In this document: positions 1-36,174 of the stretch, in pieces | How positions within the stretch are numbered: the first letter of the stretch is position 1 | Layout of the letters: every line of letters starts with the position of its first letter | Assembly (NCBI GenBank): GCA_021324595.1 | Contig: JAJPIV010000138.1 | Location: forward strand, 1 to 36,174 | Source: Actinomycetota bacterium | GTDB lineage: Bacteria > Actinomycetota > Actinomycetes > Streptosporangiales > Streptosporangiaceae | Length of the DNA stretch: 36,174 nucleotides | Reading direction: 5' to 3' | Translations under genes and position numbers: made by a program | The notes under the pieces: generated by a model | Seen by the model: the letters and a program-made list of their open reading frames with translations, nothing else | The model's database searches: none | Told to the model about the DNA's origin: nothing

Positions 1-933
1 ACCGGGATCCTGGCCTACACCCTGGGCATGCGGCACGCGTTCGACGCCGACCACATCGCCGCGATCGACAACACCACCCGCAAGCTCGTCAACGACGGCA
101 AGCGGCCGCTGTCGGTCGGGTTCTTCTTCTCCCTCGGGCACTCGACGATCGTCTTCCTGCTGGCGGTGCTGCTGAACTTCGGCATCCGATCGCTCAACAG
201 CGCGGTGAAGAACCCCAGCTCCGACCTGCACCGGTACACCGGCATCATCGGCACCAGCGTCTCGGGCACCTTCCTCTACCTCATCGCCGGGATCAACCTG
301 GTCATCCTGGTCTCCATCATCAGGGTCTTCCGGCAGATGCGCACCGGGAGGTTCAGCGACGAGGAGCTCGAGCGCCAGCTCAACAAGCGCGGCCTGATGA
401 ACCGCGTCTTCGGCAGCTACGCGAGCCGGATCGACGCCCCGTGGAAGATGTACCCGGTCGGCGTGCTCTTCGGGCTGGGCTTCGACACCGCCACCGAGGT
501 CGCGCTCCTGGTCCTGGCCGGCACCGCCGTGGTCAGCGGGCTGCCGTTCTACGCGATCCTGTCGCTGCCGATCCTGTTCGCCGCCGGGATGTCGCTGTTC
601 GACACCCTGGACGGCTGCTTCATGAACTTCGCCTACGACTGGGCCTTCGCCAAGCCAGTCCGCAAGGTGTTCTACAACCTCACCATCACGGGCCTGTCGG
701 TCTTCGTCGCGTTCTTCATCGGGACGATCGAGATCCTCGGACTGATCGCGCAGGAGGCCAACCTCGGCGGCGGGTTCTGGGCGTTCATGCAGAGCTTCAA
801 CATCAACAAGGCCGGCTTCGTCATCGTCGCGATCTTCGTCATCACATGGGCCGTCGCGGTGGGCATCTGGCGCTTCGGGAAGATCGAGCAGAAGTGGGAG
901 GTCCGCCGCCCGGCGGCGACGGCGGAGGAATAG
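1..933 (+). CDS. NiCoT-family nickel/cobalt permease, 5' end cut by window
   Basis: Inner-membrane permease of the HoxN/NixA/NiCoT family, which takes up Ni2+ or Co2+. The reading frame is open from base 1, so the true start lies outside the window and 310 residues are visible. The family signature in the second helix (His-X4-Asp-His, seen as HAFDADHIAAIDN) begins near visible residue 12. The further family motifs GLGFDTATEVALL and SLFDTLDGCFMNFAYDWAF are present, followed by the usual hydrophobic C-terminal helices. It ends 107 bases before the stop of the convergent aquaporin gene. Nickel versus cobalt preference cannot be read from sequence alone, and no nickel enzyme is encoded nearby. 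Confidence 0.93.
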   Translation, partial: TGILAYTLGMRHAFDADHIAAIDNTTRKLVNDGKRPLSVGFFFSLGHSTIVFLLAVLLNFGIRSLNSAVKNPSSDLHRYTGIIGTSVSGTFLYLIAGINLVILVSIIRVFRQMRTGRFSDEELERQLNKRGLMNRVFGSYASRIDAPWKMYPVGVLFGLGFDTATEVALLVLAGTAVVSGLPFYAILSLPILFAAGMSLFDTLDGCFMNFAYDWAFAKPVRKVFYNLTITGLSVFVAFFIGTIEILGLIAQEANLGGGFWAFMQSFNINKAGFVIVAIFVITWAVAVGIWRFGKIEQKWEVRRPAATAEE

Positions 934-1039
934 CGGGGACCGGCCTGCAGATCAGCTTCGCGACAGCGAGATCAGCTGCCCGGCCGCGCGGGCCGCGGGA
1001 GCTGCGCTGCTCAGCCGGCCCGCGCCGCGGCCCCCCCGC

Positions 1040-1924
1040 TCAGGTCCGGCCCGCCTCCGGCGGCCGCCCGGGGCTACCAGGGACCCATGCGATGCCGAGG
1101 GTGCCCTGGGCGGCGCGCCGCCCGGACCACCCGCCGCCACGGCCGCGCAGGATGTGGGCGATGCCGACTGCGGCCAGGGCGCCGAGCAGCGGGCCGGCCA
1201 GGTACACCCACCAGGACTTCCAGTCGCCCAGCACGAGGGCGGGCCCGAGCGACCGGGCCGGGTTCATCGAGGCGCCGCTCACCGGGGCGCCGATCAGCCC
1301 GGCCAGGGCGATGTAACCGCCCACGCCGAGGGCGGCCATGGCCCCGATCTGCTGGGCGCCCGACGCGGTGCCGAGGATCACGCTGACCAGCCCGGCCGAC
1401 AGGATCGCCTCCCACAGCATCGCGGCCGCCGCCGGGATGCCCGGGCCGGGAAGCGTGAGGCCGGCGGCCCCGTGCCGGCCGAGCAGGCCGACGAGCACGG
1501 CCGTGGCGGCCACGGCGCCGGCGAGCTGGGCGACGAGGTAGAGCGGGACCCGGCGGACGGGAAAGTCGGACCTGAGGGTGAACGCGATCGTCACCACCGG
1601 GTTGAGGTGAGCGCCGGACACCGCCCCCATGAACAGGATGATCGCCATCACCATCAGGCCCGGCGAGACCTCCATCGCGGCCGGGGCGATGACCTGGCCG
1701 CCGAGCCGGGCGTTCACCATCGGCCCCCCGGCGGCCACGAGAACGAGCAGGAACGTGCCGAACAGCTCCGAGAACAGGCGCCGCCACTCATACCGGTCGT
1801 CGGTGAACTCGAAGGTCCAGGCCAGCGCGTTCGGATGGCCCAGCGAGCGCACGCCCACCGCGCGCCGCGCCTCGTCCCTGCCGTCGCCGGCCCTGGGCGG
1901 CGAAGCAGGCGCCCGATCGCTCAT
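1040..1924 (-). CDS. Aquaporin / MIP-family channel
   Basis: Major intrinsic protein of 294 residues, predicted to form a six-helix water or small-solute channel. Both pore half-helix motifs are visible: the first is NPV (residues 108-110, in SGAHLNPVVTIAF) instead of the usual NPA, and the second is NPA (221-223, in GASMNPARSLGPA) followed by the selectivity-filter Arg. The start is set by a strong GAGGAGG ribosome site about 7 bases upstream of ATG 1924; the open frame continues further upstream but is Arg/Pro-rich and not aquaporin-like. A hydrophilic N-terminal tail of about 45 residues and a basic C-terminal tail flank the core. It converges on the NiCoT gene. The transported solute is unknown; Si, glycerol or water are all possible. 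Confidence 0.9.
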   Translation of the reverse strand: MSDRAPASPPRAGDGRDEARRAVGVRSLGHPNALAWTFEFTDDRYEWRRLFSELFGTFLLVLVAAGGPMVNARLGGQVIAPAAMEVSPGLMVMAIILFMGAVSGAHLNPVVTIAFTLRSDFPVRRVPLYLVAQLAGAVAATAVLVGLLGRHGAAGLTLPGPGIPAAAAMLWEAILSAGLVSVILGTASGAQQIGAMAALGVGGYIALAGLIGAPVSGASMNPARSLGPALVLGDWKSWWVYLAGPLLGALAAVGIAHILRGRGGGWSGRRAAQGTLGIAWVPGSPGRPPEAGRT

Positions 1925-2185
1925 CTCACCGCCTCCTCGTGCGCCCGCACCCGGCGCCGCGCCAGGCGATGATCCCGGGCCCGGGCTGGCGCGGCGCGCC
2001 GCGCGCCGCGCGCGGCGCGGGTCAAGCGGAGCATAGCCGGGCGAGCGGCGCGGCCCGGGCATGCCGGGGCGGCTCGGCTCCTCACCTGGCCGGGGCTGCT
2101 CGCCCGATGGCCCGCGCCCTCGCCGCCACCGTCTCCCGGGGCCGGCGCGCCGGGCTGCTCCCTTGGGTAGCCGCCCTGAGCGCAT

Positions 2186-2209
2186 TTTGGATACAAAGAG
2201 CGATATCCT
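2186..2209 (+). promoter_or_regulatory. Candidate GntR operator in front of its own gene
   Basis: This AT-rich island in otherwise GC-rich DNA contains GGATAC, eight bases, then ATATCC, an imperfect inverted repeat lying 30-50 bases upstream of the GntR start. Read on the minus strand it is CAGGATAT, six bases, TTGTATCC. The same two 8-mers, with one base changed in each, occur in the opposite order (TTGTATAC, six bases, CAGGATAC) before the transporter gene and before the oxidoreductase operon. This suggests autoregulation by the GntR protein. The shared half-elements are seen in the sequence; the binding is inferred. Confidence 0.5.
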
Positions 2210-2238
2210 GGAGGCAGACGACTTCAGGGAGAGGGAAC

Positions 2239-2928
2239 GTGAAGACCTCGCTGGCAGATGGCTCGCTGCTGGAGCCCGTGCGGCGGCCGGTGCCGCTGCG
2301 GCAAGCCGTGTACGACAACCTCGTGGAGCTGGTGATCAGCGGCAGCCTGCAGCCCGGCCAGCACTTGGTGGAGACCGACCTGGCCCGCCAGCTCGGGGTG
2401 AGCAGGCAGCCCGTGCGCGAGGCCCTGCACCGGCTGGAGGCCGAGGGCTGGGTGGACCTGCGCCCCAATCAGGGCGCCTTCGTGCACGTGCCCACCCAGG
2501 AGGAGGTGGACCAGCTCCTCGACGTGCGGGAGCTGCTCGAAGTGCAGACGGCCAGGCTGGCCGCCCGGTCGCCGCGCAGGTCACGGGCCGGCCGGCTGCG
2601 GGCGATCTGCGCCGAGGGAGAGGCGGCGGTCAAGTCCGGCGACATCGAGGAGTTCATCACCGTCAACAACACGTTCCACGCCGCCCTGGCCGACCTGGCG
2701 GGTAACGCCGTGCTCGCCGAGCTGGTCGCGATCGTGGCCCGCCGGGTCCGCTGGTACTACCGGCTGGTGGCGCCGATGCGGGGCCCGGAGTCCTGCGCCG
2801 AGCACCTGGAGCTGATCGACGCGATCGAGGCCGGCGACGAAGAGCGGGCCGCCAAGGCCGCCCAGTTCCACACCGAGCGGACCCGCACGGCATACCACCG
2901 CCCTGGGGGCGCGCCGGCAGCGCCATGA
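2239..2928 (+). CDS. GntR-family regulator, FCD (FadR-type) subfamily
   Basis: Transcription factor of 229 residues. The N-terminal winged helix-turn-helix contains LARQLGVSRQPVREALHRLE, the classic GntR recognition region. The C-terminal all-helical FCD ligand domain keeps three His typical of its metal site (in NTFHAAL, CAEHLELIDAIEAGD and QFHTERT), while the usual first Asp ligand appears to be Asn (NNTFH). FCD members usually sense small carboxylic acids. GTG 2239 is chosen because it follows an AGGGAGAGGG ribosome site; the longer open frame upstream is low-complexity and runs through the putative promoter. It converges on the MFS transporter gene across a shared hairpin terminator. Context and the shared DNA element make it the likely regulator of the transporter and the oxidoreductase operon, with oxalate a plausible effector. 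Confidence 0.9.
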   Translation: MKTSLADGSLLEPVRRPVPLRQAVYDNLVELVISGSLQPGQHLVETDLARQLGVSRQPVREALHRLEAEGWVDLRPNQGAFVHVPTQEEVDQLLDVRELLEVQTARLAARSPRRSRAGRLRAICAEGEAAVKSGDIEEFITVNNTFHAALADLAGNAVLAELVAIVARRVRWYYRLVAPMRGPESCAEHLELIDAIEAGDEERAAKAAQFHTERTRTAYHRPGGAPAAP

Positions 2929-2933
2929 CCAGG

Positions 2934-2968
2934 CGGTGGCCGGCGGGCCCGAGGCCCGCCGGCCACCG
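2934..2968. terminator. Bidirectional hairpin between gntR and transporter
   Basis: Perfect 16-bp inverted repeat (arms 2934-2949 and 2953-2968, 3-base loop) between the stop of the GntR gene and the stop of the convergent transporter gene. No T-run follows, as is common for terminators in high-GC actinobacteria. Confidence 0.7.
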
Positions 2969-2983
2969 CGGCGACTGACTGGC

Positions 2984-4429
2984 CTAGGCTGTCACCGGCC
3001 TGGCCCTGCGGGCCTCGCTGGCTTCGGCCTTCCGGACCGCGGCCTGCATCTGCTCCACCGTCGGCGGCTTGCACAGGAACCAGACGATGAGCGCGGCGAT
3101 GAGGCCGAGGAGGGCACCGAAGATGAAGCCCCGCAGCCAGTGGAAGTGCGCGGCCCCGTAGAGGGTGCCGGTCATGACCAGCGCGGCCCCGCCGCCGGCG
3201 AAGCTGCCTCCCAGCGCCTTCCACTGGTAGACGGACCCGTAGTTGAGCGCGTTCCCGGTCTCGCCGTAGTAGTCGGCCACCATGGCCGCCGTCATCGGGA
3301 AGTTGGCCCCGGACAGGCCACCCGAGATGACCGCGCAGATCGCGAACAGCGGCGCGTTGTGCGCGGCGCCGGCCACGTAGGCGAGCAGCTGGAAGACGAA
3401 GTTGAGCAGGTACGCGAGCGTCATCGTCTTCCGGCGCCCGATGAACTCGGACACGTATCCGTAGATCGGCCGGAATATGCCGTCGGTGAGGGAGAAGCCG
3501 GCGAACCCGACCACCGCCGCCACCGTGCCCAGGTGCTCGGCGATCGCGAACGGGTAGTAGTAGGCCACGCCGAACAGCGAGCAGCCGACGTAGCAGGCGA
3601 ACTGCAGGCCCATCCACTTCGGCTGAGGGGTGTTCCACATCTGGCGCAGCGTGTAGTGGCGCAGCGCGGGCGGGTTGTTCCGCAGGTCACGGGTGCTGTG
3701 CTTGTGCCACTGCAGGGGGTCGATCTCCTTGGGCCACCAGTTCTTCGGCGGATCCTTCATGAACACGCCGGCCAGGACGATGCCCACGGTCATGATGATG
3801 CCCTGGATGAGGATGAACCTCGACGCCGACGACGCGCTCATCGGGATGGCGCCGCCGCCGGAGCTGGCCGCGCCGATCGCGAAGATGAACGGCACGGCGC
3901 CGTAGGCCCAGCCGCCGTTGACGAACCCGGTCCGCCAGCCCTTCTTCTCCGGGAACCACTTGGCCACGATGTTGATGCAGCTGTTGTAGACCATCCCGGA
4001 GCCGACCCCGCCGAGGAACGCGTAGCCGAGGTAGGCGATCCAGATGTTCGTGCCCGAGGCGTCCAGCAGCCCGTAGCCGACGACGCCGCAGATGATCCCG
4101 CCGATGATCACGGCCCACCGGACCGGGAGGATCCCGCGGTTGCGGAGCCAGCCGGTGACCGGCTGGATGAACGACTCGAAGATGACGTAGAAGGAGAACA
4201 GCCAGAACGTGGGGGCCGCTCCCCAGTGGTGGGCCGGCTGGAGCACGCCGGACAGCGCGCCCCAGGTGTACTCGAGCAGGCCGGCGAGGCACATCGCCAG
4301 CCAGGCCGCCATGATCGGCACCCACCGGCCGTACCCTAGGATGTCCTTCGGGCTCTCCCCGACCCGGAACACCCGGCCGGTGTCGTTGACGATCTCTTGG
4401 TAGGTTGAACTGCCTGTCTTAACAGCCAT
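2984..4429 (-). CDS. MFS transporter of the oxalate/formate antiporter (OxlT-like) family
   Basis: Twelve-helix major facilitator of 481 residues. Family-typical segments are GWRTGFVNGGWAYGAVPFI (164-182) after helix 5 and the helix 8 stretch with Arg320 (GIFRPIYGYVSEFIGRR). Helix 11 holds a buried Lys404 in NYGSVYQWKALGG. In OxlT of Oxalobacter the substrate-binding pair is Arg272 and Lys355, 83 apart as I recall; here the pair is 84 apart, supporting a dicarboxylate such as oxalate. ATG 4429 gives the normal N-terminus, preceded by a weak ribosome site. The gene sits between its likely regulator and the oxidoreductase operon. A leader of about 320 bases separates it from the 23-bp regulatory element. 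With an oxidoreductase that makes CO2 rather than formate, the exchange partner may not be formate. Related OFA members carry other monocarboxylates, so the substrate is an inference. Confidence 0.88.
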   Translation of the reverse strand: MAVKTGSSTYQEIVNDTGRVFRVGESPKDILGYGRWVPIMAAWLAMCLAGLLEYTWGALSGVLQPAHHWGAAPTFWLFSFYVIFESFIQPVTGWLRNRGILPVRWAVIIGGIICGVVGYGLLDASGTNIWIAYLGYAFLGGVGSGMVYNSCINIVAKWFPEKKGWRTGFVNGGWAYGAVPFIFAIGAASSGGGAIPMSASSASRFILIQGIIMTVGIVLAGVFMKDPPKNWWPKEIDPLQWHKHSTRDLRNNPPALRHYTLRQMWNTPQPKWMGLQFACYVGCSLFGVAYYYPFAIAEHLGTVAAVVGFAGFSLTDGIFRPIYGYVSEFIGRRKTMTLAYLLNFVFQLLAYVAGAAHNAPLFAICAVISGGLSGANFPMTAAMVADYYGETGNALNYGSVYQWKALGGSFAGGGAALVMTGTLYGAAHFHWLRGFIFGALLGLIAALIVWFLCKPPTVEQMQAAVRKAEASEARRARPVTA

Positions 4430-4752
4430 TGGTCACCACTCGGAACCTCTCGGAATGAGACATCTGAGGCTCGTGCTCGTGACCCGGCGGGAACCGGGTC
4501 CCTCCGGCAGGCGATCCTGCCCCGGTGGCGGCGGGGAGGATCCGAGCCGGCTCGGGTGGTCCCGGCGGGTGCGGCCGTTCGGCCGGGGCGCGCCGCCGGG
4601 AGGTGGGGGGATGCGGGCGTCCCGCTGTCTGCTGGAGATGGCTCGCGTGGCGCCATCGCAGGAGCCCGGGGGCGGGGGGATCTCGCGCCGCCGCCCGCGG
4701 GGGCGCGCCTGGAGGCGAGTCCGGGGTCCGGTGTACCACGGTTCGTCCTCTA
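4430..4752 (-). other. Long untranslated leader of the transporter gene
   Basis: If transcription starts just after the -10-like TACAAT on the minus strand (plus 4753-4758), the transporter mRNA has a leader of roughly 315 bases. No ORF in it looks coding. It can form at least two adjacent hairpins: 4481-4487 with 4494-4500, and 4506-4511 with 4516-4521. These could attenuate transcription or merely reflect high GC. No known riboswitch class was recognised. Confidence 0.35.
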
Positions 4753-4775
4753 ATTGTATACCGTCGTCAGGATAC
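4753..4775 (-). promoter_or_regulatory. 23-bp operator/promoter element, copy A (transporter)
   Basis: On the plus strand it reads ATTGTATACC, CGTCG, T, CAGGATAC. It contains an imperfect inverted repeat GTATAC-N8-GGATAC. The minus strand offers a -10-like TACAAT (plus 4753-4758) with ATGACT 18 bases upstream as a possible -35. The same 23 bases recur at 9855-9877 with a single difference. An operator overlapping the -10 would fit repression by the neighbouring GntR protein. Confidence 0.65.
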
Positions 4776-4898
4776 TAGTCATTGTTAGGCTGGCGTCCCG
4801 CGACGTCAAGATGCCGGCCGAATGGACCTGCGGCGCGCCGGCACCGGGCAGCGGCCCGGCAACTTCGGAGGCGGGGCGGGGCAGGGGGCGGGGAAACG

Positions 4899-4941
4899 CC
4901 GCGGGCCGGCCGCTCCCCCTGGGGGAGCGGCCGGCCCGCGG
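4899..4941 (-). terminator. Terminator of the oxidoreductase operon
   Basis: Near-perfect inverted repeat (arms about 4899-4919 and 4921-4941, essentially no loop, so the tip would open) beginning 28 bases after the NuoF-like stop codon. It is the obvious end of the four-gene transcript and insulates it from the transporter promoter beyond. Confidence 0.75.
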
Positions 4942-4968
4942 GTCGCCGCCGTGCGGGGCTGCCGGGCG

Positions 4969-6180
4969 TCAGCGCGCCGGCGCCGGCGCCTGCCCCGCCC
5001 CGGTCACCTGGGGGGCGCTGGTCAGCGCCATCAGCGCAGCCGTGTCGAGGAACGTGCAGATCCCCTTGCCGCGGTGCGCCGCGGCGAGCGCGGTGATCTC
5101 GTCGCTCTCCGGCGGCGTCAGCGCCCGGGTGGCACCCGGGCGCAGCAGTTCGGCCAGCCGGGCGGTGCCCGTGACGCAGATCGGGCAGGTCTGGCAGGTC
5201 TCCCTGGCGAAGAACGCCGCGATCTTCGCTGCCGCGAGGCCAAGGCCCTGCCGTTCCCCGATCACGATCACCGAGGCGCCCAGGCCGGTGCCGGCCGCGC
5301 GGAGCGCTGCGGGATCCATGGGGGCATCCAGCTGGTCGGCGCGCAGCCAGGGCAGCGAGTAGCCGCCTGGCAGCACCGCCGCCACCCGGTCGCCGGCCAG
5401 CGGCCCGCCCGCGGCCGCGATCAGGTCGCGCGCCGGCAGCCCGAGGGGCAGCTCGAACACGCCCGGCGCGGCCACGTCGCCGGTCACCGAGAACAGGGCG
5501 GGCCGGCGCTCCCGGTACCACTGCGCCCCTCGCCGGAGGATCAGCGGCACGTGCGCGAGGGTCTCCGCGTTGTTCACCACGGTGGGGCTGTCCAGGTAGC
5601 CCCGCTCGGTCGGGTACGGCGGCTTGGGCCACGGCCAGGCAGGCCTGCCCATGAGCACGGCCAGCAGCGCCGTCTCCTCCCCGGCGATGTACACGTGCTG
5701 CTCGACCAGCAGCCTGGCGGGCACCAGCGCGTTGGCCAGGTCGCTGCCGCGCAGCTCCGCGATCGCGCCCGCCAGGGCGTCGCGGGCGCCGGCGAACGCG
5801 CGGTTGATGTAGACGATGATCTCCTGCGCCTCCACCGCCCGGGCGGCGATGAGGGCGCCCTCCAGCACCTGGTGCGGGGCACGGGCGAGCAGGTGGCGGT
5901 CCTTGAACGAGCCCGGCTCGCCCTCGGCGGCGTTCACCACCAGGTAGCGCGGTCCGGGGTGCTGGCGGGCGGCTTCCCACTTGACCGCGGCCGGGAAGTT
6001 GGCCCCGCCGCGGCCGGCCAGCCCGGCGTCGCGGATTGCCCCGATGATGTCGGCGGCAGGCGCCGTCAGGGCGGATCGCAGCGCCTCGTACCCGCCGCGC
6101 GCAGTGTAGTCCGCGAGCGGCTCGGCGGGTCCGAGCGAGCCCAGGTCGGTGACGGGCGCTCCGGGCAGCAGGTCAGCCAT
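4969..6180 (-). CDS. NuoF-like FMN/[4Fe-4S] NADH-binding subunit of a 2-oxoacid oxidoreductase
   Basis: Flavoprotein of 403 residues homologous to the 51-kDa (NuoF/HoxF/HydB) NADH-binding subunit. Visible motifs: the glycine-rich segment GRGGANFPAAVKW (56-68), the FMN-site segment NAAEGEPGSFKDR (83-95), YIAGEETALL (164-173), and PTVVNNAETLAHVP (199-212). The N3-type [4Fe-4S] ligands are Cys329, Cys332, Cys335 (ETCQTCPIC) and Cys375 (GKGIC). It has no NuoE-like or NuoG-like part, and no other complex I gene is near. It is the last gene of the operon and overlaps the beta-subunit stop by 8 bases; GGGAGG precedes ATG 6180. The inferred role is to take electrons from the ferredoxin-like domain of the oxidoreductase and reduce NAD+. 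The dependence on this particular oxidoreductase is inferred from operon structure only. Confidence 0.87.
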   Translation of the reverse strand: MADLLPGAPVTDLGSLGPAEPLADYTARGGYEALRSALTAPAADIIGAIRDAGLAGRGGANFPAAVKWEAARQHPGPRYLVVNAAEGEPGSFKDRHLLARAPHQVLEGALIAARAVEAQEIIVYINRAFAGARDALAGAIAELRGSDLANALVPARLLVEQHVYIAGEETALLAVLMGRPAWPWPKPPYPTERGYLDSPTVVNNAETLAHVPLILRRGAQWYRERRPALFSVTGDVAAPGVFELPLGLPARDLIAAAGGPLAGDRVAAVLPGGYSLPWLRADQLDAPMDPAALRAAGTGLGASVIVIGERQGLGLAAAKIAAFFARETCQTCPICVTGTARLAELLRPGATRALTPPESDEITALAAAHRGKGICTFLDTAALMALTSAPQVTGAGQAPAPAR

Positions 6181-7234
6181 GGTTGCCTCCCTCGGTGGGC
6201 TCGGGAACGGACCGGCCGGACTCGGGGCGCGGCCCGAACGGAGTCTGCTTGATCCGCAGCACTCCGGGCAGGATCCAGTCCTCCCACATCTCGTCGATCC
6301 GGGCCTGGAAGAAGTCGATGTCATCGTCCGCGAAGTGCGCGAAGCGGCCCTGGCGCCGCAGGTAGTCGGCGACCGGGCGGCGCTTGACCGCCCCGTCCAC
6401 CTGCTGCCGGGTCAGGCCCTGGTAGCGCAGCTCGCCTTCCAGGCAGTCCCACAGGACCGTGATGCCGCACTCGACGGCCAGGATCGCCAGCTCGTGCGAC
6501 ATCCGCGGGTCGAAGTCCCACCCCTTGGGGCACGGGTCGTGGGTCTGCACGAAGGTCGGGCCGCCCACGTCCAGGGCGGTGCGCACCTTCTCCATCAGGT
6601 CCATGCCGAACCCAGACGAGGCGTTCGCGAAGTACCGCCCGGTCGGGTGGCCGGCCATCAGCAGCGCGGGCACGTTCTTCTTCCATCGGTGGTGGGTGAT
6701 CCGCATCTGGCTGCCCGACGGGGTGAACGCGGTGACCGCGCCCCACGGGGTCATCCCGGACGCCTGGATGTCGGTGTTGGCGTACGACTCGTTGTCGTAC
6801 AGCAGGATGAGCAGGTTGTAGCGGGTGTCCTGGAGCGCGGCCGACAGCGTGGCCAGCCCCATGTCACCGCCGCCGCCGTCGCTGCAGAACGCGATGACGT
6901 TGATCCGCTCGTCGGGGATCTTGCCCTTGCGCATCAGCGCCTTGAGCGCGGCGGCGGTGCCGACCGCCGACGAGCCGGCCGACCCGAGCTGGGTGTGCGC
7001 CCACGGCAGGGCCCACGGCGTGGAGTTGTAGCTGGTGTTCGCCACGTACATGCAGCCCGTGGTGCCGGTCACCAGCGTCCGGGGCCCCGCCACCTTCGCC
7101 ATGTACCGCATGACGAGCGCGCTCTCGCAGCCCTGGCAGGTGCGGTGACCGGAGGTGTAGAACTCCTGCATCGGCAGGATGGTGAGCCTGCGGTTGATCT
7201 CCAGGTCGGGGATGGTCATTTCCGGTGCGGTCAT
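6173..7234 (-). CDS. 2-oxoacid (probable oxalate) oxidoreductase, beta subunit (TPP/Fe-S)
   Basis: Thiamine-diphosphate subunit of 353 residues, PorB type. The cluster ligands are Cys33 and Cys36 (GHRTCQGC), Cys61 (TTGC) and Cys235 (HDPCPKGWDFDP), the standard four for the proximal [4Fe-4S] cluster. The TPP/Mg2+ motif is CSDGGGGDMGL (117-127) followed by YDNESYANTDIQ (146-157); pyruvate enzymes usually have GDGG, so Ser118 is a small deviation. TGATG joins it to the alpha gene (stop and start share one A), and GGAAAGGGGTG serves as ribosome site. ATG 7219 is a possible internal start. It works with alpha and gamma-delta to split a 2-oxoacid with TPP and pass electrons to Fe-S clusters. Confidence 0.9.
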   Translation of the reverse strand: MTAPEMTIPDLEINRRLTILPMQEFYTSGHRTCQGCESALVMRYMAKVAGPRTLVTGTTGCMYVANTSYNSTPWALPWAHTQLGSAGSSAVGTAAALKALMRKGKIPDERINVIAFCSDGGGGDMGLATLSAALQDTRYNLLILLYDNESYANTDIQASGMTPWGAVTAFTPSGSQMRITHHRWKKNVPALLMAGHPTGRYFANASSGFGMDLMEKVRTALDVGGPTFVQTHDPCPKGWDFDPRMSHELAILAVECGITVLWDCLEGELRYQGLTRQQVDGAVKRRPVADYLRRQGRFAHFADDDIDFFQARIDEMWEDWILPGVLRIKQTPFGPRPESGRSVPEPTEGGNHG

Positions 7235-8514
7235 CAGCGCGCACCCCTTTCCACGTCGTACCTCGGGTCACTGGCGGGACCGCGCACGCCGATCCACTGG
7301 CAGCTGGCGTCCAGTTCGCCCCTGGCCGTCAGCTCCTCGGTGATGTCCGTCATCTCCTCGATGTTCTCGACCGAGACCTCACGCCCGCCGAGCCCGGCGA
7401 TGAACGGCACGATCACCGGGCGCGTCGGCTCGGGGTAGAGGGCCGCGGCGACCTCGGTGTAGAGCACCCCGCCGTGCGCGTTGGAGCCGAACGAGTAGTC
7501 CCGGTCCACGATGCCCACGCCCTTGACGCCGCGCAGCAGGGCGCGCAGCTCCGGCCGGGGGAACGGGCGGAACCACTTCACCCGCACGAAGCCGACCCTG
7601 CGGCCCGCGGCCCGCATCCGGTCGACCGCCACCTTCCCTACCAGGCCGACCGTGCCCATGCCGATCAGCGCGTACTCGGCGTCCTCCATCCGGTAGGTGT
7701 CCACGAACGGGTCGTCAGGCCCCCGGCCGAACACGCGGCGGAAGTCCGCGGTCGCCTCGGCGATCACGCCGCGTGCCCGGCGCATGGCGGCGTCGGCCTG
7801 GCGCCGCGCCTCCATCACCCAGTCCTCGTTGAACTGCGGCGCGATCGACACCGGGTTGTCCGGGTGGAACCTGCGGTCGCCGAGGTCGTACGGCGGCAGG
7901 AACTCCGCCACCGGAGCCGGCCCGGGCACCTGCACGATGTGCTGGCTGTGGGTGAGGAATGCGCCGTCCATGGACAGCGCGCAGGGCAGCATCACCCGCT
8001 TGTCCTCGGCCACCCGGTAGGCGAGCAGCGTGGTGTCCAGCGCCTCCTGGGCGCTCTCCACCCAGTACAGGAGCCAGCCGGTGTCGCGGACCATCAGCGC
8101 GTCGTTGTGCTCGACCCCGAACGCGCCCGGGTCATCCAGCGCCCGGTTGCCCACCAGCGCGATCACCGGCAGCCGCAGGGAGGAGGTGACGACCAGCGCC
8201 TCCATGCCGTACATCCAGCCCACGCCGGAAGAACCGATGAACGCCCGGGCGCCCACCAGCGACGCGTGCTTGCCGATCTCGAACTGGGAGTGCTCGGACT
8301 CGGCCACGATGAACTCCGCGTCCATCTGACCGTTCGCGATCATCTTGCTGACCGCCGTCATGACGCTGTCGTACGGCCGGATCGGGTAGCCGGCCAGCAC
8401 GTCCACGTCGGCCAGCCGCAGTGCCTGGGCCACCGCGTCGCAGCCCGTGATGATCTCTTCGCTGCCAGCGGCCGCCGCAGCAGTGCCGGCGGCTCTGGTC
8501 TCCATCGTCGTCAT
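7234..8514 (-). CDS. 2-oxoacid (probable oxalate) oxidoreductase, alpha subunit
   Basis: Substrate-binding subunit of 426 residues, PorA type. The segment ESEHSQFEIGKHASLVGAR contains the Glu that activates TPP in this family (probably Glu74). The active-site motif is GYPIRP (42-47), with Arg46 where pyruvate enzymes have Thr in YPITP. Arg124 (GNRALDDPG) lies 78 residues later. In Moorella oxalate oxidoreductase the oxalate-binding residues are, as I recall, Arg31 and Arg109, also 78 apart. This is the main evidence for oxalate as substrate. DTGWLLYWVESAQEALD and LPCALSMDGAFLTHS are ordinary family segments. Start ATG 8514 follows GGAAGGA; the stop overlaps the beta start by one base. A different charged 2-oxoacid cannot be excluded. 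Confidence 0.88.
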   Translation of the reverse strand: MTTMETRAAGTAAAAAGSEEIITGCDAVAQALRLADVDVLAGYPIRPYDSVMTAVSKMIANGQMDAEFIVAESEHSQFEIGKHASLVGARAFIGSSGVGWMYGMEALVVTSSLRLPVIALVGNRALDDPGAFGVEHNDALMVRDTGWLLYWVESAQEALDTTLLAYRVAEDKRVMLPCALSMDGAFLTHSQHIVQVPGPAPVAEFLPPYDLGDRRFHPDNPVSIAPQFNEDWVMEARRQADAAMRRARGVIAEATADFRRVFGRGPDDPFVDTYRMEDAEYALIGMGTVGLVGKVAVDRMRAAGRRVGFVRVKWFRPFPRPELRALLRGVKGVGIVDRDYSFGSNAHGGVLYTEVAAALYPEPTRPVIVPFIAGLGGREVSVENIEEMTDITEELTARGELDASCQWIGVRGPASDPRYDVERGAR

Positions 8515-8537
8515 GGCTGTCCTTCCCTGGCGCCAGG

Positions 8538-9608
8538 TCAGTAGATGCCGTAGTGGGGGACCGGGCCCCCGGCCTTGGCGAGCTTCTCCGCCCGCAGCTC
8601 CTCGTAGGCGGCCGGATCGCGCTCATACACGCCGTGCAGCGGCTCGTTGCCGTCGAAGACGGCCTCGTTCACCATCTCGATGCAGCCGCTGACCGGGCAG
8701 GACTGCGCGCAGATGCCGCAGCCGCAGCAGTGGTCGTAGTTGACGTCGTAGTGGCCCTCCGGCGTGGGGATGAAGCACTCGTCCGGGCAGACCGTGTAGC
8801 AGATCTGGCACTTGACGCAGGCGTCGAACTTGATCAGCGGGCGAGCGGTCCGGGTGGTGTACTTCATGAACAGCTCGTTCGTCCGCCCGACCTCGACGGC
8901 CGGGACGACCAGGCCCTCCCGCATCTGCGTCCAGTCCGGCATCTGCACCGGGACGTAGGTGTCCTCGGCACCCTCGCCCGCGGCGACCTGGTGGAGCTGG
9001 ACCGCCTCGTAGCCCTCGCGGAGCTGCTGCTCCCGCTTGCCGCCGTCGCGGGTGCCAGCAGCCTGCGCGATCAGGCTCTCCAGCGACACCAGGCCGTCGG
9101 TGACCCGGGCGATCGCGCCCATGGTGCGGTAGTCGGTCCCGTCGTCGTTGTAGACCCACAGCCCGCCGAACGACGGTTCCCCGGGCAGGATCGCGAGCGT
9201 CCACGGCTGCGGGCGCCGCGGGATCCACTTGAGCAAGGCGGCGGGATCTTGCCGCGAGATCACCAGCAGCGTGCCGCCCGGGGCGAGGTTGAGGTTGATG
9301 GGCCGCACCCCGTACCACGCCCAGGACTCGATGCCCTTTGCGAGCGTGTCGTCCATGACGGCGACCACGACCACGTTGTCCGGCTCGTACTTGGTCATCT
9401 CGACCTGCAGCGACGCCATGTCGCTGGCGATCACGGCGAACTGCTTGGCGGGGATGCCGTTGCGCTCCGGCGAGTCCCCGTAGCGTGCGACGGTCCCGCC
9501 GAACTTGTCCTCCCGGCGGGCGGCCTTCACGAGCTCCTTGGTGATGACGCCTGCCAGGTTCTTCTGGAAGACGCCCCGGTAGGTGACATCCACGGCACCG
9601 GCAGACAT
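8538..9608 (-). CDS. 2-oxoacid (probable oxalate) oxidoreductase, fused gamma-delta subunit
   Basis: Protein of 356 residues made of a POR gamma domain (about 10-180), a linker, and a two-cluster ferredoxin (delta) domain. The cluster motifs are CVKCQICYTVCP (Cys264, 267, 270, 274) and CCGCGICAQSCP (Cys294, 297, 300, 304). It is the first gene of the operon, 23 bases before alpha. ATG 9608 is preferred over ATG 9617 because the GAAGGG ribosome site lies 9 bases before 9608 but directly abuts 9617. Fusion of gamma and delta gives a three-subunit core, as in the Moorella oxalate oxidoreductase, whereas many archaeal enzymes have four separate subunits. It should relay electrons from the beta cluster to ferredoxin or to the NuoF-like subunit. 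Confidence 0.9.
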   Translation of the reverse strand: MSAGAVDVTYRGVFQKNLAGVITKELVKAARREDKFGGTVARYGDSPERNGIPAKQFAVIASDMASLQVEMTKYEPDNVVVVAVMDDTLAKGIESWAWYGVRPINLNLAPGGTLLVISRQDPAALLKWIPRRPQPWTLAILPGEPSFGGLWVYNDDGTDYRTMGAIARVTDGLVSLESLIAQAAGTRDGGKREQQLREGYEAVQLHQVAAGEGAEDTYVPVQMPDWTQMREGLVVPAVEVGRTNELFMKYTTRTARPLIKFDACVKCQICYTVCPDECFIPTPEGHYDVNYDHCCGCGICAQSCPVSGCIEMVNEAVFDGNEPLHGVYERDPAAYEELRAEKLAKAGGPVPHYGIY

Positions 9609-9825
9609 CTCAGCCATCCCTTCGTTCACGTCGTGCGGCGGAGTGGGGACGATGTGGGAGCCGGGGGCGGCTGCTTCCCGGCGGCGATCCGGGTCTTCGC
9701 TGCCCGGTGCCGCCGGCCGGTCCGGGCGCAAAGGCACCGGCAGGCGCGGCTAGCGAGGGCCGGGGGTGGCGTGCGCACATATCTACTCCTCGGCGTTGGT
9801 CAGGGCCTGCGGTGGGCAGAAGGCA

Positions 9826-9851
9826 GCCCGCCGGGCGGAAGCCCGCCGGGC
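9826..9851. repeat. Two copies of an 11-bp palindrome in the operon leader
   Basis: GCCCGCCGGGC occurs at 9826-9836 and again at 9841-9851, separated by GGAA. Each copy is its own inverted repeat (GCCCG/CGGGC), so the leader RNA would start with two small hairpins. They abut the 23-bp element of copy B on the gene side. Function unknown. Confidence 0.6.
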
Positions 9852-9854
9852 AAT

Positions 9855-9877
9855 ATTGTATACCGTCGGCAGGATAC
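9855..9877 (-). promoter_or_regulatory. 23-bp operator/promoter element, copy B (oxidoreductase operon)
   Basis: Plus strand reads ATTGTATACC, CGTCG, G, CAGGATAC; it differs from copy A (4753-4775) at one position only. The minus strand again has the -10-like TACAAT (plus 9855-9860), but no good -35 is visible 16-18 bases upstream. It lies about 245 bases upstream of the first gene of the operon, so that transcript also has a long leader. Conservation limited to these 23 bases, with unrelated flanks, points to a protein-binding site. Confidence 0.68.
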
Positions 9878-10338
9878 CCCCCATGCTAGAGGCACCTCCT
9901 ACCGCGTCAAGGGCCGGGCCAGGCCGCCCGGGGGTCGTGCGGATCCAGCTGGCCTGCGTCCTGCCGAGTCACCGCAGGTTGCCCGACCGCCATCACCCGA
10001 CAGCGATTGCCGGTCACCTCCGCCACCAGGGCCACGACGTTGGTCACGGCGGCCGGGCGCGGCGGGCATCGCGGACCCGACGAGGCGCCTCTCACCTTGC
10101 GCGCCGGCGAGCAGAGCACTCTGCGCACCGCTCGCCACCGTCCTGACCGCAGCCGAGCAGTGCATCCCGCGCCAGCACCGCGGCACCGGCCCCGGCCGCC
10201 GACGTGGGCCGCGCTCGCAGGCCACTGCGCCGGGCTGCCGGCCGCGGCGGCGCCGTCAGATGAGACCGAAACTGGGACCAGGAGGCCGCCGCAGGGATGA
10301 ACGACAACTGTGGACTCCACATCAGCCCAGGTCAGTGG
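9878..10338. other. Intergenic stretch without a convincing gene
   Basis: About 460 bases between operator copy B and tRNA-Ser(CGA). All open frames are Arg/Pro/Ala-rich and lack a ribosome site. One minus-strand frame (around 9930-10060) contains a short protein-like run, VVALVAEVTG, but nothing recognisable around it; a decayed gene is possible. I see no RNA gene or terminator of note. Confidence 0.4.
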
Positions 10339-10425
10339 CGGTGGAGGTGGGATTTGAACCCACGGAGGGGTTGCCCCCTCACACGCTTTCGAGGCGTGCG
10401 CCCTCGGCCACTAGGCGACTCCACC
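10339..10425 (-). tRNA. tRNA-Ser (anticodon CGA)
   Basis: 87-nt class II tRNA on the minus strand. The acceptor GGTGGAG pairs with CTCCACC, the discriminator is G, and the anticodon loop is CTCGAAA, giving CGA (reads UCG). A long variable arm (GGGGGCAACCCC) and the T-loop TTCAAAT are present. CCA is not encoded. It lies 51 bases downstream of the tadA stop. Confidence 0.96.
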
Positions 10426-10476
10426 GCCGCAGAGCCTACCTGACGCCGGGCCGGCCCCGCGGCGGGCGCGGCCAGG

Positions 10477-10929
10477 TCAGCGCAGGCGCGCGAAGAAGTC
10501 CCGCAGCAGCGCGGCGCAGGGTTCGGCGAGGACGCCGCCGATCACCTCGACCGGCGGGCCGAGCCGCCGGTCCCTCACCGGATCCCACAGCGAGCCGGCG
10601 GCTCCGGCCCGGGGGTCGGCGGCCCCGTAGACCAGCCGCCCGATCCGGGCCGCCCGCAGCGCGCCCGCGCACATCGTGCAGGGTTCCAAGGTCACCACGA
10701 GCGTGCAGCCGTCCAGCCGCCAGGCGCGGGCGGCGCGGGCGGCGTTCCTGATCGCCAGGATCTCCGCGTGCGCGGTCGGGTCGCCAAGGCCCACGCACCG
10801 GTTGCGGCCCTCGCCGAGCACCCCGCCGTCCGGCGCGAGCACCAGCGCCCCGACCGGGACATCGTCTCCGGGGCTCGCGGCGCCGGCCAGGCGGAGAGCC
10901 CGGCGCATGGCCGGCTCGAAGGTCCTCAC
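10477..10929 (-). CDS. tadA: tRNA-specific adenosine deaminase (wobble A34 to inosine)
   Basis: CDA-fold zinc deaminase of 150 residues. The zinc site and catalytic Glu are His54-Ala-Glu56 (AHAEILAIRNA) and Cys84-X2-Cys87 (EPCTMCAGA), and the length is normal for TadA. It converts A34 of tRNA-Arg(ACG) to inosine. The start is uncertain: GTG 10929 gives the full frame, while ATG 10908 would remove seven residues and has GAGGA about 12 bases upstream. It follows the TadA-associated gene by 30 bases and probably shares its transcript. Confidence 0.92.
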   Translation of the reverse strand: MRTFEPAMRRALRLAGAASPGDDVPVGALVLAPDGGVLGEGRNRCVGLGDPTAHAEILAIRNAARAARAWRLDGCTLVVTLEPCTMCAGALRAARIGRLVYGAADPRAGAAGSLWDPVRDRRLGPPVEVIGGVLAEPCAALLRDFFARLR

Positions 10930-10959
10930 GTCATGGCAGGCTAGCCTGCCGGCGCCGGG

Positions 10960-11451
10960 TCACTGGGCGCCGACCGAGTCGAGCGCGCGTTCGAACGCCT
11001 GGCCGAAGCCGGCCCGCCGGGCGAGGCTGGAGAGCACCTCGTCGGGGTAAGGATCGAGCTCCCCGGCCAGCGCGCACAGCTCCATCTCGTCGACCCCGAG
11101 GTCGGCCAGTATGGACAGGTCCCCGGCGGGCAGCACCTGGTCGATGTCCTCGTCGTACGGGACCGGGATGTCGAGGTGCTCCAGCACCTGCCGGGCCTGC
11201 GGCCAGTCGGTGGCCGCGGTCACGTCGGAGAGGAAGACCGAGACGTGTGCGCCGACCACGCGGGCGATGACGAAGAAGTCGTCACCGACGACGGTCAGGC
11301 CGATCGCGCCGCCGATGCCCGGCTGCTGCCGCAGCGCCCGGATGATCGCGTCGAGGTCGCCGGTGACCGCGACGGGCAGCACTGCAGCCTCCCACGCGTC
11401 ATCCTCCCGGTAGACGGCGACGCAGAAGTCGCCGCTGGTCACGTCGGTCAC
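10960..11451 (-). CDS. tRNA adenosine deaminase-associated protein (actinobacterial family)
   Basis: Acidic protein of 163 residues matching the actinobacterial family found directly upstream of tadA. The conserved run DFFVIARVVG and the acidic PYDEDIDQVLPAGDLSILADLG region are visible, with no catalytic motif. The start is GTG 11451; a GGTGG-like ribosome site lies just upstream. Its biochemical role is not known to me; fixed pairing with tadA suggests a function linked to A34 editing, which is an inference. Confidence 0.85.
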   Translation of the reverse strand: MTDVTSGDFCVAVYREDDAWEAAVLPVAVTGDLDAIIRALRQQPGIGGAIGLTVVGDDFFVIARVVGAHVSVFLSDVTAATDWPQARQVLEHLDIPVPYDEDIDQVLPAGDLSILADLGVDEMELCALAGELDPYPDEVLSSLARRAGFGQAFERALDSVGAQ

Positions 11452-11678
11452 GCTCCAACCACCGCCTGGCTCCGGTCACCCTGCGCGCCGCCGCCGCGCG
11501 CCGCAGCATGAACAGTAACGGCTTTCTGGCTGGAATCGGCGTGGATGCGTCGGCTTGCCCCGCCGACCGGCTAGGGTGGGGCCACCGGGCGGTGCCATTG
11601 GTGGCCAATGCGCCGCGGGTTATGCTAGGCCGAGCAGCGACTACGCCCAGTGACGTGCGCGGGTTGGAGGTGATGGGG

Positions 11679-11837
11679 ATGCTGAAGAAGGTCCTGACCT
11701 GGGGTGCTGTCGCCTTCGTGATCTACTACCTCGCCACGTCCCCGCAGGGAGCCGCCGGGTTCGTCTCCGGCATCCTTGGCTGGCTGAAGTCCGCTGCCGG
11801 GGCGCTGTCGATGTTCCTCACCCATATCAAGCTGTGA
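11679..11837 (+). CDS. Small single-span membrane protein
   Basis: 52-residue protein MLKKVLTWGAVAFVIYYLAT and onward: two Lys, then one hydrophobic helix (about 6-19), then an Ala/Gly-rich amphipathic tail. The ribosome site TTGGAGG fits ATG 11679 (8 bases) better than ATG 11673 (2 bases). The stop is 3 bases before the next gene, a PH-domain membrane protein, so the two are almost certainly co-translated and may form one complex. No known family recognised. Confidence 0.72.
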   Translation: MLKKVLTWGAVAFVIYYLATSPQGAAGFVSGILGWLKSAAGALSMFLTHIKL

Positions 11838-11840
11838 CCA

Positions 11841-12464
11841 ATGAGCCGCGTGGCTTCCACCAAGAACGCGCAAGCCTCCGTCGACAAGTACCTGCTGCCG
11901 CGTGAGGTCCGCGTGGCGACGGTGCGGCGCCATCCCGCCGTGCTGATCATGCCGGCCGCCCAGGCGATCGGCGGGTTGCTCGTCGTCTCCGTGCTCGCGG
12001 CGACGGTGCTGCGCTCCCACACCGCGCTCGCCGATGTCCTGTGGGTCCTGTGGGCCTTCCTGCCGCTGCGGCTCATCTGGAAGGTGATCAACTGGGCCGT
12101 TGATTACTTCGTCATCACATCCGAGCGCATCCTGCTGACCTCGGGATTGTTCACCCGCAGCGTCAACATGATGCCGATGTCCAAGGTCACGGACATGAGC
12201 TTCCACCGCTCCTTTGCCGGGCGCTTGCTCGGGTACGGCGAGTTCGTGGTGGAGTCCGCCGGCCAGGACCAGGCGCTGCGCAAAATCGATCACATTCCGT
12301 ACCCGGAGCAGCTGTACCGCCTGGTCTGCGGGCGGATCTTCAAGGACGCCGTTGGCCAGGACGACGGGACGGGGGATGTCGCCCCGCCCGAGCAGCCACT
12401 CGAGGGCGATCTCGACGACACGTTCGTGATCGAGGATGGCCCCGAGCTCGGCGACGAGTTCTGA
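11841..12464 (+). CDS. Membrane protein with bacterial PH domain (bPH2/DUF304-like)
   Basis: 207-residue protein: a cytoplasmic N-terminus with LLPREVRVATVRRHPAVL, two closely spaced hydrophobic helices (about 36-80), then the bacterial PH-like beta domain beginning DYFVITSERILLTSGLF, and a strongly acidic C-terminal tail rich in Asp/Glu. bPH2 proteins are membrane-linked and usually uncharacterised. ATG 11841 lies 4 bases after the preceding stop, so translation is likely coupled. It is followed by a palindromic terminator candidate. Confidence 0.82.
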   Translation: MSRVASTKNAQASVDKYLLPREVRVATVRRHPAVLIMPAAQAIGGLLVVSVLAATVLRSHTALADVLWVLWAFLPLRLIWKVINWAVDYFVITSERILLTSGLFTRSVNMMPMSKVTDMSFHRSFAGRLLGYGEFVVESAGQDQALRKIDHIPYPEQLYRLVCGRIFKDAVGQDDGTGDVAPPEQPLEGDLDDTFVIEDGPELGDEF

Positions 12465-12552
12465 TCCTCGCGCCCCCACCTGCCCGGCGCCGGCCTCGCC
12501 TGGCACTCGGCCGCCCCTGGGCTCCCCGTTCCATCCGGCGCGCGCAGGCTTG

Positions 12553-12588
12553 GCCCGCCCAGCACAGGCCAGGCATGGCCTGGCGGGC
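12553..12588 (+). terminator. Nested hairpin after the PH-domain gene
   Basis: GCCCGCC (12553-12559) pairs with GGCGGGC (12582-12588), with an inner stem AGGCC (12566-12570)/GGCCT (12577-12581). It sits about 90 bases past the stop codon, within a GC-rich stretch, and is a plausible terminator. Confidence 0.45.
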
Positions 12589-12655
12589 GCGGGCCTGCCC
12601 CGCCCCGGGCTGGCCCGGCGGCCCGGCGAGCACCTCCCCGGCATCCAGGCATGTA

Positions 12656-12670
12656 TATCGTGTTACGATA
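12656..12670. promoter_or_regulatory. Perfect palindrome TATCGT-GTT-ACGATA
   Basis: 6-bp perfect inverted repeat with 3-base spacer in an AT-rich island, centred about 60 bases upstream of the 105-residue gene at 12724. Position and symmetry suggest a repressor operator. The regulator is not identified. Confidence 0.5.
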
Positions 12671-12723
12671 GACATGGGCCGGCTGGGAGGCGAATCGCCG
12701 CGAAGACAGACTTCGGAGAGCCG

Positions 12724-13041
12724 ATGGCAGGCAAGCGCTACAAGTTCCAGGCCTTCCTCACGAAGGATCCCGGCGTTCCGGGCGTGGTCGTGCCGCCGGG
12801 AGCCGCGCGCAGGATGACCATACGGGCACGTCACCACCGGACCCGCCGCTGCCAGTTCTTCAGCGCCCTGGTGGCGAACAACGGGGACGGCGCCGACTGG
12901 CTCGACGAGCGCCACGAGATCGTCACGGTGGCAGTCCGGGATGATGACGCCTGCGACTACCTCGACGTGGGCGACCACTTCGCGCTGTGGCTGGGCGCGG
13001 ACATCGCGGACTGCATCGTGACGAGGCGGTTGTACGTGTGA
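12724..13041 (+). CDS. Uncharacterised 105-residue protein, probable beta-barrel
   Basis: ATG 12724 follows a GGAGAG ribosome site. The protein starts MAGKRYKFQAFLTKDPGVPG and alternates short hydrophobic strands with turns, ending ADCIVTRRLYV. This resembles small actinobacterial proteins with an elongation-factor-like beta-barrel (ending in a TRRLFV-type strand), but I do not recognise a named family and give no function. It has no signal peptide or membrane segment. It is preceded by the TATCGT/ACGATA palindrome, so expression is probably regulated. A mini zinc-ribbon gene follows 112 bases later. Confidence 0.72.
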   Translation: MAGKRYKFQAFLTKDPGVPGVVVPPGAARRMTIRARHHRTRRCQFFSALVANNGDGADWLDERHEIVTVAVRDDDACDYLDVGDHFALWLGADIADCIVTRRLYV

Positions 13042-13113
13042 CGACGCGGGCATACTCTGCGTCGGCGGCCTGCCGCGCCGGCGAGCAGGGGGCTGCGGGG
13101 AGGAGGGGGCCGC

Positions 13114-13154
13114 GGCGAGAGGGAAACCACGGCGAGAGGGAAACCACGGCGAGA
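13114..13154 (+). repeat. 17-bp tandem repeat before the zinc-ribbon gene
   Basis: The unit GGCGAGAGGGAAACCAC occurs at 13114-13130 and 13131-13147, followed by a partial third copy (GGCGAGA) whose last base is the A of the ATG at 13154. Each unit carries an AGAGGG Shine-Dalgarno-like core, so copy number could alter translation of the downstream ORF. Confidence 0.75.
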
Positions 13155-13324
13155 TGAACGAGCCTCTCCGGGGCGTGCCGAGCGCGCGCGTGCCCATCGA
13201 TGACGACCTGCCCGGCGATCCCGCGTGCCTGATGCGCCGGGTGTGCCAGAGCTGTGGCTCGGTGGCTGACGAGGACCCGCCGACGACCTGCCCCGCCTGC
13301 GGCGCGATCATGCCCGGGGACTGA
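13154..13324 (+). CDS. Mini zinc-ribbon protein, 56 residues
   Basis: Short ORF with two CxxC pairs: CQSCGSVAD and CPACGAIMPGD near the C-terminus, 15 residues apart, a classic zinc-ribbon layout. The N-terminal half is acidic/proline-rich (ARVPIDDDLPGDPACLMRR). Third codon positions are almost all G or C, supporting coding. The ribosome site is weak; the start lies at the edge of a 17-bp tandem repeat. Function unknown. Confidence 0.65.
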   Translation: MNEPLRGVPSARVPIDDDLPGDPACLMRRVCQSCGSVADEDPPTTCPACGAIMPGD

Positions 13325-13463
13325 CGCGCCGGGACGCCGCCGTCCGGGCGGCATGTGCCAGCACGGTGCCGGAAACGGGCGCTCCGGTCACGCCAGGCGG
13401 TGAGAGGCCCCGGGCCGCAGCGGCCAGGAACCCCGGGCTGGCCGGGAAGTCCCTGGTCAGGGG

Positions 13464-13552
13464 CGGAGGCTCGGGGATTTGAACCCCGGAGGGCCGCAAG
13501 GCCCAACCGCATTAGCAGTGCGGCGCCATAGACCGGACTAGGCGAAGCCTCC
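13464..13552 (-). tRNA. tRNA-Ser (anticodon GCT)
   Basis: 89-nt class II tRNA on the minus strand. GGAGGCT pairs with AGCCTCC, the discriminator is G, and the anticodon loop CTGCTAA gives GCT (reads AGC/AGU). A long variable arm (GGGCCTTGCGGCCC) and T-loop TTCAAAT are present; CCA is not encoded. Confidence 0.96.
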
Positions 13553-13815
13553 TCGCGCTCCCCGGGGGAAGCCGGGCCGCGCGGCGACGCGGGCGCGCGC
13601 ACGCGGTGCCCGACCCGGTGCCGACGTCACAGCGAGCGTCTTGACCGGGAACTCGAGCACCGCGCGGCCGGGTACCCGGGCCGCAGGCCCAGCCTACCGG
13701 GATCAGCCCGGCCATCGCAAAGCTCCGGGCGGCACGTGGCCGGCTGGCCGCAAGCGCCCGCCCGCCGGGACACCGCCCCGGGCGGCGCGGGCCGGCCGCT
13801 GGCGCCGCCCCGGGC

Positions 13816-15459
13816 TCAGCGCGCCTCGATCACCTCGTACTCGCCCTTGGCGTACGCCTCCCTGATCCTGGTCTTGGCGAACTTGCCGACGCTGGTCTTC
13901 GGCACCTCGGAGATGAACGACCACCGCTCGGGCAGCTGCCAGCGGGGAACGCGGCCGGACAGGAACTCCCGCAGCTCGGCGGCGGTCGTGGTGGCGCCGG
14001 GGGCGAGGACGACCGCGGCGAGCGGCCGCTCCCCCCACCGCTCGTCGCTCACCCCGATCACCGCGGCCTCGACCACGTCGGGGTGGGCCATCAGCGCGTT
14101 CTCGAGCTCCATCGAGGAGATCCACTCCCCGCCGGACTTGATGACGTCCTTTGCCCGGTCAGTGAGGCTCACGTAGCCGAGCCGGTCGATGGTCCCGACG
14201 TCGCCGGTCCGCAGCCAGCCGTCCCGGAACTTCTCCGGGTCGTCGTCCCGGTAGTACGCCCCGGTGATCCACGGACCCCTGACCTCGATCTCGCCGACCG
14301 CCACCCCGTCGTGCGGCAGGACCACCCCGCCCTCGCCGACCAGGCGGGCCTCGACGTCGCAGATGAGCCGCCCCTGGGTGGACCGGTAGGCCCACGCCTC
14401 CTCCTCGCTCGTGCCCTCGGGCGGGAAGGCGACGCTGCCGAGCGGCGAGGTCTCGGTCATCCCCCATGCCTGCACGATCTGGACGCCGAGCTCCTTCTCG
14501 TAGGCCTCGATGAGGGAGCGGGGGACGGCCGACCCGCCGCACGGCACCACCCGCAGCGAGCCGAGGTCGCCGCCGCTCGCCCGGACATGGAGCAGCAGCG
14601 CGTTCCAGATCGTCGGGACTGCTCCGGCCACGGTCGGGCGCTCGGCCTCGATGAGCCTGACCAGCGGCTCCGGCTGCAGGAACCGGTCCGGCATCACCAG
14701 GCTGGCCCCGGCCATGACCGCCGCGTAGGGCAGGCCCCACGCGTTCGCGTGGAACATCGGCACGACGGGCAGCACGCGGTCCCGTTCGGACAGCGCGAAG
14801 ACTGAGCCCGAGTTCACCGCCATCGAGTGCAGGTGCATCGAGCGGTGGCTGTACACGACGCCCTTCGGGTGCCCGGTGGTGCCGCTCGTGTAGCACATCG
14901 CGGCCGCGGAGCGCTCGTCCACCTCGGGCCACTCGAACGCGTCCGGGTGCGCGGCCAGCAGCTCCTCGTAGGAGTGGATCTCGCGGCCAGCCTCGGTGAG
15001 GGCGGCCAGCGCCGAGGCGTCCGGTTCGCCGGCCGAGCTGGTGACCAGCACGTGGCGGATCGTCGGGGCGTGCGGCAGCACCTGCGCCAGGAGCGGCACC
15101 AGGCTCGGGTCCACGATCACCACGTCGTCCCTGGCATGCGTGGCGATGTACCCGATGACCTGCGGCTCCAGCCTGAGATTCAGGGTGTGCAGCACAGCGC
15201 CCATCGAGGGCACCGCCAGGTACGCCTCGAGGTGCTCGGAGTTGTTCCACATCAAGGTGGCCACGCGCTGGTCGCCGTCCACGCCGAGGGAGCGAAGGGC
15301 GTGCGCGAGCCTCGCCGCGCGCGCGCCGGTCTGGGCGTAGGTCTGCCTACGGGTGCCGGTGGGCGTGCACGTCACCACTTCCCGGTCGCCGTAGGCGGTG
15401 CTGCCGTACCGCAAGATCCGCGTGACGGTCAGCGGCACATCCATCATCGTGCTGCGCAC
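13816..15459 (-). CDS. Fatty-acyl-CoA ligase (AMP-binding, FadD/AlkK type)
   Basis: ANL-superfamily enzyme of 547 residues that activates a carboxylic (probably medium- to long-chain fatty) acid to acyl-CoA via acyl-AMP. Motifs: P-loop YTSGTTGHPKGV (190-201), the A5 motif QAWGMTETSPLGS, DGWLRTGDVG, DRAKDVIKSGGEWIS, and the C-terminal catalytic Lys526 in TSVGKFAKT. GTG 15459 is chosen because GCAGGAGG lies 4 bases upstream; the ATG pair at 15447/15444 is too far from it. It stands alone between a tRNA gene and a sigma-factor gene, so the pathway is unclear. Substrate chain length cannot be read from sequence. Confidence 0.9.
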   Translation of the reverse strand: MRSTMMDVPLTVTRILRYGSTAYGDREVVTCTPTGTRRQTYAQTGARAARLAHALRSLGVDGDQRVATLMWNNSEHLEAYLAVPSMGAVLHTLNLRLEPQVIGYIATHARDDVVIVDPSLVPLLAQVLPHAPTIRHVLVTSSAGEPDASALAALTEAGREIHSYEELLAAHPDAFEWPEVDERSAAAMCYTSGTTGHPKGVVYSHRSMHLHSMAVNSGSVFALSERDRVLPVVPMFHANAWGLPYAAVMAGASLVMPDRFLQPEPLVRLIEAERPTVAGAVPTIWNALLLHVRASGGDLGSLRVVPCGGSAVPRSLIEAYEKELGVQIVQAWGMTETSPLGSVAFPPEGTSEEEAWAYRSTQGRLICDVEARLVGEGGVVLPHDGVAVGEIEVRGPWITGAYYRDDDPEKFRDGWLRTGDVGTIDRLGYVSLTDRAKDVIKSGGEWISSMELENALMAHPDVVEAAVIGVSDERWGERPLAAVVLAPGATTTAAELREFLSGRVPRWQLPERWSFISEVPKTSVGKFAKTRIREAYAKGEYEVIEAR

Positions 15460-15572
15460 GGAACCTCCTGCTGCTGCGTTCCCGGCCGCCCGCCGGGGTG
15501 CCAGATGTATCCCTGGGGTGGATAGTCCCACGTTGCCGGGCAAACGTCACCGTCGTGCGCGATGGCCGGGCG

Positions 15573-15587
15573 CTGGCGGGCCGCCAG
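15573..15587 (-). terminator. Short hairpin after the sigma-factor gene
   Basis: CTGGCGG (15573-15579) and CCGCCAG (15581-15587) form a tight hairpin starting 3 bases past the sigma-factor stop on the minus strand. Confidence 0.4.
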
Positions 15588-15589
15588 TC

Positions 15590-16180
15590 TCACCGCTCGG
15601 GGCTCAGGTCGGCATCGGCCCTCAGCTTGGCCACCGCGCGCGAGATGGTGCTCTTCACCGTGCCCAGGCTGACTCCGAGGATGACGGAGACCTCGGACTC
15701 GGTCATGTCCTCGAAGAACCGGAGCACCACCGCCGCGCGCATGCGCTCAGGCAGGCGGTTGATGGCCCGCCACAGCGAGTCGCTGAGCTCGGCGGTCCCG
15801 AACTGGTCCGCGACGGGCTGGTCGGGGATCTCGTCGGTGGGGAACTCGTCCACCCGCCGCCGCCGCCACCAGGAGATGTGCGTGTTCACCATCGCGCGGC
15901 GGACGTACCCGTCCAGGGCGCCGCGATCCTCGATCCGGCCCCACGCCTGGTACGTCTTGGCCAGCGCGGCCTGCACCAGGTCCTCTGCGTCGGCGAGGTT
16001 GCCGGTCAGCAGGTAGGCGGACCGCAGCAGCGCGCGGCGGCGCGAGTGCACGTACTCGCGGAACTCCTCGCCCCCGTCCGCGGGGCCGCCCTGGGGCGGC
16101 ACCGGGCGGGCGGCAGCGGCCCGGCCGCGCGCCGCGCGTCCGGGCCCCCCGTGGCCCGCGTGACCGCCCCCGACGCTCAC
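15590..16180 (-). CDS. RNA polymerase sigma-70 factor, SigE70/ECF-like
   Basis: ECF-type sigma factor of 196 residues. Region 2 spans EFREYVHSRRRALLRSAYLL and DAEDLVQAALAKTYQAW; region 4 spans LPERMRAAVVLRFFEDMTESEVSVIL to VSLGTVKSTISRAVAKLRAD. A low-complexity Gly/Ala/Pro N-terminal extension of about 45 residues precedes region 2. Start GTG 16180 follows GGTGGGG. This is the abundant actinobacterial SigE70 type. No anti-sigma gene is adjacent, so its control is unclear. It is divergent from the Cys-rich gene at 16403. Confidence 0.9.
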   Translation of the reverse strand: MSVGGGHAGHGGPGRAARGRAAAARPVPPQGGPADGGEEFREYVHSRRRALLRSAYLLTGNLADAEDLVQAALAKTYQAWGRIEDRGALDGYVRRAMVNTHISWWRRRRVDEFPTDEIPDQPVADQFGTAELSDSLWRAINRLPERMRAAVVLRFFEDMTESEVSVILGVSLGTVKSTISRAVAKLRADADLSPER

Positions 16181-16402
16181 AACCCCACCGTACCGATGAC
16201 TGTCGGTCGCCGTCTCATCGCCTGATGTAACGCATCTCAGGTCAGCGCCGTGTTCCCGGAACGGGACTCTGCGCCAAGCCCGCCCCTGATGACGGCATGG
16301 GTCTGTATCGTGACGGAGTTGAGGCCCGTCTGCCCTGTCCGGCGTCCCGGGACGGGCTGGCAGTCGCCCGCGGAAGGCTGGTGCTGGTTGATCGCGACTG
16401 GC

Positions 16403-17590
16403 GTGTGCTGTGAACGGTGCCCCGGCGCGACCCCCGAGCGCATCGGCGACTTCGCCCGGCGCCGGATGCTCAAGGCCGCCGTCTTCCAGCCATCGCCAGC
16501 CGGGGGGCCGCGGGACGCGGGCGGGGCCCAGCGGGACGCGGGCGGGGCCGCGGGAACCGGCGGGACTGCGGGGGGCGGCCGCGTGCGGGCGGGCGCCGGG
16601 CCGGCGGCCGGCGGGGCTGGTGGCGCCCGCGGAGCGGCAGACCTCGCGGAGCAGGACGGGCGGCAGACGCCGCCCGCCCACCTGTACCGGTCGGTGACCG
16701 GCCAGGTCCTGGACGTCAGCCCGCACTTCGTGACGATCGGCTTCCCCGGCGGCGAGCGGCAGCAACGGTTCGCGCTGACCGCCGACGCCACGGCGTGGCG
16801 GGGCGGCCCATTAGAGCCCGCCGCGGTCTGGCCCGGGGATGAGGCGGTGATCCGCCTGGTGCCGTCACGGCCGGGCGTTGCCGACCGGATCTGGGCCAAC
16901 ATCGGCCGGGTGAGCGGGACGATCCTGCGGGCCGACGCCGAGTCCGTGGTCGTCAGCGAGGGGATCACCAAGAGGGAGCGCACGGTCGTCATCCCGCGCC
17001 GGGCCGCCAGCAGGATCCAGGTGAGGTTCCCGCGGCTGCTCCCGGGCTACCTGATCGACGTCATCGGGACCCGCCGCGGCGATGTCGTGGAAGCGCTGGC
17101 CCCCGCCACCTCCCAGCCACCGTACCGCAGCGATCAGGCGCGCCCGCAGGGCCGGCCCGGCGGCCTGATCCCCGAGGCGATCACGGGCTCGGCGGTGTGG
17201 CACGACGCCCTGGACGAGCCCTACGGGATGCTGGGCGTCTGCTACCCGGCCGTGGACCCGGCCGCTGGGTGCGCCGAGGACCAGGCGGCGGGCACCGGGC
17301 CCGGGCAGGCGCCCGCGGCCCGCGCCCTCCCGTACCTGGCGGTCGGCAGCGCGCTGCTGGTCCGCAACGACTGCACCGGCCTGGCCTGGACCCTGCCCGT
17401 CACCGGCTGCGCCCCCACCGCCCGGCTGTTCAACGACCGCTGCACCGCGTGCCACCCCGGCGACCGCTGCGGGGCCTGCCAGGCCTCCGTCCGCGGCCGC
17501 GTCGCCGACCTGACACTGGCCAGCTTCGTGGCCCTCGGCGGCGAGCTCGAGCGGGGCTGCTTCAACGCCACGATCACGATCGGCCGGTGA
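16403..17590 (+). CDS. Uncharacterised Cys-rich beta-domain protein, coupled to MauE-like gene
   Basis: About 395 residues. An N-terminal CCERC is followed by a long low-complexity Gly/Ala/Arg stretch, then a beta-rich region (LYRSVTGQVLDVSPHFVTIGF through RIWANIGRVSGTIL) and PGYLIDVIGTRRGD. The C-terminal Cys-rich region includes NDCTGLAWTLPVTGC and DRCTACHPGDRCGACQ. The start is uncertain: GTG 16403 is used because third positions are strongly G/C from about 16415 on; TTG 16388 (after GGAAGG) and ATG 16466 are alternatives. The stop lies one base before the ATG of the MauE-like gene, so the products probably act together. The many Cys and the partner suggest thiol or metal chemistry; that is inference. 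Confidence 0.7.
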   Translation: MCCERCPGATPERIGDFARRRMLKAAVFQPSPAGGPRDAGGAQRDAGGAAGTGGTAGGGRVRAGAGPAAGGAGGARGAADLAEQDGRQTPPAHLYRSVTGQVLDVSPHFVTIGFPGGERQQRFALTADATAWRGGPLEPAAVWPGDEAVIRLVPSRPGVADRIWANIGRVSGTILRADAESVVVSEGITKRERTVVIPRRAASRIQVRFPRLLPGYLIDVIGTRRGDVVEALAPATSQPPYRSDQARPQGRPGGLIPEAITGSAVWHDALDEPYGMLGVCYPAVDPAAGCAEDQAAGTGPGQAPAARALPYLAVGSALLVRNDCTGLAWTLPVTGCAPTARLFNDRCTACHPGDRCGACQASVRGRVADLTLASFVALGGELERGCFNATITIGR

Positions 17591-17591
17591 G

Positions 17592-18560
17592 ATGCTCGCG
17601 GCACTCGGCGACGTGCAGATCCCGCTGGTCGCGGCGATGCTGCTCGGCGGCTGCGCGTCCAAGCTCTTCCAGGTGGCGCGGCGGCGGTCGTTCGACGCCG
17701 CGCTCGGCCCCACCGTGCTCTTCCCGATCCGGCTGCGCCGCCTCGCCACCAGGGTGGTCTGCGCCTGCGAGCTGTCGTTCGGCTTCGGCCTGATCCTGAC
17801 CTCGGGACGGCTCCTGCAAGGCTGGCCCGCGTTCCTGATCCGGCTGGGCACCGGGCTGATGTTCGTGGTCGCCACGTGCGCGCTGATCGAGGTGCGCAGC
17901 GTCCGCCCGGACGTCGGCTGCGGATGCTTCGGCGAGTTCAGCGTCACGCCGATCACCGGGCGGACGCTGGCCAGGTCCGCCCTGCTGGCCGTCGCGGCCC
18001 TCGCGACGATCCGCCTGCCGCCGATCGAGCTGCCCCGCACGGCGGGCGGCGCGGCGGCGCTGCTCGGGCTCTTCGCCGCCGAGGTGCTGGTGTTCGTCGG
18101 CCTGTCTCCCGAGATGCGCGAGCTGCTGGTCAGCATCGGCTACTCGCAGCCCTGCGAGCTGCGGGCGATCAGCCCGGAGCAGACCCTGGCCGTGCTCCAG
18201 CGCAGCGCCCAGTGGCGGCGGCACCGCGGGCAGATCGCCGACAACCGGCCGGTCGACGTATGGCGTGAGCTGTGCTGGCGGTACCTGGTCTTCGCGAGCA
18301 GGTCCGGCGACCGGGACGCCCTGGCCGTCTTCGCGGTGTACCTGCAGCACCGCCGGCCGGTCGTGCTGTCCGCGCTGGTCGACTCGGCGACCGGCGCGGT
18401 CCTGCCCTGGCCGGCCGCCGCGCCGCGCCGCGCCGGGGCCTGGTGGCCGGCCAGGCCGCGCGGCCTGCCGCAGCCGGCGCTTCCCGCCCGGCGCGGGACG
18501 GCCATGCGGGCACGCCGCGCCGGCGCGGGAGCGAACGGCGCCGGCCCGGGCGGTCCATGA
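17592..18560 (+). CDS. MauE/DoxX-like membrane protein with CxC motif
   Basis: 322 residues. The first ~155 are a four- to five-helix membrane domain of the MauE type, with the hallmark GCGCFGEF (Cys110, Cys112) after helix 3 and extra Cys57/Cys59 (CAC) in helix 2. In methylamine utilisation MauE works with MauD in disulfide formation in the exported enzyme. Here no mau genes are near. The C-terminal half (about 170-320) is soluble, with a Trp/Arg-rich part and an Arg/Ala tail, and is not part of standard MauE. Translation is coupled to the Cys-rich gene upstream (one-base gap). A thiol-redox role on the membrane is plausible. Confidence 0.75.
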   Translation: MLAALGDVQIPLVAAMLLGGCASKLFQVARRRSFDAALGPTVLFPIRLRRLATRVVCACELSFGFGLILTSGRLLQGWPAFLIRLGTGLMFVVATCALIEVRSVRPDVGCGCFGEFSVTPITGRTLARSALLAVAALATIRLPPIELPRTAGGAAALLGLFAAEVLVFVGLSPEMRELLVSIGYSQPCELRAISPEQTLAVLQRSAQWRRHRGQIADNRPVDVWRELCWRYLVFASRSGDRDALAVFAVYLQHRRPVVLSALVDSATGAVLPWPAAAPRRAGAWWPARPRGLPQPALPARRGTAMRARRAGAGANGAGPGGP

Positions 18561-18608
18561 CGTTCTCTGCGCCCGTCTAGGCTGGCGGCTAGACGGGCGC
18601 AGAGAACG
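18561..18608. terminator. Perfect 20-bp bidirectional terminator
   Basis: Arms 18561-18580 and 18589-18608 are perfectly complementary with an 8-base loop. It sits immediately after the MauE-like stop and 45 bases from the convergent ATPase stop, so it can serve both transcripts. Confidence 0.85.
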
Positions 18609-18652
18609 GCTCGCTCGCGCTCCCGCGCCCGGCGCGAGCGCCGTCGCTCCCG

Positions 18653-19834
18653 TCACGCCGGCTGCGCGCGCAGGAAGCGGCCGAAATGCGGGACCGTGAA
18701 CGCGACAAGGCCCCGCTCGGAGCTGTAGATCAGCCCCTTCTTGATCAGGCTGTCCCTGGCCGGCGAGACGCTCGACGGCTTGCGCCCCAGCTCCTCGGCG
18801 ACCTGCGCGGTCGGCACCGGCTCGTCGCCGAGCTGCGCCATCGCCCGCATGTACTCCCGCTCGGCCGGGGTCGCCCGCTCGTACCTGCTGCCGAAGAACC
18901 CGACCGCGAGCTCGCCGGCGGCCAGCGGGGACGCGACCGCGACATCGGCCGCGGTGACTGGGCTTGCGGCGGCCACGTCCCAGGTCACCTTCCCGTAGGC
19001 CTGCACGAAGTAGGGGTAGCCGTCGGCCGCCGCGTAGAGCGCGTCGAGCGCCTCGGGCCGGAAGTCGGCTCCCTCCCGGCGCGCCGGGGCGAGCAGGGCC
19101 AGGTCAGCGGCCTGCCGGTCGAGCCGGTCGATCATGACGTAGCGGAACAGCCGCTCCGAATAGCTCTTGCTCGCCGACAGCACCGTCGGCAGGTGCGGCA
19201 GCCCGGCGCCGACCACGATCAGCGGCCCGCCGTTCTGCGACAGCTCGTGGCAGGCGGCGCAGAGCGCGGAGACGTCCGCGGGCGGCACGTCCTGCATCTC
19301 GTCGATGAACAGGGCGATCCCGACCCCGAGGTCGGCGGCGATGCCCGCCGCGTCGGTGAGCAGCTCGGTGAGGTCGATCTCCAGGTCACCGGAGTCCGCC
19401 CGGCCCCTGGCCATCGGCACGTCGATGCCCAGGTGGCTGACCTGGGCGCCCTTGACCGCCCGCGGGTCCCTGGCCAGGAACGCCTTGAGCACGCCCAGGA
19501 ACTCGTCGATCCGGTGGGGCGCCCGGTGGCGCGGGGCCAGCTCGCGCACCGCCAGGTGCAGGGCGCTCCCGATCGGCCGGCGGATCGACTGGTCGGGCCG
19601 GGCTTCGATCTTCCCGGTGCCCCACAGCCGCTGCATGGCCATCGAGCGGAAGGCGTTGAGCAGCACCGTCTTGCCCACCCCGCGCAGGCCGGTGAGGACC
19701 ATGCTGCGTTCCGGCCTGCCGCGGGCGATCCGCTCGAGCACCACCTCGAACTGGCCGAGCTCGAAGTCCCGCCCGGCCAGCTCAGGGGGGCGCTGGCCGG
19801 CGCCGGGGGCGTACGGGTTCCGCACCGGGTCCAC
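18653..19834 (-). CDS. AAA/STAND-type ATPase with C-terminal winged helix
   Basis: 393 residues. Walker A is GLRGVGKT (49-56) and Walker B IALFIDEMQD (173-182), followed by a sensor-like region PLIVVGAGLPHLP and YPYFVQAYG. The C-terminal winged helix contains AQVAEELGRKPSSVSPARDSLIKKGLIY, typical of ORC/Cdc6-like or archaeal-type ATPases found as single genes in actinobacteria. Start GTG 19834 has no ribosome site; TAGGCT 8 bases upstream of the GTG suggests a leaderless transcript. Function unknown; DNA-linked regulation or toxin-antitoxin-like roles have been proposed for similar proteins, but nothing here decides. Confidence 0.82.
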   Translation of the reverse strand: MDPVRNPYAPGAGQRPPELAGRDFELGQFEVVLERIARGRPERSMVLTGLRGVGKTVLLNAFRSMAMQRLWGTGKIEARPDQSIRRPIGSALHLAVRELAPRHRAPHRIDEFLGVLKAFLARDPRAVKGAQVSHLGIDVPMARGRADSGDLEIDLTELLTDAAGIAADLGVGIALFIDEMQDVPPADVSALCAACHELSQNGGPLIVVGAGLPHLPTVLSASKSYSERLFRYVMIDRLDRQAADLALLAPARREGADFRPEALDALYAAADGYPYFVQAYGKVTWDVAAASPVTAADVAVASPLAAGELAVGFFGSRYERATPAEREYMRAMAQLGDEPVPTAQVAEELGRKPSSVSPARDSLIKKGLIYSSERGLVAFTVPHFGRFLRAQPA

Positions 19835-19926
19835 GGCATAGCAGCCTATGAGCGGATCTAGCGGCTTCCCTAGATTGACGTAGAAAACGCTTGCCCGGCG
19901 TGTCGCGGATTCGCGGGGTGAACGAG

Positions 19927-20008
19927 CCGTCCCCCGGGCGCCCGGACCGTCCCCCGGGCGCCCGGACCCTCCCCCGGGCGGGCGCGCTCCGGGCGGGCGC
20001 GCTCCGGG
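19927..20008. repeat. Two adjoining GC-rich tandem repeats
   Basis: A 20-bp unit (CCGTCCCCCGGGCGCCCGGA) is present about 2.7 times from 19927 to 19980. It runs into a 15-bp unit (GGGCGGGCGCGCTCC) present twice from 19976 to 20005. The region lies between the ATPase promoter and the end of ctaG. It looks like replication-slippage sequence. Confidence 0.8.
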
Positions 20009-20040
20009 CCGCTGCGGGGCCGTGATGGAGGCTGCCGTCG

Positions 20041-21042
20041 TCAGGGCGCGCCGCGGTCCGCGGGCCGGCGCGAGCGGCCGGGCCCGGCCGCGTTCAGCCG
20101 GCTGAGGTAGGCGTTGTAGGCGGCGAGCTGCTCATCGTCGTCGTCGATGTCGGTGCGAGCGGAGCCGGGCAGCGCCGGCGCGACCGTCGCCCGCCGGGCC
20201 GCCTCCAGCCAGCCCTGCGTCCGGGCGGAGGCCCGGCTGTCCGTCGCCCACAGGACGAACACGACCATCATGAGCACGAGCATGATCGCGTCACCGGCCA
20301 CCCACATCACCGACCCCCCCGCGTGCAGGTCGGCGACGGCGCTCCCGGCCCAGGCCGGCCGGGGCCCGCCGGGCAGGCCGGGGGAGCTCCGGGTGCCATA
20401 ACCGAGCTCGACCCCGGTGAACGTGTCGACCGGCATCACCAGGAACAGCAGGATCAGCCGCGCCGGGTAGGACAGCCGCCAGCGGATCGGCTCGGTGCCC
20501 AGGATCGGCAGGAAGAACAGGTAGCCCAGGACCAGGAACGCGACGTGCTCGGCGTCGTGGGCGACCTGGCTCCGCTCGACCAGGCTGGCCAGCGTGGTCA
20601 GGTGGGCGACCACGACCGCGGCGGCGTAGCCGCAGAACCCGAACGCCGGGGAGGTCAGCGCGCTCGCCACCGGCGAGCGGACCACCCGCTTGACCCAGGT
20701 GTGGAGCGGGTTGCGGCTCGCGTGCAGCAGCAGCGTGATCGGCTCGCCGAGGATCAGCAGCGGCGGGGCGACCATCACCAGCAGAAGGTGCTGGACCATG
20801 TGGTCGGTGTAGAGCACGTCGTCGTAGGAGCCGATCCCGCTCTGCAGGGCGAGCAGGATGACCACCAGCCCGGCCAGGAACGCGGTGGCCCGCCAGCGCG
20901 GCCAGGGCCGCGCCGGATGGCGCCGGGCGACCCGGCGCACCCCCCACAGGTACAGCCCGCATGCCGCGATCAGGAAGGCGGTGACCGCGGGCGCCGCCTG
21001 CCACTGGGTCAGGGCGGCCTGCCAGCCGAACGGGGGGAGCAT
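20041..21042 (-). CDS. ctaG: Cytochrome c oxidase assembly protein, CtaG (caa3) type
   Basis: Membrane protein of 333 residues with about seven helices. Family segments: TDHMVQHLLLVMVAPPLLILGEPITLLL with conserved His, HDAEHVAFLVLGYLFFLPILG, and the His-containing VADLHAGGSVMWVAGD near the end. Such proteins help insert copper into the CuA/CuB sites of terminal oxidase. A hydrophilic acidic tail (about 280-333) follows. ATG 21042 has an excellent AAGGAGGT site; the longer open frame upstream is not CtaG-like and overlaps the tRNA-Ser region. No oxidase genes are adjacent. Confidence 0.88.
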   Translation of the reverse strand: MLPPFGWQAALTQWQAAPAVTAFLIAACGLYLWGVRRVARRHPARPWPRWRATAFLAGLVVILLALQSGIGSYDDVLYTDHMVQHLLLVMVAPPLLILGEPITLLLHASRNPLHTWVKRVVRSPVASALTSPAFGFCGYAAAVVVAHLTTLASLVERSQVAHDAEHVAFLVLGYLFFLPILGTEPIRWRLSYPARLILLFLVMPVDTFTGVELGYGTRSSPGLPGGPRPAWAGSAVADLHAGGSVMWVAGDAIMLVLMMVVFVLWATDSRASARTQGWLEAARRATVAPALPGSARTDIDDDDEQLAAYNAYLSRLNAAGPGRSRRPADRGAP

Positions 21043-21156
21043 CGGACCTCCTTCGCCAGCGAGCCTACCCGCCAGCGCGCGCTCCCGCCCAGGCACGCGG
21101 CGCGGGCGGGCGCCCGGCCACGCGCAGATGACGCCCCGCTCGCTAAGGTTGTCCGC

Positions 21157-21243
21157 GGAGGGTTCGCCTAGTGGCCGATGGCGGCGGTCTTGAAAACCGC
21201 TGGGGCGTGAACGTCCCCGTGGGTTCGAATCCCACACCCTCCG
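21157..21243 (+). tRNA. tRNA-Ser (anticodon TGA)
   Basis: 87-nt class II tRNA. GGAGGGT pairs with ACCCTCC, the discriminator is G, and the anticodon loop CTTGAAA gives TGA (reads UCA and probably other UCN codons). A long variable arm (GGGGCGTGAACGTCCCC) and T-loop TTCGAAT are present; CCA is not encoded. Confidence 0.96.
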
Positions 21244-21496
21244 CTCAGGGCTTCGGGAACAGGGATTCGCGAAGACCCGGGCGGGTTCCCGGCGTCCCCT
21301 CAGACGTTCATTGCTGTTCGGTGGCGGCCATGCGCCCCGTATCCGCTTCCGCGCATCTACGCGGCGTCGGCGATCGGCCGCATTGGAATGGGCGCCGGGA
21401 GAGCGACCCGGCTTTCCGAGGCAACTAGTCACGCCCCGTTTGATCCGCGGCGTATCGGTGCTGGCGCCCGCCTTGTGATCATGGTTGCGTCCGGGT

Positions 21497-21640
21497 ATGC
21501 CGCATGCGGATCAGCCGTCGTATGCGGAGCTGGCTGCCCAGGTCGCGGCGCCGAGGATCGGGCACGTGCCGTCGAGCCGGGTGCCTGTGGCGGGTGCGGC
21601 CGCGGCGCAGGTGCACGACATCCCGCCGGCGGCTTGCTTT
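21497..21640 (+). pseudogene. Possible IS66-like transposase remnant, frameshifted
   Basis: In frame 2 from ATG 21497 the translation begins MPHADQPSYAELAAQVAA, like the N-terminus of IS66-family transposases. About 75 bases later frame 1 reads VEPGACGGCGRGAGA, like the IS66 zinc-binding segment. Frame 2 resumes with AAQVHDIPPA, like the segment that follows it. The pieces are in the right order but too close together and in different frames, so this would be a deleted, decayed copy. No terminal inverted repeats found. Recognition is by eye only. The rest of 21244-21861 shows no gene. Confidence 0.4.
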
Positions 21641-21861
21641 CCGAGGGCGCCCTGCCATGGGCGGCGCCGGGACAGGCCACGTCGCGGCGGCCCTGCGGTG
21701 GCCGGGCGCTGGCCTGGCAGTGCCCGGGCCCGGGTGACCGGGGGAATCCCGGAGAATCCATCCTTGAATCCGGTAAACCTGCCTTCTGTGCCAAACGTCA
21801 TGACCATGGCCGCCATGGAGTGCGGCAGGCCATGTCATCGACGACGGAAGCTGGGAACGCG

Positions 21862-22830
21862 ATGTCTCCTCGTATCGGTCCTCTCGCCGCGGCGGCAGGC
21901 GTTGCCGCCGCGGCAATCGCGGGCGGCGGATACGCCCTGGCCAGCGGCGGGCACCTCGCCGGGGTGACCGCCAAGCCCACCTTCGAGTGCATCAAGATCG
22001 CCGATCCGAAGGTCTACTACTTCGAGACCTCCGGCGTCGTGCCCCACGCGTGTGACAAGGGGTACGTGCTCGTCGGGATCGGCGCGACCGGGGCGCAGGG
22101 GCCGGCCGGCCTGCCAGGTCCCGCCGGGCCCCAGGGGCCGCAGGGACCCGCCGGGGCGCAGGGGCCGCAGGGACCCGCCGGCCCGCAGGGGCCGCCCGGG
22201 CCGGCGACGCTGAGCGTCACCGGCACGACGGCGATCACCGGACGGGACGACAGCGGCAACGGCACCGGTAACTGCCCGGCGAGCTCGAGCAACGACTGCT
22301 GGGCGACGGACACCTTCACGCGGGTGATGACGGTCACCCGGAACGGCGCGGTCCCGGCGAGCCACTGCGGCAGCGCCGCGACGCAGTGCTGGCTGTACAC
22401 GGCGACGATGGTCGACAGCGGGACGTTCACGACGGTCTCCGGCGCCCAGACGCCGAACCAGCAGTGCACCGAGCCCAACAACACCAGCTGCAGCGGCCTG
22501 ACCATCAACGGCCAGCTGACCGGGTCGTTCAGCGGCGGCGGGAAGATGGAGTTCTACGCCGACGCCGCCACCCCGGTCACGGCGGGCGTCCCGGCGACCG
22601 TGACCGGCGACGGCCCGGTGTCGACGAGCCAGTGGTACACGCTGTTCTTCCCCAAGGGCACCAACTTCGGGCTGACCGACGCGAGCCAGGCCCCGTGGAC
22701 GACGTGGTCCTGGAGCTACACGGCGCCGAGCACCTGCGAGACCTGGCTGGACTCGATGGCCGACGGCGCGGGCAACGGCAGCTACGCCGCGGATGGCAAC
22801 ATCGCCGGCATCAACCAGTGCAGCCCATGA
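21862..22830 (+). CDS. Secreted collagen-like (Gly-X-Y repeat) protein
   Basis: 322 residues. A short N-terminus with Arg and a hydrophobic Ala/Gly stretch (to about residue 30, ending YALASGG) looks like an export signal. It is followed by a Cys-containing segment, then 14 uninterrupted Gly-X-Y triplets rich in GPA/GPQ, and a C-terminal Thr/Ser/Gly-rich globular domain with eight or more Cys (for example [20 protein letters not shown] and [11 protein letters not shown]). Collagen-like bacterial proteins form trimers on cell or spore surfaces. ATG 21862 has GGGA 5-6 bases upstream; ATG 21832 would add ten residues. It directly follows the suspected transposase remnant. Confidence 0.82.
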
Positions 22831-22887
22831 CGCGATGACAGGCCGCCGCCGTCGCGCCGGGGCGGGGCATGGCGGAGAATGGCGGCC

Positions 22888-23880
22888 ATGCGCGCGATCA
22901 CGGTCACCGGGCCCGGCGGCCCCGACGTCCTCGTGCTCGCCGAGGTCCCGGACCCGGTGCCCGGGCCGGGTGAGGTCCTCATCGACGTCGCCGCCAGCGG
23001 CGTCAACCACGCCGACCTGCTGCAACGGCAGGGCCGCTACCCGCCTCCCCCCGGCGCCCCGCCCTACCCGGGGCTGGAGTGCTCGGGCCGGATCGCGGCG
23101 GCCGGCGACGGCGTCACCGGCTGGCGGGCCGGCGACGAGGTGTGCGCCCTGCTGGCCGGCGGCGGCTACGCCGAGCGGGTCGCGGTCCCGGCGGCGCAGG
23201 TGCTCCCGCTCCCGGACGGGGTGTCCCTGCGCGACGCCGCGGCCCTGCCCGAGGCCGCCTGCACGGTCTGGTCCAACGTGGTCTCGCTCGCCGGGCTGCG
23301 ACCGGGGGAGACGCTGCTGGTCCACGGCGGGGCGAGCGGGATCGGAACGCTGGCCATCCAGCTCGGCCGTGCCCTCGGGGCGCGGGTCGCGTGCACGGCG
23401 GGGTCGCAGGCCAAGCTGGACCGCTGCCGCCAGCTCGGGGCCGACCTGGCGGTCTCCTACCGGGACCAGGACTTCGTCGCGGCGGTCGGGGAGTTCACCG
23501 GGGGCCGGGGCGCCGACGTGATCCTCGACATCATCGGCGCGGCCTACCTGGGGAGGAACATCGCCGCCCTGGCCCCGGACGGCCGGCTCGTGGTGATCGG
23601 GCTCCAGGGCGGCGCCCGGGCGGAGATCGACCTGGGCGCCCTGCTCCGCAAGCGGGCCAGCGTCCACGCCACCTCGCTGCGCGCGCGCCCCGCCGGGCAG
23701 AAGGCGCGCATCGTCGAGGACGTGCGGGAGGGGCTGTGGCCGCTGATCGGCGCCGGCCGGGTGAGGCCCGTGATCGAGGCGGTGCTGCCGCTGGCCGCAG
23801 CCGCGGACGCGCACCGGCTCCTCGAGGCGGGCGCGCATGTCGGAAAGGTGCTGCTCGCGCCCGACCTCGTGCCCCGGTGA
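22888..23880 (+). CDS. NAD(P)H:quinone oxidoreductase, PIG3/MDR type
   Basis: Medium-chain reductase of 330 residues without the structural zinc site, like TP53I3/PIG3 quinone reductases. The N-terminal GroES-like domain has GVNHADLLQRQGRYPPPPGA. The Rossmann domain has the nucleotide-binding VHGGASGIGTLAIQL and DVILDIIGAAYLGRN. ATG 22888 is preferred; GGAG lies 10 bases upstream, while ATG 22879 is only one base from it. It is 34 bases upstream of bpa in the same direction and may be co-transcribed with it. Physiological substrate unknown. Confidence 0.9.
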   Translation: MRAITVTGPGGPDVLVLAEVPDPVPGPGEVLIDVAASGVNHADLLQRQGRYPPPPGAPPYPGLECSGRIAAAGDGVTGWRAGDEVCALLAGGGYAERVAVPAAQVLPLPDGVSLRDAAALPEAACTVWSNVVSLAGLRPGETLLVHGGASGIGTLAIQLGRALGARVACTAGSQAKLDRCRQLGADLAVSYRDQDFVAAVGEFTGGRGADVILDIIGAAYLGRNIAALAPDGRLVVIGLQGGARAEIDLGALLRKRASVHATSLRARPAGQKARIVEDVREGLWPLIGAGRVRPVIEAVLPLAAAADAHRLLEAGAHVGKVLLAPDLVPR

Positions 23881-23914
23881 TGCGCGGCCGGGCGTCTCTC
23901 GACAGACTAGAGGC

Positions 23915-24448
23915 ATGAGCGACGAGAGGAAGCCCGGCGCGGAGGCGCTCGCCAAGGTTGTGGTGGTCGGCCCCGATGGCGTCGCGGTGGAGAGCGGGAA
24001 CGAGCCGCCCAGCGAGCGTGCCGTCACCGAGATGGTCGAGCAGCCCGCGAAGGTCATGCGCGTCGGCAGCATGATCCGCCAGCTGCTGGAGGAGGTGAGG
24101 GCGGCCCCGCTGGACGAGAAGAGCCGCGTGCGGCTGAAGGAGATCCACGCCAGCTCGATCAAGGAGCTGGAGGACGGGCTCGCGCCCGAGCTTGTCGAAG
24201 AGCTTGAGCGGCTGTCGCTGCCGTTCGCCGAGGGCGAGGTGCCCAGCGACGCGGAGCTGCGGATCGCCCAGGCGCAGCTCGTCGGCTGGCTCGAGGGGCT
24301 GTTCCACGGCATCCAGACGACGCTGTTCGCCCAGCAGATGGCGGCGCGGGCGCAGCTTGAGCAGATGCGCCGGGCACTGCCACCGGGGGTGGTCGCAGCG
24401 CCGTCCGGCGAGGAGTCCCAGCAGCGGGCGTCGGGTCCGTACCTGTAG
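23915..24448 (+). CDS. bpa: Bacterial proteasome activator
   Basis: 177-residue helical protein matching Bpa/PafE (Rv3780 of M. tuberculosis). The core has VMRVGSMIRQLLEEVRAAPLDEKSRVR and IAQAQLVGWLEGLFHGIQT. The very C-terminus is GPYL, the counterpart of the mycobacterial GQYL that docks into the 20S proteasome and opens its gate without ATP. In Mycobacterium it feeds unfolded proteins such as HspR to the proteasome. Its presence predicts that this organism has a 20S proteasome elsewhere. ATG 23915 is preceded by AGAGG. Confidence 0.93.
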   Translation: MSDERKPGAEALAKVVVVGPDGVAVESGNEPPSERAVTEMVEQPAKVMRVGSMIRQLLEEVRAAPLDEKSRVRLKEIHASSIKELEDGLAPELVEELERLSLPFAEGEVPSDAELRIAQAQLVGWLEGLFHGIQTTLFAQQMAARAQLEQMRRALPPGVVAAPSGEESQQRASGPYL

Positions 24449-24469
24449 CCGGCGCGCCCGGGCGGGCGG

Positions 24470-25441
24470 CTAGCCGGCCGCTGCCCCCGACCTGACCTGG
24501 TCCAGCCAGGCCGCCGCCTCAGTGAAATCGGTGTCGGTGCTCGCCGTCCCGCGCGCCGCCGGTGCCGCGGGCGGGACGACCTCGTCGGCTCGCGGATAGC
24601 TGCCCAGGAAGCGCACCCCGGCGCAGGCGCGCCGCAGCCCCATCAGCGCCTCGCCCACGCTCGGGGCGCCGACGTGGCCCTCGCAGTCGATGAAGAAGCA
24701 GTACCGCCCGATGCCCTCGCCCGTCGGCCGGGACTCGATGCGGCTCAGGTTCACGTTCCGCACGGCGAACTGGCTGAGGATGTCCATCAGCGCCCCCGGG
24801 TGGTCATCGGCCAGGAAAGCCACCACCGACGTGCGGTCCGCCCCGGTCGGCGGCGGCAACGGGCCCGGCGGGCACACCTCCACGAACCTGGTCACCGCGC
24901 CGGGCCGGTCGCCGATCCCGGTCACCGCCGCCTCGAGCCCGTAGTGGCCGGCCGCGAAGCTCCCGGCGAGGGCGGCGTCGAGATCGCCGTCGGCGACCTG
25001 GCGGGCCGCGTCGGCGTTGGACAGCGTGGCCCGCCACAGGGCGTCCGGCAGGTGCTCGGCCAGCCAGCGGCGGCACTGCGGCTGCGCCATCGGGTGGCTG
25101 CCGACCATCCTGATCCCGGCGACGGCGGTGCCGGGGCGCACCAGCAGCGCGAACTCGACCGGCACGATCACCTCGGCAGTGATCCGAAGCTCGGGGCCGG
25201 CGACCAGCTCGTCGAGGGTGGCGTTCACCCCGCCCTCGACCGAGCTCTCGATCGGGACGACGGCCCGGTCGGCGTGCCCGCCGCGCACCGCGTCCAGGGC
25301 CGCGGAGATCGACCCGCAGGCCAGCGGCTTCACGTCGCCATCCGGATGCAGGACGGCGACGGCCTGCTCGCAGAACGTGCCCGACGGCCCGAGGAAGGCG
25401 CAGGTGCCGGCCGGAGGCCGGCTCGCGGATCCGCCTGCCAT
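24470..25441 (-). CDS. pheA: Prephenate dehydratase
   Basis: 323-residue enzyme converting prephenate to phenylpyruvate in phenylalanine synthesis. The catalytic domain begins FLGPSGTFCEQAV and includes ESSVEGGVNATLDEL and the Thr-Arg-Phe motif in GAVTRFVEV. A regulatory ACT domain follows (HPGALMDILSQFAVRNVNLSRIESRPT, YCFFIDCEGH), the site of phenylalanine feedback. There is no chorismate mutase domain, as usual for actinobacteria. Its ATG overlaps the glycosyltransferase stop as TGATG. The extra ~35-residue Pro/Ala tail is unremarkable. Confidence 0.94.
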   Translation of the reverse strand: MAGGSASRPPAGTCAFLGPSGTFCEQAVAVLHPDGDVKPLACGSISAALDAVRGGHADRAVVPIESSVEGGVNATLDELVAGPELRITAEVIVPVEFALLVRPGTAVAGIRMVGSHPMAQPQCRRWLAEHLPDALWRATLSNADAARQVADGDLDAALAGSFAAGHYGLEAAVTGIGDRPGAVTRFVEVCPPGPLPPPTGADRTSVVAFLADDHPGALMDILSQFAVRNVNLSRIESRPTGEGIGRYCFFIDCEGHVGAPSVGEALMGLRRACAGVRFLGSYPRADEVVPPAAPAARGTASTDTDFTEAAAWLDQVRSGAAAG

Positions 25442-26202
25442 CACGCGATCCCGGCCCGTCCGCTCGCGGGGAGGGTGCCTCCGGCGGGCGGCGCATGCCA
25501 CGCCTGCCGGGCGGCGAGCGCCCGGGCCACGTCGGCGAGCTGGCGCGCCCGGTGCGCCTGCGCGGCCAGCTCCCGGCCGGTCGCGCGGTGCGCGAGCGCC
25601 ACCACGACCTCCTCGACCCGCATGCCCTTGCGGATCAGGTCGATGGTCATGCCGACCTCGGCCCCCCAGCCGGGCGCCAGCGGGCGGGCCGCCTCGAACG
25701 CCGCCCTCGTCAGGCAGCGCTGCCCGTTCAGCGGCTCGGCGGGCCGCCAGCCGGTGGCGCGCTGAATGCCCGCCCCGGCCAGGCCGGTCACCAGCCCGTG
25801 GCCGCCGAGCCTGACCCGGTCGCGGAAGACGGCGATCACCATGTCCGCCCGGCCCGCCCTGACCGGCTCGGCGAGCGGCGCGGCGTTCGCGGCGGTGGCG
25901 GCCAGGTCCGCGTCGAGGAACAGCAGGTGCCTGGCCGGCGGCGAGCCGCGCTCGGCCTCGATCAGCCGGACCGCCTCGGCCCCGGTCTCCAGCGCTGCCG
26001 CCTTGCCGCGGGCCAGGCCGTGACGCACCACCACGGCGCCCGCTGCCGCCGCGATCGCGGCCGTCCCGTCGGCGGAGCCGTCGTCGACGACGACGACGAC
26101 GTCCGCGCCCGGGATGCGGGCCGCGGCCTCGACGGTCGCGCCGATCCGGTCGGACTCGTTCCTGGCGGGGATGACGACGGCCAGGTCGCCGCGGGGCGAC
26201 AT
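25441..26202 (-). CDS. Family 2 glycosyltransferase, GpgS-like
   Basis: 253-residue GT-A fold protein. The N-terminal VVIPARNESDRIGATV and VVVVDDGSADGTAAIA bind nucleotide-sugar; FLDADLAA is the metal-binding DXD; EPLNGQRCLTRAAFEA and GWGAEVGMTIDLI resemble glucosyl-3-phosphoglycerate synthases. The start ATG 26202 has no clear ribosome site, but TAAGAT lies 7 bases upstream, so the transcript may be leaderless. Its stop is fused with the pheA start (TGATG), so the two are co-translated. The sugar acceptor cannot be read from sequence. Confidence 0.83.
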   Translation of the reverse strand: MSPRGDLAVVIPARNESDRIGATVEAAARIPGADVVVVVDDGSADGTAAIAAAAGAVVVRHGLARGKAAALETGAEAVRLIEAERGSPPARHLLFLDADLAATAANAAPLAEPVRAGRADMVIAVFRDRVRLGGHGLVTGLAGAGIQRATGWRPAEPLNGQRCLTRAAFEAARPLAPGWGAEVGMTIDLIRKGMRVEEVVVALAHRATGRELAAQAHRARQLADVARALAARQAWHAPPAGGTLPASGRAGIA

Positions 26203-26225
26203 GGCTGTGATCTTAGTGGCGCCCG

Positions 26226-26573
26226 CTAGCCGCCGACGGCGTGTGCCGGATCGTCCACCACGGTGAACACCGTCTCGAGGCCGGTCACCTGGAGGATCTT
26301 CCTGACTGCGGGGCGGGGCGCGGCCAGCTCGAGGTCCCCGCCCGCTTCCCGGGCCTGGCGGTGGGCGGCGAGCAGCGCGTTCACGCCGGTCGAATCGCAG
26401 AAGTCGACTCCGGACAGGTCCACGATCAGCCGGACGCGGCCCGCGCCGGACAGGGCGCCGGCGAGCTCGCGCTGGAGCACGGGCACCGTGTAGAGGTCGA
26501 TCTCGCCGTGGACCGACATCACGATGTAATCACCCTGGGGCCGGCTTGTGACCTTTAGCTCCACCAGCCGCAC
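26226..26573 (-). CDS. STAS-domain anti-sigma factor antagonist
   Basis: About 115 residues, single STAS domain: DYIVMSVHGEIDLYTVPVLQ, VRLIVDLSGVDFCDSTGVNALL, and a C-terminal IL..TGLETVF element. The Ser in DSTG is the residue phosphorylated by RsbW-type kinases in SpoIIAA/RsbV proteins. GTG 26573 is used; GTG 26564 is also possible and neither has a good ribosome site. An RsbW-like kinase gene lies 2 kb away (28412-28900) and could be the partner, which is inference. Confidence 0.86.
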   Translation of the reverse strand: MRLVELKVTSRPQGDYIVMSVHGEIDLYTVPVLQRELAGALSGAGRVRLIVDLSGVDFCDSTGVNALLAAHRQAREAGGDLELAAPRPAVRKILQVTGLETVFTVVDDPAHAVGG

Positions 26574-26678
26574 ATTACTCGCCCGGAGCGCGGACCACCA
26601 GCCGGCGGTCGCGCCGCGAGCCGGGGGGCCCGCGCCCGGGCTGCGTGGGCATGGGCGGCCCGCGCGTACTGTGGATGC

Positions 26679-26855
26679 ATGGCGCGCATCATCGGGTTCA
26701 TCGTGGCTGCGGCCGTCGCCCTCGTGGTCGCCTGGCTGCTGTTCTGGACGCTCCTGCACACGATCATGATCGGCTTCTGGATCGTCCTGGCCGTGGTCGC
26801 GGGGGTCACCGTGTTCAAGGTCGGCCGCTGGTCGGCCCGGCGGTCCCGGGGCTGA
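26679..26855 (+). CDS. Small two-span membrane protein, 58 residues
   Basis: Starts MARIIGFIVAAAVALVVAWL and contains two hydrophobic helices (about 4-24 and 30-48), ending in a basic tail KVGRWSARRSRG. Third codon positions are nearly all G/C. It lies between the STAS gene (divergent) and the deiminase-like gene (convergent). Family not recognised; small actinobacterial proteins like this are common and mostly unstudied. Confidence 0.65.
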   Translation: MARIIGFIVAAAVALVVAWLLFWTLLHTIMIGFWIVLAVVAGVTVFKVGRWSARRSRG

Positions 26856-26879
26856 GGCCGGCCAGCACGGCCGCCGTCG

Positions 26880-28316
26880 CTACCGGGGGACCCGCAGCGA
26901 CCACCCGGCTCCCGCGAGCTCCCGGGCATCCTGGCCGGCCTGGGCCGCCACGGGCGCTGGCCCGGCGCCGGGCGCCCGCGCGGCCTGGGCCTCGGGACCG
27001 GCTGGCGGCACCGGTCCGAGCTGGCGCCGGATCGCCTCGCGCGCCGGGCCGGGCAGCGGCTGGCCGGGCACCGGCACCGGATCGCGCCGGAGCGCGGCGC
27101 ACAATGCCCGCGGCCCGCCGCCACGGTCCGCCGCCCAGCTCCCCCCGAGCTCGCCGGACGCCACGGTGAGCACCTCGTACCCCGCCGCCGCGAGCCGCGC
27201 GTTGGTCTCGCAGCTGCGCTCGTCGCAGACCACGGCCCGCTCGCCGACCACCAGCGCGCCCCCGCCGTCGTCCCACTGCGCGCCGGGCCGGGCGGCACAC
27301 CGGTGGCCCGGCAGGGCCAGCGGGTCGAGTCCCGTGCCGATCACCGTGAGGCGGCTGACCCCCATCGCCCGCGCGGCGGCCTCGAGGAACGGCCTCGGGT
27401 GGGAGACTGCCAGCTCGCAGCCGCGGAGCGTGATCGTGAGCGCGGTCAGGGTGAATGCCAGCGACGGCGTCATGACCACCGCGTCGGCTCCGATCACGGC
27501 GCAGGCCGCGCCGAGCGGGCCCCGCGCGGCCGGGTCGCCGTCGGCGGCCCGGCCCATCGGGACCGCCAGGACAATCTCGGCGGCCCGCGCGCCCAGCAGC
27601 TCCCGCGCCAGCCACTCCGCGGCCTCCGGGCTGGTCCGGCCGCCCACCCCGACCGCGATCGCCCCCGGCGCGAGCAGCACGACGTCGCCGGCGTCGAGCC
27701 GGCGCCGCCCGGCCAGGTGGAGCCGGGTCAGCCTCGCGAACCTCGGATGGTGCCGGTAGACCGTGGCGAGCAGCGCGGCCTCGCGGCGCCGCGGCCCGGC
27801 CAGCCCCGCGACGACGACCTGGTCGCCGATGGGCACGCTGGAGTCCCGGCTGAACATCAGGTGCGGCAGCGGGTCGAGGATGAACTCGTGCGGGCCGAGC
27901 AGGTCATGGACCAGGCCGCGGCCCGCCCGAAGCTCCCCGCGCGCCAGCCCGGCGACCAGGACGCCGGCCAGGTCCTCGGGAGCCAGCGACTCCAGGTGAC
28001 CGCGCACGAGCCGCCCTAGCTCGTCACCTAGCGGGGCGCCGCCCAGCGTGCCGGCGATGGCCTCGTCCCTGGCCTCCTGGTACTCAAGCACGTCCTGGAG
28101 CAGCCCGGTCACGTACAGGACGTCCGCGCCGCGGGCGCGCAGGACATCGGTGAGCGCGTCGTGCTCCTGCTGCGCCCGGGCGACCCACGGGATTCCCCCG
28201 AACGCCAGCCTGCCGCGCGTGCGCGGGGTGACCCGCCGCAGCTCCTCGCCCGGCCTGTGCACGAGCACGCAGCGCAGCGGCCCGATCTCGCTGTCCGTGC
28301 CGATGGTGTGGCTCAA
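26880..28316 (-). CDS. Arginine deiminase homologue lacking catalytic residues (probable pseudoenzyme)
   Basis: 478 residues with clear arginine deiminase (ArcA) architecture: GPLRCVLVHRPGEEL, IPWVARAQQEHDAL, PHLMFSRDS, QWDDGGGALVVGERAVV and TNARLAAAGYEVL. Active enzymes need Asp, Glu, His and Cys. Here Asp158 is kept, the Glu of EGGD is Asp208 (DAGD), the His of MHLDT aligns with Pro267 (GPLGA), and the Cys of the C-terminal RCMTCPLxRDP motif aligns with Ala404 (RALCAALRRDP). Loss of both His and Cys should abolish hydrolysis. A 65-residue Pro/Ala C-terminal extension is also unusual. Start TTG 28316 follows a G-run; upstream frame is not coding. No arcB, arcC or arcD is nearby. A regulatory or arginine-binding role is possible. 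Confidence 0.82.
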   Translation of the reverse strand: MSHTIGTDSEIGPLRCVLVHRPGEELRRVTPRTRGRLAFGGIPWVARAQQEHDALTDVLRARGADVLYVTGLLQDVLEYQEARDEAIAGTLGGAPLGDELGRLVRGHLESLAPEDLAGVLVAGLARGELRAGRGLVHDLLGPHEFILDPLPHLMFSRDSSVPIGDQVVVAGLAGPRRREAALLATVYRHHPRFARLTRLHLAGRRRLDAGDVVLLAPGAIAVGVGGRTSPEAAEWLARELLGARAAEIVLAVPMGRAADGDPAARGPLGAACAVIGADAVVMTPSLAFTLTALTITLRGCELAVSHPRPFLEAAARAMGVSRLTVIGTGLDPLALPGHRCAARPGAQWDDGGGALVVGERAVVCDERSCETNARLAAAGYEVLTVASGELGGSWAADRGGGPRALCAALRRDPVPVPGQPLPGPAREAIRRQLGPVPPAGPEAQAARAPGAGPAPVAAQAGQDARELAGAGWSLRVPR

Positions 28317-28411
28317 CGGCCCCCCCGGTGCCCGTCGCCCCCGCGCCCGGCGGCTCCCCTGGGAGTATCACCGGCTGCCGCCCGGTTACGCCTCGCGGGC
28401 CGGGCGAGCCG

Positions 28412-28900
28412 TCACCCCGCGCTCCCCGGCCGGCTGGCCGCCGCCCAGGTCCGCCGGGCCGGGTTCCGCGGGACCACCGGCTCGCCCTCGCCGCGAACGC
28501 CCGCGCCACCCGCGTGACCGGGCCGCGGTGCGGGCAGGACCGCCCAGACCGTCAGGCCGGCCCCGTTTGCCCGCACGCCCCAGGTCAGGGACAGGTGAGC
28601 GACGATGCCCAGGCCGCGCCCGCCCGGCGAGAACTCCGACGGGTGGCCGACCATGGGAGTGGTCGCGCCGCCGCCATCGCTGACCGCGACCTCGACGCAG
28701 GCGCCATCGACATCCCAGGCCACCTCCACCCCGCCGCCGGGAAGCGGGTACGCGTGCAGGATCGCGTTGCTCAGCAGCTCGCTGACCACCAGGGCGGCGT
28801 CCCGGACCGCGCCATCGAGCACCCCGGCCGCCCGCAGCTCGTCGGCGAGCACCCGGCGCGCGACCGCGACGCTCGCTGCCGTGCACGGCAGGTGCACCAC
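28412..28900 (-). CDS. RsbW-like ATP-binding anti-sigma/serine kinase
   Basis: About 162 residues, single HATPase_c domain: N-box ELLSNAILHAY, G1 VSDGGG, G2 GGRGLGIVAHLS. Proteins like this bind sigma factors or phosphorylate STAS antagonists. GTG 28900 is preferred because GGAGGTGAGG precedes it; GTG 28957 would add 19 Arg/Ala-rich residues. The last ~35 residues (after LPAPRPGHAGG) are Gly/Arg-rich and not part of the fold. Divergent region 28901-29227 upstream shows no gene. Confidence 0.84.
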   Translation of the reverse strand: MVHLPCTAASVAVARRVLADELRAAGVLDGAVRDAALVVSELLSNAILHAYPLPGGGVEVAWDVDGACVEVAVSDGGGATTPMVGHPSEFSPGGRGLGIVAHLSLTWGVRANGAGLTVWAVLPAPRPGHAGGAGVRGEGEPVVPRNPARRTWAAASRPGSAG

Positions 28901-29227
28901 GCTCGCCGCCCTCACCTCCCGCGCACCCGCCCCGCCGGCCCGGCGGCGGCGCGTCACCGCTGGCGGTCACGTCCGCCGCCGCGGACCGGGAGATGCCCGC
29001 CGTGACCTGGCCGGAAACCGGCCCGGCGTGAGGCGCCGGTCACAGCCCGGCCCGGCCCGCGCGCGGCGGCCCGGCCCGGGCGGCCGCATCGCCAGCAGGC
29101 ACGGGGTTTGCGGCGCCCTGACCCGCCCCTGACCGCCGCGTGACGTAATCGAATCGTTATTGACCGGATGGGGGGCGGCCGGCTCCGTCCCCGGCTCCTC
29201 GCCGGGCGCGGTGGCGGGCGCCTCGGG

Positions 29228-29241
29228 TACAGTCTGCGCCG
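29228..29241 (+). promoter_or_regulatory. -10 element of a leaderless transcript
   Basis: TACAGT (29228-29233) matches the actinobacterial -10 consensus and ends 7 bases before GTG 29241, the exact geometry expected when transcription starts on the first base of the start codon. No -35 is evident. Confidence 0.55.
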
Positions 29242-29291
29242 TGACATCCGCCAGCTCCGGCAGCCTGCGCCGTCCGCCCGGCTTGTCATGA
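29241..29291 (+). CDS. Leaderless 16-codon mini-ORF coupled to the exporter permease
   Basis: From GTG 29241 the frame encodes MTSASSGSLRRPPGLS and stops at TGA 29289-29291, which overlaps the permease start as ATGA (29288-29291). The permease has no ribosome site of its own, so ribosomes finishing this leader probably re-start on it. The peptide itself looks featureless. Evidence is the promoter geometry plus the ATGA overlap. Confidence 0.5.
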   Translation: MTSASSGSLRRPPGLS

Positions 29292-30346
29292 GGACCGTCA
29301 GGGCCGGCGTGCCTGGCCAGCTCCTCGATCCCTCCCGCGCCGAGGAGGCGGGGCAGGCGCGGGGCGGCTCGCTGGCCGCCCTGGCCGCCGAGCACGGCCT
29401 CAAGCCGAGCGCCCAGCGCCCGGGGCTCGGCACCTACCTTCGCGAGCTCGCGCACCGGTGGAGCTTCATCATGGGCTTCGCCACGGCGCGCAACGTCGCG
29501 ATGTACACCGAGGCCAAGCTCGGCCAGCTGTGGCAGGTGCTCGCGCCGCTGCTCAACGCCGGGGTCTACTTCCTGATCTTCGGCCTGCTGATCCGCGGCG
29601 TCAGCCGCGGCGTGCCTGACTACCTGCTGTTCCTGGTCACCGGCGTGTTCGTGTTCAGCTTCACCCAGCGGGTGTTCATCTCAACCTCCAAGGTCATCAC
29701 CGACAGCCTGCCGCTGATCCGGGCGCTCCAGTTCCCCCGCGCCGCGCTCCCGCTCGCGTACGTGATGATCGAGCTCCAGCAGCTCGCGCTGTCCATGGCG
29801 GTGCTCGTCGTGATGATCCTCGCCAGCGGCCAGCCGCTGGCCTGGAGCTGGCTGCTGGCCGTCCCCGCGCTGGCGCTGCTGACGATGTTCAACGCCGGGC
29901 TGGCCTTCTTCGCCGCCCGGACCGGCGCCCGGGTGAACGACTTCGCCCAGCTGCTGCCGTTCCTGATGCGGACCTGGCTCTACCTGTCCGGCGTGATCTA
30001 CAGCGTGCAGCAGGTGGTGGCCGCCCACTCCCAGCACTACGCCTGGGCGACCACGCTGCTCCAGCTCAACCCGGCCGCGATCTACCTCACCCTGGTCCGT
30101 GACTCGCTGCTCGCCTCGCAGCGGGCCAGCGCGTTCGGGGCCAGGCCGTTCGACCCGGCCAGGTGCCAGGCCTGGGCCAGGGACGCCGGCGGGTTCGCGG
30201 GCAGGCACCCGTACTACAGCGCCTACTGCCATCCCACGCTGGTCTCCAGCCACCTGTGGCTGTTCGGCGCCGGATGGGCGGTCGTCATGCTGGTGCTCGG
30301 CTTCTGGTACTTCTGGCGCAAGGAGGTGTTCTACGGCCGTGGCTGA
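29288..30346 (+). CDS. ABC-2 permease of a polysaccharide/teichoic-acid type exporter (Wzm-like)
   Basis: 352 residues: a cytoplasmic N-terminus of ~60 residues, then six hydrophobic helices, with the family segment EAKLGQLWQVLAPLLNAGVYF at the first and LNPAAIYLTLVRDSLL before the last ones. Such permeases pair with a Wzt/TagH ATPase to export undecaprenyl-linked glycans or teichoic acids. A ~60-residue extracytoplasmic segment (FGARPFDPARCQAWARDAGG and onward) precedes the last helix. ATG 29288 is chosen because it overlaps the mini-ORF stop; there is no ribosome site. It overlaps the ATPase start by 8 bases. The Mtb orthologue pair also lies near bpa, as I recall. Confidence 0.85.
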   Translation: MRTVRAGVPGQLLDPSRAEEAGQARGGSLAALAAEHGLKPSAQRPGLGTYLRELAHRWSFIMGFATARNVAMYTEAKLGQLWQVLAPLLNAGVYFLIFGLLIRGVSRGVPDYLLFLVTGVFVFSFTQRVFISTSKVITDSLPLIRALQFPRAALPLAYVMIELQQLALSMAVLVVMILASGQPLAWSWLLAVPALALLTMFNAGLAFFAARTGARVNDFAQLLPFLMRTWLYLSGVIYSVQQVVAAHSQHYAWATTLLQLNPAAIYLTLVRDSLLASQRASAFGARPFDPARCQAWARDAGGFAGRHPYYSAYCHPTLVSSHLWLFGAGWAVVMLVLGFWYFWRKEVFYGRG

Positions 30347-31157
30347 CGCCCAGCCGACCGTGATCGTCGACGACCTGCACGTGGTGTACCGCGTGTACGG
30401 TGCCGGCGGCCGGGGTACCGCGTCGACCGCGCTGTTCCGCATCCTCAGGCGCCGGACCCGCCCGGCGATCCGGGAGGTCCACGCGATCCGCGGCATGTCA
30501 TTCGTGGCCTACCGGGGCGATGCGATCGGGATCATCGGCCGCAACGGATCGGGCAAGTCCACCCTGCTGCGGGCCATCGCCGGGCTGCTCCCGCCGGAGT
30601 CCGGCACCGTCTACACCTCCTGCGAGGCGTCGCTGCTGGGGGTGAACGCGGCGCTGCTCGACGACCTCAGCGGCGAGCGGAACGTGGTCCTCGGCTGCCT
30701 GGCGATGGGCATGACCAAGAAGGAGATCAGGGCGAAGTTCCACGAGATCGTCGAGTTCTCCGGCGTGGGCGAGTTCATCAACCTGCCGATGAAGAGCTAC
30801 TCGGCGGGCATGGCATCCCGGCTGCGCTTCGCGATCGCCGCGGCCAAGAGCCACGAGATCCTGCTCATCGACGAGGCGCTGGCCACCGGGGACGCCGAGT
30901 TCCGGGTCAAGAGCCACGCCCGGATCGATGAGCTGCGCAGGCAGGCGGGCACGGTGTTCCTCGTCGCCCACGACCTGGAGGAGGTCGAGGACACCTGCAA
31001 CCGGGTGATCTGGCTGGACAGCGGGAAGATCGTCGAGCAGGGCGAGGACGTGATCGGGATCATCGACCGTTACATCGACGCCTCGGGCGGCGAGAAGGTC
31101 GCTAGGGACCCGGTCACCAGGAAGCGGATCAGCGCGCCCGAGCCGGTCACCAGCTGA
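30339..31157 (+). CDS. ATPase of polysaccharide/teichoic-acid type exporter (Wzt/TagH-like)
   Basis: 272 residues. Walker A GRNGSGKST (67-75), signature YSAGMASRL (from 154), Walker B EILLIDEA (173-180), and the switch His in LVAHDLEEV. The N-terminus has the extra ~25 residues before the ABC core typical of this subfamily; there is no C-terminal glycan-binding Wzt domain, as in TagH-short or RfbE types. GTG 30339 has an ideal AAGGAGGT site inside the end of the permease gene. Substrate is not encoded nearby: no glycosyltransferase gene lies in this operon. Confidence 0.9.
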   Translation: MADAQPTVIVDDLHVVYRVYGAGGRGTASTALFRILRRRTRPAIREVHAIRGMSFVAYRGDAIGIIGRNGSGKSTLLRAIAGLLPPESGTVYTSCEASLLGVNAALLDDLSGERNVVLGCLAMGMTKKEIRAKFHEIVEFSGVGEFINLPMKSYSAGMASRLRFAIAAAKSHEILLIDEALATGDAEFRVKSHARIDELRRQAGTVFLVAHDLEEVEDTCNRVIWLDSGKIVEQGEDVIGIIDRYIDASGGEKVARDPVTRKRISAPEPVTS

Positions 31158-31184
31158 GCCCGGGAGCGAGCCGGGTTCCCGGGC
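31158..31184. terminator. Hairpin between exporter and histidine kinase
   Basis: GCCCGGGA (31158-31165) pairs with TCCCGGGC (31177-31184) with an 11-base loop, directly after the ATPase stop and before the convergent kinase stop. Confidence 0.6.
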
Positions 31185-31200
31185 GGGATCGGCCGCCCGG

Positions 31201-33189
31201 TCACGGCGTGCCGTCGCCCGGCGGCCGTGGCCTGGGCAGCGCCGGGCGCGGCGACCGGGCCGCCGCCGGGTCCTCGGTGGCCGCGCCGGCGGGCTGCGGC
31301 CCGGGATCCCCGTTGGCCGCGCCCGGCGGGACCGCGCCGGCGCGGCACAGGGTCAGCCGCATGATCGTCCCGCCACCCGGGCGCGGCGCCGCGGTCACCT
31401 CCCCGCCCTGCGCCCGGGCAAGCTGGCGCACGATGTACAGGCCGAGGCCGATGCCGCCGAAGCGGCGCCGGTCACCTGCCTCGCCCTGGACGAACCGCTC
31501 GAAGACCCGCTCGGTGTCGGCGGCGGCGATCCCGATGCCCTCATCGGCCACCGACACCTCGATCAGGTGCCCGGCTGCCCGCGCGGCGACGGTGACCGTC
31601 CCGCCGTCCGGGGAGTACTTGAGCGCGTTCTCCAGCAGCTGGCCGAGGATGCCATCGGTGGCGGCCGGGTCCCCGTGCGCCTGCGGCAGGTCCGCGTCGA
31701 TCTTCGTGGTCACCACGTGCCTGTCGGACAGCGGCCGGAACGCGGCCACCGCGTCCCGTACCACCGCGGCGAGATCGAACGGGCGGTTGCTGACCGTCAG
31801 CCGGTTCGCTCCGGCCCGCGAGCCGAGCAGCAGCTGGTCGACCAGCCTGGCCAGGGACTCGGCCCGTTCCGCGATCGTCCGCACCGCGCTGCGCCGGTCG
31901 GAGTCGGGCAGGTCGTCCCATCGGTTCGCGAGCGTTCTCGCGAAGCCCTGCACCACGGTGATCGGGGTCCGAAGCTCGTGGCTGGTGGTCGCCAGGAACA
32001 GGTCCTTGGCCTCGTCGAGCTCCTTGGCCGCGGTGACGTCGCGGAAATCGACCACCTTCTCGTCCCGGCCTTCGAGGGCAGTGCAGAGCACGCCGACCCA
32101 GCGGCCGTTCGCCAGGCGGCAGGTCAGCGTGGCGCCCGGCCCGGGGACGGGGAACGGCGGCGGCGCGCCGATCGCTTCCGCGGCAGGCACTCCGGTCAGC
32201 TCCTGGGCCGCGGGGTTCCACTGCCGGACCCTGCCGTCGCCGTCGAGCACCGCGATCCCGTCCGGGCTGCCGTCGATCACCGCCCGCTCGTGCGCGCGCT
32301 GCCTGACCAGGTCGGCGAAGGCCGTGGCGTTCGACAAGGCCACGCTGGCGTGCCCCGCCAGCAGCTCGAGCAGCTCGAGGTCGATGTTGCCGGCCTTGCG
32401 GCCCGAGTACAGCGCGTAGAGCGCGCCGTAGGGCCGGCCCGCCACGTAGGACAGGCTCAGCGTGATCGTGTGCAGCCCGGGCAGGGCCGACCAGATCAGG
32501 TCGTCGAACTTGCCCGTCGGGCCGGTCCGCATCAGCACGCTCTTGCCTGATCGCATCAGCTCGCCCACCAGGCTGGTGGGCAGGTCCGCGGTCCGCCCGC
32601 GCAGGTCACCCGGCAGCCCGTCCACGGAGACCAGCCGCAGCCTGTCGCCCTCGATGAGCACGAAGCCGCCCGCGTCCGCCCTGGTCAGCTCCCGCAGGCT
32701 CGCGGCGATCCGGTCCAGCACGGCCTCCAGGTCCAGCTCGGCGGTGATGTCGGCGACCACGTCGCCGAGCCTGCGCACCATCCTGGCGCGCTCGGCCATG
32801 TAGTGGCGGACCGCGGCGTCCTGGCCGCTGCGGTGGCAGACGCTGATCCAGCCCAGCCACTCACCTGAGGCGCCGGTCAGCGCGCTGGTGTCGATCCGCA
32901 GGTCGAGCACCTCGCCTGCCTTGCTGACCCGCCTGGTGGCCAGCGAGACGCTGCCGCCCGCCGCGACCCGCTCCAGCACGGCGCTGTGCTCGGCCCGCAG
33001 CTCCCTCGGGATGATGGGCGGCTCGAGCCCCAGCACCTCGGCCGCGCTCCATCCGAACATCCGCTCGGCGGCTGGATTCCACAGGCACACGGCCCGGTCC
33101 CGGCCCAGCGCGATGATCGGAGCGGCGGCGCACTCGATCACGGCCCGCGCCGTGGCATCGAGCCGCGCCTGGTCCGACCCCGCGGCCAC
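31201..33189 (-). CDS. Sensor histidine kinase, PAS-GAF-PAS-HisKA-HATPase
   Basis: 662 residues without membrane helices. Order: PAS (about 15-120, CLWNPAAERMFGWS), GAF (about 145-290, with VADITAELDLEAVLDRIA), second PAS (about 300-390, VRQWNPAAQELTGV), HisKA with phospho-acceptor His404 in SHELRTP, then HATPase_c (N-box QLLENALKYSPDGG, G1 VADEGIGI, G2 GGIGLGLYIV). The Pro/Ala-rich C-terminal tail has no domain. GTG 33189 has GGAGG 6 bases upstream; the open frame further upstream overlaps the divergent lipoprotein gene and is not coding. No response regulator is adjacent, so it is an orphan. The ligand of the PAS/GAF domains is unknown. Confidence 0.88.
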   Translation of the reverse strand: MAAGSDQARLDATARAVIECAAAPIIALGRDRAVCLWNPAAERMFGWSAAEVLGLEPPIIPRELRAEHSAVLERVAAGGSVSLATRRVSKAGEVLDLRIDTSALTGASGEWLGWISVCHRSGQDAAVRHYMAERARMVRRLGDVVADITAELDLEAVLDRIAASLRELTRADAGGFVLIEGDRLRLVSVDGLPGDLRGRTADLPTSLVGELMRSGKSVLMRTGPTGKFDDLIWSALPGLHTITLSLSYVAGRPYGALYALYSGRKAGNIDLELLELLAGHASVALSNATAFADLVRQRAHERAVIDGSPDGIAVLDGDGRVRQWNPAAQELTGVPAAEAIGAPPPFPVPGPGATLTCRLANGRWVGVLCTALEGRDEKVVDFRDVTAAKELDEAKDLFLATTSHELRTPITVVQGFARTLANRWDDLPDSDRRSAVRTIAERAESLARLVDQLLLGSRAGANRLTVSNRPFDLAAVVRDAVAAFRPLSDRHVVTTKIDADLPQAHGDPAATDGILGQLLENALKYSPDGGTVTVAARAAGHLIEVSVADEGIGIAAADTERVFERFVQGEAGDRRRFGGIGLGLYIVRQLARAQGGEVTAAPRPGGGTIMRLTLCRAGAVPPGAANGDPGPQPAGAATEDPAAARSPRPALPRPRPPGDGTP

Positions 33190-33342
33190 CGTACGCCTCC
33201 GCCACACGCCCCTATGGTCGCACCGGTCGGCGCGTCGCGGCCCCGAATGACAACCAGGCCAGCGGAAGGACGGCGCAGGTCGGGACGGTGCGTGCCAGGA
33301 TGGCCGCGGACGCGGGAACCGGTCCGGGCGGCGCCGCGTCCA

Positions 33343-33804
33343 ATGGCCATGACAGTCATGCGAGCCAGGCACGCGCTGGCGGCCTGCGCCGTGGCCTGCG
33401 CCGTGGCGGCGGCCGGGTGCGGGACGGTGCCCGCGCCTGGCGCAGGCGGGCACGGCGCTGGCGGCACCCCCAGGGCCAAGGTGGATCTGGCGTTCACGCT
33501 CAGCGGCTACGGGCACGCCGCTCCCCTGCACCGGACGCTGCGCTGCGATCCGCCCGGTGGCACCGAGCCTCAGCCGGCGGTCGCGTGCCGGGTGCTGCTG
33601 CGGCTGAAGCACCCGTTCGCGCCGCTCCCCAAGGGCATCGCCTGCCCGATGATCATTGGCATCGGCGGGCGGATCGTGGTCACCGGCACCTGGTTCGGCC
33701 AGCGCGTTCACCGCGTGATCCTCGACGGCGGCTGCGACTTCGGCCTGTTCCACACGGTCAGCACGCTCCTGCGCTGGCCGCCGCCGGCGGCCGGCCCTAT
33801 TTGA
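33343..33804 (+). CDS. Lipoprotein resembling subtilisin inhibitor (SSI family)
   Basis: 153 residues. N-terminal signal with basic MRARH, hydrophobic Ala/Val core and lipobox AAGC (Cys26), so lipid-anchored. The mature part has LRCDPPGGTEPQPAVACRVL and CPMIIG, then VVTGTWFGQRVHRV and GGC. In SSI the disulfide Cys pairs are spaced about 15 and 30; here they are 14 and 30 apart. The CPM step also fits SSI, where the reactive-site Met follows Cys-Pro. It should inhibit subtilisin-like serine proteases at the cell surface. The start may be ATG 33349 or 33358 instead. The stop overlaps the convergent Fpg gene by 8 bases. Confidence 0.72.
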   Translation: MAMTVMRARHALAACAVACAVAAAGCGTVPAPGAGGHGAGGTPRAKVDLAFTLSGYGHAAPLHRTLRCDPPGGTEPQPAVACRVLLRLKHPFAPLPKGIACPMIIGIGGRIVVTGTWFGQRVHRVILDGGCDFGLFHTVSTLLRWPPPAAGPI

Positions 33805-34687
33805 GCAGCCGGGACATGCGCCGGTCGGCCAGCGGCTTGCCCCCGGTCTGGCAGGTCGGGCAGTACTGCAGCGCCGAGTCCGCGAACGACACCTCGCGGA
33901 TCACGTCCCCGCATGCGGGGCAGGGCTGGCCGGCCCTGCCGTGCACGGCCAGGCCGGCCTTCTTCTCCGCCTTCAGGTCCGCGGCGCGCAGGCCGGCCGA
34001 GCGCTCCACGGCCGAGCGGAGCGTGCGCACCATCACCGCGTGGAGCGCGTCCGCCTCCTCCCGGCTCAGGCTCGAGGCCAGCCGGAACGGCGACATCCGC
34101 GCGGCGTGCAGCACCTCGTCGGAGTAGGCGTTGCCGATGCCCGCGATGACCTTCTGGTCGCGCAGCACCCCTTTGATCTGGGTCCGGCGTCCCGCCAGCA
34201 GCCCGGCCAGCACCTCGGCGGTGAACTCCGGCGCGAGCGGGTCCGGGCCGAGGGAGGCGATGCCCGGCACCTGCCGCGGATCGCGCACCAGGTGGATCGC
34301 CAGCCGCTTGCGAGTGCCCGCCTCGGTCAGGTCCAGCCCGGCGCCGTCGGCGAACCGTACCCGGAAGGCCAGCGGCCCCCTTCCCGGCCGCGGCGGGGCC
34401 GGCGGAAGCTCATCGCGCCACCGCAGCCAGCCTGCCCGCGCCAGGTGGATGACCAGGTGAAGCGCGCCCCCGCCAGCGCCCGCCGCGTCGCCGGGCGCCA
34501 CGGCAAGGTCGAGGAACTTCCCGCGGCGGGCGGCACCGGTGACCTCCGCTCCGCGCAGCGCGGCGAGCGGCGGGTCGTAGGTCTTCAGGACGGAGAACTC
34601 CGCCACGTCCGCCCGGTCGATGACCCGGCCGACCGCTCGCTCACGCAGGTCCGCCGCGAGGGCCTCAACTTCGGGAAGCTCCGGCAC
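33797..34687 (-). CDS. Fpg/Nei-family DNA glycosylase
   Basis: 296 residues. The N-terminal PELPEVEAL supplies catalytic Pro2/Glu3 after Met removal; Lys57 (RRGKFLDL) is the conserved catalytic Lys of Fpg. The helix-two-turn-helix has LRDQKVIAGIGNAYSDEVLHAARMSPFR. The C-terminal zinc finger has CPACG (256, 259) and CPTCQ (276, 279), but the usual Arg two residues before the second CxxC half (GRSTxxC) is not seen (SALQYC). It should excise oxidised bases. GTG 34687 is used; the preceding ribosome site is weak. Divergent from tRNA-Leu. Confidence 0.9.
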   Translation of the reverse strand: MPELPEVEALAADLRERAVGRVIDRADVAEFSVLKTYDPPLAALRGAEVTGAARRGKFLDLAVAPGDAAGAGGGALHLVIHLARAGWLRWRDELPPAPPRPGRGPLAFRVRFADGAGLDLTEAGTRKRLAIHLVRDPRQVPGIASLGPDPLAPEFTAEVLAGLLAGRRTQIKGVLRDQKVIAGIGNAYSDEVLHAARMSPFRLASSLSREEADALHAVMVRTLRSAVERSAGLRAADLKAEKKAGLAVHGRAGQPCPACGDVIREVSFADSALQYCPTCQTGGKPLADRRMSRLLK

Positions 34688-34752
34688 GATACCGATTCTG
34701 CCTCAGCCCCGCGGATGCGAGCGCAGCGGCGCGGGAGGCCAGCCGCCGGCCG

Positions 34753-34838
34753 TGGTGGGCGAGGAGGGATTTGAACCCTCACGTCCTCGCGGACACACGG
34801 ACCTGAACCGTGCGCGTCTGCCGTTCCGCCACCCGCCC
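34753..34838 (-). tRNA. tRNA-Leu (anticodon CAG), CCA encoded
   Basis: Class II tRNA. Acceptor GGGCGGG pairs with CTCGCCC (one G-U), discriminator A, anticodon loop TTCAGGT gives CAG (reads CUG). Long variable arm and T-loop TTCAAAT are present. Unlike the three tRNA-Ser genes here, CCA is encoded (34753-34755). Its place directly upstream of fhaA matches the conserved actinobacterial arrangement. Confidence 0.95.
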
Positions 34839-34920
34839 GGGGCACTGGAAGGTTAGCACGCCGCGAGCTATGCCATAGCGCCGATACCATCGAAGGCAGC
34901 CGCGGGAGAGGAGGTGCACG

Positions 34921-35670
34921 GTGGGAGTCCTGCAGCGCTTCGAGAGCCGTCTCCAGGAGATGTACGACGGCGGCTTCGCGCGGGTGTTCAAGTCCGACCT
35001 GCAGCCAACCGAGATAGCGGGCGCCGTGCAGCGCGAGATGGACGACCGGGCCGCGATCGTGGCGCAGGGCCGCACCCTGGTGCCGAACGACTTCGTCGCG
35101 GAGATCTCGCAGGCCGACTTCGATCGCCTTCAGGTGTTCGCCGACAACCTCGGCATCGAGCTGGCGACCCTGGCCAGGGAGCACGCCCGGGAGCAGGGGT
35201 ACTCCTTCGTCGGCCCGGTGCGGATCCGCTTCGAGCCCGCGCCCGACCTGGCGGTCGGCACGTTCCGCGTCCGCTCCGGCGTGATCAGGGGCACCACGGT
35301 CGAGGACGGCGAGATCCGCCGCCCGGCCAGCGACCTGCCCGTCCCGCAGCAGGGCTTCCCCGGGTCCCCGAGGCTGCTCGTGTCCGGCTCCGAGCCGGGG
35401 GGCGCCACCTCGCGGACGTTCCCGCTCACCTCGCCGCTGACCATCCTCGGCCGCGGCACCGACTGTGACCTGCGCCTGGTCGACCAGGGGGTCTCCCGGC
35501 ACCACGCCGAGATCCGGGTGGAGGACGGCGACGTCGTCCTCGTGGACCTCGGATCCACCAACGGCACGTTCGTGAACGGGCAGCCGATCCGGAGGGTGTC
35601 GCTGACCGATGGTGCTCGCGTTACCCTTGGCCGCACGACCCTGGTGTTCCGCCGGGATCCCGCCTACTGA
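34921..35670 (+). CDS. fhaA: FHA-domain protein, DUF3662 type
   Basis: 249 residues. N-terminal DUF3662 domain begins MGVLQRFESRLQEMYDGGFA; the C-terminal FHA domain has ILGRGTDCDLRLVDQGVSRHHAEI and DLGSTNGTFVNG, all key phosphothreonine-binding residues kept. In Mycobacterium FhaA is bound by PknB-phosphorylated proteins such as MviN and controls peptidoglycan synthesis. The central linker is short compared with the mycobacterial protein. GTG 34921 has GGAGGTG 9 bases upstream. It begins the fha-pstP-rodA-pbpA-pkn type cluster, of which fhaB follows. Confidence 0.95.
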   Translation: MGVLQRFESRLQEMYDGGFARVFKSDLQPTEIAGAVQREMDDRAAIVAQGRTLVPNDFVAEISQADFDRLQVFADNLGIELATLAREHAREQGYSFVGPVRIRFEPAPDLAVGTFRVRSGVIRGTTVEDGEIRRPASDLPVPQQGFPGSPRLLVSGSEPGGATSRTFPLTSPLTILGRGTDCDLRLVDQGVSRHHAEIRVEDGDVVLVDLGSTNGTFVNGQPIRRVSLTDGARVTLGRTTLVFRRDPAY

Positions 35671-35696
35671 GGAACAGGAAGACCGCCAGGAAGTCC

Positions 35697-35768
35697 GTGA
35701 CGCCGCGGCCGACGCACACGCCGACGAACGCCTACGGCTGCCGGCTACCGAAGGACTCAATGACCTGA
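35697..35768 (+). CDS. 23-codon ORF between fhaA and fhaB, coupled to fhaB
   Basis: GTG 35697 is preceded by CAGGAAG. The 23-residue frame (MTPRPTHTPTNAYGC at its start) stops at TGA 35766-35768, which shares its last base with the fhaB ATG (TGATG). fhaB has no clear ribosome site of its own near the ATG. It may be a translational coupler rather than a functional peptide. Its codons are less G/C-biased than real genes here. Confidence 0.35.
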   Translation: MTPRPTHTPTNAYGCRLPKDSMT

Positions 35769-36174
35769 TGAACCCGCTCACCCTCGATCTGCTGAAGCTG
35801 GCGTTCCTCGCCGTGCTCTGGCTGTTCGTCATCGCCGCGGTGGGGGTGGTCAGGACGGACCTGCTGGATCAGCCCGCGTCGCCGCGCAAGCAGCGCCGCG
35901 CCGCGCGCCGCGCGCCGCGCTCCGCGCGGCCGGCCGGGCCGGCCAGGCCCGCCCGCCCGGTCAGGCCCGGGCGCGGCACCCCGAGGGTGCTGCTGGTCAC
36001 CAGCGGCGATCTCGCCGGCACCACGATCGAGCTCGGCGACCAGCAGATCACCATCGGGCGGGCCGCGGACGCCACGCTCGTGCTGACCGATGACTACGCC
36101 TCCAGCCGGCACGCCAGGCTGTACCCGCAGAACGGCACCTGGATCGTCGAGGACCTCGGCTCCACCAACGGGAC
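35768..36174 (+). CDS. fhaB: FHA-domain membrane protein, 3' end cut by window
   Basis: First 135 residues only. One N-terminal hydrophobic helix (MNPLTLDLLKLAFLAVLWLF and onward, to about residue 28), a basic Arg/Pro/Ala linker, then the start of an FHA domain (ITIGRAADATLVLTDDYASSRHARL, DLGSTNG at the window edge). Matches FhaB, which in other actinobacteria precedes pstP, rodA, pbpA and pknAB. ATG 35768 is shared with the stop of the small ORF upstream. Confidence 0.93.
   Translation, partial: MNPLTLDLLKLAFLAVLWLFVIAAVGVVRTDLLDQPASPRKQRRAARRAPRSARPAGPARPARPVRPGRGTPRVLLVTSGDLAGTTIELGDQQITIGRAADATLVLTDDYASSRHARLYPQNGTWIVEDLGSTNG

Follow-up and report, generated by a model that had tools for sequence, protein, structure and literature searches.

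The window (the entire stretch of 36,174 nucleotides analyzed here) holds an operon with the gene order gamma-delta, alpha, beta, NuoF-like, together with genes for a transporter and a transcription regulator and two copies of a candidate operator (Table 1). The initial annotation had read the operon as a strong candidate for an oxalate oxidoreductase (OOR) outside acetogens. Oxalate is common in plants and fungi, and OOR is best known from an oxygen-avoiding acetogen. The host had been taken for an actinobacterium, which both the tree neighbours of alpha and a phylum search bear out. Its assembly (4.09 Mb, 168 contigs, 96.9% complete, 4.1% contaminated) encodes a haem-copper oxidase and has no oxc or frc over cut-off; given that level of contamination, mis-binning of the contig is conceivable. 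The alphas of the four congeners searched have YPISP or YPITP only.

Table 1. Genes and candidate operators of the putative oxalate locus, in window coordinates
Feature	Position	Strand	Basis and remarks
GntR/FCD transcription regulator	1939..2928	plus	PF00392 + PF07729; actual start likely close to 2240
MFS transporter, divergent member of the oxalate/formate antiport family	2984..4429	minus	SfMCT, TIGR00890, TIGR04259
Candidate operator CGGTATACAAT, between NuoF-like gene and transporter	4753..4763	minus	second exact copy
NuoF-like, 403 aa; FMN domain, SLBB, Cys 329/332/335/375	4969..6180	minus	Complex1_51K, NADH_4Fe-4S
Beta subunit, other TPP half	6173..7234	minus	5c4i_C match, E 7.3e-78
Alpha subunit, TPP-binding, 426 aa	7234..8514	minus	ATG start; 5c4i_A match, E 5.7e-93
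Gamma-delta, fused, two [4Fe-4S] ferredoxin motifs	8538..9617	minus	5c4i_B match, Fer4_21
Candidate operator CGGTATACAAT, before gamma-delta	9855..9865	minus	one of two exact copies in the assembly

The top PDB match and the top NCBIfam model are OOR for each of alpha, beta and gamma-delta. The reference enzyme, from Moorella thermoacetica (5c4i, 5exd, 5exe; NF045790-NF045792), has the same three-subunit plan with a fused gamma-delta. The initial annotation had pointed to this fusion, and the match of residues 42-359 to the OOR chain 5c4i_B (E 3.5e-21) upholds it; the reading frame opens at 9737 (GTG), with the ATG at 9617 (359 aa) the likelier start. The fusion is not strictly defining for OOR, as gamma and delta are split in an actinobacterial Moorella-type locus (L125). 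Unlike their Moorella counterparts, the window genes fall below the NCBI cut-offs: OxalOxredalpha gives 359.4 bits (cut-off 500), OxalOxredbeta 321.7 (590) and OxalOxreddelta 108.9 (230). The NuoF partner and the terminal oxidases of the host also set the system apart from that of Moorella. Below, clade A designates the window-type YPIRP alphas, B the Moorella-type ones and C other 2-oxoacid enzymes. Six other A alphas score 361.6-423 bits, so all seven scored lie under the alpha cut-off.

Alpha is about 41% identical to that of Moorella and reads AGYPIRPYDS at positions 41-50. Its translation confirms the YPIRP motif and the two arginines, Arg46 and Arg124, 78 residues apart, and the phmmer alignment to its top PDB match, 5c4i_A, gap-free up to there, sets R46 on Moorella R31 and R124 on R109, as had been proposed. 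As evidence, this two-Arg signature stands only in part. Arg46 discriminates: Arg occupies the position in 115/115 A and B sequences and in 0/28 others, all of which keep the Thr or Ser of YPIxP, as in YPITP. Arg124, the second carboxylate Arg, is invariant in 65/65 aligned sequences, 10 non-YPIRP ones among them, and is not diagnostic because the pyruvate-type relatives aligned also carry it; in PFOR the equivalent Arg binds pyruvate, according to the accessible text of PMC5020499. Arg124 and the 78-residue spacing, both present in pyruvate-type relatives, were dropped as evidence for OOR. Other residues distinguish A and B: R31, D112, F117 and E120 (Moorella numbers) occur in at least 90% of each and in 0/28 others; the window alpha shares R31, D112 and F117 with that of Moorella. 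In beta, the GCMYVAN segment, common to the window and Moorella, holds M53, Y54, A56 and N57 (Moorella numbers), each shared by 90% or more of both A and B, against less than 20% of C, among loci with a long enough beta (79/84 A, 18/20 B, 16/16 C).

An ordinary pyruvate or 2-oxoglutarate oxidoreductase with a chance Arg would have a fold identical in type, and PorA is the second NCBIfam model for alpha (336.3 bits versus 359.4). The predicted alpha model (AlphaFold, 65 sequences; pLDDT 87 overall, 59-76 in blocks 41-50 and 121-140) matches 5c4i_A best (TM 0.88/0.95, Z 56.8, 41% identity), and the pyruvate enzyme 9bt4_A is a close second (Z 54.5, 32% identity); the fold by itself is therefore not decisive. 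A model from 10 sequences, with pLDDT <50 at 43-46 and 119-145, was set aside. The four-subunit PFOR 9bt4 shares fold and subunit plan with the window enzyme, but has YPITP and a delta that is a separate 85-aa chain. The Thr or Ser of all 28 comparison sequences, the tree position and the neighbouring genes argue against an ordinary enzyme, as do StOFOR1 variants of the YPITP residues, reported as inactive or much weaker in the accessible part of PMC5020499; we consider this explanation very improbable.

In a tree of 59 sequences, computed without the motif columns, the 22 A and the 17 B sequences each form a clade, the two being sisters with 100/100 support, and 20 YPITP/YPISP sequences fall elsewhere. 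This tree includes 13 of the 28 C rows as well as 7 added rows; C was assembled from hits to either the window or the Moorella alpha, with 9bt4 added, and samples other 2-oxoacid enzyme families thinly. A first tree held 101 of 143 rows. Such a tree had been set beforehand as a test, and it places the window alpha beside the Moorella OOR clade and outside any clade of other known substrate; more precisely, the alpha falls outside B, in its sister A (each 100/100). Alignment and tree thus support the OOR candidate, but not as a Moorella-type enzyme, since it belongs to the sister clade, lies below the NCBI cut-offs and lacks Asp116. The alpha loop reads RALDDPGAFG, and the Moorella switch-loop Asp116 is here Ala131 (Ala in 87/87 A, Asp in 28/28 B). 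The accessible text of PMC5020499 names Asp116 together with Arg31 in the bait-and-switch of OOR. Moorella Pro113 is replaced by Asp in A, residue Asp128 of the window alpha, and there are further fixed A/B differences.

These substitutions would also fit an enzyme that acts on a different small 2-oxoacid, dianionic or polar (mesoxalate, oxaloacetate, glyoxylate), whose second charged group R46 would hold, the oxalate parallels across clade A then being due to ancestry only. The A neighbourhoods point partly the same way, with a tricarboxylate-type TctA in 22/85 and an FMN hydroxyacid oxidase in 5/85, and other A lineages with such genes may possibly use other substrates. However, four A-locus neighbours exceed the TIGR04259 oxalate/formate antiporter cut-off, and the window shares its type of transporter, its type of regulator and its upstream element with Moorella-type OOR in sister genera. 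We regard another 2-oxoacid as unlikely. By record labels, which include actinobacteria, Rubrobacter, Rokubacteria, SAR202, proteobacteria and Thaumarchaeota, clade A occurs in at least 11 phyla, a lower bound from a pattern scan that retained the best 80 of 357 confirmed matches; the patterns lacked YPIRP and held part of the loop (FG[VS]EH[NT]DA). Two clade A genomes of family f31, which groups with Rubrobacter in the first tree, are single contigs of 3.0 and 3.2 Mb, so that cultured representatives may exist. Some of the 85 A loci are interdependent, and many of the stretches are short; among those with an antiport-family hit, L049 and L050 are two copies in one genome, and L059 and L132, on contigs of equal length, are probably one locus.

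The genomic context is the strongest evidence, most weight being carried by the transporter, the regulator, the NuoF module and the shared operator. Moorella-type OOR over the alpha cut-off exists in other actinobacteria, 2/3 of those scored coming from the host's family. OOR outside acetogens, as initially suggested, is thus supported, but this is not its first sign: a public NCBI model already implies it. The actinobacterial Moorella-type loci compared belong to the same family (L124-L126, L128), order (L127) or phylum (L129, L130) as the host, and three other genera of Streptosporangiaceae carry Moorella-type OOR together with close homologues of the transporter. In three of the genomes the transporter shares 70-74% identity with that of the window, and in two of these (L125, L126) it adjoins the OOR operon; in a fourth genome the identity is about 40%, and only 3/7 actinobacterial B stretches have a related transporter. 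The window transporter scores as high with SfMCT (lactate model, 140.3 bits) as with TIGR00890 (antiport family, 138.8), and lies below cut-off with both and with TIGR04259 (oxalate/formate antiporter, 121 against 335). Among 41 related genomes, whose kinship makes the p values non-independent, a close transporter (E <= 1e-90) is present in 5/6 YPIRP-type genomes and 0/35 others (p 8e-6), or in 5/6 and 7/35 at a looser threshold (E 1e-20, p 0.005). The motif was read in each of the 14 genomes where alpha had a match, giving 6 YPIRP-type (including L004, which reads YAIRP) and 8 YPISP or YPITP. In G017 the transporter (on C79) and the operon are on separate contigs, and no transporter was found in the YPIRP-type genome G024. 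An antiport-family gene adjoins alpha in 11/85 A loci (in L080 matching over 95 aa only), 8/20 B and 0/16 other 2-oxoacid enzymes; none was seen in 74/85 A loci, many on short stretches. This adjacency gives a p of only 0.053 (19/105 A and B versus 16 controls); the argument rests on genome-wide co-occurrence and on the operator. On the Moorella side, a stretch with a 99% identical alpha (L181) also has antiport-family and GntR-like genes.

Over 213 aa, the GntR/FCD regulator shares 68.5% identity with the one adjoining Moorella-type OOR in L125, and a related one was seen in just 2/7 actinobacterial B stretches (L125, L130). The assembly has two exact copies of the element CGGTATACAAT and no more, and none of its backward-read control pattern; GTATAC alone is seen 2 times in the window for 1.5 expected. 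In 5/7 actinobacterial Moorella-type loci CGGTATACAAT lies 30-98 nt from gamma, and it is absent from the other two (L128, L129). Overall it was found in 3/84 other A loci (near relatives L045-L047), 6/20 B and 0/16 C; L044 and L048 have GTATAC with different flanks, L130 has CGGTATACAAT on the strand opposite to gamma, and the copy in L185 does not precede gamma. Judged by this distribution, the putative operator marks the actinobacterial group of the window sequence, not clade A.

The NuoF-like protein scores 135.1 bits with Complex1_51K and 42.3 with NADH_4Fe-4S and matches NuoF chains (E about 1e-66); its four listed cysteines would serve one [4Fe-4S]. Its start overlaps the beta stop codon, and the gene stands after beta in the five nearest relatives too. 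Both facts speak against an OOR that passes its electrons to ferredoxin and not NAD+, with the NuoF-like gene made for another complex, a reading compatible with oxalate as substrate. It draws on the rarity of a close NuoF near A-type genes (6/85 loci, all within the group of the window sequence); however, A loci of other lineages have a small ferredoxin and a flavoprotein in 8/85, and a GltD-like NAD(P) module accompanies delta in 7/7 actinobacterial B loci. We think transfer to ferredoxin quite improbable. Those B loci differ from the window in their alpha (38-43% identical), in having no close NuoF and, in L125, in a separate gamma and a delta joined to the GltD-like NAD(P) oxidoreductase. 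A GltD-like match (310 bits) also lies near one A locus, L045. The NADH-dependent phenylglyoxylate dehydrogenase PadEFGHI likewise pairs a 2-oxoacid oxidoreductase core with a dedicated flavoprotein linked to NAD(H); the flavoprotein in the window is instead NuoF-like, and the PadG model reaches 266.2 bits where its cut-off is 700.

Sequence kinship, residue mapping, gene order, and the transporter and regulator types and upstream element common with Moorella-type loci point to an oxalate regulon, in which a variant OOR would feed NAD+ via NuoF, with its transporter and regulator, in an oxygen-respiring organism; we give this reading a probability of about 0.77. In the mechanism that we infer, including substrate, CoA independence, direction, NAD+ as acceptor and regulator-operator pairing, the antiport-family transporter would import oxalate, whose dianion would bind to the TPP enzyme (alpha, beta, gamma-delta) with R46 and R124 holding the carboxylates. 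Oxalate would be split into CO2 and carboxy-TPP, and the second CO2 released with two low-potential electrons and no need for CoA, as in the Moorella mechanism described in the accessible text of PMC5020499. The electrons would pass from the two gamma-delta [4Fe-4S] to the NuoF-like [4Fe-4S] and FMN, then to NAD+, and the GntR/FCD regulator would govern operon and transporter via CGGTATACAAT. For clade A as a whole, we see an even chance that it is a second, largely unrecognised OOR family whose members are bacteria, mostly aerobic, and some archaea, with a differently tuned switch loop (Asp where Moorella has Pro113, in place of Asp116) and interchangeable modules (NuoF, ferredoxin and reductase) leading to NAD(P)+.

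Genomes are often scored for oxalate degradation by oxc, frc and decarboxylase genes. In its accessible part, a large gut survey says that OOR was left out (PMC8062136), and that of PMC10284905 reports no oxalate use by two Tepidiforma species. In the searchable literature, with most subscription journals outside its reach, YPIRP appears in PMC5020499 only, and among the matches listed no title or opening of an abstract describes clade A. If clade A oxidises oxalate, genomes that fall below the OOR cut-offs, and hence go without that name, would be those of oxalate users. An oxygen-respiring organism would then run, by way of the window genes, a low-potential oxalate route that needs no CoA and yields NADH, and the shared operator and regulator make the oxalate reading directly testable. 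Should the second-family reading be true, CoA-free conversion of oxalate to CO2 would count as a major pathway of oxic soils and seas.

The core genes of the locus form a tight array (see the table), in which the alpha stop coincides with the beta start and the NuoF-like gene overlaps the beta stop; about 540 nt separate this last gene from the MFS transporter. The top NCBIfam models for alpha, beta and gamma-delta are those of oxalate oxidoreductase (OOR), with all three subunits scoring under the curated cut-offs. A second POR_N gene lies on a different contig of the same assembly.

Features of the window
Feature	Coordinates	Strand	Remarks
Gamma-delta	ORF 9737-8538, likely start 9617	minus	PDB top match Moorella OOR, E 3.5e-21
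Alpha	8514-7234	minus	PDB best match Moorella OOR, E 5.7e-93
Beta	7234-6173	minus	PDB best match Moorella OOR, E 7.3e-78
NuoF-like gene	6180-4969	minus	
MFS transporter	4429-2984	minus	
GntR/FCD regulator	1939-2928	plus	
Aquaporin-family (MIP) gene	1040-2185	minus	Faces the GntR/FCD regulator
NicO-type nickel transporter gene	28-933	plus	
Three tRNA-Ser and one tRNA-Leu	10336-10929, 13462-13552, 21157-21244, 34753-34838		Within about 25 kb
Cytidine/deoxycytidylate-type deaminase	10929-10477		Adjoins the first of the four tRNAs

The initial annotation had proposed an OOR on the basis of two arginines and the fused gamma-delta subunit, and the window's R46 and R124 do align with R31 and R109 of the Moorella alpha. 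As a mark of OOR, however, only the first arginine holds. We counted residues in 143 alphas: 87 of the window's type (A), 28 of the Moorella type (B), and 28 from other 2-oxoacid enzymes with YPITP or YPISP motifs (C). Position 31 is Arg in 87/87 A and 28/28 B, and Thr or Ser in 28/28 C, whereas R109 does not discriminate, because it is invariant across 65 aligned sequences, including 10 of type C. Alpha residues Y33, Q62, D112, G115, F117, G118, and E120 each occur in at least 90% of A and of B and in no C sequence, and M53, Y54, A56, and N57 of the beta GCMYVAN segment are common to A and B and rare in C. The switch loop reads RTLDPPGDFG in B vs RALDDPGAFG in A. In an excerpt of PMC5020499, the bait-and-switch is assigned to Arg31 and Asp116; the position of Asp116 is Ala in 87/87 A. 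The A loop retains two Asp, one shifted to position 113, where it may do the job of Asp116.

Phylogeny also agrees with the proposal, placing the window's alpha in A, the sister of B with 100/100 support, and apart from C. In a careful tree (59 rows, motif columns removed) A, B, and C are each one clade at 100/100, as is the split of A+B from C, and a quick tree of 101 rows gave the same grouping. The closest relatives, among the best 80 of 357 confirmed ones and in the tree, are actinobacterial MAGs (loci L044-L048). YPIRPY and RALDDPGAFG occur in all of these best 80, whose labels span Actinomycetota (including Rubrobacter), Bacillota, Chloroflexota (including SAR202), Pseudomonadota, Myxococcota and other Deltaproteobacteria, Rokuibacteriota, Methylomirabilota, Nitrospinota, Bipolaricaulota, Armatimonadota, and Nitrososphaerota. 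Since the relatives are nearly all MAGs, an individual placement could reflect a binning error. Among 296 genomes drawn from the phylum to which the window belongs, matches at 63-65% came from six genomes of one family, f31, which clusters with Rubrobacter in the quick tree. In the four congeners searched, every alpha found carries YPISP or YPITP, a pattern that fits sporadic gain or mis-binning alike. The Bacillota-labelled MAG Bu54 carries two copies of the clade A operon (L049, L050), closest to actinobacterial ones and accompanied by antiport-family genes, which suggests a transfer or a mislabelled bin.

The claim that OOR occurs outside acetogens is borne out independently of the window, because actinobacterial B alphas exceed the cut-off of 500 of the NCBI OOR alpha model (L002, 511 bits; L003, 506; L019, 523). 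L002 and L003 belong to the same family as the window; compared with these B alphas, that of the window is the more divergent. Sampling 249 genomes of the phylum to which a Clostridia-labelled MAG belongs yielded 20 B alphas with 61-99% identity to Moorella.

Antiport-family genes lie near the alpha in 11/85 A loci (including the window), 8/20 B, and 0/16 C; the figures for GntR-like regulators are 51/85, 14/20, and 0/16. Four A-side antiporters (L069, L078, L088, L050) pass TIGR04259 (cut-off 335) with 460-572 bits, and that of L105, at 310 bits, falls under it. The window's transporter belongs to a divergent subfamily under every cut-off, like its relatives in L048, L125, L127, and L134. Among 41 related genomes, close members (E <= 1e-90) were found only in G000, G006, G017, G021, and G028, with 70-74% identity to the window's in three genomes and 40% in G028. 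YPIRP-type alphas occur in these five and in G024, and in none of the other 8 of the 14 alpha-matching genomes. The close transporter thus accompanies such an alpha in 5/6 genomes vs 0/35 without one (Fisher p 8e-6, kinship ignored). The regulator of the window shares 68.5% identity with the one next to the L125 B operon and about 50% with that of L130; the remaining five actinobacterial B stretches, several of them truncated by contig ends, showed no comparable regulator.

The window has two GTATAC (1.5 expected in 36 kb), one before gamma-delta and one before the transporter, both within the near-repeat GTATCCTG(A/C)CGACGGTATACAAT. In the 4.09-Mb assembly, CGGTATACAAT occurs exactly twice, at these two sites, and its backward-read control not once. 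It is present in 5/7 actinobacterial B loci, 30-98 nt ahead of gamma in L124, L125, L126, and L127, and 73 nt from gamma on the opposite strand in L130; it also precedes gamma-delta in the A loci L045-L047. CGGTATACAAT is a candidate operator that the GntR/FCD protein would bind. That two cores with alphas about 40% identical share one upstream element and transporter type is the best single argument that the window's A-type core and the actinobacterial B core would act on the same substrate.

Some members of clade A may act on a substrate other than oxalate, since tricarboxylate-type TctA genes lie near 22/85 A loci, in Rokubacteria and some others. Rokubacterial loci (L084, L086, L094, L098, and similar) are flanked by Tct transporter genes and by genes that look like PdxS/T and a PdxR-like regulator of pyridoxal-phosphate synthesis. 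Clade A loci of SAR202, Dehalococcoidia, and other Chloroflexi (L082, L110, L112, L121, L123) have an FMN alpha-hydroxyacid oxidase gene near beta, and its product could supply glyoxylate or oxalate on site.

The Moorella enzyme releases low-potential electrons (according to an excerpt of PMC5020499). In the window, beta is overlapped by a gene whose NuoF-like product has Nuo51 FMN, SLBB, and iron-sulfur domains (Cys 329, 332, 335, 375). In 8/85 A loci its place is taken by a small ferredoxin and a flavoprotein (the L053 probe matches Pyr_redox_2), a pair we read as a putative ferredoxin and ferredoxin reductase. All seven actinobacterial B loci encode a GltD-like NAD(P) protein (whole-protein homologues), and in L125 (5891-7780, plus strand) the delta ferredoxin motifs stand at the C-terminus of this oxidoreductase; the fusion is a second NAD(P)-linked design. 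In our reading, the OOR core has repeatedly been rewired toward pyridine nucleotides.

For the window's system, we infer the transport, substrate, acceptor, and CoA independence. Neither oxalyl-CoA decarboxylase nor formyl-CoA transferase was found above cut-off in the incomplete assembly; the operon may be the host's oxalate route. The host is an actinobacterium that respires oxygen, with haem-copper oxidases encoded in its genome, and its OOR-like enzyme, from a widespread sister clade, is most likely NAD+-linked.
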